DNA from: Undaria pinnatifida
Taxonomy: Eukaryota > Sar > Phaeophyceae > Laminariales > Alariaceae
Length of the DNA: 64,000 nt
Direction: 5' to 3'
Assembly (NCBI GenBank): GCA_012845835.1
Contig: JABAKD010000002.1
Location: 21,418,274-21,482,273 of the forward strand
Positions 1-64,000 of the stretch are shown in pieces. Each line of letters opens with the position of its first letter. The stretch's first letter is position 1. Below the pieces are notes generated by a model. It ran no database searches. It was not told where the DNA came from and saw nothing but the letters and a program-made list of their open reading frames with translations. A program made the translations under genes and the position numbers.

Positions 1-942
1 AGTAGTAATTGCAACTGAGTTCAAAGTAAAGGAAAAGCCCTTTCACTCTGGCGGTGAATAATAGTCCACGTTACCACCCGAGGTTAGCGTCAAGGTGTCA
101 TAAAGCGGCGGCACTTTTGTAGTAGACAGTACAGCAGCAGCAGGGCCACAACAGCAGCAATATAAAGCATAACAGCAGGAACAGAAAGAAGCAGCGGCAG
201 CTACTACTCGTACTGCTACTAGGTAGCTCAGGCGTAGAGTTTGGCTGAACCTACTCACCTGCAGTACATTCAAGCCACCTGATACGCTCACCACCGACAG
301 CAGCAACCGAATCGCAGCAGCGGCAGCGGTGGCGGCAGAAAACAGCAGGCATCAGGAGGCAGCAGGAGGCAGCAGCAGGCAGCAGCAAGTGAAAAACGAG
401 CTGTAGAACTCATTTCGTATGGCCCACTGAACGCAAACATGTGGGGGCCGGCTGAGATTTTTTAAATGAAATTCTATTACAATAGTGATTCTCATTGCAT
501 CTTCGTCCAAAACCGTCTTCAAGTAATAAAAACGTTTAGGTCTACCACAAGCTACTTTTCAGTGACAATCCTGTGTCCACGAGCTCAAATTGGTTCGACA
601 CGAAACCATCCGTCTCCCTCCTGTCTCCCACCAGTCCGAACGCCAGCGCCCGCCAGAGCCCGCTTTGGTCTTGGGCTCGCTCGTAATCACGAGTTTTTCC
701 GCGTGCCTGATACAGGCTCTGCTTCTCTCGAAAAAATAAATCAAAAAATAGAGTATAAGTATAGGAACAGTCGAAAATTGTCATTGCTGTGAATAGCAAA
801 AAAATTATCCACTTGGGAAATGCGTATATATATACGACACCTCCAAAATAGTCTGCTGGCGACCTGTTCCGGCTGGGTCCACGACAGCGGTACAGCTTCT
901 TCGATGTATGCGTAGCTCCGTAGGAAGGTTCGATCACAGCTG
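1..942. other. No gene recognised; CAG/GCA-rich stretch
   Basis: No convincing coding region is visible. About 125-395 is rich in GCA/CAG triplets (agcagcagg variants), which produces short poly-Ser, poly-Cys or poly-Ala frames in several phases. The rest is unique-looking DNA leading into repeat RA at 943. Confidence 0.5.
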
Positions 943-1322
943 CTCGGCGCGCTGATGCAGATGCTCTATCGTTAAGCGGTACACGTGCTCGTTCTAGAGC
1001 CGTGTAGTGGTTTCAGCATTGGTAGATGATCCATCTGCAATTGCTAGGTTGCGATTTGACTCTGCAATTGTTCACACTTATAATTTTTACCAGGAATTGT
1101 TGCACGAGTTTTTAGCTTCCTTAATAATTTCGCCGCATGTTGATGATGCAGCTGTCCTCCTCGCAATCAATTCCAGTCAGATGTAGACCATCAGGAATGT
1201 CTTCCCAACGATCTTGCTGTGCGCACTGCGCATGTCGAGACTCATAACCTTTTCAGTATTCGGTTTGTAAAACCTTGGAAGATGGTATCATAGCGCTGGC
1301 AGTGGTCAATCTACCTTGCGGG

Positions 1323-2902
1323 CCACCTGCACTATGAGCTTCCACCAAAATCTGCTTCCACGCTTCCATGCCGTGGAAGCTTCCATTAAATCTTCCACGG
1401 AAGCTTCCACGGAAGAAACTTCCACGGAAGCTTCCACGAAAGCTGCCACGGAAGCTTCCACGGAAGCAACTTCCAGGGAAGCAACTTCCACGGAAGCTTC
1501 CATGTAAGCTTCCGCGGAAGCTTCCACGGAAGCGACTTCCACGGAAACAATTTCCACGGAAACAATTTCCACGGAAGCTTCCATGAAAGCGTTCACGGAA
1601 GGTTCCACGGAAGCAACATAATCCTAACCCTAACCCTAACCCTAAGCTTCCATGGAAGTTACTTCCATGGAAGCTTCCATTACTTCCGCGAAAGCTTCCA
1701 TTACTTCCATGGAAGCTTTTGTAGAAGCTTTCGTGGAGGCTCTCGTGAAATTTACTTCCACGGAAGCTTTCATATGTCCCATATCTTCCATGGAAGCTTC
1801 CACGGAAGCTTACGGAATCTCCCATAAAAGATTCCGTGGATGTTACTTCCGTGGAAGATTTCATGCCTTCCATGAAAGCTTCCACGGAAGCTTCCATGAA
1901 GACTTCCGTGGAAGGTTCTTCCGTGAAAGCTTCCATAACTTCCGCGAAATCTTCCATTACTTACCATGAAAGCTTCCATGGAGGCTTTCGTGGAAGTTAC
2001 TTACATGGAAGCTTTCGTGGAAGCTTTCGTGGCAGCTCCCGTGGAAGTTACTTCCGTGGAAGCTTTCATATCTTCCATATCTTCCATGGAAGCTTCCATG
2101 AAGACTTCGGAGGAAGTTACTTCCGTGAAAGCATCCATAACATTCGCGAAAGCTTCCATTACTTCCATAAAAGCTTCCATGGAATATCCCGTGGAAGTTG
2201 CTTCCATGGAAGCTTTCGTGGAAGCTTTCGTGGAAGCTCCCGTGGAAGTTACTTCCGTGGAAGCTTTCATATCTTCCATATCTTCCATGGAAGCTAGGAG
2301 GCTTCCATGAAGACTTCGGAGGAAGTTACTTCCGTGAAAGCTTCCATAACATTCTCGAAAGCTTCCATTACTTCCATGAAAGCTTCCATGGAAGCTTTCG
2401 TGGAAGTTACTTCCATGGAGTCTTTCGTGGAAGCTTTCGTGGAAGCTCCCGTGGAAGATATGTCGGTGAAAGCTTTCAGGTCTTCCACATCTTCCATGGA
2501 AGCTTCCACGGAAGCTTTCATGGAAGCTTCCGTGGAAGTCACTTCCGTGAAAGCTTTACTAATTTCGGCGAAAGCTTCCATTACTTCCATTAAAGCTTTC
2601 GTGGAAGTTACTTCCATGGAAGCTTTCGTGGAAGCTTTCGTGGAAGCTCCCGTGGAAGTTACGTCCGTGGAAGCTTACATATCTTCCATATCTTCCATGG
2701 AAGCTTCTACGGAAGGTCCATGGAAGCTTCTATGAAAGCCTTCATGGAAGCTATGGGAGCTTCCATGGAAGCTTTTATTGAAGTTTCCACTGCGTCAAAT
2801 GCTTCCATGGAAGCTTCCATGGAAGCTTCCATGAAAGCGGTGAAAGCTTCCACGGAAGCTTTGATGAGCTTCCACGCAAAATGCAAGTAGTGCCGGAGGC
2901 CA
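1323..2902. mobile_element. Palindromic 12-bp array cassette PA1
   Basis: The segment is a long run of a 12-bp unit, GAAGCTTCCRYG, alternating the palindromes AAGCTT and CCRYGG (CCATGG, CCACGG, CCGTGG, CCGCGG). Every unit is its own reverse complement, so the whole array can fold on itself in any register. It is flanked by direct repeats ACCTTGCGGG (1313-1322) and ACCTTGCTGG (2903-2912). The unoccupied RA copy reads ACCTGGCTGG at the same place (9688-9697). The ends carry an imperfect inverted motif: CCACCTGCACTA on the left and, on the minus strand from the right end, CCTCCGGCACTACTTGC. That right end matches the cassette at 39,882. The 12-mer lacks stop codons, so both strands show long but meaningless frames (Ser-Phe-His-Gly or Glu-Ala-Ser-Met repeats). 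Confidence 0.75.
1623..1645 (-). repeat. Interstitial telomere-like (CCCTAA)n tract inside PA1
   Basis: Just over three CCCTAA units lie between two array blocks of PA1. The tract reads as TTAGGG on the minus strand. A similar tract lies next to PA3 and a weaker one inside PA4. Confidence 0.8.
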
Positions 2903-3537
2903 ACCTTGCTGGGGGTTGAAAATCAAAGATATTTTACGTTGAAAGTTGCCGTTTGTGGGCGAGAAACGCAAGAGGAGAATGGAGGAACAAGAGGGAGAGA
3001 GCAGGAGTGCGTGGGGGGGGTGCGCTTGCACGGCCGTTGTCGATCAACTCAGCTCTAGGGCTACGTAGATTTTTACCCTACGGGTCTTTGCATGATCTAC
3101 CGACAGCAACGTTCCCTGAGACTTATGGCCTAACATACCTGCGGCAACGCTCCCTGAGCTTTTCTTGTGGAAGTTTGGCCACGTCAACATCCCAATAGTC
3201 AACCAAACATCCTATTCCCTCAACGTTGCTTATATGTACGCGATTGTACGGCATTACGAGTGACTCGTATCTATTGCACCGCATTGCTCGTACGTAATTC
3301 TGCTGCTACCAGGTAAGCAGTAGGTCGAGCGGTGGCATAACGCCGACTACGATGCTTCTGATTATTAACCTGTACAATGTTCCCCGTCGAGGGATGGGTG
3401 ACGCAAGAGGCTGATGCTTTTGCATTTTGCACCCCCACGCGTTTGCCCGTATCACAACGGTAGAGTATGCACCTATTTCGCGATTTGATTGGTTCGGGTG
3501 TATAAGAAATGAAGGTACTGCTGTGTAGGGACGGCGC

Positions 3538-3792
3538 AGCTGAGTCATCCCACGATAGGGGTTTCAGTTTTTGCGCCAAAAAGTCCCTGACCAATTGAGC
3601 TCCCCATGTGAGGAACTACCGGTTTGTAAAGCAATTTCACGAATACATATGTTTTTAGGACTAAGCCATAGAAGATTGGCCGGGATGCGCGAACGAATGC
3701 CTTCGACGTCATTTTCGAGTGATGTATTGAATTTCTCATGTGAGGAGCTCAGGGACTGATGCTGTGCACCCCTACCGTGGGATGGCTCAGCT
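3538..3792. mobile_element. MITE-like element F, copy 1
   Basis: A 255-bp unit with 25-bp terminal inverted repeats: the left begins agctgagtcatcccacg and the right ends cgtgggatggctcagct, with about two mismatches. Homologous copies with the same ends occur at 41188-41489 and 48246-48537. All three contain a gcgaacgaatgcctt-like internal block. No protein is encoded, and no clear target duplication was seen at this copy. Confidence 0.75.
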
Positions 3793-4431
3793 AATTTTTG
3801 TCGATGCTGCTGTTTTCGCCTACCTGGTACAACTACTGTTGTGCACATATCAGTTCACCGAGAAGCTAGAGTAGCTGCGACTTTCATGTGCCCGGCATCT
3901 AATAAGCATTCGGGTGCAGCTTCAAAGTGCCGTTTGTTGCTGTGCTCAGGACATTTGATGCGCATACAACAGTCCACTACCGGTATTTACTACCATTAAC
4001 ATGCTGTGCTGCAACCAGCAATAAAATCATCTACCCCCACGCACATCAAGCAGTCTACAGCACCAGCATTATCCTGCGCACTGCTGATGGTGCGTAAGAG
4101 ATAAAAAAGACAAATGTACGACTCGTGGAGTGTAGTCAAAATAAACACGGTGATGTCCTTCGGACATTTGTTCCAATTTTGAAGTTCCTCTGCCTAGCGT
4201 TCGCCTTTTTTCTTCAAGTTAAAGTGTTTTTTTATGAAAAATTAAAAACGTCAGCTGTAAGTACGACCGATTGAATGTATTTCCAGAACTTTTGGAAAGT
4301 ACATCGACCGATGGGTAGCCGGCCATGAGCAATAATTTTCTGGTACATTTTGGTGCACGAACTGCTCTTTTGGAATAATCGAAGATGCAGCTGTGTCGGG
4401 TGATTCAGGTGATCATGTGAGCGAGACTATA
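3793..4431. other. No gene recognised
   Basis: Short open frames only. Around 4240-4280 there is a weak match to the start of repeat E (aaaattaaaa followed by cagctgtaagtacgacc). Confidence 0.4.
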
Positions 4432-4545
4432 CACATCGCACGACCGCAACAACTCGAGAGGCGCGAACCTCGACCGCTGCACAATATGCACATCGCGCGA
4501 CCGCAACAACTCGAGAGGCGCGAACCCCGAACACCGCACAATACT
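4432..4545 (+). repeat. 57-bp tandem duplication
   Basis: Two adjacent copies start at 4432 and 4489. Both contain cacatcgcrcgaccgcaaca followed by actcgagaggcgcgaacc, with a few differences near the 3' end. Confidence 0.85.
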
Positions 4546-6454
4546 GTATCACAGCAGACAAACCCTCCCGCGACCTGCGTACTATGTTGGAGAAACGACA
4601 GCAGCAGCCTTTCTTTTAGCAGCGATGCATCTGGCACGAGCAAGGTCAACTAACAAATACAAATCGAACCGGATTTCAGCATCAGCACACCCGGTGACCA
4701 ACCTTGGGTGCCAGAGCTCTGGGCACTATAGACACGCCTGGGCCAGGCAGGGTCTGTTGACCAGAGGTTGTCCCCCCTTGGCCAAAGGGAGGCTAGTCGG
4801 CACGATTTAGGTGCTAAACGAGAGAGATAAGTTGTTGTACTAGCTCCAAACACAAGAAAACAAGCGATCTTAACTTCATCCCCGAATCCCCATACCAGAA
4901 TCCAGAAGAGGATAAATAGAAACTCCTGTTGTCTTCACATCTAAATATAAATAACGTTCACACCGCACATCAGATCCTCAGCAGTCAATCATCACCAAGC
5001 AAATCAGCTGTCGTATCTTACCGCCAACACTACACCATCTCTGGTGCTCCACTGTCCACAGCACGGGCCTTCAGGCGGTGCAGCACGAGGGGGCGGGAGT
5101 ACTCTTATTGTAGTGTTTTCCGCACGCTGCACGCTGCTCTCTCTGCAGGCTGCCGCAGAAGTTCGAGGCAGACAGAGCTCTAGTTGCGACTGCTCATGCA
5201 ATAGGTGGAGGTTGATAGGTCTGACGCATACTTGAAAAACAAATGCAAGATGCAACTTGCCCAGCTCCATGTAAAACATCAACTGTTGTACAGAAGGACA
5301 CTAGCTGTGACCGAACCGACAACGGAACGTCAGCTATGACGCGGAATACAATACGAAAAGCCCACCAGCAGGCACGGAAGTTTTATGGACCAGCGGCGAA
5401 AATATGAAAGGCCCGCCAGCAGGCACGGAAGCCTTACCGGCTAGCCGTATCGAGTTAGTACTTACTTATACTCTATGCTACTGAGTACCTACTAGATATA
5501 CTGCTGCACTCTATGTGTAGTCGCTGCTGAACGTGCTATTTGCTATTTCTTAACACCCCCCCCGACAGAAACTCGCGTCTGCAAATAATGCCAACGTTGC
5601 AAGCAACGGCCTTGTTATTTGCAAATCTTACGCTGGGGTTATCTCCGTAACATATAGCTTGTGCAGCGAAGTGTCGTCGCAAGTGGTGTCCTCTTCACTA
5701 CTGAGGTTGCCACCTGAATAAATGCATGTTAATGCGTGTGTACGCTATCAACGTGAAACTGATGCTCGGAAAATCGAATACCAAGAAACAATACATTAAG
5801 GCCCGTGCGTTGACAGCGGCAATAATGTAGATGTAGTCAAATTCTATTTTTTTCTTTGTTTCCAGGTATTGGTGTTTGTATATGGATAGACTATACATAC
5901 ACATTTTTTTTTATAAATGGGCATTGTGCCATTTCATGAAGTATTTCAAACAATGATTCTGGTGTCAATACCAGCGAGACTCTGAAATTACAAAACATCA
6001 GTTGATTGGCACCAATGATCTATTTTTCAAATAGCAAGTACGTACTAATGAATGCTCTTTCAGAAGACAAACACAAGGATTCAAAGTTCAAAGTCTACCG
6101 TGTGTTCTACTGCCCTCGAAAACCAGGGAAATAATTCCCATATCAATGCCACACAAAATGTGCACGTTACAGCGTTCCGCGTATTGATGACCGCCGCGCA
6201 CGAGTAAGTTCTGTGCTCCAACTATATGTTTCGGCCTAAGTCACTAATGAAGCTGATGCAACTGATGTAGCTAAACTGATGACGCTGAAATGACTCTGAA
6301 ATGACGAAGCTAAAGCAGCTGATGAAAAAGCTGTCGAAAATGATGTATCCGCCGCTAGCTGCTGCAGTCGCCGTTGTAGAAGCCTCTGCCGTATCCACCT
6401 CGGAACACGTCCATGCTGTTGGCAGATCGTCCCGTTGGAGCTGATGATATTTGT
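4546..6454. other. No gene recognised
   Basis: Only short frames of ordinary composition. A 'gcccrccagcaggcacggaag' block is repeated around 5360 and 5410, a C-run lies at 5557-5565, and a short ctgatg/tgaag-rich stretch lies near 6240-6340. The word TAGACTATA occurs at 5887. Confidence 0.4.
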
Positions 6455-7350
6455 TCAGGCCCTGAAATTCTTCATCAGCCCGATGAGCTAGCGGTGACGA
6501 CGCTTGTTGAGGAACTTCGTCCCTAAATCTGAGATGTTGTCCTCGGTCGGCAGGCACGCGACTAATTCTAACCTTGCATTCCTGTACAATTTCACGGATG
6601 TAGAAAATCCGTAGAACCACGTGCTTAGAACGCGAGCTGAGTGTGTGGTTTTCTCATCGCTAGTGCTGCTGCGACAAGTTTTGCCTCCATGGTTAACTGG
6701 GCCGTGATTCCCTAGCGACCCACCTTAAGGCTCACTGGCGCGTTTGACATCATCGTCATGTACGATGACATTGACTTGCCGTTACCCGGGTTGTTGCCCC
6801 AGTTGGCGTCCGAAGACGCGGTTAGGGCAAAACCCCTTTCATGTAGGTGATGTCGGAGTTGACCGTGTCGGCAAGGTAGCGAAGGACGTTCTTGGCCGCC
6901 TCCATGTGTGCATTGGATGGATTTTGCATGGCCCTCGCAAGTTGGTTGACACCATAGAGGATACCGCAGCGAGTAAATTGACCCAGGTACATTATTATTA
7001 AACCTGTGATTTCCTTATTATCGTTGTTTCTGTATGGCGTTAAGAAGATCCCCTTCTGGCTGGTCGAGCGACAGTTCCTTTCCTATTCCAGGCGTGCTCA
7101 CGGGTTCGAACGCTCCCAATCCGTACTTTTCGTCCAGGGTCCTTGTGCAGTCTGCTTGAGAGATGGTGAGTGTCCCGCTTTCACGATTTTGGTTGACTTG
7201 CATACCGAGAACCAGCGAGATGAAGCCCATGTACGTTGTAGCAAAGCGAATCATTAGCTTCTCCTTTAGAATCGTGAGTACCGCCTTGTCGCCTCCAGCA
7301 AGCACCAGGTCGTAGACGACGTAGAGGGTGAGGATGGCGTCCGGCTTCTT
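6455..7350 (-). pseudogene. Ty1/copia pol remnant (reverse transcriptase, RNase H, C-terminus)
   Basis: Minus-strand translation in three frames recovers the 3' half of a Ty1/copia polyprotein. The RT part (about 7350-7018) contains LTLYVVYDLVLAGGDKAVL, where the usual YVDD catalytic motif reads YVVYD. This is followed by LVLGMQV, GTLTISQ and PVSTPG, typical of copia RT. After two stop codons the connection reads in another frame (NQLARAMQNPSNAHM), followed by an RNase H segment at about 6835-6640 with SDANWGNNPGNGKS and TMEAKLVAAALAM. The C-terminal end near 6620-6455 shows FYIREIVQE, then after a shift DLGTKFLNKRRHR and LIGLMKNFRA, then TGA. Stops and at least two frameshifts make it dead. 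No integrase, gag or LTRs were identified with confidence, so it is a fragment. The family assignment is secure. The host lineage is not. Confidence 0.85.
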
Positions 7351-7994
7351 GCTCGTGTTCGCCGTGTTGTTGTTGATGGAGTCGTCGTCCGTGCAGGAAA
7401 CGTGCACCATGAAGCTATTATATTTAATGAAGGTGATGAACCTGAAGAAGCCGACGAAGCTGAAGCTTGGAATTAAGCAAACCCAGCTTTGGACTCCGAC
7501 GTAGTAGCTGCTGCCAGTCCTGCGGTAGCCGCCTTTGTTGTATGTAGTAGTGATGAGGCTGATGTAGCTTCCGCCAGGTTTGCTGCTACTGCTGCTGATG
7601 GAAATGATGATGATAATGCTGTCGAAGGCGTTTACCCCGTGTCTTGATCCGCTAAAGGCTCCATGTCTTGAGTTGCTGAACACGGCACTTTTTTTTTTTT
7701 CAAGACATTGATATTTGTGGTGGTGATGGCCCTTTGATAGATGATGGGTAGCTGATGGGAGCGGTAGTCGTTGATGATGACATCCCAGCGATGGATACGC
7801 AGCTGACGAAATTATGAAGGAGTGGTATAAGTAGAACACGAAGTAGCGGTAGTAGTCCCAGCGATATTTTCCGTTGGAGACAATGTAGTTAGACTGTGCA
7901 CGTTGTTACTGTTCCAGGCTCTCAACTCGTTGTCGATGCGTCCCTACAATGAGCTGCATCTGGTGGTCCGACGACTTTGAAAGCGTGTTCGAAA
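7351..7994. other. Unrelated sequence upstream of the copia RT
   Basis: The open frame on the minus strand continues to 7839 but loses copia similarity. It contains low-complexity (gct/gat)-rich DNA, including a T-run at 7690-7700. It is probably a later insertion or junk joined to the RT frame, and no gene is recognised. Confidence 0.4.
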
Positions 7995-8385
7995 CTATTC
8001 GATATTTTCTCCCCCTTTGAAGGGCCTTTCAGTCATCCGGGATCTGACCAAACAGTCCAAACGTCGTGGTCGAGGGCCCGTTGAGGTCCTTTTCGCACTC
8101 ACACTCCCGTTTCTTGAATATGTTGGGCTTCTCGCCTTATGTGTCACCATTGTGCTTCGCGTCCTGCATGACAGTGATGGGGACGAAAGAGTATCCTGCT
8201 TGGAAGCCCTGTCCCCTGACAACGTTTGACGATGCTGCTGAAAATTCTTGGCGAAGTTGGCGTTGCCGTTGTTGACCTGCTTCTTTTGGAGCTGGCACTT
8301 CGTCATCTGTATGAGACGCAGTCAAATGTACTCGGCACCATTTGGGTTCTTTTATACGGTGGATCGGGATCACTGCCGTGAGGGA
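7995..8385 (-). pseudogene. Possible copia polyprotein spacer fragment
   Basis: A minus-strand reading contains DDEVPAPKEAGQQ and SFVPITVMQDAKHNGDT, followed in a second frame by a basic stretch. The position (5' of the RT remnant on the same strand) and composition would fit the variable linker between integrase and RT of a copia element. No catalytic motif is visible, so this is a suggestion only. Confidence 0.2.
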
Positions 8386-8484
8386 ACCACTGTTCCTTTG
8401 AGGTCTTGATCTTTCGTGCCGTTAACGTTTTGCGATACGAATCCGCAATGCAATGGTTAGCTACGCTGTGCCAACAAAATCCCT

Positions 8485-8605
8485 AGAGTCTCTTCGTCAG
8501 TGAGGTACAGGGTCACTCGTGCGACTGGTGAAATGGCTCAAATCCCGTAGTGAAAAGGGGGGTATTACCATGAATTAACATCCCCCCTACCTTAGCATTG
8601 TTGGT
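8485..8605 (+). mobile_element. MITE-like element H, copy 1
   Basis: It contains gaggtacagggtcactcgtg with the near-palindrome cactcgtgcgactg and ends in a cccccctaccttag motif. It is the same layout as 13375-13450 (gttaggtacagagccactcg ... ccccccctaccgtag). Confidence 0.55.
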
Positions 8606-9342
8606 ATCTTCCATGTTGCAAATACTTTGTGTTGCGGCACACCTGTGTGGTACCGTACCGTTGTACTTTGCGAACCGCAACCTCAGAAAATTCATGATGA
8701 ATCAAAGTTTTTCTTTGCGGTACGAGTACATACACGGTACGAGCGAGCACATTTTCGTTCTGATCTTAGGTGCAGCTGGTGCGAACTTTCTGCCACCCTT
8801 GTGAGTTTGGTAATCGTAACTTTACGGCGCTTATTTGCTTGTACTTGAGCAAGCTTCCGCCATAGCTTTGTGGAATTGTTTGACGGACGTAGCGTTTGTT
8901 AAAATATCGCTCCGAGATGCAGCTGCTGTGCAATCCTGGTGCATTCTCCGACCGCATCTCTGCGGTCTTTACGGTTGCCGCACTTGGTACGAGCATGCGC
9001 CAACTTGCGTGTTGTTGTCTTGTTGTCTACGCCTCAATTTACTTCGTGCGCGTTCAGCTACAAAAAGTGTGGGACACCGTAACTTTATACAGTACGTGCT
9101 TACTGCACTGCTTCTAGCCTCACCACAACTTTGTGGGCTTTCGAATACCGTGACTGTACGACATGCACTTTTCAGTTGTACTACTGTAGGCACGAGTCTC
9201 AGCCACGTCTTCGTCGGCTTGATTTACGGACGCAACGCTTTAGTCAAATTGCCGGCCCGAAAAGGCATATTTTCAATCCTCAACCCGAACACAAGTGAAA
9301 TGCGAATGCAACTACTCTCGCTCTCTGAAGCAGTCAGCGATG
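8606..9342. other. No gene recognised
   Basis: The plus strand has a 173-codon open frame (8835-9356, non-ATG start), but it lacks recognisable motifs and has a near-equal competitor on the other frames. It is left as unexplained sequence. Confidence 0.35.
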
Positions 9343-9822
9343 GCTCGGCGCGCTGATGCAGATGTTGTCTCGTTAAGCGGTACACGTGCTCGTTCGAGAG
9401 CCTCATAGTAATCTCAGCGGTTTTACATGATCAGTCTGCAATTTTTAAGCCGCGATTCGACTCGCTGCTGTTGCTCTCGCTTTCATCTCTGTTGTTCCTG
9501 AGTAGTCTAGTCGATGATGTAGCAAGCAGTCTTCTTAGCAGCAATTGTTAGCGAGCTGTATAAGTCTTCCGAAACGTCTTCCTGGTGACCCTGTGATGTG
9601 CGCACCGCGTTCTCGAGGCTCATAAACTATTCGTTATTCGATTGGCATGTAACCCTTGGCAGAATTGCGCTTGTAATCGTGAATCTACCTGGCTGGCGCT
9701 GGGAAGTCAAAGAATATACTTCGTGTTGAACGTTGCCGCTTGTGGGCGGGAAACGCAGAAAGAAAAGTTAGAAAAAAGAGTGGGAGAAAACAAGAGAGTG
9801 TCACGGACGCACGTTATTTGAC

Positions 9823-10251
9823 TTTTCGGCGTAGGTTCGCGGCAATGACCGCGGAACTTCCACGAACTTCCGTGGGTGTTGCCACGGGCTACCATGCAAA
9901 TCCGCGGGTTTCCACGGCAAGTGCCAAAGCTAATGGTACTTCCATGGCAAACGCCACGGTTGTGGCCACGGCACGTGCCGCGGTTCTGTCCGTGGCACAC
10001 TCCGTTGTACCGACCTTGGCAACTCACGATAGTCCGCGGCAAATGCCACGGCAGTTTCCGTGGAAACTGCCGTGACATATTCCATAGCCACCCGCGGCCA
10101 TTGCCACAGCAACGCGGCAATCACCACGGAAATCCGCCGGCGTCCGCGGCAATTACCACGGAAGTTTCCGCGGACGTCCAACCGCAGCAATTTCCTCGGC
10201 CATCCGCGGCCGTCCGCGGCCATTGTCACGGCAATCCTCCGACAGTGATAT
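9823..10251. mobile_element. Palindromic 12-bp array cassette PA2
   Basis: A 429-bp array of CCRYGG cores at mostly 12-bp spacing, with flanks TTGCC/TTTCC rather than the AAGCTT of PA1. It is bracketed by a perfect 12-bp direct repeat, ACGTTATTTGAC, at 9811-9822 and 10252-10263. The ends show an imperfect inverted match: cggcgtaggttcgcggcaatg on the left against cggaggattgccgtgacaatg on the minus strand of the right end. Confidence 0.65.
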
Positions 10252-10324
10252 ACGTTATTTGACAATTCCAACCATGCCCCAGTGATGTTATTGGGGGGCA
10301 CTTCGACCGGTACTATTTCGTATG

Positions 10325-10380
10325 GGTTAGCGTTAGGGTTAGCGTTAGGGTTAGGGTTAGGGTTAGGGTTAGGGTAAGGG
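10325..10380 (+). repeat. Interstitial telomere-like TTAGGG tract
   Basis: About nine GGGTTA/GCGTTA units in a row, with two TTAGCG variants at the left. Being inside a dispersed element, it does not mark a chromosome end. Confidence 0.9.
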
Positions 10381-10409
10381 TTCCATGGTTTTCAAACACA
10401 CAATAATAT

Positions 10410-10869
10410 AAGACACCCGGTGTCCGCGGGGGTGGCTGTGGGTCTTCCCGTGAGTGTTTCCGTGGACCTATCGGTGGATGCCCGCGGACGTTTTCGTGGG
10501 CAGTCCGCGGGTGTTTCCGTGGGCTTGTCCGTGGGTGTGTCGGTGGGCGCTGCCGTGGGTGCTTCCGTTGACGTTTCCGTGGGTGACCGCGGCTTTGCCG
10601 TGGGTGCTGCCGGAGAGATTTCCGGTAAGATTGCATTGGGTCTTACCGTGAAGATTGCCGTGGAAATTGCCATGGCTAGTGCCATGGGCCTCCGCGGTGT
10701 TCCGCTAGTTGCTGCGGCATTCCGTGGGAGCCCGTGGAATGTCGGTGGAAGGCCGTGGAAGATCCGCGGCAGCCCGTGGAGTGTCCGCGGTTACCCGTGG
10801 AACTCCGTGGACATGGCCGTGGAATGCCGTGGAGGTTGATGGACTCTGCCGCGGTGCTCCGCCAAAAAG
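10410..10869. mobile_element. Palindromic 12-bp array cassette PA3
   Basis: CCGTGG, CCGCGG and CGGTGG cores follow one another every 12 bp, with gt/gc/ga flanks (for example tttccgtgggct, ttgtccgtgggt). The array sits inside TL1 between two copies of acaataat (10400-10407 and 10870-10877). TL2 has the uninterrupted order caaaataatgtacat, so the short repeat behaves as a target duplication of about 8 bp. Confidence 0.65.
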
Positions 10870-11112
10870 ACAATAATGTTGTACATCCCTTGAGAGTGTG
10901 TGGGGGTGCGCTTGCACGACCGTCCTCGAACAATTCAGCTCCTCATGTAGATTGTTACCCTACGCGTCGTTGTCTGGTCTACCTACAGCAATGTTCCCTG
11001 AGGTTTGCTCGTGGTCTACCGTACATACGGCACCGTTCCCGGATGTTTGCTCGTGGAAGCGCAGCTATGTCAGCGTCCCGACAGATAAACAATTATTATC
11101 CTATTCCCTGAA

Positions 11113-11305
11113 CGTTTCTTGTACGTATGTGCATGCACCGCATTACGCGTGTCTGATTACACCGCAATGCTCGTGCTGCTAAGTAGTAGGTAGACCGACG
11201 TTTCTTGTACGCATATGATTGCACCGCATTACTCGTGTCTAACTAGGGCCGTCTAATTTCACCGCAATGCTTGCACGCCTTACTGCTAAGTAGTAGGTAG
11301 ACCGA
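11113..11305 (+). repeat. Local tandem duplication in RA copy 2
   Basis: Two copies of a block beginning cgtttcttgtacg (11113 and 11199) and ending gtagtaggtagaccga. The second is longer because of an inserted 'ctagggccgtctaattt'. RA copy 1 has one such block. Confidence 0.7.
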
Positions 11306-11701
11306 TCGCATAACGCTGACTAGGATGCTTCTGCATATTTCGCAGGACTAACCCTAACCTCTATGCTACTGATCATTGACTACAGATACACTCCGCCGTA
11401 CTGCCAATCTAATATTAATAGTCACTACTGAACATTTTATCACGAAAATAGGCTGTTTTTGCCTTTTTCTTAACAGGTTCCTCGAGGGAGAAGCCTCAGC
11501 AAAAAACAGGTGCACCTTTCTTTACCGTAGCATGTGTCTCCGGCGGTGGTACGACGCAGCGCGCGTGTCGTGCGTCTGCTTTTGTTGCAGTTCGGATACT
11601 CCACTTATGGTACCCTACCCCGGCAAAACTCGGATTGCTTTGTATGGCCGATGCCGCAATCAAGCGTCACTTTTGTTCGACACGGATTCCCTCTGAAGTG
11701 T

Positions 11702-11862
11702 ATTTTATAAATGAAAAAATACACTTCAGCTGTCAGATCTACCAAAAAGGTTTTTGATCAAAACTCAGCTTTGCAAGCTGCGTGTGATACTTCGATCGCG
11801 CGTGTCACGGGTTGCGTATGCCCTCCTCGTGAAGGACACAGGTCGGTGACTCCCGTGCTAAT
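11702..11862 (+). repeat. Dispersed repeat E, copy 1 (diverged)
   Basis: It shows the E landmarks in order: aaatacacttcagctgtcag, aactcagctttgcaagctg, gtgtgatacttcgatcgcgc, cgggttg and ggtcggtgactcccg. These match the copies near 35.1, 35.5, 37.4 and 50.9 kb. Confidence 0.7.
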
Positions 11863-12851
11863 GGAAGGGCCAACAGGACTAAGACGTTCAACCTTGTTCT
11901 GCGCACGGAAAATGTATAACCCACATTTAGGGAGACAAACCCAAGACATTTGTGGGATTCAGTATGCATGAAGCAATGATTGTTAAAGTGTGAGTTAACT
12001 TTTGGAGTGGGCTACTTGGGTCTACCGGGTTCGTGCGCAAGTTCCTATGTACCCCCTGCATATGTGGCAGGCCAGAGGTCCAGCCCAGGCCTGATGCTCG
12101 GGTTGTTAGTGCTGTCGAGTCATGATGGAACATGCGGTGGACGTCGATCACTACCTGTTGTTCCGAATGTATCTCTCCTCTGCTCTTGATCTAGTGCAAA
12201 GGCGCAATCACACACCTGCATTGATCGAATGAACACCGACGAATGAGATCTGGCGTTCTGCATCAGGCATCGGGCGATGCACACTGGATCCTAAAACTCG
12301 TCGAACGCCCATCCCACACACTAACAGAGAATATACAAACCAAAGCGTGGACCCTAAACGCCGGGTCCCTGCACTCCTACAGATGGAAGCTCTTGCGCTA
12401 CTACTGAATGATCAAAGGTGCGCGTCGCCGAATAGCAGATTTTTTTTGCTAATCCAGAGAACCTTCGTGGCCATTTCCGGGTGGAGCACCCGCAGGCCAC
12501 AAATGTTAGCTCACCTGTGTAAAGGTGCTGAGGAAAGTCAGAATTTATGTCGTGAAAACCACGGAACGACTTCCTCCAGAATTCAAGAAAATTAAAATGG
12601 TTGAATGTTAAGCGGGACTAATACAGCAGACAAGAAGTTCCCGGATGGGTCGATTCCTCTGAAGAGTCCACGTGTTTGAACTGCATTTTAAGGTAGGCAC
12701 ATGGTTAACCTTTGGCGAGTGGTCAAACAGACTAATGGCCCAATAATTCCTGAACATGTTTTTGCAAAAGGTTAACCGATTACTTACCCAGAGTAAGTCT
12801 TACAACAGAACCCCAAAGAGGGGCTTATAACAGGCACGTATACGTGCTACT
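11863..12851. other. No gene recognised
   Basis: Short frames only (an 82-codon frame at 12347-12595 has no recognisable feature). The sequence looks unique within the window. Confidence 0.4.
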
Positions 12852-13143
12852 AGTATACGGTAGAGATGCGCCATTTGTTTTCTGAGGCAACCTCACTCGG
12901 GGAGCTCTATACACCAAACCCCCCAAGAAGACAATATTATAAAAAAAGAAACGTGAAATCCTATGAATACGAATCCCATGGCCTAGGTATACAATACTCC
13001 GAAGTATATTATAAAGGCCTAGGTATACAATATATATGTATCATATCGAAAAAAAAGGCATGAAATTCGAGCGATTTTGGTTAAGATGCCCTGTCATTCA
13101 CAAAATATTGTATGATTGCTACCTCCACCGCAGCACGCGTCGG
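12852..13143 (+). mobile_element. MITE-like element D, copy 1
   Basis: It begins tacggtagagatgcgcc, carries the internal landmarks cccatggcctaggta and gcgattttggttaagatgcc, then gtcattcacaaaa, and ends tgctacctccaccgcagcac-gcgtc. The same order is seen in the D copies at 22.0, 23.0, 41.6 and 55.9 kb. The reverse complement of the right end resembles the left end, giving a loose terminal inverted repeat. Confidence 0.7.
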
Positions 13144-13199
13144 AAACGGTCTTCAGAGGACTAGAGAGAGAGAGAGAGAAACAGATATAGACCCAGGCC

Positions 13200-13275
13200 A
13201 CGGTAGGGGGGACCCTTTTTGGGCCTTGAATTTCAGTGGCTAGGGGTCACTCGCGCGAGGAACCCCTTTCTATTT
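13200..13275 (+). mobile_element. MITE-like element H, copy 2 (short)
   Basis: It has an acggtaggggggaccc start and a ggggtcactcgcgcgagg end, the core palindrome of the H family. Confidence 0.5.
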
Positions 13276-13374
13276 TGCAATCTTGCGTTTTCTTTATGTT
13301 TTTTATTGACGAAATCAATCCGCCATTCAAACTTAATCTAAGCGTCTCCGAAACAACTGCCTAAAGCATTTTCA

Positions 13375-13450
13375 TCCGTTAGGTACAGAGCCACTCGTGC
13401 GAGTGGATCAAACACACGAGCGAAACCGGGGGTACCCCCCCTACCGTAGC
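13375..13450 (+). mobile_element. MITE-like element H, copy 3 (short)
   Basis: gttaggtacagagccactcg leads into the palindrome ccactcgtgcgagtgg and ends at cccccctaccgtag. A GA-rich tract (agagagagagac) follows at 13463-13478. Confidence 0.55.
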
Positions 13451-13465
13451 CTTGGTCTATAGAGG

Positions 13466-14739
13466 GAGAGAGAGACAGGAGGAGGGGGGGATGAGTCGAT
13501 TGTAGCATCGGCACATACGGAGCAGCTCGTTAGCAACGGAAGGAACCCGTTTTACGACGCGCGCGAAGCATTGAAAATACTAGCAACGGCGTTATGTGGC
13601 GCACCCTGCTCCTGCTGGTAGATAGTTAGTGAGATGTAAGACTGCAATCTATGCAATTATGTTTGTCGCTTTTTTAGGCTTTAGGTCGACTTCGTACGTA
13701 TTCAGATGCCATTTTATTGTTTTCTAAAAATAAATATGTTTTCTGGTACATACATACTGTTTGTATATATAATATATATATATATATATTTTTTTTTGGA
13801 TTGAACCGCTTTTGTTTCGTGAGTGGGTTGGTCTTGGGTTTGAGTTGCGACGGCTTTAATACTTTTTTTGACATTTTTTTCCAACCCAACAGAGTTTGGA
13901 AATCGCAAGCACCATTAGAGCCGACCTTTTTGTGCACTAAACGGGGTTAGCATGTACTGCTGTAGAGCGAGAGCTCGAGCCCCAGAGCCATAGTCGCCAA
14001 ATTAAAAGTATACCAGGTAGGTACGTATATCTTGTACCGCAGCATCGAATTGCAAAGAAAGATTGCTAGTAATATCTGCCGAAAGAACCAACCAACCAAC
14101 CAACCGTCGGCCGGCCAAACTATTTGTTGTTCGAAATACCCCCCCCCCCCCCTACCATACCACCCCAGTCTTTTTTTATTTCATTTTTCTTCGACATAAA
14201 ATTGGATCCCAGCCACGCTGCTCTTTTTTGTTTGTTACCAGGTAGTCGTTTTGGCCATCCTACATTGGGCAGCGTAAAGTATTAATAGTGCCAATAGTCC
14301 CCCCAACAAAGACGAACAGAACGTGAAAATGAAGAAAAAAAAATTCTTTGTATACGATTGAAAAACGCGAATAGACGACAGCCAAATTCACACCTACCAC
14401 GTGACGTACAATGTACATACTGAACACTTACTTGGACTTGAGGGAGATACATTGATAATTATTATCTACTATCGGAAACAGGGGATGGTTGTGCTTAGAC
14501 GCGGTGGCTGTATCGGCTTCCCCAGCTGGAGACATGTCGCTTCATTTTGCCTTTCTTTGCGGATCCGCGCAGCCGAACAAAAAAAAAAATCGGCCACCGT
14601 TAAATGTCATAGCCGCCAGATTCTAAAAGCAGGACATCCCTCAGCCTACCATTAGCCCCTTCGAGATTTCAGAGGGCGAATTGACGCCGAAAATTGACGA
14701 TGACGGCATCGGCCACTTCTGGCTCTGGCGACGATAAAA
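13466..14739. other. No gene recognised; low-complexity tracts
   Basis: Contains a TA run (about 13768-13789) followed by a T run, a C run at 14140-14152 and A runs. The TACCAGGTA word occurs at 14011 and 14236. Confidence 0.4.
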
Positions 14740-14931
14740 TTGGTGGCTCTGAACGACACCAACGACGCAAAGACCCTCTTGTACGTGATGGGCGCAGACA
14801 GCATGATCCTACTCGTGTCGCTTCACGCTCACGCCACCTGTGAGACCATTGAAAAAATCACAGTCGACGTTCTTTTTGTTTCTTGTCGCTACACACGGGC
14901 TGTAAAATACTTAAAAAACAAGCTTTGCTAG
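14740..14931 (+). CDS. Possible short exon, unknown product
   Basis: A 63-codon open frame starting at a non-ATG codon, with protein-like composition (DTNDAKTLLYVMGADSMILL). The preceding frame in another phase (from about 14650) is also open and acidic. No family is recognised, no good splice signals were pinned down, and the frame length is not unusual by chance. Confidence 0.15.
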   Translation: MVALNDTNDAKTLLYVMGADSMILLVSLHAHATCETIEKITVDVLFVSCRYTRAVKYLKNKLC

Positions 14932-15394
14932 CAAGGCACGGCGCGTGCTAAGGGAAGAGCGGAAGCGCTGCCTTATGTGCTACCTCGCGGGACAACGAAG
15001 TCGCGGGTGCCTGGAGAGTATTATAGCTGTTGGCTGGCGTTAGCCAGTAGTCTAGCAGCTATAGTTGTTCTCGCCGTATGTGTCGTCTACGATACGTAAC
15101 ATGGAAGAGGGGAGATTGTGAGTTATCGTACCTCTTTTACAGAAAAAGAAAAGCACCGTTGCTTTCGTAAGTGGCCCGCGGCCAGCAAGCATCAATGCGC
15201 GGCGCCACCGCGGAAATCACTACTACTATACGAGATACACCTAACAAAACGCCCGCTGCAGTCGAAAAGAAGCGCTGCTGCTCCCCGCACTCCGCCATTC
15301 TTGCTGGCTGCACCGATCCTTGGTGCGGCCAGGCCAGAGGAGGGGGTCGAACGGCAAGACGATGGCCCGAAACGACGGCGCTTTAACCAACCTA

Positions 15395-15660
15395 TCTTTA
15401 CATATCTACCGACGACATATCCTTACCGACAATGTATGTACCGACCGGTAACCAATGATTACCTACCGACGGAAAATTATTTACCAATCAGTAATTAACT
15501 AATTACCGAAATGTAGTTAGGTACCGACCGGCAACTAGGTACTGGCCGAAAATTAATTACCGACAGACAGATATTACCCACCGGTAATTAGTTACCGGCA
15601 GGATATTAGTTTCCGGCTTGTAATTAGTTGCTGATCGGAATCTAGTTACCTTAACTAGAG
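15395..15660 (+). repeat. Degenerate tandem repeat, about 22-24 bp
   Basis: Repeated variants of taccgaccggtaattagtta run for about 260 bp (accgaccggtaacc, accgaccggcaacta, cccaccggtaattagttacc, and so on). No gene is seen. Confidence 0.7.
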
Positions 15661-17196
15661 TTTGGCACCAACAGAAAAAACAGCCAGAGACATTTTTTTT
15701 GTCCTGGAGCATGGCTGTTTAGCTCGTATTTTTTCCCCTCTCATCATACCAAATGGCGGAGAGAGAATTCCCTGGAGCAGTCGCAACGGACAACAGTTCA
15801 GAAGCCACGCCACCACCATCCCTCACCCCATACATAACCGACCCCCATAGGATTACATTGGGTCAACCTCCTATCAGTTCCTAACAAGAAAAAACACCCC
15901 AAACTCACACACATATACATAACACAAAACGCGCAACGGACTACTGTCGCGAGCGAGCTTGCGCGCACCCCAGCCCCCGCCAATTCCTACCTCCTCTTCG
16001 GAGCGGACATTATCCCTCACATATTGTCATCCCTTGCATATAGTCAGACTATAAAATAGCCGCGTCGACCAGGCTGAACCATGGCATGGACCAGCTTGGG
16101 GGAGGGAGGGAGGGAGGGGGGGGCGTCGCGAGTCCCGCCGCCTACACGAATATCGTCTCCTCGGAGAGGACAAAAGTCTATGTTTGTCCTCCCGGGCCAT
16201 ACCTCGGCCATTGCTCGAGGTGGCAAAAAATACGCAACCACGCCAGCTATCGAATCAAAACACACAGCTTGACAAGGACGACAACGACGACTATCATACC
16301 ATCAAAACGGCAACACACATTCGGAAAATAGCAGCCTTTGCATGTCGGGGGGGCACGTACTGCAAGTGTGCGCACAAGATAGCAAGCACACACGCGTACA
16401 TGCACGCCACCGGAATTCGCAGGGCTTCCTCCCCCCGGCGATGGGGGGAAAGGGGGGGGCGGGGGGGCGGAAGGGGGGGGGTCTTTTGCCACAGCGAAAA
16501 CTGCTTTGTCTACCTCCACTATACAATTTCCAAGATGACCCACCTATAGTGTGTCAGCAACAATAATAGCGGGCCAAAACCTAAAAGCGGATTGTCGAAT
16601 CCCGGCGAACCTACAGGATTGATGTATCAGCATCGGCAACAGCACGCCGCTAGACGTTCTCCTGTGGCCCATGTAAAAAGTTCGATTCGCTCCGAGTTAC
16701 CCCCGCGCGAAAGCCGTTTAAGTTTTAAAAGGGTCCGCCGAACGAGAACACCACCAGTTTTCACGCTGCGTCTATTTGTCCTCTCACCTGGGAAATATTG
16801 ATGAACACAACGTACATGCCGACGCTATATACACGAAAGAAAACGAAAAAAGCTCTGGTGTCGCCATCTCTGTCTGGTGTCCGTCATCACACCAAAGGAC
16901 AGAGTCGACAGTCAGGATATTCATACAAAAGATTTCGAACGCTCAGGTGATACAGAGTTTACAACAAAAAACAACAACAGGCTAAAACTCACCCCCTTCG
17001 TGTGCGCTCCACGCGCACTTCCCAACTAGCACATAAAACGACCACGGGCCAGACACCGCGGCCGATACCGTACGCAAGATACCAACGAAAACAAACAAGG
17101 ACGAACAAAGAAACTACGACGTATAACCCATCCCCGACCACGATAAAAAAAAATAGCATATTAGAGCGCGTAGTGCGAAACACCGCTCTCTCCTGC
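15661..17196. other. No gene recognised
   Basis: G- and C-runs around 16100-16130 and 16435-16480 make opposing Pro- or Gly-rich frames that are compositional artefacts. Confidence 0.4.
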
Positions 17197-17290
17197 TCCT
17201 CCTCCTCCTCCTCTCCTCCTCCTCCTCCTCTCCTCCTCCTCCTCCTCCTCTTCCTCCCCGCCCCCCGCCCCCCCCCCCCCCCCCCCCCGC
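17197..17290. repeat. (CCT)n followed by a long C-run
   Basis: A CTCCTC microsatellite of about 65 bp merges into a C-run of about 25-30 interrupted by single G bases. The overlapping frames code for poly-Ser, poly-Pro or poly-Gly and are not genes. Confidence 0.9.
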
Positions 17291-17496
17291 CGCGCGGAAG
17301 CAACTCCGCACGATCAGAAGTAACGCCAAAAACGTTTTTTTTTACTAGGCAAGCAGCTGTTCCATGTCTTGCGGAGTCATTGGGACGCGCACCCAAGTAC
17401 GCAAAGCGACGGAATGTCCGCCGGTCGCCAAGTTTCGGACGTTGATTTCCTGGGCACGCGGCCAGAACAAAAAAAAAAAAAAAACAGAAAACAAGC

Positions 17497-17544
17497 GCAC
17501 GATCAAAAGCACGATCAAAAGCACGATCAAAAGCACGATCAAAA
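17497..17544 (+). repeat. Four copies of a 12-bp unit (gcacgatcaaaa)
   Basis: Four near-perfect tandem units directly follow an A-run and cagaaaacaa. Confidence 0.9.
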
Positions 17545-18164
17545 TACGGGGTTCGACGGAAGGGCATAGCAATCATCGGGCAAGGAAGGAGGGATTCTGA
17601 TGTACTATTAGACTATAGGGTGGCGTGGGCGGGTTCACCGGCGATGCAAACGGGGAGTTCCAGACGCGTGCTATAACACGAAATAAATGTAGCAGTTTCG
17701 TCTGGATGGCGGGGCTCCTCGAGCCAATAATATCTCGTCAGAAGCTCGTTATTTTGCTGGACGATTTTCGTTTCGTTGTATACTCGGGACACTATGGGAT
17801 TGTTCATCCGGGATCAAAGCAATTTTATGCTTCTTCTCCACGTCAGTTTTTGGATTAAAGAGAAGGATTTAAGCTCCCAAAAACAAGTTGTTTGATGCTG
17901 GATGCTACCAACCAGTAAATTATCAAGTCTGGGCGGCTAGAGACGCAAGCCACTGCAGGATATAGAGCCAATACAGTTGGTCTCCAACCGGCGTTTAGGT
18001 GCTCAGATCTTCGTTTTTTCACGGGTATTCGTTAGACGTTCAGGGGGGGGGGGGGGGGCTATCGTAGAATGACTCAGCTCCAGAACCGAGGAAAACTCAG
18101 AAAAAAGGCGGTGGACCCCTACCGTGTAGCACGCGTCTCTAAGAAAAAAAAAACTGAGTTAAGT
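17545..18164. other. No gene recognised
   Basis: Contains one TAGACTATA word (17609) and a G-run at 18042-18057. A segment near 18065-18130 resembles F or H element ends (gaatgactcagctc ... acccctaccgtg). Confidence 0.35.
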
Positions 18165-18290
18165 TTGGACGCGTGCTACAACAGAGGAGGGTAAGGTGTA
18201 CCCTTTCTTGGCGAAACATTTTCTGAAAGACGGGGCGGCGCCTTAGCCCAAAAATCGTCGGGAATTTTGTTCTTATGATTTCAAGTAGCA
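18165..18290 (-). mobile_element. MITE-like element D, partial, reverse orientation
   Basis: gacgcgtgctacaacagagg begins the segment. It continues with ggtgtaccctttcttggc and ends with the reverse complement of the D landmark (gcccaaaaatcgtcggga). Only the right part of D is present. Confidence 0.65.
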
Positions 18291-18449
18291 GCATTAACGT
18301 TTTTTGTACCTACAACAGTAGAGTAGTAGGCCACGAGTCTGTTGATCGAGTTGTAACTTCGGTTTTGCTCAACAGGAGTCAGTTTTTGACTCAGAGGGGT
18401 GTATAGACCTCTTCAAGCGAGGACCCACAGAGAAAAAAAACGGTGCACC

Positions 18450-18772
18450 TCTTTTTCTTTTATTTTTTCACACACTTCTACCCTCCACCTTCTGGACAAA
18501 CAAGCCGTGGTTGGTCACAGGTGGCGTCCCTCTCCCCTCCGGTTCTTGCCTTCAATTTTTATCGCGCACAGGGTTCAGCAATCCCACTGCTCGTCGATTT
18601 TTCATCGAGTGTTGCTTTGCTCACGCTCTCGCGCTTTCCGCAAGTCAATTTGTGCTCAAGAAAAAGCCCCCACGAATTTATACGAGTATGCACTCGGGGG
18701 GATTCGAACTCACGAAACTGACCTATACTAGGCTCGAGGATAACCTGATACGCCACCGGGGCGACCGGCTTC
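18450..18772 (-). mobile_element. SINE-A copy 1 (tRNA-derived)
   Basis: The minus-strand element begins at the tRNA-like head cggtcgccccggtggcgtat, with an A-box-like TGGCGTATCAGG and a B-box-like GTTCGAATCCCC. It continues through a conserved body (cttgcggaaagcgcgagagc, agcagtgggattgctgaacc) and ends in an A-rich tail, seen as the T-rich 18450-18468 on the plus strand. Homologous copies lie at 36.7, 51.9 and 52.2 kb. Confidence 0.85.
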
Positions 18773-19946
18773 ACCTCTAAGGTGGCGTGTGTCCTTGTTG
18801 TCTTTGTCTCCAGAAAAAGCGTCGTGACGGAAACATTCTTGGCGCACGGAGACTAACACGGTGCCGGAGGCACTGCAGGTCTTAGGAACTCCGATACGAC
18901 AGGACGAACCTCGGTAAAAACATTGTCCACATCTATATATAGCTGCATGTAGTAATATTACCGACTGGGTGTCAAATACCCCTCCCCAAAAAAGCAAAAA
19001 CAAGAAAACAAAAAAAACGGGGGGCGGGGGCCGGGGTACTGAGATTCCGCGATTAATTCACATCAAAGCGAGAGGAGGGCTGACTGAAGAGGCCGATCAA
19101 CGACTTTTTCTCGAAATATTAATTTCGTAAGTTTTGCTCGAATTTGATTAAAAAACGCCTTCTGGTGGACACCCGGACCGCGCCTTTTCGTCTTTCTATT
19201 TGGAATTACTTTCGCCGCCACCGCCGGTTGGGCAACCTATCTTCAGGTCCATTTCGTGCGGGAGGACAGCTGTCGACTCTGTCAGGATGCAACACCACAT
19301 GCCGAACTCTTGACTTGGCTCGGGCTAAGCGTCTTGTTCGCGGGGATGATGTCCCTCCACTAACGTCAGTATAAAAAAGCTATGCAACATCAACGAACCA
19401 AAATAACGGCATTGATTAAACAGCGTGGAGTGATTCAGGCCGCCGGCCGCGCACAAGCTGCCAGATCGCACCCAGCTTCTAACTCCACCCGCGGTTTGGG
19501 CGACACACTAATTGGAGGTAGTATGGAATCATCGTCGCAGTTTAAAACTAGGTTGTTTAAGACGACCGACGCTAAGAATGACTGTTCTTATTGTCAAGCG
19601 AAAGATAAAAAAAAATGTGTGCGGCAGTAGACTTATCGTAGCTCTGCTATATTCATTGGTGCTGCATCAGAACGAGACGAGCGGCTTTCTGCCACGACCA
19701 CTCCCACAGAAACAAAGCACACGCAAACCTTATTATTTTTACCGTCTTTTCTTCTCGGCATGTACCAGCAATGTGCAGCCACGCCAAATACTCATGAAGC
19801 CCTTTTGGAGGCGCGTTCACATCGACTTAAACAGCAAACGATTTGTGATGTCATCAACTTTCCAGGAAGAGCCTGCGGCAGTACATACTATACTGTTGAT
19901 AGTACGCGAATGACGCGAATGAGCGCAGTGCGTGTCGTGTCGTATC
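18773..19946. other. No gene recognised
   Basis: Several overlapping short frames exist, including a 133-codon frame at 19512-19913, without recognisable motifs or clear splice structure. Confidence 0.35.
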
Positions 19947-20245
19947 GCTCCTACCGCTGCGCTTGGAACACACTAGTGAGCACATTCTAGTCAACACCCC
20001 CCCCCCCCCCTTCTACCCTCTACCCGGGACGTCCCGGGGTGAGCACACTAGTGAACACACTCGTGAACACCCCCCTCTCTGCCCGGGGCGTGCACAGCAA
20101 CACTATCACACAAAAATATGAGAATGAAAATGCGGCGCGTGTATACACCGTGTACTAGGCATCTCCTCCTACCGCTGCGCTTTCAACACACTAGTGAGCA
20201 CACTAGTGTACACAACACACACCCCTCTCCCCGGCGATGACCAAG
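19947..20245 (+). repeat. Two copies of a 'ctaccgctgcgctt...cactagtgagcaca' block
   Basis: cctaccgctgcgcttggaac followed by acactagtgagcaca occurs at about 19951 and again at about 20169 (period about 220). Between them there are C-runs and further cactagtg variants. No coding signal is seen. Confidence 0.75.
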
Positions 20246-20459
20246 GATCCACTGCTGGGGGGGGGGGGGGTTACCCCCTACTATCACTACCGTGTTTGAG
20301 CGAGTCATACGAGTGACCGCACGCACTTCACGGCGCAAAAAAAAAAAACACTGAGGGCCTTTTTCCCGGCGCAGCGGCGTGGCTTTAAAACGTCTTCGCA
20401 GGGATTCCTACCGAGAAAACTCACAATAGCTCACGGAGGCATAACATCGCAGAGGAACA

Positions 20460-20565
20460 AGGGGGAGGGGGGGGGATCACTCGCGTGCGAGCGACCCCGA
20501 GCGACGGCACAAACAAATCCATCAAAGTGACCCCCCCCCCCCCCCCTCCCCCCCACCCTGTCGTA
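20460..20565 (+). mobile_element. MITE-like element H, copy 4
   Basis: ggatcactcgcgtgcgagcgacccc carries the H palindrome. The segment ends with a C-run and ccctgtcgtag. Confidence 0.5.
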
Positions 20566-20699
20566 GCCTGGGCCCACCGGCGTCCCGCGCTGCTTCTTCG
20601 AATCGTCAATACTTTTTCGCCTATTGTTCCCTCTCAAGTACCAGGTATCAAACAAAGGGGCTGACCTGGGGCCAGAAAAGAACAAAAACAAGAACAGCA

Positions 20700-20790
20700 A
20701 GACCCGTCTCGCGTGCTGCGATTAAGGTATATGGCGTATGCCCCTTTTGTGGACCAGAGATGTTTTCTGAGCGCGACGGGGGGCGGGTTC
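20700..20790 (-). mobile_element. MITE-like element D, short fragment
   Basis: cgcgtgctgcgattaaggta is followed by tatggcgtatgcccc and gatgttttctgagcgcgacg, matching the reversed D right end near 22.5 kb. Confidence 0.5.
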
Positions 20791-21713
20791 CTTAGAGATC
20801 CTTATCTCCACATTTTTTTTTTTTTTTTTCGCCATGTTTATTTAATTTTTGTATACCTGGCCAAGTGATGGGTCTGTCTCCTCTGTCTATTCATCGAGTT
20901 TCACCCTAGGTTTGCTGGAGAAATCTCGGTTCTTTTCTTTCAAAGGTGGGGCATAAAAAATTCGTATATATATGCATCGCGAGAAGTCTCAAAACTGAAA
21001 AAAAAACAAAAATGCTCCACCCTCTAACGTATTGTAGCATCGTGCGTCCCGTTCGACGTTTGACTCCGCAGTTTTTTTTGGGGAGCGGGGAAGGTCCACA
21101 ACCCTCTCACCTGCTGGTGGATTTGTCCTCTATTGAGGAGTTTCCTCGCTTCGACGACGATGACGCTGCTTCCGCCTGGGCGTAGCATAGTGGTTACGAT
21201 GACAACTTCGTCCAAATCCCCGTCTTCTCCGAGCGACGCCCTAGATCGTTTTACTCCCGAGCTCGTATGCTTCACCTGCTCGTGATCCAGGGCGAATCTT
21301 GAAACAAGGACAGCGGGAGCAGAATGGACGGGCAAAGGAGGTCGGTTGTTCGTTCGGTGTTGGTTACGGGAGGGGCTCCCCAGGAGGTGAGGAGGTGGAA
21401 TGCTAAAGCAAAATGACAGCCTTGTTGGGGAAACCATGTCTGATTATTTCCAGGTTTTAAGAGAGCAATTCTACAGTTGGGTCAAGCGATTTCGACCGCC
21501 GCGCCTTGTATCGGGATGCCGCCTTATTGGGTGACCCCTACTGTCCTGTACAGCATTCCGGTTTCTTCCGCTCACATTCTAGTGCACTGATAAAAAACAT
21601 TGAACTTTTTTCCACTCACGTTCCAGTGCCGCATTGGTTGATAAAAAAAGCATGCTTGTTTTTGTCAACTTTTCCATTTCATTACCAGCGCAGCACTGAC
21701 AGAGAAAAGAAAC
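20791..21713. other. No gene recognised
   Basis: Contains a T-run (20812-20829). A 137-codon minus-strand frame at 21024-21437 lacks recognisable motifs. Confidence 0.35.
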
Positions 21714-21955
21714 GTTTTGTTTGTTTGTTTGTTTGTTTGTTTGTTTGTTTGTTTGTTTGTTTGTTTGTTTGTTTGTTGGTTTATTTGTTTGTTTTGTTTG
21801 TTTGTTTGTTTGTTTGTTTGTTTGTTTGTTTGTTTGTTTGTTTGTTTGTTTGTTTGTTTGTTTGTTTGTTTGTTTGTTTGTTTGTTTGTTTGTTTGTTTG
21901 TTTGTTTGTTTGTTTGTTTGTTTGTTCGTTTGTTTGTTTGTTTGTTTGCTTGTTT
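21714..21955 (+). repeat. (TTTG)n microsatellite, about 240 bp
   Basis: About sixty TTTG units with a few interruptions (ggtttat near 21778, ttttg near 21792, ttcg near 21925). All four 'protein' frames through it (Cys-Leu-Phe-Val repeats, Asn-Lys-Gln-Thr on the reverse) are artefacts. Confidence 0.97.
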
Positions 21956-22002
21956 CGCTTTTTCAACTCACATTCCAATACTGCGACAAAAAAAAAAAGA
22001 CG

Positions 22003-22275
22003 ATTGCTACGGTAGAGGTGCACCACTTTTTTTTTCTTAATACTACCCCTCAATTTGGGAGAGCTTAAGACATGTCTTAATCCAATAAATGATTTGGAGA
22101 AAAGTAAGGCTGCTACACTGGATGAAGAATCCCATGGCCTAGATACGCAACGAGAATCGTGAAGAAGAAAAAAAAAATGGCATGTTTTCCGACGATTTCG
22201 GGTTGAGGGGGCCCGTCATTCAGAAAAAAAAGCCAGAAAAAAAGGTAGACTATACGTCTAGCGTAGCATGCGTCC
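22003..22275 (+). mobile_element. MITE-like element D, copy 2
   Basis: Starts tgctacggtagaggtgcacc. It continues with gagagcttaagacatgtc, aatgatttggagaaaa, cccatggcctaga, ccgacgatttcgggttgagg and gcccgtcattcagaaaa, and ends agcgtagcatgcgtcc. The ends are inverted relatives of one another. Confidence 0.75.
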
Positions 22276-22487
22276 ATTCATTGACAAAACATCGAAAAGC
22301 TTGAGAGTTAAGAATCGAAAAACCTTGGGGGGATTTTTTTTTCACTCGCGTTCCGATGGGTTTGTCGTATACCGTCCTCGCCCAGTGGTAAAAATTGTAA
22401 CCACTGAAGGTCTATTTCGCGAGTTTTGAGCTCTCGGAGGCACTCTTTCTTGAGTGCAAGACATGACGTGCACAGACAAAGACCTAG

Positions 22488-22682
22488 TACGCGCGTGCTA
22501 CGATAAAGGCATATGGTATACCCCTTTTTGGCTAAAAATGTTTTCTGAAATGATGGCGGGCTGCGATGGAGGTTTATGGTATACCCCTTTTTTGCAGAAA
22601 ATATATTTTGAAATGATGGCGGGCTGCAATAGAGGTATATGGTATACCTCTTTTTGGCTAAAATATTTTCCGAGTGACGGGC
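22488..22682 (-). mobile_element. MITE-like element D, reversed, with 60-70 bp internal repeats
   Basis: cgcgcgtgctacgataaagg starts the reversed right end. Then three tandem blocks containing tatggtatacc-cctttttggc and ttttctgaaatgatggcggg follow at roughly 60-70 bp spacing (22510, 22570, 22640). Confidence 0.65.
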
Positions 22683-22760
22683 CTCCCCTATTAAAGCCCC
22701 AAAATCTCTCCCTATACTACTTTCAAGTAAATGTCTCCCCAAAAAGGGTTTCAAGTAGTG
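22683..22760 (+). repeat. Short dispersed repeat G, copy 1
   Basis: aaatctctccctatactact, then tttcaagtaaatgtctcccc and aaaaagggtttcaagtagtg. Matches 33265-33345 and, reversed, 41998-42062. Confidence 0.6.
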
Positions 22761-22959
22761 AAAGCGTTATCCCAAACCCGTCGGAATGCCTTTTTCTTCT
22801 TATGCTGCAACACCATTTTCTTGTAGTCCTAGGCTACGGGGTTGTTTTAGTCGGGATGCACTTTTGGGTTTTACTCGAAAAGCACGTTTTTTTGTTTTTG
22901 GGGGGGGGATTGGTATAGAGCTCACCCGGTTAAGTAAGAGCCTCTCAGACAAAAAGAGG

Positions 22960-23512
22960 ACACGTGTTTCTTCGGTAGAGGTGCACCACATCTCTTCTGA
23001 GGGGTTCCTCGATTTTGGAGCTTAAGACACCTCTCCCCCCCCCCAAAAAAAAAGTGATTTGGAGAAAAACATATAACTGCTATCATACCCCGGATGAAAA
23101 ATCCCATGGCCTAGGTACAGAACGAGAATTACGCCAAAAAACAAAAGTTGCGTTTTTTTTTTTTTCCGACGATTTTGGGTTAATTATAATTAGCCCCGTC
23201 GTTCAGAAAACGTTATCGCCAGAAATAGGTATACCTTAATATGGCGTATTTCCGACGATTTTGGGTTAATTATAATTAGCTCCGTCATTCAGAAAACGTT
23301 ATCGCCAGAAATAGGTATACCTTAATATGGCGTATTTCCGACGATTTTGGGTTAATTATAATTAGCTCCGTCATTCAGAAAACGTTATCGCCAGAAATAG
23401 GTATACCTTAATATGGCGTATTTCCGACGATTTTGGGTGACGGAGCCCCGTCATTCAGAAAACATTTCCTCAGACGAAAACTGCTACGGTACCTCTATCG
23501 TAGCACGCGTCT
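22960..23512 (+). mobile_element. MITE-like element D, copy 3, expanded
   Basis: The left end is cttcggtagaggtgcacc. The internal landmarks gatttggagaaaaacat and cccatggcctaggta are present. The right end is gctacggtacctctatcgta followed by gcacgcgtc. An 86-bp tandem array (23166-23475) lies between the usual cgacgattttggg landmark and the right end, so this copy is nearly twice as long as the others. Confidence 0.75.
23166..23475 (+). repeat. 86-bp tandem array within element D
   Basis: Units start at ccgacgattttggg at 23166, 23252, 23338 and 23424, exactly 86 bp apart. There are three full units and one partial unit. Copies 2 and 3 look identical or nearly so. Each unit has gtcattcagaaaacgttatc and ggtataccttaatatggcg, which are normal internal parts of D. 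Confidence 0.95.
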
Positions 23513-23543
23513 TTCTTCACCCCTACCTTAGTACGTTTTCCTA

Positions 23544-23608
23544 ATAACCTAAACCCATAACCTATAACCTATAACCTATAACCTATAACCTATAACCTAT
23601 GACCTATA
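23544..23608 (+). repeat. Heptamer tract (ATAACCT)n
   Basis: About eight or nine units, just beyond the right end of the expanded D element. The sequence resembles a telomere-type heptamer variant but is embedded in ordinary sequence. Confidence 0.9.
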
Positions 23609-25499
23609 CATACATGGCACCAACTACTCGATGCGAGTCGAAGCGGCAAGAAAATGCTGGACCCTTCTAGTAGACATGAGCGTAAGTGGGGCGTATCAAG
23701 CCTATCTCTTGTACACTCGTGTTTTCGAGACCTGGTAATTAATACGATAAAAAGATATCAGATTTTTTATAATAATGACATTTCACGAGTTTTTGACACG
23801 GAGGACGGCCAAGCTCAACCCCCCGCCCCTACCCCCCGATCTTCCGATAACATGTTTGTCGTCCTATTTTAGATGGGAAGTAACTATTGCACAGCGATTT
23901 TTCTCCGGGGGCTTACTAATAGTTATTTTTTTTGCATTTGAAGTCTGAAGTTTGATGGTGTGGTCAACTTCAAGGCAGAGAGAAAAAAAACAGATAGAGG
24001 GATTTCCAGATATCAAGGGGCCGTTTCACCGGACGAAAAACAGCCATTTGGTCGGATGAGGCGCGTTCCGAACATAATTCGAAGAGGAGCAAACCTGCTT
24101 TTGTGTCAACACTCACAAGTTCAAGCTGCAGTCAAAAAGAAACGTCTGGCGGGCGCCTGGGTCCTCTCGCAAAAAGGCTTGTTAGAATCCGAAAAACTGC
24201 GGACTCCGATTCGGCTCATCTCCGTTTCTCGGGTCCAACACGCCTGCGACGGTTCTGAAACCACCATTCATCACGGTTTCGCCTCCTGAGAATCATTTTA
24301 CGACAACTGTTCATTATGTGTAAAAACTGGTCCATCACCATCAGGACGAAGGTCCGTCCTAACCCTCGACACACAACACACAAAAAATACGTTTTCGGCG
24401 GGTCCTGATTCGACCGTTTTTACCGCCCTCCACGTGCCGGTTCCCGAAGCAGGTCCCCTGGTATTTTCGATGCGTGGCACGAGAGAGGTATGTACATGGT
24501 ACCAGGGTATTAAATTTTTGGGCAAAAACATTTTGTGAAAGATGGGGTCTCCTTAACTCGCAATCGTCGGAACCTCGTTCGTTCGTTTGTTTTTGTTTTT
24601 GCGGGGGTATCAACTTTTTTTTTAGTTCCTGCGTTTCGTAGACCTTCGAGTTCGTTCATCGGGTGCAAGTTTATTCATTTTTAGGTGAAGGGAGGGTTCA
24701 GAAAAAAAAAGGGGTCCACCCTTCACCGTGTAGTGTTAGCAGCGTGTTTCTTTTCCAGGAATATTCAGGAGTGGGCTCAATCTTACGCCAATTTACTGCA
24801 CTCTTTTTTTCCCTCATCCCATACATCCTCACTTGATTAGCTCTTTATACCCCACTAAAAAAAAATGTTTTCAGTGACCAGAGAGTGAAACCCGATATTC
24901 AAACCCATGAACTACCTAGGAAAAAATAAAACTATTAATATCGCGAAACAAGGATGGCATTCCTGAGTGGACACAATACTACGGTATTTGCTGAACCCGC
25001 TTTTTCGTTCCTCTTCTCACTTCCGCCCTTGAGAGGTCTGTTCTATACTAAGGTACCTCACTTTTTTTCAGAAAAAAGAAAGCTTTTCACTTAAATAAAT
25101 GGAGAGTGCAACCCGAGGACCTAGGCAAAATACATGTTTTTTCTTTTTCTATTATTGACTAGTTCTGCGACAGCCACCCCCCACAGCCAGCGATTTTCTT
25201 GCAATGTAACAAACGCTGAATGGCTGCTCGACACGAGAAAGGATGCCATGAAAAAAAATACCTTCAGGTTCCTTTCTTGTTACAAAAATGACGATTAAAC
25301 GATGACGCCCGGGGAGGCAAGGGGCACCGTATTTCAGGAGACACGACCGTGAGCTGTTTTTCAAAACCGGCGATTTCGTTGAAGAGAAGTTGGGAGAGCT
25401 ACCGTAGGACGACAATAACTTTTGCCCTCCCGACAACGTAGCGTAGATGTCGTTCCGATATATATATATATATCGAATATTCTTCCAAAAAGCGGTGGT
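23609..25499. other. No gene recognised; D fragments
   Basis: A reversed D fragment is likely at about 24490-24580 (accagggtattaaatttttg, gcaaaaacattttgtgaaag, cttaactcgcaatcgtcgga). The remaining frames are short. Confidence 0.4.
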
Positions 25500-25620
25500 A
25501 TATTTCCAATATTCATATCACAGAAAAAACGATAATTATTTCTATTTTCGGCGATTTTCCGGTTGAGGAGCCACGTCGTTCAGAAAACGTCATGTTTGCC
25601 AAAAAACGGTATATCGCTGG
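25500..25620 (+). mobile_element. MITE-like element D, partial
   Basis: cggcgattttccggttgagg, agccacgtcgttcagaaaac and gtttgccaaaaaacggtata match the right half of D. Confidence 0.55.
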
Positions 25621-25838
25621 CACACCTTAAGCTAATGATATACCTGGTACCAGTGATCGGTGCTCAAGCTAATAATGCTGCAAACATCCGTAAGATGGGA
25701 AGTGATATAGTATTTATTATAGAAAAAATAAAACCCAATCAATTCAACCTAAAAACAGACAAAGCGAAAACCGGTTTGAATGGCCCGTATATGCGCAGCG
25801 CCGAACGACAAGCATATCTCCCAAAAGCAGTCATTTTC

Positions 25839-25998
25839 TCACGTCTCGGTGAAGTTGTTGACGGCCGTACGCTTGCCTATGACGAAGGTAGACTCGTCGA
25901 GCGCGATTACATTTCTGCTTCGGTAGGCTTGCTCTCCCGCTACCTTCATGTACGTCGCGTATACAATTACACAGCCAGTCAGCACGAACAAAGACAGG

Positions 25999-26042
<44 letters not shown>

Positions 26043-27170
26043 CAGGACTCCCTGGGCTAAGAGTCTGTTCCGACGTGAACGAGAAAAGGAATACGCGTCA
26101 TGGAACGACAGTTTTTTTGACACCCTCTTTTTCGCAGAGGGCAGCAAAATGCGCGCGGTTGTCTTTCCATACAAGCAGATTTTACGAGGGCAACATTTCC
26201 GTGCGGTTACCTTACCCCCGACCCCCTCGGTGAGATACTTACATGGCGTGTGCCAATTAAACGGCTAATCATCGCCGTCAACGGTTCGTCGAACACAGAG
26301 CAGAAATAACGGAGTGATTACCTTCCCGGTACTGCTTGGGCCTCTCGCGGGCAGACTCTGAGTGTGGGAGCAGCGACACCGCATGCGCATTGCGGGTGTG
26401 TTGAGCCGAGCACACGCACGTGCGTAAGCATTATGCTGTATAACAATATTATTAGCCACCCGACACTGTGCGGCGTGAGTGTCATCCACAAGAAAAAGAC
26501 GAATGAGCCATAACGTTTTTCGGAGCACCTGTACCTTTGGCAAGAGAACATGAAGCAGGGCATCGTCAGTCGCCGACACCATCTTACCTGTGCTTGAATA
26601 GCCATCTCGGGTGTTAGCAAGCATTGAAGGTAGCCCTCCAAAGTATCAGACCTGTCACAGTACGAAAGGGACAAGCAGGCAGGCAGGCAGGCAGGCACGG
26701 AGGCGGTTAACAACAACCAAAACCCACAGCGGATACCATAACATATTGTGCAAATGTTTTCGTTTTCAAATGTATTTTCGTTTGCCGCAATATCATTGTT
26801 TTCTTCAGGAAAAATCGGGAGACATAGACCGGCGTTTCATTGGATAATAGCTTCAACGCGGAAAATTAGAGAACGTGCGTACGAAGTTTCAAGAAGCAAG
26901 ATTAAAGTTGGAAAAAAACTAACAAGAAAGCTTACCTCGAGAATTTGTTGTCGCTTATCGAACCCTAATAGCCATGCTATTATTGGGCGAAGTTTCACTT
27001 TTGACCGCAAGAGCACAGTAATTGAGTAATTTTCGGCCTCCTTTCTCATCGGCTCAGAGTGACATTCTCGCGAGGGGCTACCTGCTGCATGCTTTGTCAG
27101 TTTCGCCGCACTAAAAAGCCCGGAGCCCGAGTGTACCGACCAACGGCATGACTACAAGTGAGATGTTATC
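25839..27170 (-). CDS. Candidate multi-exon gene, possibly with a PX-like domain
   Basis: Reading the minus strand from 27170 downwards, five positions fit a strong 5' splice consensus, most of them ending an open frame. They are cagcag|gtagcc (donor 27081), ctcgag|gtaagc (26935), gcacag|gtaaga (26587), gggaag|gtaatc (26321) and cgccat|gtaagt (26242). The exon ending at 26936 reads IIAWLLGFDKRQQILE. The exon 26651-26588 reads EGYLQCLLTPEMAIQAQ and is preceded by a pyrimidine-rich acceptor (ttcgtactgtgacag). If joined in phase (which needs the weaker acceptor ttggag at 26636), the product resembles the last helices of a PX domain (R..LE.YLQ.LL). A later frame reads VFDEPLTAMISRLIGTRH, and a possible last exon ends at a stop at 25839. 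The start and several exons are uncertain, and the PX idea is inference from a short pattern. Confidence 0.3.
25998..26040 (+). repeat. (GA)n microsatellite
   Basis: About twenty GA units. On the minus strand it is a CT tract that could act as a polypyrimidine run or simply interrupt the candidate gene. Confidence 0.95.
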
Positions 27171-27774
27171 CAGCGTCTCCGTCCATGACCAGCAGAGTAC
27201 GAATGGGATCATTATCGCGCCATCTTGTTGTATTATCGCGGTTCGGGCACGCAATGTATTATAACCAGTATCGAAGCAGCCCGCGTTGCTTCAAGGGGTC
27301 GATTCCGCTTTAGAAAACGTCAGTTTTATTGGTCATTATTTGTTTATACCATCACCAAGCCAAAGGAGGTCCAGTCCGTCTTGGAGGAAGTCACAACCCG
27401 TTATTCGCACGAATCACCTAAACTCCGCAGACACAAACGAGGGGACCCCGGGCACACTAGGACACACGCCCCGACAGACGTGCATCGTGTTGTCTATCCC
27501 AAGGCTTCCTCTCACGCATCAGGAGCTCCCCGCCTCACCCACTCAAAAAACCAACAACCTTAACGCAAAAAACGATCAAGCGTGCAACCCAATACAACAC
27601 TTACTCCCATGCGCCGCCTCGGTATGCCCTTATAATCAATCCTTTAAGCAAAAACAAGAAAACGATAAAAAAAAATCGGACTATCTTTTGTTTAAAGAGC
27701 GCTTCCCCATGGTTCACATTTCTGGAGGCTGAAAAAGAAAGTGCTAGACCTAGAGCTATCGTTCCTATCTCATA
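27171..27774. other. No gene recognised
   Basis: Plus-strand frames of 112 and 148 codons overlap here in different phases, and neither has recognisable motifs. Confidence 0.3.
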
Positions 27775-27885
27775 GACCAAAGCTACGGTGGAAGGAGGGG
27801 AAACGTTTTGGGGCGCTTTATATCGGCGGTGGAATCGAGGGTCACTCGCGCGAGTGACCTCCCTCCCTGTTCCTTCTCGCGGTCT
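27775..27885 (+). mobile_element. MITE-like element H, copy 5
   Basis: aagctacggtggaaggagg starts the segment. The perfect palindrome ggtcactcgcgcgagtgacc lies at its right part. Confidence 0.55.
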
Positions 27886-28174
27886 TAACTATTTCGTCCT
27901 GTCTACTAGGGTGTTGACCTTTGCGATACGAAAAAAAAAAACGCAAAAAATGGAATTATCATAATCTACGCTCTGCACCAAAAAACAATCGCACCAAAAA
28001 AAATCAAGACTTTTTTTTGTTTTTTGTCGGGGTGAGAAGTGCCGAGTCGCTCGTCCGAGTTACTCCAAATCCGAAAGTGAAAAAAAGGGAGTACATCATA
28101 ACATCATCAGAGCATCATCATCGTCATCATCATCATATAGCATCCCCCCAATTTATCGCGCCTTTTGGTCAGTA

Positions 28175-28300
28175 GCACGCGTAAATAACTACGATAGAGG
28201 GATGTACCACTTTTTATCGGAGGCCTCCTCTGTTTCGGAGCTTAAGACGTGTCCTTCTCAACCCGAAAAGAAAAATGATTCTCGGACGAAAATAACATAG
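28175..28300 (+). mobile_element. MITE-like element D, left part
   Basis: agtagcacgcgtaaataact, acgatagagggatgtaccac, then ctgtttcggagcttaagacg and aaaaatgatt match the D left half. Confidence 0.6.
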
Positions 28301-29230
28301 CGAACATATCTGTGTTTTCGCTGCATCCTTCCTCATGTCGACGAGCAACCACGAACCGTTCGTTAAGAGAAAATCGCTGCTTTTGGGGAGAAGGGGGGGG
28401 GTAGATATCGTAGAATCAGTCAACAAACTCTTGCTTGACAACGTAGTGAATGATGTTTTGATACCTAGGCCATCGGCTTTGGTCAGCGGGCTACACTTTC
28501 AGTTTTTGCTCGAAAACAAAGCTTTCGGGGGAGGGGGGTACAGAGCTCGTCTTGTCAAGCGAGGAAATCACAAGCAACAAAAAAAAGGTGTACCTTTTCT
28601 GCAGCAAGGGCTACCCAAGACGACCACATACGCTTCAAAAGAGGTACACCTCTTTTTTTTTTTTGCTGAGGCTTCCTCGATTTTTCGAGGAGATCTGTGC
28701 GCTCAGACCCCAACCAATTGATTCTGGGTAGACTTACAAGTGCAACCCTCCGATTGACAAACCCGCGTCTTAGGCATACAAAACAGATAGCATTTGCAAA
28801 AACAAGAGAATGACACGCATCTTAACGACTTTGGGCTCACTCTTTTTCCAACTCCAAAACGTATCTCAACCAGTCTCTAGTTGTTCCAAGTTCTTCAGTC
28901 CCCATAAGGGGGGTGCAACGACTTGAAGGGTTAAGAGGAGGCCACGTAAAAGTTCACGAAACGAAAACGCCAAACAAAAAAGTGTTACCTCCATCGCAAC
29001 ACGCGTCGCGCTTATATATATCCGGACCCGATTTTTGTTCACGTGTTCTACGATAAAAGACGACACACCCCCCGGCACTCTTTTTTCCCCTTTTTTCTTT
29101 TTTTGGGTTCATTTTGGTTCTCTGAGTGACGAGGGTCGGTCCTGTACCTACTGAAAGAGTCGGAACTTGTTGTTCTTGCTAGGCGATATGTTTTTTTTTT
29201 GTTCTAGCTTTTAGGCCATCCATGCCATCT

Positions 29231-29261
<31 letters not shown>

Positions 29262-31160
29262 TTTTTTATCCTCCGGCGGATGGGGAAAAATAAAGCTTTA
29301 GCTCACCACACTTCCACGTATTTTCATACGCGTCGTGTGTCGATTTAACTCAGTTGCTTTACATGCCATCGTTCATCGGGTTTTGGTGTGTTTTTGGTTT
29401 TTCACTTTATTGTTTTTGTATCAAACTCTGTTTTTTTCGGGGGGGGGGGAGTTTCAAAGCGTTTCACTCAAGCGTGGAACCTCAAAATAACTATTAGGTG
29501 GGAACCCTGCCGCCGCCCGGGTCCTATACTGTGGCCCATACGATAAAAAAGTATGTATGGTTTTATTCCCCTCTCTCAAGGGCTCGAACACCAGCAACTA
29601 TTGAACTCGAACACCATTACGTCAAAAACCACAAAATATTACCCCCCCCCCCAAAAAAAAAAAATCACTTTTTTTCGAAAACCAAGCCCCACATACCATA
29701 GGAATACCAGTGGTTGTGTTCTGCGCTCTTTCAGGGCCCGGACATCATCCGCTGTGCTCTTTTGCGTGCGTGTGCGTGTGCGTGTGTGCTTTCGTTTGCG
29801 CGTGTGTTTTTGCTACACCCGACCCGACGAGAGGAAAACTGACCTGGACAAGTCGAGCACCCAGGCGCCCCCGAGAGAGTTGCACTCGTGCAGCAACTCC
29901 TCATCACCCATGTTTCTGATGGAACCTCGCTGCGAGAAGAGGGCGAGTCGTAGCCTGTGTCCCACAGCGTGTCTTGCCCGTACCTGAGAGGCGAAGACAG
30001 CAATAAAAATGGGCGGCACGAGCAGGGGGGGGGGGGGCGGGGCGGGATGGAGAGAGGAGGAGGAGGAAGAGGAGGAGGGGGGGGGGGGGGGGGGGCGTTA
30101 TTATGTGCTGTTTGCCTTCGTCGTTTGACCATTGACGACGCGGGGCGTTCTGAGCGATGACGCTATACTGACACTTTGTTGGTGGTCAAATCGCACCAAA
30201 TGCTCGATTGCCCCAAATGTTCGATTGCCCATCGGCTCGGACAGACTTGGAGCGTCGACGTCTCTCGGTTGCGCCCCTCTAGTTCCTAGTTTTGTTTTTG
30301 CGGAAATTTCAAACACGACCCCCCCCCCCCTTTTCCTCAATTTTCTCAATTTCCTAGATATGAATGGTGACTTCGAATGCGACCCCCCCCGCCCACCCCT
30401 CCCGAGTTCGAATATGACCTCACCTCCGGCTGTGGCGTGAACGACGAACAACGGGCAACGAAATCGATTAACATGTCCAGGCGAAAAACACCACCACCAC
30501 CACCACCACCACCTTTACCAACCCCACCACCATCAACGCAACCACCACCAATGACAACAACAACCAAATATCGGAGGAGGGTCACATGATTATTTTTCGC
30601 TTTTTATGCTCCCGCTGTCGTGGCAGGGGCCTGGAGGTAAAATCTTTCAAAAAGATCGATGCGCGTGATCGTGCATCGCGCAAAACAAAGCGGTCGAGCG
30701 CTCTCCTCGTTGCTCCTCGTTCATACGCACCACACACCCTCCTTTTTACTTTTTTGCGCGAGTGCGTGGGTGCTGACGTCTTCCACCCTGTGCTCGACAC
30801 ACGACGTGATAACAAGACCGCTTATTATAAACACTTTCATTGCAGACTATTGCATCCGCCTTTAGTGGAGGAGTAGCCACAGAGGGGCGGGATCGCTCCA
30901 GCGGGAGGGTCGCTCCAGGGGGATCGCATTGTCCTGAACGGAATCTCTAGCCCACGTGCTATGGTGACGCGATAGCTATATACGATGTTTACGAAGTGTG
31001 CGGTATTCACCTTCGGGTAGACAGCCGTTTCCTTCCGCAAAGAAAAGGCCTAGCCGTTTCTAGAAAAAGCACATACGTACCAAGTATGAGCCCATCCGAA
31101 ACCACAGACTACGGGCACACTTCAAGTTAAAAAACAAGAATTTTGTACATCTAGGTTAAA
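28301..31160. other. No gene recognised; many homopolymers
   Basis: Contains a second D-like left end near 28640-28700 (gaggtacacctctttt, cttcctcgatttttcg), an (ATTT)n run at 29230-29265, a G-run and GGA-rich tract at 30026-30096, C-runs at 30318-30330, and an (ACC)n run at 30488-30512. Frames through these are low-complexity Pro, Gly or Thr and are not credible genes. Confidence 0.4.
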
Positions 31161-33264
31161 TTGACTGGTGGTATAGACTATACAGATGAAAACCCGACAA
31201 TATACGGCTCGCAGCACGCCTTGCGACCGGTGCCGCACCCCAAAAGGCGCGAGTCGTTATCTGCCCTCTACACGAGAAGATAACGGCCTCTCCACTACTG
31301 CCTTCGCTAGACCCGAACCCATCGCAACATCCACTTCTGGGTTCCATTTGTTTCCTTGAGGAGCACACGCGTAGACTATATTGATATTACGCCTGTCCAG
31401 GGTCTACTTCTTGTTGGACTTCCGCAACCTCAATGTCGCAGAGGAAGGGCTCTGTTGTAGGTTTGGATTTTATGTTCTGGTATACCTACTGTAAGCTTGT
31501 TTCGGAGTGCGCTATGTAGTTCCGCGCGAAAGGCAATTCATAGATTATATTATAGTCACTCGTAACATGCCTCGGTCTCCACCGCGAGGAGATCACTGCT
31601 GTACACAATAACAGCGACCTACCAAACCAAGCTGGGCCTCCTATATATCACAGCCGCCACAGAAGTTAGTCATCGGCAGGTCGGGATAGTTACGCGTGAG
31701 GTTGCCCCATCGCCCCGCTATTTCACGGAGCTGCGATTACAATCAATAGTCTTGGTGCCGGCAGTAGTAGCAGTGGTAGTAGTCCGGCTTTTTTCTTTTT
31801 TTGACGCATTCTCTCTCGCCTCCAAGCACGCTTCTTTTACGACAAGACGTCCTGGTAGAAATAGACTGCTGCTGTTGTAGTAGCAGGCTCTGATTGATGA
31901 TGTGTCGCCTGAGCGGGTAGGTTCTCGCAATTCCGCAGACAGATCTTTTTCAGCGAACGCACCGACAACCTGGCTGACCAACCATTGCTGCCACGTGCGA
32001 CTCAGAATTGACATGCCCACAATATACGACCTCCGGTGGTGAAGCAGATGACCCGTAGGCTGTATGTATGTAGCGTCAACCATCGACGATACAAGCAGTC
32101 AGGCACGCTGCTCTGCTCGCACTGACAGCACTGCAGTAAAATGAAATAATCCAATTTGACCTGCTCGTTCGTGGTCCCAGGCTTCAAAATTAAGCATTTT
32201 CTGCTTCAGATTCGCCAGTACTTTATTCCTTGCTCTCGAGCGCGCGCAAACTCTAGAAAAAAACAACAAAACGCTCCCGCCGACGAAGAAGGCATACTAA
32301 TGAATATGTTTTATCGCGCAGTTCGTGGTGGTTCAAGGGCAAGACAACGACGGCAACGCTCACCCGTGGAGTGGCAGGTCGGCGAATACAGACCAATATG
32401 AACCCAGCAACACCAGCACGCGAAGCAACGCGTCACAGCAGTGAGTGGTGGTAGCGATGGCTGTCGTCGTCCTTAGTGGGGTGTTGCCTTGTTGTTGTAT
32501 TTTGCGATCGCTCGTTTCCAGTCGTTCCAAGAACGGGTCAAACTTTTTCTGTGAAGATGCGGGTTCTCTTCGTATGTGATAATTAAAGTGTATTTTAATT
32601 TTTATAATATTAATAGGCCTGCGGTGGTTTAGGAGGAATTAGCTGGTGATCAACATCAGTAGTAGTAGTGACTCCCATGAGCTGTTGTACATTATTATTA
32701 CGAGCTGTGAAGTGCATGCCAACCACAAAGAAACTCCGCGCAAAATCGCAGTTCGGAACATCAGCTAAAAAAATAATCTGCCCGCCGGCCGGCGCCGCCG
32801 CTTCGGTTCTTGATGTAAAACTTCTTCAAATAAGCAGATCCGCCTGTGGTGCTCCTATCATATAGACTATACTCATAAGCGTATCATTATATACTACCAG
32901 GTATGTAGGAAGACCGCTTCTAAAATGTCCGGAGCCGAACATTATCATCACACAATGTATCTAGTCTATCCATTCAGGAATTGTTATTGTTCCCGCGAGC
33001 CGAAAAAGCGTACTTTTGGAACACTGCTGTGTTATACCCTGTACTGATATTGATACTACGACCGTATACGATGCTGCTGCTGATGTAGACTATGTACGTA
33101 GTTTTTTAAAAAAATATATCCAAATGTTCTATAAGATCTGCGGGTTGTTGGGCAAGATAAATATATGTATATTCGAATCGTACTGAACCGGGCGGAAAGA
33201 TGGCTGTGTGAAGTGACATATTATGCTCCATCCTAATCAACCGCCTTACGTATTAATCCTTTTA
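31161..33264. other. No gene recognised
   Basis: The short palindromic words TATAGACTATA (31172, 32861) and TACCAGGTA (32888) occur here. A stub of the E start (gtgtattttaatttttataa) lies at 32589. Confidence 0.4.
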
Positions 33265-33345
33265 GAGCCCCCAAACCCCTCCCTATACAAATTCCAAGTA
33301 ATTTTGTCCTCAAAAAGGGGTTCCAGCTGTAAAGGGGTTAAGGAA
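33265..33345 (+). repeat. Short dispersed repeat G, copy 2
   Basis: gagcccccaaacccctccct, then atacaaattccaagtaattt and caaaaaggggttccagctgt match 22683-22760. Confidence 0.6.
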
Positions 33346-33428
33346 AACCTGGACAGGATGGGGGGGTAGGTAAGTGAGTAGGTTGTCGGTGATGCTGGTG
33401 AATCTTGACCGAACGACCCTTTCCATGA

Positions 33429-33659
33429 ATGGCCACCAATAGTAGATATGACCGCTACAGCAGTAACTGCCGCCGCAAAGAGGTGACCATCGGAAGACGA
33501 GGATTGTGTAAGAAGAATCAAGAACCAGTGCAGGTTGATGCCGCTCGACTTTTCCTCATCTTTGGGACTGATTTTCTGCTCTGTCTTCCGGCTGCAAAGA
33601 GCAGAATATTATCAATTAAATACGAACTAAAACTAAACACGCACGTCGTCAATCAATGA
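33429..33659 (+). CDS. Possible small protein or first exon, unknown product
   Basis: A 76-codon frame begins at ATG with a reasonable context (gaatggcc). The first half is basic and Cys-containing (YDRYSSNCRRKEVTIGRRG), and the second is hydrophobic (ARLFLIFGTDFLLCLPAA), which could be a membrane segment. A donor-like cag|gttgat lies near the middle. The opposite strand is also open, so the coding strand is uncertain. Confidence 0.25.
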   Translation: MATNSRYDRYSSNCRRKEVTIGRRGLCKKNQEPVQVDAARLFLIFGTDFLLCLPAAKSRILSIKYELKLNTHVVNQ

Positions 33660-34217
33660 CTCAATGGCTCATCAACGCTGCTTCAACGAAAGGACGCGAT
33701 TGGCTTGTTTGTGCGAGTTGTCACTTCTCTACTCTGTTCGTAGCTACGGATGATGTCACTCGTACAATAGAGAGCAGTTGTTGGTACCTGGTATGATTTA
33801 CCCCCTTGAAAACCGCCCTTCATTGTTCTCCTTCGTCCACGTAACCAGTACCTTTACCTCGCCGATATTAAACACACATCTATTTGGACTTTATTAGTTG
33901 CCGTCAATCCATCAATTCTGCGTACAGTAAGAAGATCGCACAGCGAGCGGTAATCCAGCGGCACTCATTTACCTACTCTGTAGTACCGATTGCCATTTCA
34001 TTGTATATTATAGTACCATACTTCGAAGTATATAATAATATAGCAGTAAGCAGTAGTACTTGATATATTCTGTTGCATTATACCCACAATACAAAGCATC
34101 AACCTCGTGCGTCGTGGGAGATATAGACTAGGTCTCAGACTTTGACAAAAGGTATTATACTTTATGCATACATATATCATGCCAGGTCTACTCACAGATC
34201 ATTATTTTTTTGTACTC

Positions 34218-34290
34218 CAGAGTAACTGGAGCCTGTCCTGTGTCCACGAACTTTAATGTTTTGCGAACTAATGTGAGAACAGCAACTATT
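34218..34290 (+). repeat. Dispersed repeat I, copy 1
   Basis: actggagcctgtcctgtgtc, cacgaactt and gaactaatgtgagaacag match copies at 37049, 37860 and 51630, and reversed at 58483 and 58620. Confidence 0.7.
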
Positions 34291-35105
34291 ACTATTACAT
34301 ACAACAATTAATCACAGCTCCTGAACTAGGAGACTCTCGCCCCTCTACCAAGCATGCGAAAAGATTCCGTTTTCATGGTGCTTGAGCTTGGATGGTTGGA
34401 TGTTGATGATTGTGGTTGAATGTATTGTCCAAACAGCGTCACCGGTGGTATGTTAAACAAAATAGTCCGCTGATTCTTTGCGCCAGCGCCAGCGTGGACG
34501 GACGCGAGCGGCTTTGGGGCCTGCATACGAGACTTTGGGTGCTCTATACGAGACACCAAGGCACGACATGCACTCCTACCACGTACAGCGTGCTACGCAA
34601 TACCAAGCATCCCTACCTTTTACGGTCTGCATGTATAATGTGTACCTGGTACAACAACCTGAACGACAGCATAATCCTATACGACGTACTACCTGGTACA
34701 CTGCATACCCACTCGCCGCTCCACATAATACACAATTAATGGCATGCCGTGAAAAAAAAAACCGAAGAAGAAGCCAGTCGGCAGTCTTGATTGACTCACA
34801 CGAGGCTGCTTGTTGTTTGGTGCACCCCCCTCACTCTTCCTCAAGGCAGACCCCGTTATATCCAGACCTTCAAATCTGCATTATTATTATTATAAATGCT
34901 ATTTAATATTAGTAGGAGTACAACGCACGAGCTGCAGTACGCTACAATAATACGAATAGACTACCACTTGACTACCAATATAATTGATGTTGTAAAAAAT
35001 AAAAAAATACTCCTTTATAACTAATTTTCAAGGACGTCAGCCGTGAGTTTGACTCTGTATTCAGCTGTGAGATCGACCAAAAATGTTTTCTGATACAACC
35101 ATTTT
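34291..35105. other. No gene recognised
   Basis: Two plus-strand frames (109 and 142 codons) overlap in different phases and lack motifs. TACCTGGTA words are at 34646 and 34689. The end of this stretch carries a diverged E-like start (gacgtcagccgtgagtttga). Confidence 0.3.
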
Positions 35106-35322
35106 GTAAAAACAAAAATACACCCCAGCTGTGAGATCGAATATTTTGTCGAAACTCATATTTGCAAGCTGGGTGTGATACTCCGATCGCGCGTATTACT
35201 GGACGTGTGTCCTCAGTAAGGATACAGGTCGGCAACTCCGCTTGAAACTACGGTGTAGCTTGTACCAAGGTCAACAGGGTGATGTTAGTCAGTCTGTGCG
35301 CGGAAACGGTAAAACCCGTTTT
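35106..35322 (+). repeat. Dispersed repeat E, copy 2
   Basis: ccccagctgtgagatcgaat, attttgtcgaaactcat, gtgtgatactccgatcgcgc, ggtcggcaactccg, gtcagtctgtgcgcggaaac and gtaaaacccg appear in order. Confidence 0.8.
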
Positions 35323-35422
35323 TTATATACTATAAAAATGAAAATACACTCCAGCTTTTATGTACGAGTACCAGGTACAGGTACCAGGTACCAGAGGTAT
35401 GTACTTGCATTGAATATAATTT

Positions 35423-35900
35423 ATTATAACAATAAAAATACACTCCAGCTGTGAGATCGAATATTTTGTCGAAACTCATTTTTCTTTGCAAGCTGTGTGT
35501 GATGCTCCGATCGCGCGTATTACGGGTTGTGTGTCCTCATTAAGGATATGGGTCGGCGACCCCCCTTGGAACTACAGTGTAGCTATCAGGGTCAACACGG
35601 TAATGTTAGGCAGTCTGTGCGCGGGAACTATAAAACCCGTTTCTGAGGGGGACAAAATCTGACAGCTGTGGAAGGAAATGCATCAGTTTATCAAGTGAAT
35701 CCTGTAAGTCGAATAACCGGTGAGGGGAGGGCGGAGTTTGTAAGGACGTGGGGGCCTGGTTTCGATCAAAAGGGGGGGGGGGGGGGGGGGGGGGGGGCAA
35801 CTCAATTTGTGCGTGGAAACTCTAAATCCTTCAAGGGGATAAATCTGACGGTTTTGGAAAGAATGCACCAGTTTATCATGGGGGAGGGGGGAGGGGGGGG
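35423..35900 (+). repeat. Dispersed repeat E, copy 3 (longest forward copy)
   Basis: It has all landmarks of copy 2, then continues through ggacaaaatctgacagctgt, ggtgaggggagggcgg, cgtgggggcctg and a 25-base G-run at 35773-35797. After that the body repeats partially (tgtgcgtggaaactctaaat). The reversed copy at 50640-51100 follows the same order and also has a homopolymer block at the corresponding place. Confidence 0.85.
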
Positions 35901-35982
35901 GCGGGACGGGCGGGGCAGCTCAATCTGTGCGTGGAAACTATACATCCTTATAGTTTATATAGCAGTCGATCAACGCTACGGT

Positions 35983-36062
35983 AGGGGAGATTGTCTCGTT
36001 TTAGCACTGCCGGGGGTCTAAGCCGCTCTCGCACGAGTGACTCTCTCTGTACCTCACTGACG
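35983..36062 (-). mobile_element. MITE-like element H, copy 6
   Basis: ctacggtaggggagatt at the left, and ctcgcacgagtgactctctc with gtacctcactgacgaa at the right, the reverse of the 8.5 kb copy. Confidence 0.55.
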
Positions 36063-36221
36063 AAACGACTTTACCCTGACACTAGATGTGCTTGTCGCAG
36101 CGCGGTGTAATAGAGTGTCAGTATATCTGGCAATAGATTCGGTAAAAAAACTATTGCGCAGTTGCGGATTCACCCCGCGAAGTTAGAGTAGCACCCAACA
36201 GAGCTTAACACCGCAATGAAT

Positions 36222-36325
36222 GTAACAGGAGGGGGTGTTACTCGCGCGCTCGACTCCGGGCCACTGCAAAAAAAGACCCCCCCCCGAAAAAAAAAAAGAA
36301 TCCTATCGTAGCATTATTAATCAGT
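36222..36325 (+). mobile_element. MITE-like element H, copy 7
   Basis: gtgttactcgcgcgctcgac, a C-run and an A-run, then cctatcgtagcattatt. Confidence 0.45.
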
Positions 36326-36706
36326 GCCTGGTCCAAAAATTTATTCTGAATGAACGTCTCTTGGTTGGTTTGAGAGTCGATATCGGTGTTCGTTACTTAT
36401 TAGGCGATCCGCGGGTCCCTTCGCTGACGACGGGTGAGAGCGCTGGCACCACCCCTCCACGAAACACTCCTCTTTTGTCCCTGGGCACCAAATTGCAACC
36501 CTCGCTCGGACCCTGTTCAAAACTTGCTTCCTATTATTGTTCCTACAAGCGTAAGAAACGGCATCATTGTCCCTATAAACCTCTCTCAAAGAATGAATAA
36601 TAATGATAATAAAAATAAGGAAACGCGTCTGTTTCCCTTTAATCCCAGCCATCTCCATCTTGGAGTTCAAACTGCATGGCCACTGCGATATATACTGGTA
36701 TACTAT

Positions 36707-37025
36707 CGTTCGCCCCGATGGCGTATCAGGTTATTATCCTCGAGCCTGGTATAGGTCAGTTTCGTGAGTTCGAGCCCAGCCGAGTGCATACATACTCGAA
36801 TGAATTCGTTGGGACTTTTTCTTGTGCACAACAAATTGACTTGTGGAAAGCGCGAGAGCGTGAGTTAGCAACACTCGATGAAAAATCGGCGAGCAGTGGG
36901 ATTGCTGAACCCTATGCGCGATAAAAATTAAAGGCAAGAACCGGGGGAGAGAAGGGACGACACCTGTGACCACGGCTTGCCCAGAAGCTGGAAAGTAAGA
37001 GTGTGAGAAAAAAATAACCAAAAAA
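36707..37025 (+). mobile_element. SINE-A copy 2
   Basis: The head gttcgccccgatggcgtatc has an A-box-like TGGCGTATCAGG and a B-box-like GAGTTCGAGCCC. Body landmarks are acttgtggaaagcgcgagag, cagtgggattgctgaaccct and gcaagaaccgggggaga, followed by cctgtgaccacggcttg and an A-rich tail to about 37040. A direct neighbour is repeat I. Confidence 0.85.
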
Positions 37026-37048
37026 ATAATAAAAAATCATGCAGAGTG

Positions 37049-37112
37049 ACTGGAGCCTGTCCTGTGACCACGGACGGACTTGGTTATGCGAGTTGATGTT
37101 AGAACAACAACA
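37049..37112 (+). repeat. Dispersed repeat I, copy 2
   Basis: ctggagcctgtcctgtgacc, acggacggacttggttatg and gttagaacaacaaca lie directly downstream of the SINE-A tail. Confidence 0.75.
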
Positions 37113-37253
37113 TAATAATAACAACACCAGGTAGCATGTAGTATTACGAGTATATACTCCCGAGTATAAAATAAGTCGGTTTCTAGTACTCCTCATGCCC
37201 TTCCCACTCTGTTGTTATACTCGTATGTATTATTGATATATATATAGTATCAC

Positions 37254-37555
37254 ACACAGCTTGCAAAGATGAGTTTCGACGAAATCTTCGATCTCACAGC
37301 TGGAGTGTATTTTAATTTTTATAATATATATTTAGACTATAGGAGCGCAAATGGTATATTATAAAAATTAAAACACACTCCAGCTGTGAGATCGAATATT
37401 TTGTCGAAACCCATCTTTGCAAGCTGTGTGCAGTGTGTGATACTCCGATCGCGCGTATTACGGGTTGTGTGTCCTCATTAAGGATATAGGTCGGCGACTC
37501 CCCTCTTGAAACTAATAATACAACAGCAGTGTAGCTATCAGAGGGTCAATTGATT
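37254..37555. repeat. Two repeat E copies head to head (inverted repeat)
   Basis: The left arm (37254-37327) is the reverse complement of the start of the right arm (37355 onward). cttgcaaagatgagtttcga on the left mirrors aaacccatctttgcaagct on the right. The spacer is about 27 bp and contains TAGACTATA (37333). The right copy continues as a full E to about 37555. Confidence 0.85.
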
Positions 37556-37859
37556 TAGGAGCAATTAATATAGTCCATAGGAGCAAGCGCGGTCCGGTCC
37601 GGTTCCGATTATATATTGTTCTTCGCCTGATCAAGCAGTCTTCTCCTCCTACTACTACTGCGTACCCGGTATGTATCATACGGCAGCAGTACTCGCAGTA
37701 GTAGCTAGATCTACATATAGACTATATCATACATACAGTCTCTCATGGCACACTCAATAGGAATCCGTACCCGTTGTACATACCAGCCGGAGCACATAAA
37801 AGTGGAACCATTTTTACTACGTACCACGCGCACGTATAGCACACACAGACAGACGTATA

Positions 37860-37925
37860 TCTGGAGCCTGTCCTGTGACCACGGACTTGATTATGCGAGT
37901 TAATGTGAGAACAACAACATATCTG
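37860..37925 (+). repeat. Dispersed repeat I, copy 3
   Basis: ctggagcctgtcctgtgacc, acggacttgattatgcgag and ttaatgtgagaacaacaaca. Confidence 0.8.
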
Positions 37926-38420
37926 TACGTAGACCACGAGGAGGCGTGGCAAAAATGTTTTTAGAAATGAAAGCAAGTTAAATGCGATGTAGTCCTGGTC
38001 CCCTGTGGTATGACCAAAGCAACGCTGGAGCGGCGAGACATGTGTACAGCAGTTGTTGTGGCTTGCCAAGGGGCGGCTCTGCGTCTACTCGTACACGTGG
38101 ACAGCGTAGTAGAGACAGAGAACCGGGATGGAGCCTTGAATGTATACACCAGGGGTACTGCAGTTTTAGGCATGCACGAGCGATACGTATCGCATCTTGC
38201 ACCGCACACAGCAAGACTACACGGCTACATAAAAAGGAGGGGAAGCGGAGTGGTGTCGACTGCTTCCGCTCGCGGGACTGTTGCCCGTGAAAGATCCCGG
38301 TTTTACTTTTATTATTTTTGTTACGATGTCTTTTTTTCAAGCTCGGATTTTGGATGTCGGATTCGATTCTTCTCTCACTCCAGGTACGAGGTACTTTACA
38401 TTGTACAGCGGCGGCGGCAG

Positions 38421-38422
38421 CA

Positions 38423-38453
<31 letters not shown>

Positions 38454-38460
38454 TGCTGTT
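38421..38460 (+). repeat. (CTG)n microsatellite
   Basis: About thirteen CTG units with one GTT change. It encodes poly-Ala, poly-Cys or poly-Leu depending on frame. Confidence 0.95.
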
Positions 38461-38744
38461 GTGCTCGCGCGTAGTGGTAGGTGTACTGGCATAACAGCAA
38501 GGGGTGAGGGGGGCTGTGCGGCCGCTTCGCCGAAGACGATACACGCACATGCTACGCGATCGATTTTGATTCGATCACACATACAACTCGTACAGAGCTG
38601 TGATGCTATCAACAAAGATAAACGACACGCATGTACCAGGTATTTTTTATATTTACTACTGTAGTTTATGTAGATGATGGATACTACGGGCATTGCTGCT
38701 GTAGTAGTCTATGTAGTGGATGGTAGATTGATATGCACACTTGT

Positions 38745-38885
38745 ACAGGGTGGTTGTTTCAAAGACCACCACGCTCTTGGCTGGCACGGTCCGCTTGGCC
38801 ACCATCTCGATCGTCCTGGCTGCGGGCCTCGGCACCGGCGTCATCAGCGCCCCAAGCGCTATTTCCTCACACACACGCGCACACA
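38745..38885. CDS. Compact coding-like segment, strand undecided
   Basis: The minus strand reads EEIALGALMTPVPRPAART and then IEMVAKRTVPAKSVVVFET. The plus strand reads TTTLLAGTVRLATISIVLAA and then GLGTGVISAPSAISS, which would be a membrane helix. Both have G- or C-rich third positions. The plus reading is preceded by an acceptor-like cacttgtacag at 38750, and the minus reading by a GT-rich run ending in gag. No family is recognised. Only one strand can be the gene. Confidence 0.25.
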
Positions 38886-38978
38886 CCAGAAACCCATCAC
38901 AGCAGCTGAGATGCCGTGTATAGCAAGCAACTCCCCCCGGAACCAAGTAAAGCAGGAGAACTATGAAAATGGGTACCG

Positions 38979-39152
38979 ATGTATCTTGTCGGCTGGCCCT
39001 ATGCTCCCGCTTCCCCTGGCAAGGTTGTACTGCTGCTGACTGGCGGCGGTAAATATGGTTTTGCGGTACCGACAGCAGTATACGGTATACGTACGCCGTA
39101 CGTCGCCCCAAATCACCCACATTATAAACATTTTCAAACGTCGAAACGTTAG
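38979..39152 (+). CDS. Possible 57-residue small protein, unknown
   Basis: An ATG-started frame of 58 codons including TAG. The sequence is protein-like, with a hydrophobic strand followed by a glycine turn (KVVLLLTGGGKYGF) and then aromatic and proline-rich residues (YGIRTPYVAPNHPHY). The glycine turn recalls nucleotide-binding loops but does not fit the P-loop pattern. It lies just upstream of the better exon pair at 39258-39612 and may be an upstream exon of that gene in a different phase. Confidence 0.25.
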   Translation: MYLVGWPYAPASPGKVVLLLTGGGKYGFAVPTAVYGIRTPYVAPNHPHYKHFQTSKR

Positions 39153-39257
39153 GTATTCCGCCGCAAATACGGTCGTTTCCTTCTATTGCGCCGCGTTTCT
39201 CCTCCTCCGTCGCTGTGCACTATCCACGCTACCCTTACCTCGAACGCGCTTGTACAG

Positions 39258-39612
39258 GAGCCGTGCCCCCTATAGACGAGACCGCTCCGAACGCCAAGCA
39301 ACAAAGATGTTGGAGAGGGCGCCGTTCCGAAGGAAGGGCTGGATGAAGTTGGTGAGTGCGGGCCGCCGCTTTACCAACAGCAGCGGCGTCTACTGCTGCT
39401 TTTGCTGCTGCTGCTGCTGCTGCTGTGTGTGTTGCGTGTGGTGTGCGTTCTCTACATTGCACCCGCTCTTTCTACGCATCGACATCCAGCATACCCAGTG
39501 TCCGTGCCGACTCGTCATTCTAGAGAGAAATACCCGTACACTCTCTAGAGTCACGAACTACATGTCAGACATCACTCTTAGACACATCGCAAGAAGAGCA
39601 GCAATGAGATAG
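39258..39612 (+). CDS. Candidate last two exons of an unknown gene
   Basis: Exon 39258-39351 has a strong acceptor (cgcgcttgtacag) and a strong donor (ttg|gtgagtg). It encodes a very basic stretch, SRAPYRRDRSERQATKMLER and then APFRRKGWMKL. A second acceptor (ctacgcatcgacatccag) opens exon 39490-39612, which continues in the same phase with VILERNTRTLSRVTNYMSD and ends RRAAMR at TAG. The 138-bp intron contains a TGC-repeat and would encode only poly-Cys if retained. Phase compatibility is partly automatic, because the whole 39055-39612 stretch is open. No family is recognised. Confidence 0.35.
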
Positions 39613-39629
39613 TACCGCCAAATACGACA

Positions 39630-39745
39630 GTGAAAAACGCCACCTTGTGAGTTCGACGAAAAATGATTGGTGCTCAGTGCTCTGCCCTGTACGCAAGCTG
39701 CGTGATGCATCGGTTGCGCGTGTACTTCCTTCGCGAATAACAATA
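39630..39745 (+). repeat. Dispersed repeat E, diverged copy
   Basis: gtgagttcgacgaaaaatga, then cgcaagctgcgtgatgcatc and ggttgcgcgtgtacttcc follow the E order with many changes. Confidence 0.45.
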
Positions 39746-39881
39746 CGAGAACAGGCCTACGCACCTGCTGGGCACCACACACTGCATGCACGCTACAATA
39801 ATACGGGTACACACTACAGCCCTACAGTACACCGAAGTAGGAGGTATAGGAGTGCGTGTTTGGCATCGCGTGCCAATACTC

Positions 39882-40064
39882 CGGTCTCCTGCACTACTTG
39901 CTTTTTGTGTGGAAGCTTATGAAAGCTTCCGTGCAAGCTTCCACCGCTTCCATGGAAGCTTTCATGGAAGCTTCCGTAGAAGCTTCATGGAAGATATGGA
40001 AGCTTCCACGCAAAAAAACAAAACGCAAGCTTCCACCGGTCTCCTGCACCTCTTGCTTTTGGCC
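39882..40064 (+). mobile_element. Palindromic-array cassette, short copy related to PA1
   Basis: A 183-bp unit is flanked by the perfect 9-bp direct repeat CCAATACTC (39873-39881 and 40065-40073). Its left end, ggtctcctgcactacttgc, then a spacer, then tgtggaagcttatgaaagct, matches the minus strand of the PA1 right end. A second copy of ggtctcctgcac-ctcttgc lies in direct orientation at 40037, near its right end. The interior is a short run of the AAGCTTCC / CCATGG palindromes. It appears to be a short sibling of PA1 in the opposite orientation. Confidence 0.8.
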
Positions 40065-40073
40065 CCAATACTC

Positions 40074-40983
40074 GTACGAAAGACCGACCATTGAATTTGC
40101 ATTCTACAGAGGGCGACTCCTCCTGCGAGGTACCTGATACACACATGTTTCTCCGAATTTTCGGTGATTCCACGGAATGCGGAACTCCCGTGGCCGTGAC
40201 GGGCCAACGAGCCAACGAGTGGATACGATAAAAACTGTTGTTCTCGAAGCTGACGTCAAGGTCTCTTGGTGACTCTAGTAGGCTACTGGGTAGTGCCATT
40301 GTCCTATACAACAACCCTCGTCGAAACACGAGCAGGAGACAGGAGACCCATACACACCCGGGTAATATACACTTCGTCCGAGCATGCATGTAATTTATAC
40401 ACATGTTCCGTTGTTGGCCCGAACGCACGTGGAGCCTCTGGGAACGAATATGCTGCGGTATAACCTACATAGGCCGCACTCACTCACAGTTATTCATATT
40501 TACCCTGAGGCATTCCGATTCCAAACCTCGCCGACGCTAAGCGAAATCATTACACAAGCAGGCAGCAATTGAGAGCATTTATATGTGCCCTACCCCGCTT
40601 TCTTTGTCCTTGAGCTCTTACTGCTGAATGCTGGCATGATAACTCCTCAGAATCCTACGCACGAGGTACGAGGATGAATCTCAGGTTCAGAGCGTTTTTT
40701 CAGAGCGATGTTTGTTGTTGGTATCATAAGCGATAGCGGTGCCTGTCGCGTCGGTTTCGCTTATTCTGTCAGCAACGTCGAAGACGTGGGCGGAGAACTG
40801 ACTGAAAGTTACGTGACGAGATCATATCATGTCCTCTATCTTCTACGATACCGGTAAGGCGCCTTATAAGAGAGCGGCACCTTACCGTTTTTTCGGGAAA
40901 ATGGTTGATATACTCTTTAAATTATGTATACCCCAACCCTACCCCTAACCCCAACCCAATGAAACGCAACCAACTAATGTAGG
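40074..40983. other. No gene recognised
   Basis: Short frames only. Near 40931-40956 there is a degraded CCCTAA-like run (ccccaaccctacccctaacc). Confidence 0.4.
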
Positions 40984-41140
40984 GTGAACCCCCCTTCGTC
41001 TCGTACACAGTGTGCGTCAACCATCGTCTCCGACAAAGTATTAGACTCTACTGTTCTGCGACAGAAATGGCAAAATCTGGCCAACGCTTTTTTTCTGACC
41101 GTTGGGGAGTTGCTTCTCGGCTCGGGGAATGCCATTTTTG

Positions 41141-41151
41141 TAGTAGTAGTC

Positions 41152-41183
<32 letters not shown>
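41141..41183 (+). repeat. (TAG)n microsatellite
   Basis: About fourteen TAG units, one of them changed to TCG, directly left of element F copy 2. Confidence 0.95.
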
Positions 41184-41184
<1 letters not shown>

Positions 41185-41187
41185 TCC

Positions 41188-41489
41188 GAGTCATCTCTCT
41201 ATAGTGCGGTAGGGGTATACCGGTTTTTGGCATTTTTCCTCTCTGGCCCCGGTTGACCTCTTCAAGTGAGGAGGAACTACCGGTTAGTCTGATATGCTTT
41301 CGAGTGTGCACATATTTCTTCTTTGGAATTCTACACTAGGACACTATTAATAGCGCGCAGAAGCGTTGGTCGCATTGCGCGAACGAACGCCTTCTTCAGA
41401 ATCATGCTTCGGGAGATGTACCGAGCCCCTTGTGTTAGCAGGGGCTCAGAAACTCTCGCTGCCCCTGCCCCTCCCGTGGGATGATTCTT
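41188..41489. mobile_element. MITE-like element F, copy 2
   Basis: Left end gagtcatc, then after a short disruption gcggtagggg. Internal gaggaactaccggttagt and gcgaacgaacgccttctt. Right end ctcccgtgggatgattc. It has the same order as 3538-3792. Confidence 0.65.
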
Positions 41490-41592
41490 GACCCTTTGCA
41501 CCAGGATAATCGTGTGATACCGAGGGCTTGTTCACTTTCGTTTTTTTCAAAATCCGTTCTTCTTTTGTGCGTGACACTTTGCGACAAAAAAA

Positions 41593-41895
41593 CAAATAGG
41601 GTAGAGGTGTACCACTTTTTTTTTCTTCCGGCTTTCAAATGAGGAACCCTCTCTTTATATACCTAACCCAAAAACTGATGTGCCGACCGAGCAATCTGGA
41701 AGCGGTCAACATGTTCCGAAGAACAAACCCGTGGGCCCAGGTACGAAGAAAAAAAGCCGTTTATTTACGAAACTCGAGAAAAATGGCACGTTCCGCGACG
41801 ATTTTGGGTTTTAAGGAGCGCCTCTTCTTATTCAGGAACTACTCTCGGCAAAAAGAAAGCGTTATTAATAGTACCTGTGCCGAAGCAAGCGTAAT
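41593..41895 (+). mobile_element. MITE-like element D, copy 4
   Basis: gggtagaggtgtaccac and the T-run at the left, cgtgggcccaggtacg and cgacgattttgggttttaag internally, and a diverged right end (tgccgaagcaagcgtaa). Confidence 0.6.
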
Positions 41896-41997
41896 TTCGT
41901 GATTTCGTCCTTTCGAGGTTCTCATGCGAGGAGCTTGAGAAGAGAGCTGGTGCGCTCGGCCGCCTTGTGGTGTTAAAGTGGTGTTAAAGCCTTGACA

Positions 41998-42062
41998 ACT
42001 GGCATCCCCTTTTTTTTACAAAATCACTTGAAGTTAGTATAGGGAGGGATTGGGGGGGCCTC
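41998..42062 (-). repeat. Short dispersed repeat G, copy 3
   Basis: aaaatcacttgaagttagta and tagggagggattgggggg are the reverse of copies 1 and 2. Confidence 0.55.
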
Positions 42063-42532
42063 CTCTCTGCGCTGTTCGTCGTTGAAAAGAACAGCGGTTA
42101 CTACGAATGAGATAAAACTAGCTGCCTGCTGACTAGCTAGCTGGTCATGACCAGAGGCGCCATAGATATTGGCCTGGTGTAACTCCTTACGGCCAGAAGT
42201 ATATCCTCCGAACGAACGAACCCCCCTCGGACTAACTTAGTACCGCGCTTGGAGACGGAGTCAATCCCAATATTTCTGACGTTAGTGTGGTACTGAGTGA
42301 GTGCACCACAGAAGTTCCCGGCGTGTGTCTTGGAAGGAGCCGCCCGTTAAGCCGCGTGTTTTGTTTCGCGCGACAAGCTTTTAGGATAACTCCACATCCA
42401 CCGGTGCGCGACCGGCTTCAGAAAACAAGCCATTACATACAGTAAGAATTGGTTGTCGAGGCAAAAAACAAATCATCCATACTCGCACCCCCCCTTCCCC
42501 CTCCAACCCCCACCCCCTCCTCGCTCCGCAAC
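42063..42532. other. No gene recognised
   Basis: Ordinary sequence ending in a C-rich run at 42487-42522. Confidence 0.4.
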
Positions 42533-42540
42533 AAAATCGT

Positions 42541-43253
42541 AACGTAGTAACGGGTTTTGGGTTCTGTGGACCTTATTGCCTGTTTTGTAAACTGTTTTTA
42601 AGTGTGTTTTGTGATGTGATCCTGTCTCGCATGGGACCTCGCGGACTCCCGTAGGTGTATCGTAGGACTCCACGGGTTCCCATCGCGGCATCCCACAGCA
42701 CCTTACGGGACTCCTTATGGGACCCTGTGAGATCCCGCGGGCATCCCGCGGAATTGCCCTCCATGGGAGTGCCCACAATAACCCCCCACCCCCCCCCCGG
42801 TAGTTCCCATGGGAGTTCCCATGGACCCCACGTCACACGTTGTCCCACGAGTTGCTACGGGTTCCAAGGAGACCCCACGAAAATCCCACGAGGTCCCGAA
42901 ATTGGATTTTTTTTCCGTCGACTTAGTTCCATCGACTAACCCCAACCTGTACCACCTAGCCCTCCCTAACCCTGCGGGACCCCGTGTGAGCATCCTACGG
43001 CATCCCTTAGGATCGCAAGAGTGTCCAGGGTTCCCGCGGTAGCTTGCGCGTGAGTCCACATGGGATCCCGCGACATCCCGCGAAACCTCAGCTGGGGTAT
43101 GGTGCCGCCGGGTCCCACCCGTGAATTCGTGGGAGGCCGTGGGTTCCCACATGGAAAGCCCCGGGATTCCATGTGGGAGTCGGCTGCATCTAGTGGAATC
43201 CCGTGGCATCCCATGGGACTTCCCACGGGCATCAAAACCCGCTATTAGGAATG
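42541..43253. mobile_element. Palindromic-array cassette PA4
   Basis: A 713-bp stretch dense in CCCRYGGG and GGATCCC palindromes at 10-12 bp spacing (cccgcgggcatcccgcgg, cccatgggagttcccatgg). It is bounded by a near-perfect 8-bp direct repeat, AAAATCGT at 42533-42540 and AAAATCAT at 43254-43261. The ends form an inverted pair, tagtaacgggttttg on the left and, on the minus strand of the right end, aatagcgggttttg. Around 42900-42980 the array is interrupted by unrelated sequence with weak CCCTAA-like words. Confidence 0.6.
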
Positions 43254-43261
43254 AAAATCAT

Positions 43262-44099
43262 TGGCCGCTGGGCATGATTTCACAATCAGTTTTTCAAATG
43301 TAGCGTTTCCAAGAACTCGAGCCGCAGTTTCTTACTGGGTTGTTTCCTGAAAAGTCTGTACGAGTACTGCCTACAGAGTAGTACCCGTACGTTCCCGGCA
43401 CATTCCGACTTTCGAGGTTTTGTTTTGCCCGCTTGTTTGCGTGCCGGTATGCGCTGTGCACGCCGGCCGCGTACAAGTACGAAGTTACACGACACTGCCA
43501 CATAAGGAACTGTCGTAAAATGATGCGATTTTCCCTCTCGGGATCTCTGTTCAACGATATTGTGCTAGCAGAATGAACGGAACGCCCGCAACTAGAAGCA
43601 TCCGCGCGTTTTTCCTCTTCGCACTTGATTGTGGTTGTCGACTAATATAACACTAATGTATCACTACACCGGTACTTCAACTTCAAGCCGGCCACCTTTT
43701 TCATGCTCGATTTGTTACGATTATGTTCGTCACACCCTCTCAAATCTTCGCTTATACCTGGTGCAATTATTTTAAGTGTGTGTTTTGTGTATACTGCTTT
43801 CTTCCACATTCAAATTCTGGTGTCACATGCTTTGGGCAATATTTGAAGGCAGATACATACAGTAAGTTTTCATCAAGGCAGATATGTGTACGCACCTTGG
43901 TTGGCTAAGGGGTATGCTATAAGCGGCTCGATCAACCTACGGCAGTTGAGTCTTTCCAAGCCACAGCACCCCAATCCGGCCGAATCAACCTAGAGTATTT
44001 CCAAGCACAGCGTCCACGCCGGCCGAGTCAATTTCAAAGGTCACGGCATCCAAGCACAGGTCACCGCCCTCGCGTTTAGATTCTGGATCGGGTTCGGCT
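43262..44099. other. No gene recognised
   Basis: Short frames only. A ggccgagtca/ggccgaatca block recurs near 43975 and 44020. Confidence 0.35.
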
Positions 44100-44288
44100 T
44101 CAGGTTCGAGTTCTAGTCGGATGGTCGGCGTTAGGCAGCACGACCAAAAACCCCTTTAAATATTTACTATCAAGCTTCAAATAGGACTCTACCAAGCGTT
44201 TCGACTTGCTACAGAGCATACGCAACCAGGCATTTATCTCGCACCATGCCGCCTTTGCACGCTTTAAGCACGGCCTATTCGAGTGCAT
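44100..44288 (-). CDS. Possible 62-residue basic protein or exon, unknown
   Basis: The minus-strand frame starts at ATG and ends at TGA. The composition is that of a helical, Lys/Leu-rich peptide (AAWCEINAWLRMLCSKSKRL, VESYLKLDSKYLKGFLVVL). No splice signal is needed. No family is recognised, and the length alone is not significant. Confidence 0.25.
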   Translation of the reverse strand: MHSNRPCLKRAKAAWCEINAWLRMLCSKSKRLVESYLKLDSKYLKGFLVVLPNADHPTRTRT

Positions 44289-45910
44289 TATCGCCGTATG
44301 CTTGCTCGATATTCTCTGTACAGATTTTGGTGCCGCGTACTACGTACGCGTAGTCTAAACGAGTACGAACTCGTTGTGTACTCGTACAATGCTCGTACTC
44401 ACTTGTTTGTGGTGTGTTCGCTCGTACTCACTCGCAGGGTCGTCTTTTGTTTTTGAAACGATGTATCAACATGCTTCCCTGCTACTACTACTATGGATCG
44501 GACAATAATACGTACCAGGTACAGTACAAGTAGATCACCAACAAAAGTGACAATCCCATGGTCACTGCGAGATTTCCCGGTAAATAAATTGCCGCCGGCA
44601 GAGATGCGGAGCGACTGGTCGTCGGCCATACATATCTACTGCAACTCCTGCTATTGTGCGTAAATAAAGGTAGATTTTTGCGTCCAAATCTGGAAAAGTT
44701 TCCGCGTGCGTGGGAGCGTACGTGCGTGGACTATTGACACTGCGGTCACGTTTTCCCGTTTTGACCGTCAGGTGACCGCATCGCCTAGCGCCTCGCAATC
44801 AAGGTTTCCTACATATTGGCAAGTAGAAACCCCGCGTTTTCGTATCAAACATGACCAAAGAACAAAGGGGCATTTTTGAAGAAAAATAAAAACATGGCTC
44901 TCTTAGGAACACGGGGATAAATCGCAATGTAAATGCCTCCTACAGAAGCTGAGTCTTGGGGTTTAGTCCCGTAGTTTAGCCGTCACATGCCCCGTCACGT
45001 CACCTAACTGCCTATTTCTTTCCATGACGTCACTCGATAAACTACGATCACGCCTCATCTTTGATTGGATCGCTAACGACCATGCCGGCTTGGACTAGTA
45101 TTATTGAAAAGCTTCTTCCTGCTGGCTACCTACTACGCGTGAGCGATCGAAGCTTAACCTGGGCATTGTCGAACGGCAAATAAATACAATCACGATTAAA
45201 ATACTGTCATGTTCTCATAATAATGCACTGATTTTCGCTACGTTAATTTGAGCTGGTCTAGGAACTGCTATCTTTATCTGCAAGTTATTTTCATGATATC
45301 ATGCCAAATATTACTTCCAGTCAGCGTATCAATTCCTTCGTGTATAAACATGTGTATGTGTAAGTTTAGATGTGTATGGCTTTCAGTGTGGCCCCTCCTC
45401 CGCACTGGGCAGCTAGGTCGGCCATACACTTCTAGACCTTACCAGCAGACCAGCACAACCCCATCAAGCAACTGCCCTTGGGCACAACATAGCCGAAAGG
45501 TGCTCTTAATGGTAGGGAAGGAGAATCAAATATCTCTGCGTCGTGCAAGCCAGATGAAAACAACGATTGTTTCGGAAAGAAAAGACGTAGTGGTCACGCG
45601 ATAATTATTGTTGTACAACAACACTACACGTTTCGATACATGATTCCCGTATTTCTTTTTTTGTTTGTTTGTTTGTTTGCCATCTTTTGACAAGGTGCAG
45701 CGTGAGCTACAATACAAAAAACGACGATTCGGCCGGAGAAAAAAAAAAAAATTAAGACCGATTTATGCGACACAGAGCAATCCTACGTACTAAAGACCAA
45801 TGGCCTTACCAACCGTTTTTGACGTACTAAGCCCTCCAGAAACTACGGCGATACACATTATTGTGTATTTTCATGCGCACTATAGTGTTTTTTCAGCATT
45901 TTTACCGCAG
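44289..45910. other. No gene recognised
   Basis: Contains a cluster of ctcgtac/tactcgt words near 44340-44440 and a TACCAGGTA at 44513. A 118-codon plus frame (45248-45604) has no motifs. Confidence 0.35.
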
Positions 45911-46009
45911 TCATGTCATGACGGGGCACTTCGACCGGTATTTTGGAACGGGTTAGGGTTAGCGTTAGTTCCATGGTTTTGAAAAATCAAAATAATGTAC
46001 ATGAGACGA
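45911..46009 (+). mobile_element. Telomere-like element TL2 (uninterrupted copy)
   Basis: gggcacttcgaccggtattt, gggttagggttagcgttag, ttccatggttttgaaaaatc and aaaataatgtacatgag are in the same order as TL1 at 10268-10891 but without array PA3. It is therefore the reference empty site for PA3. Confidence 0.7.
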
Positions 46010-46142
46010 AACCAAAATCCCTTCCCCTATTCTCATCTCCCAAACAGCGGCCAAACCCGTACTTCCAGCTGTTGTTTTTTTTTGTCGTTTTGCCTCGCGA
46101 CGCTGATTAAATTCTGGCCGGCACGCTTCTACTTAGACCCCG

Positions 46143-46379
46143 ATGCTTCCTCTCTCCGTTGATTGTTGTGCCTGCTCTGTCGCAACATCTCATCGATTGG
46201 CTGGCGTTGTTGTTATGCGACCTTGTTTGCGACAAGAAGAGTTGATACATTTTTACGTCGAGGTTCATTGGGCAATCGACTGCATGCAGTTCGTACGCAC
46301 CTTATGGACGCAACGTCAATGGGACATTCCTAAACCCACGAATCAACCGTGGCCCTTCGAACAATGTGGCAACAAATAA
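46143..46379 (+). CDS. Possible exon, unknown product
   Basis: An ATG-started frame of 78 residues. The second half is strongly protein-like and rich in Trp and charged residues (EELIHFYVEVHWAIDCMQFV, TLWTQRQWDIPKPTNQPWPF) and ends at TAA. The first half (Cys-rich, hydrophobic) may not belong to it. No family is recognised. Confidence 0.3.
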   Translation: MLPLSVDCCACSVATSHRLAGVVVMRPCLRQEELIHFYVEVHWAIDCMQFVRTLWTQRQWDIPKPTNQPWPFEQCGNK

Positions 46380-47056
46380 CTGGGGGCAAGCTGTGTTTTT
46401 TGTCTTAAAAGCAGCCACACTAGCTGCATGAAAAATAGATTGATTGCAACAAGGATGTGAAGACTACGCCCATCCCCACCCGTCTGCAGGTAAGACGGGC
46501 GACACTCCGCACCAAACAGTAGGCATTTGCATACCACACTACGGGAAGATGTTTGGCTTTGGCCCCATATGCCGATGCTAGAAAATTTGAGAAGGTGCAA
46601 GAGATACCGCAACATCGACATCCCGCTGGCGAATTTTTGGCAAGCTATTGTAAAGTTGTTGCCTGTTCTATAGCCGAGAAACCTGACCCTTAGTTGGAGA
46701 CGAACGCGGACCCATAGTCGCGGGCATCTCCTTTCTTGTTTACTTCACCGTATACGCAGCGACTTTCACCTGCAAGATACGACTTGCTCGGTATTGGTAA
46801 GCCGTTATACTGTGGTATGCCTTAGACTGATTGCGATACTAGTGACAGTCACTATTTACGATTTTTTTGGCGCATCCCATATAGGCTATTACGGCACTAA
46901 AAAAAAAAGATCACGTCATCCGGCTTCTCGGAAGCGCTTCCTTGGCTCAAGCGGTCAATCAAGCGCGTGTGATAATAGTGTCACGAGTTTACACTAAGTT
47001 GCTTGTAGATCGAACCGCGCGCTGGACGTCGAGGACACGACTATGAGTTAACTACG
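46380..47056. other. No gene recognised
   Basis: A 92-codon minus frame (46343-46621) has mixed composition and no motifs. Confidence 0.3.
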
Positions 47057-47296
47057 ATGACTCTTTCCATCTACTACACGACAAAAAACAATGTAACCGT
47101 CGTGATTTCAAACACGAAACTAACCATGAAGGCCAGATCTCCGAGAGTAAAAAACCTGATCGTGAGGGAGGCGGGGAAGGGGGCGTCGCGAGACCGTTTT
47201 CAACAATGTTTTATTTCCACAGAAACGAAGAAATGGCGTTCGAAGCTCCTACCGTGGTATTTGCAACATTGTCCCTACAATATATTTGTCTCGTAG
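47057..47296 (+). CDS. Possible exon, unknown product (first of a pair)
   Basis: An ATG-started 79-residue frame with basic, soluble composition (TMKARSPRVKNLIVREAGKG, CFISTETKKWRSKLLPWYL) ending at TAG. It is followed immediately by another open frame in a different phase (47286-47564), so the two may be exons of one gene with an unplaced junction. No family is recognised. Confidence 0.25.
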   Translation: MTLSIYYTTKNNVTVVISNTKLTMKARSPRVKNLIVREAGKGASRDRFQQCFISTETKKWRSKLLPWYLQHCPYNIFVS

Positions 47297-47299
47297 TTT

Positions 47300-47564
47300 G
47301 TGGCCACAGCACCACAACAGTAGAATAGCCGTCCTCTCTCTAGGAGGCGTCGGCACGGGGACATTGGTTGTGCTGGATGTAGATGGGTGGAAACACCAGC
47401 ATCACTTTTTTAACCTGAAGAACGCACACACACACCGCGAGCCGTCCCCGGCTTGCTCGCTTTCATCGATTTTCGACGAAAACCCTCAGCGCTCGGACAC
47501 GGAGCCGACGACGGAAACGCAACAAATCATCTGTTCATTCGCCGTATTAATCATACGGAAGTGA
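47300..47564 (+). CDS. Possible exon, unknown product (second of a pair)
   Basis: Open to TGA at 47564, reading RIAVLSLGGVGTGTLVVLDV, then an acidic tail (SIFDENPQRSDTEPTTETQQ). An acceptor-like ccacaacagtag lies at 47316-47327. The GGVGTG turn is suggestive of a nucleotide-binding strand-turn but is too short to assign. Confidence 0.25.
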
Positions 47565-48177
47565 AGTCATCTCACGCGAGGGGTTGAGCAGATAAGTTTC
47601 TGAGCTTCCTAGCATGTCATTGACGGGCTCAATGACACACCCGAAACGTGACTTTCGAAGACACTTGTTCCTGCAACCCGACCAGCCTTTCCGTGCGCTA
47701 GGCTTAAAATCAAGAATACTCGTAAAATAATCTCACACTAACCGATAGTTCCAGAGTTGAAGAGAGCTCAACCGTTCAACCGATCAGAAACGTGCAACAC
47801 ACACGTAGCGGTATAATATTTTCATCGCCATCGTGTGTGTATACCGTCCGACGTTGTGCTGCATGTTATACTTGAAGGCCTAAAATCGCTCACAAACGGC
47901 CCCCTCGTGTTCATGCAGAAACAATAAACAACCCAGAGAGAGAGACAGATCATCTACATCATTGTTCAAATAAAAACGGACGGATGGTATCGAACAAATT
48001 AGGCTACAGCAGTAGGAGACGTGATCGATGTCGTACTTAGACGTACATCTAAGTCCACTCCCCGTTGAATCAGAATCATGTGTATACTACGAATACCTTA
48101 GCACCTACAAATACAGCAGTAGGCCGCCTTTGCTTCATTTTATTTTTATAATCGTTTCTCCTTGACATCCAGCTCAA
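47565..48177. other. No gene recognised
   Basis: Short frames only. A small GA run lies near 47936-47946. Confidence 0.4.
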
Positions 48178-48735
48178 CACTGTAAGGGCTTTTTTACCCT
48201 CGGCGAGCTTCCGGACAAGGTCATGCCGTGGTCACGGGTGCATCTCCGAGTCATCCCACGGCAGGGTTTGCGCTTTTGGGGCGGAAACGCCTCTTCTGAC
48301 CGTTCGAGCCCCTCATCAAGCAGCGTGGAACTACAGGTTAGCACGACGATTTCACGAGCAGTCTATATATACAAGTACTTGTTCAAGTACTGCTGTACGT
48401 AGTCTAGTGCATAAAAATGTTTTGCCGTGTTGCGTGAACGAGTGCATTCGACTAATTCATGTTTCGGTCCAATCGTTGACCTCATCATACACGTCAGGAA
48501 ACCAGAAGCTTCTGCCGCACGCTACCGTGGGATGATGAGTGAATCCTGATGAAGGTGTTTTCCCTTCTCCCTGGAACGTGCCTTTAATTTTTCCTCGCGC
48601 GCATAGGGTTCCTTCAGCATATTACCATCATTATTATTATCATTATTTCGTTTTTTTTTCCATGCTCGTCAATTGTTATCGAATTTCGCTTACTCTGGGA
48701 CGTTCTCGCACGGCTGTCGGACATGGGTCGGGATT
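48178..48735 (-). mobile_element. SINE-A copy, interrupted by element F
   Basis: Reading the plus strand, the 3' part of a reversed SINE-A (gagcttccggacaaggtcat, gccgtggtcacgggtg) stops near 48247. It resumes at about 48550 (cccttctccctggaacgtgc, cttttaatttttcctcgcgc-like, cgcatagggttcc). Between them is element F copy 3, so F entered an existing SINE. Confidence 0.65.
48246..48537. mobile_element. MITE-like element F, copy 3
   Basis: Left end gagtcatcccacggcaggg and right end ctaccgtgggatgatgag. Internal landmarks are gtggaactacaggttagc and gcgtgaacgagtgcattc. It lies inside a SINE-A. Confidence 0.75.
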
Positions 48736-48902
48736 GCTTATTATTATGGCTTATTATCGGCGGCCATGTTTTTTCTCAAAGTCAGTTTTTCGGTCAAGTG
48801 GATAGAGTCTCAGGAAATGTGGCTGCGCTCCTGCCACAACATGCGTCCATGCCGAGCTTTACTACATACCATACATATATGATGCACACTGCACACACAT
48901 AC

Positions 48903-49111
48903 ATGACGAGCGGGCGCTCGTCAACAGGCTGGGTGTCCTCGTGTACTTCCGATTGCCCAATCATTTCAAACGCTACTTTGGCCGTTGCTTCGTGTCGGTC
49001 TAATGGTATCAACACGACGCAAGCCTGTTCAAGCCCAGCCCCCACCCGGCCCTTTCTGCCGATTTTATGACGCACTGCGGTCGCCCAGTACCCAAAGTTG
49101 GTCTTTGTTGC
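48903..49111 (-). CDS. Candidate internal exon, unknown product
   Basis: The minus-strand acceptor tagttgttcccag opens at 49111 and a donor cat|gtatgtg closes at 48903. The 209-nt exon reads ATKTNFGYWATAVRHKIGRK, then GLEQACVVLIPLDRHEATAK, then FEMIGQSEVHEDTQPVDERP. The frame extends open in both directions to 224 codons (48794-49468), longer than expected by chance at this base composition. The FGYWATAVRHKIGRKG stretch is distinctive but no family is recognised. Confidence 0.35.
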
Positions 49112-49740
49112 CTGGGAACAACTACGTGCCTCTATCAGATATGCCATTACGATGCCTGGAGGGAGAATAAGAAGGTGGAACGAACGGTGCACGCAACAGC
49201 ATACTCTGTTTTTGTGTTGTGCTGTTCGCCCCTGCTCACGCGTTATATCAGGTTGTTGTTTGTGGGTAGCACTTCCAGCACTGTTCGCTCCTGCTGCCAG
49301 CCATATTTGGTATGAATCAAGTATGATGGTGCGTGTGTGTGGTGCGCTATTATACAATACACCAACATACGTTATTAATGAGAGTGTTATTGAACAGTTT
49401 TCCGACGGCGTGAGGACTGAGAGCAGGACATACTCAGCGTTTGGGACAAGATAGTGTGGATGTTCCACGTTATGGACAGGATAGTCCGGAAGGGGTCGTA
49501 GGGGTGTTGAAGGAGGGAGGACAGCAAAACAACGACATTAGGAATTATTATATATAGGTAGCGGTGCAGACGCGGCGCCTTCAACTTGAGGTCCATGCGA
49601 GGAAGAGGGCCGAGGAGACCAGGTAAAGTCATAGGAGATCTTGTCGCTTTGCCTTGGGTCGAATTTCTTTATGGCGTCATATACTTCCGAGAGTTGATCC
49701 CGGGCCCGAGTGAGTGCGGGGTTGAACAGATTGCATTGGA

Positions 49741-49766
49741 TTGTTTTTTTTTTTTTTTTTTTTTTT
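49741..49766 (+). repeat. T-run of about 25
   Basis: Uninterrupted T tract. It may be the A-tail of the neighbouring reversed SINE-A. Confidence 0.95.
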
Positions 49767-49794
49767 GCAATCAAGTCATCAACTCGTAAAGAGC

Positions 49795-50105
49795 TTTTAC
49801 CCTAAGCGTCCTCCTGGACAAGCCGTGTCATCGCGCAGGTGTCTTCTTCGCCCCCCCCCCCCCCGGTGCGTATATTCATTCTTATCGCATTTGTGATAGG
49901 TGACTCAGCGTTCCCACTCTTCGGAGCTTTTTATGGTCATTGATTTTCATCGAAGTTAGAAAAGACACGCTCTCGTGCTTTCCGCTCGTCGTTTTTTACG
50001 CAAGAAAAAGCCCGTGTGTTTAGCGAGCACGAGCATGCACTGGGTGAGACTTGAACCCACGACCTTGACAATACGCACTGCTATTAATAACTGCTATACG
50101 GCACG
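49795..50105 (-). mobile_element. SINE-A copy (diverged, reversed)
   Basis: cctcctggacaagccgtgtc, ggtgactcagcgttcccact, gacacgctctcgtgctttcc and gcatgcactgggtgagactt followed by gaacccacgac are reversed SINE-A landmarks. The tRNA-like head is interrupted by a short AT-rich segment. Confidence 0.65.
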
Positions 50106-50320
50106 CCCATTGCAGTAGCCGGTCGCCCCGGTGGTCTGGCTTTAGTTGCCGTCGAATGCTGCTGGAGTTGGTTCCGTGGTTCGAATCCCACGTGGGTCGG
50201 ACTTTTGGGGTTTATTAGGGGAAATAAAATTAAAGGAATCAACTGCTATGAGCGCCTAGCAGCGTGGGTAGGCGCAATTCGACGCGAGTCGACGAGGGGA
50301 GAAATAGCTGGAGTAGCTGT
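50090..50320 (+). mobile_element. SINE-B copy 1 (tRNA-derived head plus body)
   Basis: The head ggtcgccccggtggtctggc ends in a good B-box (gtggttcgaatcccacg). The body aatcaactgctatgagcgcc with gtaggcgcaattcgacgcga follows. The acceptor ends do not pair well, so this is a tRNA-derived SINE rather than a working tRNA. A second head follows at 50339. Confidence 0.65.
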
Positions 50321-50324
50321 TACA

Positions 50325-50460
50325 TGGCACGCCCATTGGAGTAGCCGGTCGCCCCAGCGGTCTGGTTTTGGTTACCCTCGAATGCTGCTAGAGTTGGTTC
50401 TGGGGTTCGAATCCCACGTGCGTCGGACTTTTTGAGTTTATTAGGGGGAAAACAATAAAA
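50325..50460 (+). mobile_element. SINE-B copy 2 (head only)
   Basis: ggcacgcccattggagtagc, cggtcgccccagcggtctgg and ggggttcgaatcccacgtg repeat the 50098-50210 block about 227 bp downstream, including tttattagggggaaaa. Confidence 0.7.
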
Positions 50461-50639
50461 TGAACGCCCTGGATACCGCCTCGTTGTCTTTTTAGAGCCG
50501 TCTATGCCGCTGCTGCAATTCCCATCCACCCCCACCCCCAACGCCTCCTCCTTCCCCACCACCCGCACCATCGCCTAGACCTAGCACCACGCGTATAGCA
50601 AACCCCTACATCTATGCGACCTAAAGCCCTCCCCCCCCC

Positions 50640-51100
50640 CGCCCCCCGCCCCCCCCGCCACATTCCCCCCCCCTCCCCCACAAGAAGGATTTATAGTTTC
50701 CACGCACAAGTTGACCTACCCCACCCGCCCCCTTCCCCCCCCTCCCCCCCTCCCGCCCCCCTTTTGATCAAAATCAGGCCCCCACGTCCTAAAAAACTCC
50801 GCCCTCCCCTCACCGGATATTCGACTTACAAGATTCACTTATTAAACTGATGCATTTCCTTCCACAGCTGTCAGATTTTGTCCCCCTCAGAAACGGGTTT
50901 CATAGTTTCCGCGCAAAGACTGCCTAACATCACCCTGTTGACCCTGATAGCTACACTGTAGTTGCAAGGGGAGTCGCTGACCTATATCCTTAATGAGGAC
51001 ACACAACCCGTAATACGCGCGATCGGAGTATCAATCACAGCTTGCAAAGATGAGTTTCGACAAAATATTCGATCTCACAGCTGGAGTGTATTTTTGTTTT
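50640..51100 (-). repeat. Dispersed repeat E, long reversed copy
   Basis: From right to left it follows copy 3 (35423-35900): cactccagctgtgagatc-type start at 51090, gatcgcgcgtattacgggtt, then ccgtttctgagggggacaaa, and the ggtgaggggagggcgg block. At the place of the G-run it has C-rich runs (about 50630-50765). Confidence 0.85.
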
Positions 51101-51107
51101 TTTAGTA

Positions 51108-51195
51108 AAATGAATCAACTGCTATGAGCGCCTAGCAGCGTGCGGGTAGGCGCAATTCAACGCGAGTTGACGAGGGAAGAAATAGCTGGAGTCAT
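51108..51195 (+). repeat. SINE-B body fragment
   Basis: aatcaactgctatgagcgcc, tagcagcgtgcgggtaggcg and gacgagggaagaaatagctg match 50235-50315 without the tRNA-like head. Confidence 0.75.
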
Positions 51196-51629
51196 CTCGA
51201 GATGAAATTGAAGGTGGATGATAGTGACACCGGATCTGTTGTGTCTAGAGCGGGTGAAGGAGAAAGAAAGGTGTGAAGATAATAATAAAAGAGGAATGAG
51301 CAACAAAGAACAACAACAAAACAATTCGGGAGGCAAACTAACCAATTGCATCATAATAATACCTGGTACATCATATTGCTATCCAGATCCGATCCTCGTT
51401 GAGTTGTGTAGATACAATTTGATTCGTGCAACGAAGCATAGCTTTATTTTTTTTTTTCTTCTTTTCTTCATCCCATTTATTGTGTTCGCACTTTTTCTTT
51501 CTCTCTTCTCCCTCCCTAGACGTTACTCAGATCCAGGGCCACTTGGCCGGTTCTTCTCTCTCCCCCTCCCCATTACGGTACGTGCCTTCATTTTTATTTC
51601 GAGGAGACTTTACAGGGTATTCCTCAGCT

Positions 51630-51703
51630 CCAGAGTGGCTGGAGCCTGTCCTGTGACCACGGCCTTGATTATGCGCATGAATGTGAGAACAACAACATAA
51701 CCC
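51630..51703 (+). repeat. Dispersed repeat I, copy 4
   Basis: ctggagcctgtcctgtgacc, acggccttgattatgcgcat and gaatgtgagaacaacaacat. Confidence 0.8.
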
Positions 51704-51860
51704 TTTCTGCCCTGGTCGACTCGCATCGAATTGCTTACAACCTATTGATCAAATAAAACAATACGTACGGCACTGTACCGGTACCACAAGTGAAATGCTC
51801 GTAAAACGTACTAGGTGTAGTATGTATACGTACGAGTACAGCCAGCCGTGGACATAGTAA

Positions 51861-52189
51861 ACCGGTCGCCCCGGTGGCGTATCAGGCTATCCTCGAGCCT
51901 GGTATAGGTCAGCTTCGTGAGTTCGAGCCCCGCCGAGTGCATACTCGTATAAATTCGTTGGGACTTTTTCTTGTGGACAAATTGACTTGCGGAAAGCGCG
52001 AGAGCGTGAGATAGCAACATTCGATGAACAATCGACGAGCAGTGGGATTGCTGAACCCTATGCGCGATAAAATTTGAAGGCAAGAACCGGGGGGGAGGAG
52101 GGACGACACCTACCTGTGTCCACGGCTTGTCCAGAAGGTGGAAAGTGAAAGTGTGCAAAAAAAATAAATAAATAAATAAAAAAAAAAAA
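51861..52189 (+). mobile_element. SINE-A copy 3
   Basis: Full-length: head accggtcgccccggtggcg, B-box gagttcgagccccgccg, body, and an AAATAAATAAAT-type tail. It is flanked by the direct repeat ATAGTAA (51854-51860 and 52190-52196), a likely target duplication. Confidence 0.9.
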
Positions 52190-52196
52190 ATAGTAA

Positions 52197-52504
52197 CCGG
52201 TCGCCCCGGTGGCGTATCAGGTTAACCTCGAACCTGGTGTATGTCAGTTTCGTGAGTTCGAGCCCCGCCGAGTGCATACTCGTATACATTCGCTGGGACT
52301 TTTGCTTGTGCACAAATGGACTTGCGGAAAGCGCGAGGGCGTGAGTTAGCAACACTCGATGAAAAATCGACGAGCAGTGGGATTGCTGAACCCTATGCGC
52401 GATATAAATTGAAGGCAAGAACCGGGGGGAACAAGGGACGACACCTGTGACCACGGCTCGTCCAGAAGCTGGAAAGTACAAGTGTGTGTGTGAGAGAGAA
52501 AAAA
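52197..52504 (+). mobile_element. SINE-A copy 4, in tandem with copy 3
   Basis: Starts ccggtcgccccggtggcg right after copy 3 and ends gtgtgtgtgagagagaaaaa. The 3' flank repeats atagta (52505-52510). Both copies therefore share the same duplicated site. Confidence 0.9.
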
Positions 52505-52510
52505 ATAGTA

Positions 52511-54407
52511 CCTATACAGTCTAGACCATAATCTATATTCTATTTTCTATTGCGATGCGTACCCGTGTCTTATCACTTTTTAATAGTTATCACCACTTTG
52601 ATCGTAGTATCATGCTGCCGGGGGTCAGTCAAGGTTGACTCGTAATGCTCGTGCTGTCAGCGCGAAACTACGAAGAAACGCTCGTTCGTCTATTTTGCCG
52701 AACTTTGACCTTCCAATACCACGGTCGTGAAACTTTCAACTTTCACCATAATCGATCGTGTGTTGTTCAGAATACAATGGACTAAGGAGCCACGATCGTG
52801 CAGACATTTTTGATTGGTGAGTTTTGTTGATATTTCGAGTAAAAAAGCACACGAGTAAAAAGCACCGACAAATATTTTTTCCAGCAGAAACCCCGCCCTG
52901 TTTCTAGCATGTACCATTCTCGCGGGTAGGAATAACGCCTTGCGGAAAACGTTATATCTCTTCTACCACACACAGCTTCGCCCGCTACGCGCATGATATA
53001 TAAAGGAAACTTACATTCATTCGCGGTAATTTTGTTTTGGTGGTAGAGTCTAATGCTGTAGTATCAGTTGGACGCATGCTTCAACCACAAACAAACATGC
53101 CCCAGAGGCTAACTAACGCTGTGTATCACTCTGCCATCAGTATCAGTTGGTTACCCTGAAGGACGCACGAATTCTCGCGCCAGCGATGCTGTTTGGTTTT
53201 AACACTGAAAATCGGTGTCAATGCCAACCACTGGCATGCCGACCGATGCCAGCCTCTTCTAGCTAGCGGAAACCCGCGTTCCTTTCGGTACACAGCACGA
53301 GCGGCTTGTTGAGAGGTTGGCTGCCGAATGACCAAAATGCAGACGTGTCTTTACCGGATGCAAACAAACACAACACAACAAGGCGTACGTGTGTAGGTAG
53401 TGATAAGCTTGTACTTGAAAAAATGAGTGGGCTGAACGTTTACTTTCTTCTTCACGTACGTGTATAACATGCGGAGGCAACGAAGCTGCGGTTCAGGAGG
53501 TGTGATGCTTTCCGTGAGGCGTGTTCCGTAGGCCACTGCTATAAAAATATTACTGAAACTAAATATGTCTGGTGTGGTAAAGACAAACTATACAAGAAAC
53601 ATGAAAAACATGGAAATATGTACCCGGGTGTATGTACGAAGTTACGATATTGCCAGCGCGGCTCCTTGAACTGATAATAATGCCACGCACCTCGCATACA
53701 TCCAGCACAAACAGTTAGTGTCCTTGTCGATGTCTTCCTCCTAGGGAAACGAGCTCTACTGTAATATTGTAATATTATTTCTCTTGATACAGTGTGTGGT
53801 CCAAAACTGCAAGGCTTTACAATAAGCAAAAGACAAAGAAAGGCAAACATCGTAAATACAATGAATGAAAAGAAAAAAAGGTGATTTGGCCGTATTAATT
53901 GACGCTACGAGGAGTATGCAATAATATCATACTATTAATAGGTACAGATTTAAGATCAAGATGCTTCTCCTGTTAATACCATTTTATTTACGGACTTGGC
54001 CGGCCAAGAAACCGACAATAATTCAGAAAGCTCTCCCGCCACCGCTTTCGCGAATTAGGACTTGAAAATTGAAAGCGCTACCCCTGACACCACATTGCAC
54101 ATGCAAAAAAAAAAAGTATGTAAAAAAATTTAAGGCTTTATTTTTTCCGACTCCATCTCGTCGAGATATCCGCAAAAACTCAAAAGCACCAACTTTTCCA
54201 ACCTAAAAAATAAAAAAATCCGTATAGAAGTAGAAGAACCCGATCAAGATGAAATTTGGTGGACACTACATGTATGCTGAAAGATTCTAGAAGAACATCG
54301 ATATAAGTTTCATTGCCCAATTCGCCACCCATCAAGAGATATTGCCAAAACTCGATTCCATATATATATAAGTCGGGTGTTTTCGACAGAAAGTTAGAAA
54401 AATTAAA
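52511..54407. other. No gene recognised
   Basis: Minus-strand frames of 75-103 codons occur without motifs. From about 53880 the sequence becomes AT-rich (tgaaatttggtggacactac, tcaagagatattgccaaaac), which looks like the outside of a larger element, but no protein is recoverable. Confidence 0.35.
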
Positions 54408-55439
54408 CTATCGCTGTTCCCCGCTCATTTTTTGGAGTTCGGACCTGAAATTTTGACACGTGATTTAGAGCAAGCTTAAATAAATACTACTTGGAAATCG
54501 CAAGAAATAAAATATAATCTTGCCCGCATACAGGGGGCCAACCGAAACTCATGATCATAAAACGTCCGGACGAAAAGTCTACGATTTTTTCTTTTTTAGT
54601 GCCATTTTTAAATAGTGTTTTGATTAGTGTGCTCTAAGGCCTACCTGGTACTGTTCTAGGCAAAAATCTGAGCGATTATTTCTGGCGATTATTTTTGTAG
54701 TTTTGAGGCTCCAGAAATAACTGCATCAAAAATAAGGGGTGTCCATTATGGCTTCTGATTTTTGGAAAGCGGTTTTATTTTGAATTGGTAGGTCTTGTTT
54801 TGCCGTTTGCCTCTATTTTTGAAATCTGGCACGTACGCTGTCGCCGGCGACGTTAGGTCACCACCGCCTCTGCTGCTGCTGTCTCTGCTGCTGTCTCTGC
54901 TGCTGTGCTGCTGCTGTGCTGCTGGTGTGGTGTGCCTCTGTGGTGGTTTCGATGGTGTTGGTGGTGCTTCTGTCGCGTTTATGTGAGGACGAAGCTCTGT
55001 CTCGCACACAACAAGCGAGGTATGCTGTCGTAGGTGTGTTTGTGATTCTTTGTTGTGGGTGACGGGTGATGTGTACAGCAGACAGGTATCATACCAGGTA
55101 CAGTATAGGTAGTGGTGACATGCGATACTTGGTACGAGGTAGTATCCAAAAGTCTAATAATCCCAGTTCTGAGAGGTTGGAAGAGCTGATATTTCTGGGC
55201 TCAGAAATGACCAAATCCGCTGATTTCTGACCTCGATTATTTCCGAACCCAGAAATAACGATGATTTCTGGTCCCATAGTGGACGGATAGTGGATGGTTT
55301 TTATTTTTGGCGTTGGAGATACCAGTTAAAGAGAGAAATAATCGATGCAGATATTTCCCATAATAGTTGGTTTAAGGTCTAAATCACGTGTCAAAATTTC
55401 AGGTCCGAACTCCAAAAACTGAGTGGGGCACACCGATAT
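54408..55439. mobile_element. About 1 kb element bounded by 62-bp inverted repeats
   Basis: The left arm (54408-54469) contains ttggagttcggacctgaaat followed by tttgacacgtgatttaga. The right arm (55378-55439) is its reverse complement, with one mismatch in the inner 46 bp and a few in the outer 16. Internal sequence includes repeated 'agaaat(a/g)a' stretches around 54670-54720 and 55190-55270. No transposase frame was found. A (TGC)n run lies near 54870-54930. Confidence 0.75.
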
Positions 55440-55650
55440 TCGTGAATTCACGGCGTCTTGGTCGGCCCAGCTTGTATCATACCTGGTACAGGAAAAACAC
55501 ATGGCTTTCGAGTAGGCAGGTGTGTTGATGGAGAAAACAGCTCTTTGGGGCGTAAAGGATACATGGATGGGGCACGCAGACTGGCTATTACTGGTGATCT
55601 GTGATTAGAAGAGCTACGCGGTGGGGCTGTTGCCTTCGCAAACAGCACAA

Positions 55651-55651
<1 letters not shown>

Positions 55652-55731
<80 letters not shown>
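55652..55731 (+). repeat. (TTG)n microsatellite
   Basis: About 26 TTG units. The poly-Leu, poly-Val, poly-Asn and poly-Thr frames here are artefacts. Confidence 0.97.
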
Positions 55732-55917
55732 ATTGTCGTTGTCGTTATTATTGTCATACTGCTTCTTGACACTCTGCCTTGTCTGCCACGGTGTTTTTTT
55801 TTTCTGTTCGTTGACATAACACCCACGCTTCTGGCGAGGAATCGTCGTCAAAACGTCCACACTGCTTTGTTCCGCTACTATAAAAGTTACCTGGTACCTG
55901 ATAACAGTATAGACGCG

Positions 55918-56190
55918 CGCAACGATAGAGGTGCACCACTTTTTTCTTCAAGGTTCCTCAATTCGGGAGCTTAAGACCCCTCCAAAAAAAATGATTTGGA
56001 GAAAAATCAAAACTGCCACCGGATGAACAATCCCACGGCCTAGGTGCACAGCAAGAATCATGCAAAATAATGGTCTGTATTGAGTTTATTTATTTTTCCA
56101 ATGATTTTGGGTTAAGGAGCCCCGTCATTCAGAAAACGTTTCACACGAAAACTGCAGGGTAGCTCCATCCTCAGCACGCTTCATTACTTG
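55918..56190 (+). mobile_element. MITE-like element D, copy 5
   Basis: cgcgcaacgatagaggtgca at the left and tagctccatcctcagcacgc at the right form a loose inverted pair. All internal landmarks are present (gggagcttaagacccctcc, atgatttggagaaaaatc, cccacggcctaggtg, ccaatgattttgggttaagg, gccccgtcattcagaaaacg). Confidence 0.8.
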
Positions 56191-56703
56191 CGCAGTGCGC
56201 TGATTACGAAAAATGTCGAAATTAACGCACGATTCTGACTGTGTTCTTCAGCTGGTGGACGTAAAACCACAGCCAGTCGCACACAGAGCCGTCACACACG
56301 GCGGTCCGATCGCGAACGACTTTGTCAAAACCGTGGGATCCTCTTGGTGGGCCTCTGTTGGCGAAGAAGAGTGGAACAATCACCGCGCAGTAACCGATGA
56401 TAACGCTTTTACCACTCACTGCAATAATGGTCCCCCACACTATCATCACCAAGTAGTTTGTGCCCAGAAACCTTGATGGGCATTTGAAAGGGAGTTCTGC
56501 ACACCCGGTACAGCGTGCCTGGTATATCCTCTTCAGACAATATCAAGCGAACATAGAGATATGGTATGTATGTACATACCCGGTATACACTGGTTAGCCA
56601 GTGCAGCCAGCACGAACCAGTGGCGGCGGTATCGTTAAGTTAGATCGCGATATCATACCGTGACCAGCCAAGCTTGTTATACGCGACCACCTGGAGCCCG
56701 AAG
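56191..56703. other. No gene recognised
   Basis: An ATG frame at 56213-56476 (87 codons) and an antisense frame overlap. Neither has motifs. Confidence 0.3.
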
Positions 56704-57440
56704 CTAGGTATAGTTTTTCCAAGAAGCTCTCGCATCAGGTACTACTGACCGCTGATCACATGCCATGTGAGCTCGAGTTGAAATGGGGGGGTGGATGGCG
56801 CTGCGTTGTTTAGCCGCCGCATGTGATTCCCGACGTCCTTGCTTTTTTAAGTTTCGACAACAAACGCCCCGTCCATCTAGTACCCATCTATGACTGGAAC
56901 CCGCTACGCTTTTGCCGTTCCAGTTGTCGATGCGAATGATGTTGCAGACACCAGCAGCGTCGTGGGTGTTTCCCTTAACCTGTTTTAGCACCGCACTCCC
57001 GACATGGGAACAAGACACATAGTGGAACACTATAACACTTGGAGTTAGAATACAGGTAGGAGCTGGAAATCTCACCCACGTCTTTTGGGTGGAAAACTAC
57101 TTGGAAATAGTGTTGAACGTTTTTACGGTGAGGTAATAACAGGGTTAATAGCACGTACTTGTCGACTCTGCATCCACTGATAGATGCCCGGGTCGGAGTA
57201 GGTTCGCAGGGGGGCATTAAAGACGCACAAGCCAGGGAAAAAGGGAAATGTATAGAATATCTCGGCGTCCCGTGAGAGCTCGTAGAACAAGCGCCAGCCA
57301 AGGCACCACAGAGTAAGAATCACCAATGGAAACAACACTCCTTTTTCAGTCCAGCGAGGGTGCCGGAGAGCGTCAGACAGTGCCGCAATCACCTGTTTGT
57401 GCCTGGGTAGACGCGAGAGGGCACCGGGCGAAACTGGCAA
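56704..57440 (-). CDS. Candidate two-exon gene 3' part, unknown product
   Basis: Minus-strand exon from about 57440 to 57159 reads KQVIAALSDALRHPRWTEKG, then a hydrophobic segment (VLFPLVILTLWCLGWRLFYE) and an aromatic-rich stretch (FPGLCVFNAPLRTYSD). It ends at a good donor (gacaa|gtacgtg). A 77-bp intron (57158-57082) leads to the acceptor cacccaaaag. The second exon (57081-56704) stays open in the matching phase, with IIRIDNWNGKSVAGSSHRWV and a basic, Ala/Gln-rich tail ending in TGA or another stop at 56704. The product could be membrane-associated. The start, any further exons upstream (perhaps 57765-58178) and the function are unknown. Confidence 0.35.
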
Positions 57441-57647
57441 CGACTGGCCTGCCTCTAGTGTGCCCGATTTACAGGAACAAAGTTTCTGTCGCGGGACATA
57501 GCACTACAAACTTTATACAAGGAAAAAATTATGTCTCCGCACATTCATTAATTCCTTCATTGTCACCTCTTGCCTGCGGTCAGTTGTCGGCGTTGCATAT
57601 ATCTGTTCCACGACGCGTTCTGTGTAGATGCTGCCGTAGGAAGCAGC

Positions 57648-57812
57648 ATGTCTCAACAACGATCAGCCAAGACTTTGGTCATCGAATACCACGGCATACG
57701 CCATACTGTCAAGCCGCGCCGGAAAGTCAAAGGCCGGGCAGCAGCAGCAGCAGTAGCGGCCGTGTCACCGCCAGAAACGGCAGATAAAGACGGCACCGAC
57801 GAAGGAACATGA
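57648..57812 (+). CDS. Possible small basic protein, 54 residues
   Basis: The ATG frame reads MSQQRSAKTLVIEYHGIRHT, then a basic linker (VKPRRKVKGR), a poly-Ala run and an acidic end (ADKDGTDEGT) with TGA. It has coding-like texture. The 3' end overlaps tail-to-tail with the minus-strand frame 57765-58178. No family is recognised. Confidence 0.25.
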   Translation: MSQQRSAKTLVIEYHGIRHTVKPRRKVKGRAAAAAVAAVSPPETADKDGTDEGT

Positions 57813-58178
57813 AGGAGCATGCATCATGCGCACGCCACGATAGTCAACCTCGTTGGGGTTTCGCTCAAAGTTCGGCGCCCTTCCCCGACCGCCAAAAAGA
57901 GGACACATTTCCGCGTTATCTCCTACCAGGGTACCTGACATCAGGGCGTGGATATACGGCACGAGGTACCGAACATATTGCTGCTTCAATCCAGAATCCA
58001 AAGGAATCTTGTTTACATCAACCCCATGCTCTGTGCGTATCGCCCGAAAAGCATAGAACGAAGGTATGCATGCAGGAGACGCAGAAGGACGGGAGAAAAC
58101 AATGCGGGTGCTGCTACGTATTACGGTAAAGACGGGTATGGGTTGGCTTTGTACAAACTTGATATCTCGACACAACAA
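57765..58178 (-). CDS. Possible exon, unknown product
   Basis: The frame is 137 codons. The central part is protein-like: EHGVDVNKIPLDSGLKQQYV, RYLVPYIHALMSGTLVGDNA, then FGGRGRAPNFERNPNEVDY. A donor-like aacgag|gttgac occurs near 57857. It could be an upstream exon of the 56704-57440 gene on the same strand. Confidence 0.25.
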   Translation of the reverse strand: MLCRDIKFVQSQPIPVFTVIRSSTRIVFSRPSASPACIPSFYAFRAIRTEHGVDVNKIPLDSGLKQQYVRYLVPYIHALMSGTLVGDNAEMCPLFGGRGRAPNFERNPNEVDYRGVRMMHAPSCSFVGAVFICRFWR

Positions 58179-58482
58179 AAGGCGGAAGTTTCGCTTCGTA
58201 AGGTGGTAGACAGCACGGCATGTCTCCTCTGCAGTACGTAACTACCTGGTACACCTACTATGCCAACCTACTCCGCGCGTTTTGGCTTAATCTCGGTCCA
58301 TGATATACTTCGAAATATGTCCATAGGTCGCACGAGGTGGTAGGCTGTATTCCATTGTACACAAAGCTCAGTACGATGTTGTCCATGCCACCGTCGGGTT
58401 TTGGACGACAACTCATTGTTGCTGCTGAGCTCACACTATTACAATCGCTCATCGCCACACTCTAGACTATAAATTGTTCGTG

Positions 58483-58660
58483 GTCACAGGGCAGGCTCCA
58501 ACAATCGTGTAGTGGGAGCTAGAAGCAAAACAAGACGATAACAACATTTGCTTGGGTTGATTCCGGTGTTTGATTTCTTCTCGAAGTCAGCGTTGCTGTC
58601 CTCACAATAGCTAGCACAATCAAGTCCGTGGTCACAGGGCAGGCTCCGGTCACTCCGGAG
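58483..58660 (-). repeat. Dispersed repeat I, two reversed fragments
   Basis: cgtggtcacagggcaggctc occurs at 58481-58500 and again at 58627-58646, the reverse of the I core. They bracket about 125 bp of other sequence. Confidence 0.7.
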
Positions 58661-59539
58661 TGAAGATAAATATTTCGCGCCGGTACTTGATACGTTTTTC
58701 TCAAGTAAAATGCCAGGTGTATAGTATTTTCGTATCGTCGGCGGGTATATACTGTATAATGTATGAGGTCTGTTGTCGAGAAATAGTAGAAACAACAATG
58801 AAAGAAAACCATTCACGACCAGAAACCAGAAACCTGGTATCGACGTTTTAGTTCCGTCAGGCTGTCGGGTCATGTCCCTACATTCTATCAGCTCATATAC
58901 ATACGTACTTCGAAGTGCCTGATTCAGACTGCTGCAGGTATTCTTGCGGCGTGTGGCCCCACGTGATGTCTAATGCTACTATGATCATCGAGTGGATATG
59001 ACTGGTGCAAACAGTGCGTACTCTGTGCAACAGAGTCATTCGCCGCACTCCAACGAGGTGTTGGAATCCTAACAACCTAGACTATATTTACCAGTGCTAC
59101 TGACTTCATCTGGTCTAGGGCGAACGTAAAAGGCAACTAGGGCAGTCAAACTACAGCGTGGGCACCTACCGGTAGAAGTAGTAGTGTAGTGCAGTAGGGT
59201 TTGGTGATTTCGATGGCTTGTTTGACACTCGTTGTGCGGTCGTGTACGCCGAGCGGTTTCTTGCCAACCGGGAAGAAGGAGCACGGGTTTCTTGAGAAGG
59301 CTTACCATCCACGATGCAGAGTGAGCGCCTACATACTGAGCTACGTAGAAATTGAGGACGGCTGATCTACGGCTGGCTGGTGGTGGTGGTGGTCGCTTTG
59401 CTGGTGCTGCTGCTGCACTCGCGCCCAGTATTATTGCTCTTTATGTCTAAACGCAACAGCGCAAAGAGTATAATACATTCATCGTTCGTAGCTGCGCGCC
59501 CCCGTATGGAAATTCTTAGGCAGCACTCACGCTAACACC
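58661..59539. other. No gene recognised
   Basis: Short frames only. TAGACTATA occurs at 59078. Confidence 0.4.
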
Positions 59540-59758
59540 TTGTTATCCACAGTCGTTACACACGACTCACCATTAAGCGTCACCGGCGAGCGTAGAGTGC
59601 AGAAGAAGGTGCAGATTTGCGCATTGCAGGTGTGGCCGACAGTGGGGAGCTTCTACCACCACCACCACCACCACCACCACCATCAAAGGAAGCCGGAATA
59701 TACGGCTGTCGTCGAGAAAAAACACGCTGATTCGGAGCATTACCAATCGTTGTTATAA
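59540..59758 (+). CDS. Possible exon with poly-His, unknown
   Basis: An acceptor-like ttatccacag lies at 59543-59552. The frame then reads VTGERRVQKKVQICALQVWP, nine His from a (CCA)n tract at 59660-59681, and EYTAVVEKKHADSEHYQSLL before the stop. The His run is probably microsatellite expansion. Confidence 0.2.
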   Translation: MLSTVVTHDSPLSVTGERRVQKKVQICALQVWPTVGSFYHHHHHHHHHQRKPEYTAVVEKKHADSEHYQSLL

Positions 59759-59854
59759 GGCGACTCCCGCCGCGCGTCAAACGTCTCAGAATGCGCATCT
59801 GTATTCGACCGAGTGCAGTGTCCGAATCAACATGAATGTTGACCCGCCATCTTC

Positions 59855-60214
59855 GTGGATAGTGGTCGCGTTTCCCCCCCGCCGCCTTCGATACGGGACC
59901 GATATATGAGGTATGTTTGTATGCAGTGTGTGGTTGTCTCCGATATCGTAGCTAACTGTCCCGGAATCAACCGAAGCCGGCCAAAGTTAAAGAACAGCGC
60001 ATACACACAAAACAAAACAAATATCACCGCCGTCTTCCGCAGGCAATACCACCACATTGCACGGCAAGCAGCGAGCCGAAACCGTCGGATTCAGCCTACT
60101 TCTACATATATAGCCAGTACCACCGAAAAAGCTTTTAGAAGGCCACACAACAAGAAGAGAGTGTTGTTCGCAAATCGCCGGTTTCAGTCAAGATCAAGAT
60201 CGAGGTTGACATAA
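59855..60214 (+). CDS. Possible basic protein or exon, unknown
   Basis: A 119-codon frame. Its second half is Arg/Lys-rich (VFRRQYHHIARQAASRNRRI, EKAFRRPHNKKRVLFANRRF) and ends RSRSRLT at TGA. The first half looks non-coding. No family is recognised. Confidence 0.2.
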   Translation: MDSGRVSPPPPSIRDRYMRYVCMQCVVVSDIVANCPGINRSRPKLKNSAYTQNKTNITAVFRRQYHHIARQAASRNRRIQPTSTYIASTTEKAFRRPHNKKRVLFANRRFQSRSRSRLT

Positions 60215-60922
60215 TTATGTGTTTAATACTATTAGTCTATGGTCTTGTATCATATCGAGTTGGCCATAAATAACGTAATTATAACACCTGGTATATCACA
60301 TGCATATCAAAGCGCGTATCATGTCATCCTTCTCAAATTGTCACAATTCCAGCCAAGATCGAGAAAGGATCGGGAATAGTCGCAGTGAAACACTGGACTG
60401 TAGTGGTGAAGATCCCAAAAGTGGCGTTTCACGACGGCGCCAAAGCAAAAGCTGAGACGTTTCACCATGGTGCCCAGTAGTCCCAGTAGCGCCCATCAAG
60501 GTGGCTATTTGTTTACAGGCGTATAGCGAATAGCGAACGGATGTTGGCGTTTACACCGATGGTACTATGTTCTCATCCAAATGAAAGCAACATACTGCTA
60601 ACACTACTGTACACAGTCGTAGTAGTACTACAATAGCACTTGAATTCACGTATAAACGATACAAAACAAGTGCCAGGACCCAGCACTGCCAGGTATTAAA
60701 GTCGTTTTTTTTTCGGTTTCCGGCTGTTCTTAGCGCACTTGAAATGACATGCGTGCACCACGTTTACTACGCGATCGTCTAACTTCGCCAGCGAATGAGC
60801 ACGGTACACACAAATAAGATCAAGTTGTTACTGTTGAGGCACCGCGCATATCTATATCTATAGACTATATATCCGTCACCACGATCACCAAAGATGACGG
60901 CGAGACGACGTTGGTTTTGTAG
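60215..60922. other. No gene recognised
   Basis: Short frames only. TATAGACTATA occurs near 60860. Confidence 0.4.
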
Positions 60923-61228
60923 GCCATATCATACGCGAAGGTGCCACTTTCCTCGTGTCACAGCTGCAATGACCTCCCTGTAGAGCTGTGTAGAGCCATA
61001 TTCTCCTACCACCGTACGTATCACAGGTCGAAGTTGCGCCGTTTTTTTTTGCAAGTTTTTCGGAAAATATTGAGGCCTCCTGCCGAGGCGGGTGATACAC
61101 TCACAGGCTCTGATGTGACCCCCTACGCGGCAGGCATGTTGTCACCAAGAGAGCTATCACCCCCGGCAGACAAGAAAACAGTTGCCAGAGGTTGTTGTGC
61201 AATTGTACTTTACACGCGACTGCTGTAG
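60923..61228 (+). CDS. Possible exon(s), unknown product
   Basis: An acceptor-like ggttttgtag opens a frame reading AISYAKVPLSSCHSCNDLPV and ELCRAIFSYH. A donor-like acc|gtacgt (61014) and a T-rich acceptor ending gcaag (61055) would remove 42 bp in phase, which is very short for an intron. The rest reads ILRPPAEAGDTLTGSDVTPY and PRELSPPADKKTVARG to the stop at 61228. The frame is open with or without splicing. Confidence 0.25.
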   Translation, partial: AISYAKVPLSSCHSCNDLPVELCRAIFSYHRTYHRSKLRRFFLQVFRKILRPPAEAGDTLTGSDVTPYAAGMLSPRELSPPADKKTVARGCCAIVLYTRLL

Positions 61229-61628
61229 ATGTAGAGATAGCCGTTGGGAGGCCTGCGTGACCCGTTTTCTCGTCTAGTCTCGCCCTCGTATTTGGATCAT
61301 CCTTCCTTGAAATTGGCGTATTCGTAGAGCGAATTAGCCGCCCGGCGTCCTTCCCTTTACTTCATTTAAAAACAAATCGATTTTACGCAGATTCCGCTGT
61401 CGTTCGGTAATCTACTTTAGGTACACCAAACAACTGGAACCAATCGTCTTATTGCGTTTCGGGTTTGCAACGCATTTGGACCCGTAGCTACTTTGTGACA
61501 GATCTTCGTGCCGTACCACCCCTAAGTTGCGCCGTCTGGGCTACGAAGAGTCCTCGCCGCCCCCCCCGGGGGGGGGCACCACGCACGACGTCGACTTAGT
61601 CACGGGAGTTCCGCCAGTGGCTCGACCC
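61229..61628. other. No gene recognised
   Basis: GC-rich at its right end, with a C-run/G-run pair at 61560-61576 (ccccccccggggggggg). Confidence 0.4.
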
Positions 61629-61903
61629 GCCCTCGAAGACGTATCGAAGACTGATGCTCAGGGCGCGATTCCACGTACACGGCCACTTTAGTCATTTTAG
61701 CTATGCCCTCCGGAGACGTATCAAACGACGTGACACAACGGGCGATATACTACCGGGCCCCGGGTGTGGCCGCGAAGGGGGCGCACGCGTATGCTACCGC
61801 CGGGCGTGGAGTGATGCTGGCCTCTCGTTCGCTGGCCTTTTCCGTACCGGCGGGGGCTATGCCGCTCGGAGTAGCTGTGGCGCGGAGCATAAATAAACAC
61901 TAA
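61629..61903 (+). CDS. Candidate gene end with a duplicated module, unknown product
   Basis: GC-rich DNA with coding texture. A first frame reads LVTGVPPVARPALEDVSKTD and AQGAIPRTRPL before TAG. A second frame from ATG at 61706 reads PSGDVSNDVTQRAIYYRAPG, then ARSLAFSVPAGAM-like hydrophobic sequence, to NKH and TAA at 61903. An AATAAA motif overlaps the stop. The two frames share a DNA-level repeat 77 bp apart (gacgtatc at 61638 and 61715) that preserves the reading (ALEDVS..D.QGAI / PSGDVSND..QRAI). This hints at exon or module duplication. No family is recognised. Confidence 0.3.
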
Positions 61904-62334
61904 ATGAGATGTTCAGCAAGCTTCAAGAGGTGCTCGACCAGTGTTGTAGGCATCCTGGGTTGCTGCAGCAATCGCAGGTGCCCACTATTAGTGGACGTTG
62001 ACATTTAGTCAGTAGCAAACGCATTTGTTAAAAAAATGACTTAAAACTAGCACACGTCGGCCTTAATGTCAACCACTGTTGAATTGGAATGGACTTTCAC
62101 AGCAGGAAACACCACATGGGGGTGCGCTGCCACGACTATCCATACAAGAGAGACGCGCATGGCGATCGATACATAATATTTCGTCGAGGGTGTGAGGAGA
62201 CTGGGGAGTTGGATATGTATTTGATGCCGTCAGTTGCGTAGTTGGCGTATTGTGAGTGGGTTCAGTACGTGTGACCGTCAGCCGCCTGTCCCTTGCCTTT
62301 GTCCGTGCTACAGATACTGTAGTGCGGTGCATTA
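61904..62334. other. No gene recognised
   Basis: Short frames only. Confidence 0.4.
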
Positions 62335-62592
62335 TTGGAGCTAAGGTTTCGTACAGGACACGTGCAAGATACCGGGGACTCCATCATCCTGGTCACAGGT
62401 GCGGCCGACTTCAACTCTCGAACGGCTGTCGAGGTACATTGCCATAGTGGTCCCCACCTATGTACTACGTGGTTATCGCTCGATGCTGCTGGCGGGGAGG
62501 GGGTGATCAGACACATTCAAGTGCTAGTGGTGGAAAAGCACTTCCACGCGCGGATACGGTCATCTTCGGCCAACAATCAGCAGCCACAGTGA
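62335..62592 (+). CDS. Possible exon, faint thioesterase-like pattern
   Basis: The frame reads HVQDTGDSIILVTGAADFNS and RTAVEVHCHS. The order GDSI-hydrophobics-R/S-AVEV resembles the strand-loop-strand of hotdog-fold acyl-CoA thioesterases, but only about 30 residues fit. An acceptor-like tttcgtacag (62354) and a donor-like gtcgag|gtacat (62432) would bound just this segment. The opposite strand is open too. Confidence 0.2.
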   Translation: MELRFRTGHVQDTGDSIILVTGAADFNSRTAVEVHCHSGPHLCTTWLSLDAAGGEGVIRHIQVLVVEKHFHARIRSSSANNQQPQ

Positions 62593-62608
62593 CATCTTGC
62601 GCCCTTAC

Positions 62609-62666
62609 GTGCTCGTCGCGCGATAGGGGGTGCGTTCGTGCTCGTCGCACGGTAGGGGGTCCAAAC
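62609..62666 (+). repeat. 29-bp tandem duplication
   Basis: gtgctcgtcgcgcgataggg and gtgctcgtcgcacggtaggg at 62609 and 62638. Confidence 0.85.
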
Positions 62667-63365
62667 ATGCTGCGAGGTACGCTTCGGAAGCGAGCAACAT
62701 TATAGTCTAAGCCAGGTTCCGCCTCACTAAACAACTCCCCTGTGCAACCACTATCCTACACGATTTGCTCAAGCGCACCGCCGGGAAGAGCAACGCAACT
62801 TAGGCGTACCGGTTAAAAAACAATATGTTCACGATGGTGTCGCACCCCGTCATTAACCTTGTGCAGAAGATGCAGTAGGTGTGTATGGCATATGTGGTAC
62901 ACTATGTGCCATGAAGGTGTGCATGTGACTACATATAGTGAAAAGAGACGACGGCCGGGCGTGTTTTTGCGCGGACTTTATGGCCATCGCGGGAGACGTC
63001 ATCCTACCCTGCGTGGCGTTCCCAACCATGCAACGCAACTGTTTTTGATTCGGTGTACGCTTGGAGGACAGCTGCTGAGGTTCCCTAGTGACGAGAGTGC
63101 AGGTCCTTTGTATCGACGGCGACGTCGGGGCGCGTTGGGATGCTGATTTCTCTGGGATGTGATGATATGGTGATGTGCACGGCGTATATTATACCAGCAA
63201 GGCAAATGCTTGTGAATATCTTGCCCGCAGTCCTGTTTTTGGCGTTAGTGGGTCATGCATGAGGATCCTTGACGGTCGCTTAGATAGTGGAGGTTCTCCG
63301 CCGAGCCTAATAATACGGTGTGATACCCTGTTGTACTTAAAATAGCTACGAGGTATATACCAGGG
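62667..63365. other. No gene recognised
   Basis: Short overlapping frames on both strands. Confidence 0.35.
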
Positions 63366-63523
63366 GTACGACGTACGTTCGAGTACTCCTTTTTGGTTCG
63401 ACCCGTCATTCATCGGGAAGACCTTTACCGAACGTCCATTCAATGCATAATATATTTTCTGATCAACTGCCCTGGTCATTTGGAGCGTCTCCTCGACAAA
63501 CCCATCGCGTCCAAACGTGGGCC
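63366..63523 (-). CDS. Possible exon, unknown product
   Basis: Minus strand, after an acceptor-like aacctttgcag: GPTFGRDGFVEETLQMTRAV, DQKIYYALNGRSVKVFPMND and GSNQKGVLERTSYPW, then a donor-like cctg|gtatat near 63366. The composition is that of a soluble protein. No family is recognised. Confidence 0.25.
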
Positions 63524-64000
63524 CGCTGCAAAGGTTGTTCTTGTGGGCTTGTTGGGGTGTGCATCGAGTGTCTCACAAGCCTCCTCAAGGATCTGGTGCC
63601 GCCCGCAGCCAAGACCAACGAACGCCGTCTGGCTTCTCTCTGGTCTCTCTCGTGTTCCTAAGCCCGTGTGGTTGTTAATGCAGTCTATACCTGAGACCTG
63701 GTACAAGGCGTCAAACACAGCTGACGGTTGGACTTTCGTCGTTCTCGCGTCGGTTTGTTTCGCCTCGAATCGTCCTGTGTGTATTGGTACCGGGTATAAT
63801 AATGGCCATCCATGCAGGTTTCGATTTGTTAAAGTGCGGAGATATCGTCGCTGATGGACGATACCATACTACTATATATACACCTAAAACTCCATCGCTG
63901 GATCCTACCTGGTGTTAACATGATCAAAATGACGCTAAGAACATAAGAATGTCAATGCGCCATTCACTGTAATCGCGCACAGAGCAGCGTTCAATGGAGC
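63524..64000. other. No gene recognised
   Basis: A 153-codon plus frame (63393-63854) overlaps the minus-strand candidate and is not convincing. Confidence 0.3.

Follow-up and report, generated by a model that had tools for sequence, protein, structure and literature searches.

Near-palindromic 12-bp repeat arrays in Undaria pinnatifida: probable arms of Foldback-type DNA transposons with a telomere-type middle

How does an array of a 12-bp repeat, satellite-like in appearance and devoid of coding capacity, come to occupy several separate places in one stretch of a genome? The question is raised by the stretch analyzed here (hereafter the window, 64,000 nucleotides, C26:21418274-21482273) of the 511,146,479-bp, 68-contig assembly of Undaria pinnatifida, in which a first-pass annotation had described five repeat cassettes (PA1, PA2, PA3, PA4 and a copy near 39.9 kb). 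In our view the arrays very probably form the arms of Foldback-type DNA transposons that are non-autonomous and move by cut-and-paste. The elements insert as a unit, duplicate their target, have two unlike ends and inverted arms, and carry an inherited tract of telomere-type repeats. The features of the window on which the argument is built are as follows (TSD, target site duplication; TIR, terminal inverted repeat).

1313..1319: left TSD of the PA1 element (ACCTTGC, 7 bp, exact), placed by the empty paralogue
1320..2902: PA1 element, complete, B end left and A end right, placed by its ends and the empty paralogue 9343-9800
1320..1335, forward strand: B end of PA1, fitted to the B consensus by its outer 16 bp only
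1345..1619 (limits approximate): short arm of PA1, CCACGG-polar 12-bp units
1620..1644: telomere-type tract of PA1 (CCCTAA on the forward strand), at the polarity switch
1645..2862 (limits approximate): long arm of PA1, CCGTGG/CCATGG-polar units
2863..2902, reverse strand: A end of PA1; the match to the 39.9-kb copy ends at 2901/39883
2903..2909: right TSD of the PA1 element (ACCTTGC)
9794..9801: left TSD of the PA2/PA3 element (GAGAGTGT, 8 bp, exact)
9802..10891: PA2/PA3 element, a single insertion, absent from the paralogue 2903-3291 and with end motifs common to other copies
10237..10415, forward strand: middle module of PA2/PA3 with GGCACTTCGACCGGTA; TTAGGG tract at 10324-10382
10892..10899: right TSD of the PA2/PA3 element (GAGAGTGT)
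39874-39881 and 40066-40073: TSD of the 39.9-kb copy (CAATACTC, 8 bp; null p 0.0003)
39882..40065: the 39.9-kb copy, a short PA1-type copy of 184 bp without telomere tract, 88% match to 2801-2901
42541..43253: PA4, TIR 13/15 (p 0.003), TSD AAAATCGT/AAAATCAT (7/8, null p 0.0095)
45844..46007: solo middle module without arrays, MITE-like, with TTAGGG tract and TIR; no TSD found

The window has a GC content of 48% and is, in our reading, eukaryotic DNA. A Pfam search of 10 chosen reading frames returned a Copia-type reverse transcriptase fragment at 7018-7905 (partial RVT_2, E 3e-7, just below the cut-off) and, beyond it, one weak match taken as chance; a tRNA scan with ARAGORN and a comparison with Rfam were negative for the window. 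Other repeats accompany the arrays. Copies of one family (18452-18771, 36707-37036 and 51854-52488, two of them in tandem near 52 kb) are 84-90% identical, and their reverse strand looks tRNA-derived, so that the family is perhaps a SINE, a call that neither ARAGORN nor Rfam made. Another family (35101-35832, 37246-37549 and 50684-51109) has copies that are 82-90% identical, two of which form the empty site of an element elsewhere in the genome, L134. Tandem arrays of 86-bp units (98% matches) and of 63-bp units lie at 23163-23438 and 22503-22670, respectively, and 21998-22227, 22973-23214 and 55911-56140 are related stretches.

The most direct evidence for insertion comes from two stretches of the window, 942-3291 and 9343-11174, which are paralogous outside the arrays (66% identity over 832 aligned columns with the arrays excluded, and 72-81% in individual pieces). 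PA1 interrupts the former stretch at a point that is continuous in the paralogue at 9343-9800, and PA2, tract and PA3 together interrupt the latter at a point that is continuous in the paralogue at 2903-3291, so that the two stretches serve as empty sites for each other's insertions. Since the empty sites are reciprocal and TSDs bound both insertions, PA2 and PA3, initially taken as separate cassettes, are arms of one element (9802-10891), whose order is left end, PA2 arm, core, PA3 arm and right end. The first-pass annotation had all five arrays bounded by direct repeats of 8-12 bp; duplications of 8 bp flank PA2/PA3 and the 39.9-kb copy, that of PA1 is 7 bp long, that of PA4 matches at 7/8 positions, and PA2 and PA3 share theirs.

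The 12-bp periodicity claimed for PA1, PA2 and PA3 was borne out, with lag-12 matches of 0.54 and 0.49 in the PA1 arms, 0.39 in PA2 and 0.45 in PA3. Compared with 200 dinucleotide shuffles, the CCRYGG core is in excess in every array: 13 versus a shuffle mean of 0.3 in the left arm of PA1 and 35 versus 0.5 in the right arm, 20 versus 1.5 in PA2, and 25 versus 1.5 in PA3. The excess is weakest in PA4, whose halves have 6 and 5 cores versus 0.9 each (largest shuffle 5 and 4), and in the 39.9-kb copy (1 versus 0.07). Perfect 10-bp palindromes exceed the same shuffles in the PA1 arms (8 and 24 versus 0.25 and 1.3) and in the 39.9-kb copy (3 versus 0.2, largest shuffle 3), but not in PA2 and PA3 (1 and 0 versus 0.7 and 0.5). 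The self-complementarity ascribed to every unit needs correction: beyond the core the units are near-palindromic only, and they have a polarity. Pooled over PA1 and PA2/PA3, the left arms contain 18 CCACGG and 4 CCGTGG, and the right arms 5 and 27, respectively (Fisher p for the arm contrast 2.7e-6). PA4 has a period of 10 and too few cores for a polarity test; it is probably a distant relative, and its membership in the family is weak.

The same plan recurs elsewhere in the genome. The complete PA1-type elements examined all run from an A end (CGGTCTCCTGCACTACTTGC...) through to a B end (...GCAGATAGTGCAGGTGGCCC), and these ends have 309 and 382 genome copies, respectively, at no more than one mismatch, with no copies of either reversed control. 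Both ends, of about 40 bp each, contain GTGGAAGC; because this is a piece of the array unit, the unit is plausibly a repeated end piece. An array 20-mer, independent of ends and flanks, served to choose a set of 20 loci of 8-9 kb, drawn from the top of the listing of its exact matches (contigs C1 and C2) with three places skipped, namely the first and two later ones at 18.05 and 18.06 Mb of C1. Complete elements were found in 12 of the 20 loci, a single A end being paired with a single B end in all 12, and of the remaining eight, six have one end and two have none; at L148, a pairing of B ends that spans two adjacent elements was left uncounted, as was another element there that was recognised only in part. 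TSDs of 8-9 bp flank 10 of the 12 complete elements, nine exactly and L134 at 8/9 positions, and are missing from L135 and L138. When the same TSD caller was run on 20,000 random placements, 0.92% had a duplication of any kind and 0.11% an exact duplication of 8 bp or more. A second set consisted of 17 new convergent pairs drawn from 100 listed A and 100 listed B ends, for most of which the ends alone were examined. Here, a TSD match of at least 7/8 was found in 12 of the 17 pairs: 11 of 15 pairs (five exact) and, exactly, a mini element of 175 bp; four of the 15 and L215 fall short of this, L215 having no TSD.

Empty sites were found outside the window as well. For each of the 12 complete elements we joined the two flanks and matched the product against 51 genomic stretches; an empty site across the junction was recovered in four cases: L134 (at 35.4k and 51.1k of the window), L139 (at L175), L140 (at L147, L164 and L183) and L138 (at L176). 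The empty sites of L134 (with one mismatch), L139 and L140 fix the TSD at 8 bp, and the termini in the latter two elements are CGGTCTCC...GGTGGCCC. L138, whose empty site is known, either inserted without a duplication or has since lost it. The first-pass annotation was therefore right that the arrays are mobile, encode no protein and generate short target duplications, and that they are no ordinary satellite. Duplications and empty sites are present, and the arrays have insertion boundaries rather than grading into their flanks, the outcomes that it had named as refuting its proposal being absent. Its further claim that the insertions consist almost wholly of palindromes without a unique core was not supported; they have two distinct ends of about 40 bp, inverted arms and a telomere-type middle.

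This middle separates arms of opposite polarity. In the 13 complete PA1-type elements (the 12 fetched ones and PA1 of the window), oriented with the A end to the left, the arms are composed of near-palindromic CCRYGG units of 12 or 15 bp with cores that are mostly CCA(T/C)GG in the left arm and CC(G/A)TGG in the right arm. CCGTG outnumbers CACGG in the right arm of all 13, and the reverse is true of the left arm in 12 of the 13, L134 being tied; some of these margins are small (for example, 6 versus 5 in the right arm of L143). The arm cores would be simply accounted for by a polar CCACGG unit that points opposite ways in the two arms and turns into CCATGG through decay of its CpG. Arm lengths differ widely among copies. 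Between the arms lies a tract that reads TTAGGG in 13 of 13 elements and is degenerate in L151, and the sequence that joins tract to array, GGAAGCAACCTAACCC, has 70 genome copies (control 1). TTAGGG is the telomere repeat of this genome on contig-end evidence: of the 20 ends inspected, belonging to 10 of the 68 contigs, five carry runs of it in the telomeric direction. The tract is thus an inherited and oriented part of the element. It is absent from the 175-bp mini element, with its exact TSD, and from the 184-bp 39.9-kb copy, and is therefore not needed for movement. Some copies have a longer module around the tract, and L138, L141, L143 and L144 form a subgroup with a longer middle, AT-rich in its left part and ACGGTGAAACCCCCTTCGTCTCG-like in its right part. 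A conserved G-quadruplex as the purpose of the tract was considered and rejected as a general rule: six of the 13 elements and 12 of the 30 cores qualify.

The inverted arrangement is also visible in predicted folding. Modelled as single strands, all 13 elements fold more stably in natural form than after reversal of the right arm (differences -11.5 to -102.3), and PA2/PA3 gives -258.9 in natural form versus -214.0 after the same reversal and -208.5 +/- 5.3 for 10 shuffled versions. PA4 folds nearly the same both ways (-128.8 versus -125.7 reversed), natural and reversed forms of the solo module hardly differ, and the 39.9-kb copy is less stable in its natural form (-43.9) than after reversal of its right half (-57.8); this copy has no end-to-end inverted repeat (p 0.92). 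Comparing the left arm with the reversed and the direct right arm gave 261 and 212 for PA1, 139 and 100 for PA2/PA3, and 71 and 67 for PA4, whose halves are separated by a degenerate TTAGGG tract at 42936-42972.

The PA2/PA3 element represents a second type. A core 16-mer from its middle has 100 exact copies in the genome (control 0), and we examined the first 30 of these plus the two of the window. At least four CCRYGG cores on each side were found at nine of the 32 loci, eight of which have the same polarity as the PA1 type, the exception being L170 (0 versus 3 on the left, 1 versus 1 on the right); the remaining 23 mostly resemble short modules that lack arrays. GGGTTAG occurs at least once in 25 of the 30 core loci. 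The array-bearing copies have about 40 bp of their outer ends in common, and a clear TSD was found in two of the six two-ended copies (the window element, 8/8, and L172, 7/8, by eye). The ends of the three types resemble each other in 13 of 15 comparisons against letter shuffles (p <=0.04), the exceptions being A-soloL (0.086) and B-soloR (0.173); because the solo-end and right outer-end sequences were written by eye, the test counts only as supporting evidence for a relationship between the ends of the PA2/PA3 type, the solo module and the PA1 type. Among 10 solo modules with both ends recognised, L155, L164, L167 and L177 have matches of 8-10 bases with one mismatch, near the ends and with offsets left free, L178 has an A run only, and five have no duplication; a TSD of the solo modules is thus weakly supported.

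Several other origins of the arrays have to be weighed. Satellite or minisatellite arrays expanded in place, with flanking repeats arising by chance, would account for the 201- and 410-bp higher-order repeats that TRF detects over the 12-bp period in the long arm of PA1, and for the wide variation in arm length. However, the reciprocal empty sites already contradict this for the PA1 type, and the fixed A and B ends and TSDs in 10/12 and 12/17 cases, versus 0.9% by chance with the first caller, do not fit it either, so we regard it as very improbable. An origin of the arrays in the decay of a protein-coding gene of low complexity is very improbable too. Such a gene would explain why 1129 of 1239 unit spacings of up to 45 bp in the PA1 type are multiples of 3 (main classes 12, 15, 21 and 30) and why stop-free frames reach 564 codons. 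Yet on either strand two frames out of three are open to a similar degree, which is what a palindromic 12-mer must produce; the frame is broken by 5-13 spacings per element, and the seven PA2/PA3-type copies do not keep to multiples of 3. With frames open on both strands and broken this often, we take the multiple-of-3 spacing to be that of a founder rather than a trace of coding. Rolling-circle elements of the Helentron/DINE-1 type, which are likewise non-autonomous and carry tandem repeats, are a very improbable source as well: Helitrons and Helentrons are not known to make a TSD, and 8-bp TSDs are the rule here, contradicting this origin for the PA1 type.

The tract itself invites two further readings. 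If the palindromic arms were fragile, broke centrally and were healed by telomere addition copy by copy, the tract would be a scar, and both the identity of TTAGGG with the telomere repeat of the genome and the position of the tract at the polarity switch would follow. A common junction found 70 times and a tract that faces the same way with respect to the A end in all 13 elements speak against repeated healing and are what is expected if the tract is inherited; repeated capture is thus improbable, and telomere capture could still have given rise to the founder copy. Alternatively, the tract may be a working part of the element, a host telomere repeat presented at the apex of a foldback hairpin and recruiting telomere-binding proteins or telomerase, with the units as a multivalent platform for the transposase. 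We hold this to be doubtful; if true, such recruitment would aid transposition, the protection of ends or the spread of interstitial telomere sites.

Foldback-type transposition, the reading that we prefer, agrees with insertion as a unit with TSDs of 8-10 bp, variable inverted tandem arms and a middle domain. The general kind, Foldback-type and protein-less, is already known, and in this respect the idea that the insertions match nothing standard has to be dropped: the plan is that of transposons such as Muta1 and Tm1. The comparisons that follow draw on the available portions of the cited papers. Muta1 of Aedes aegypti, a Mutator-like, type 2 Foldback element with a known transposase, likewise has 12-bp subterminal tandem repeats with 3-4 bp spacers, to which the founder spacing proposed here is comparable, TSDs of 8 or 9 bp, and more than 300 putative nonautonomous derivatives with variable repeat number; it differs in having nine units per 145-bp TIR, whereas the arms here measure hundreds of bp, and that portion neither describes its 12-bp units as palindromic nor speaks of a telomere-type middle (PMC5225508). 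Tm1 of Meloidogyne, a Mutator/Foldback family in which a transposase-coding member was found, shares unlike 7-bp terminal motifs, composite TIRs of ~14-bp repeats, MITE-like members and TSDs of 8-10 bp in 45 of 53 complete elements (most commonly 9 bp), but has 1-9 consecutive units and a purine-rich inner motif instead of a telomere repeat; the string "telomer" is absent from the text of that paper (PMC3169594). Tetris, a Foldback element of Drosophila virilis, also has tandem repeats in its TIRs, which can grow into satellite arrays, TSDs of 8-10 bp and no autonomous copy found, and differs by its TIR-220 units and variable middle domain (PMC4079207). Galileo of Drosophila belongs to a different superfamily, P, and is likened here by description; its long, Foldback-like TIRs contain tandem repeats and extra binding sites for a THAP-domain transposase, a precedent for reading the units as binding sites (PMC3688188). 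In the portions of the open literature searched, which included a repeat survey of Ectocarpus (PMC12477816) and a further paper (PMC9071541), we recognised no paper describing a telomere tract inside foldback or TIR elements, and a Foldback-type element that unites near-palindromic repeat arms with a telomere-like centre appears to be unusual. In sequence collections, a 23-bp array pattern had 0 matches, an 18-bp pattern matched at least 119 stretches of genome_contigs, with 125 loci lacking an array (at most five cores per 300 bp), and the core 16-mer occurred in six IMG/VR contigs, in contexts without tract or array and taken as chance.

A transposase sharing these ends was not found among the compared subsets of MULE and hAT matches and the listed ends. 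Profile searches of the genome gave at least 111 MULE and at least 150 hAT matches; 104 and 72 of these places, respectively, were compared with the 100 listed A ends, the 100 listed B ends and 59 of the 100 cores, and none lies within 6 kb, nor within 15 kb, of a listed end. Contig C30 carries 37 of the 104 MULE places. A 4-kb MULE locus, L236, has only scattered partial end matches of 11-12 bp with 1-2 mismatches. At L170 (C18:2996419), a hAT match lies 2.6 kb from the core, with 0.1 expected for the subset compared. Members of the hAT superfamily have 8-bp TSDs and termini resembling CA(A/G)NG; here the start is near CAGTG in solo modules and CACGG in the PA2/PA3 type, but CGGTC/GGGCC in the PA1 type. 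L215 (C25:5124201-5127889), a 3.6-kb B-to-A stretch whose frames read like a Ty3-type integrase, possibly reflects the insertion of a retroelement into, or its capture by, an element; as a candidate intact autonomous copy (3569 bp, the single long A/B pair examined), it was rejected for these retroelement-like frames, by our own reading, and for its missing TSD.

By analogy with Muta1, Tm1, Tetris and Galileo, a transposase acting in trans would cut the two unlike ends with an 8-bp stagger. The units would be additional predicted binding sites for that transposase, and may have multiplied through slippage and unequal exchange. The telomere-type tract would then act as an inherited spacer that separates the arms, and perhaps as a docking site for a host telomere-binding protein.

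In summary, these elements provide a clear case, with empty sites, of satellite-looking, short-period arrays that spread via transposition. They also present an interstitial telomere tract as a heritable, oriented part of a mobile element, and hence a route besides break repair by which telomere repeats are scattered through a genome. With hundreds of natural variants at hand, the part that repeated subterminal sites play in Foldback elements becomes testable.
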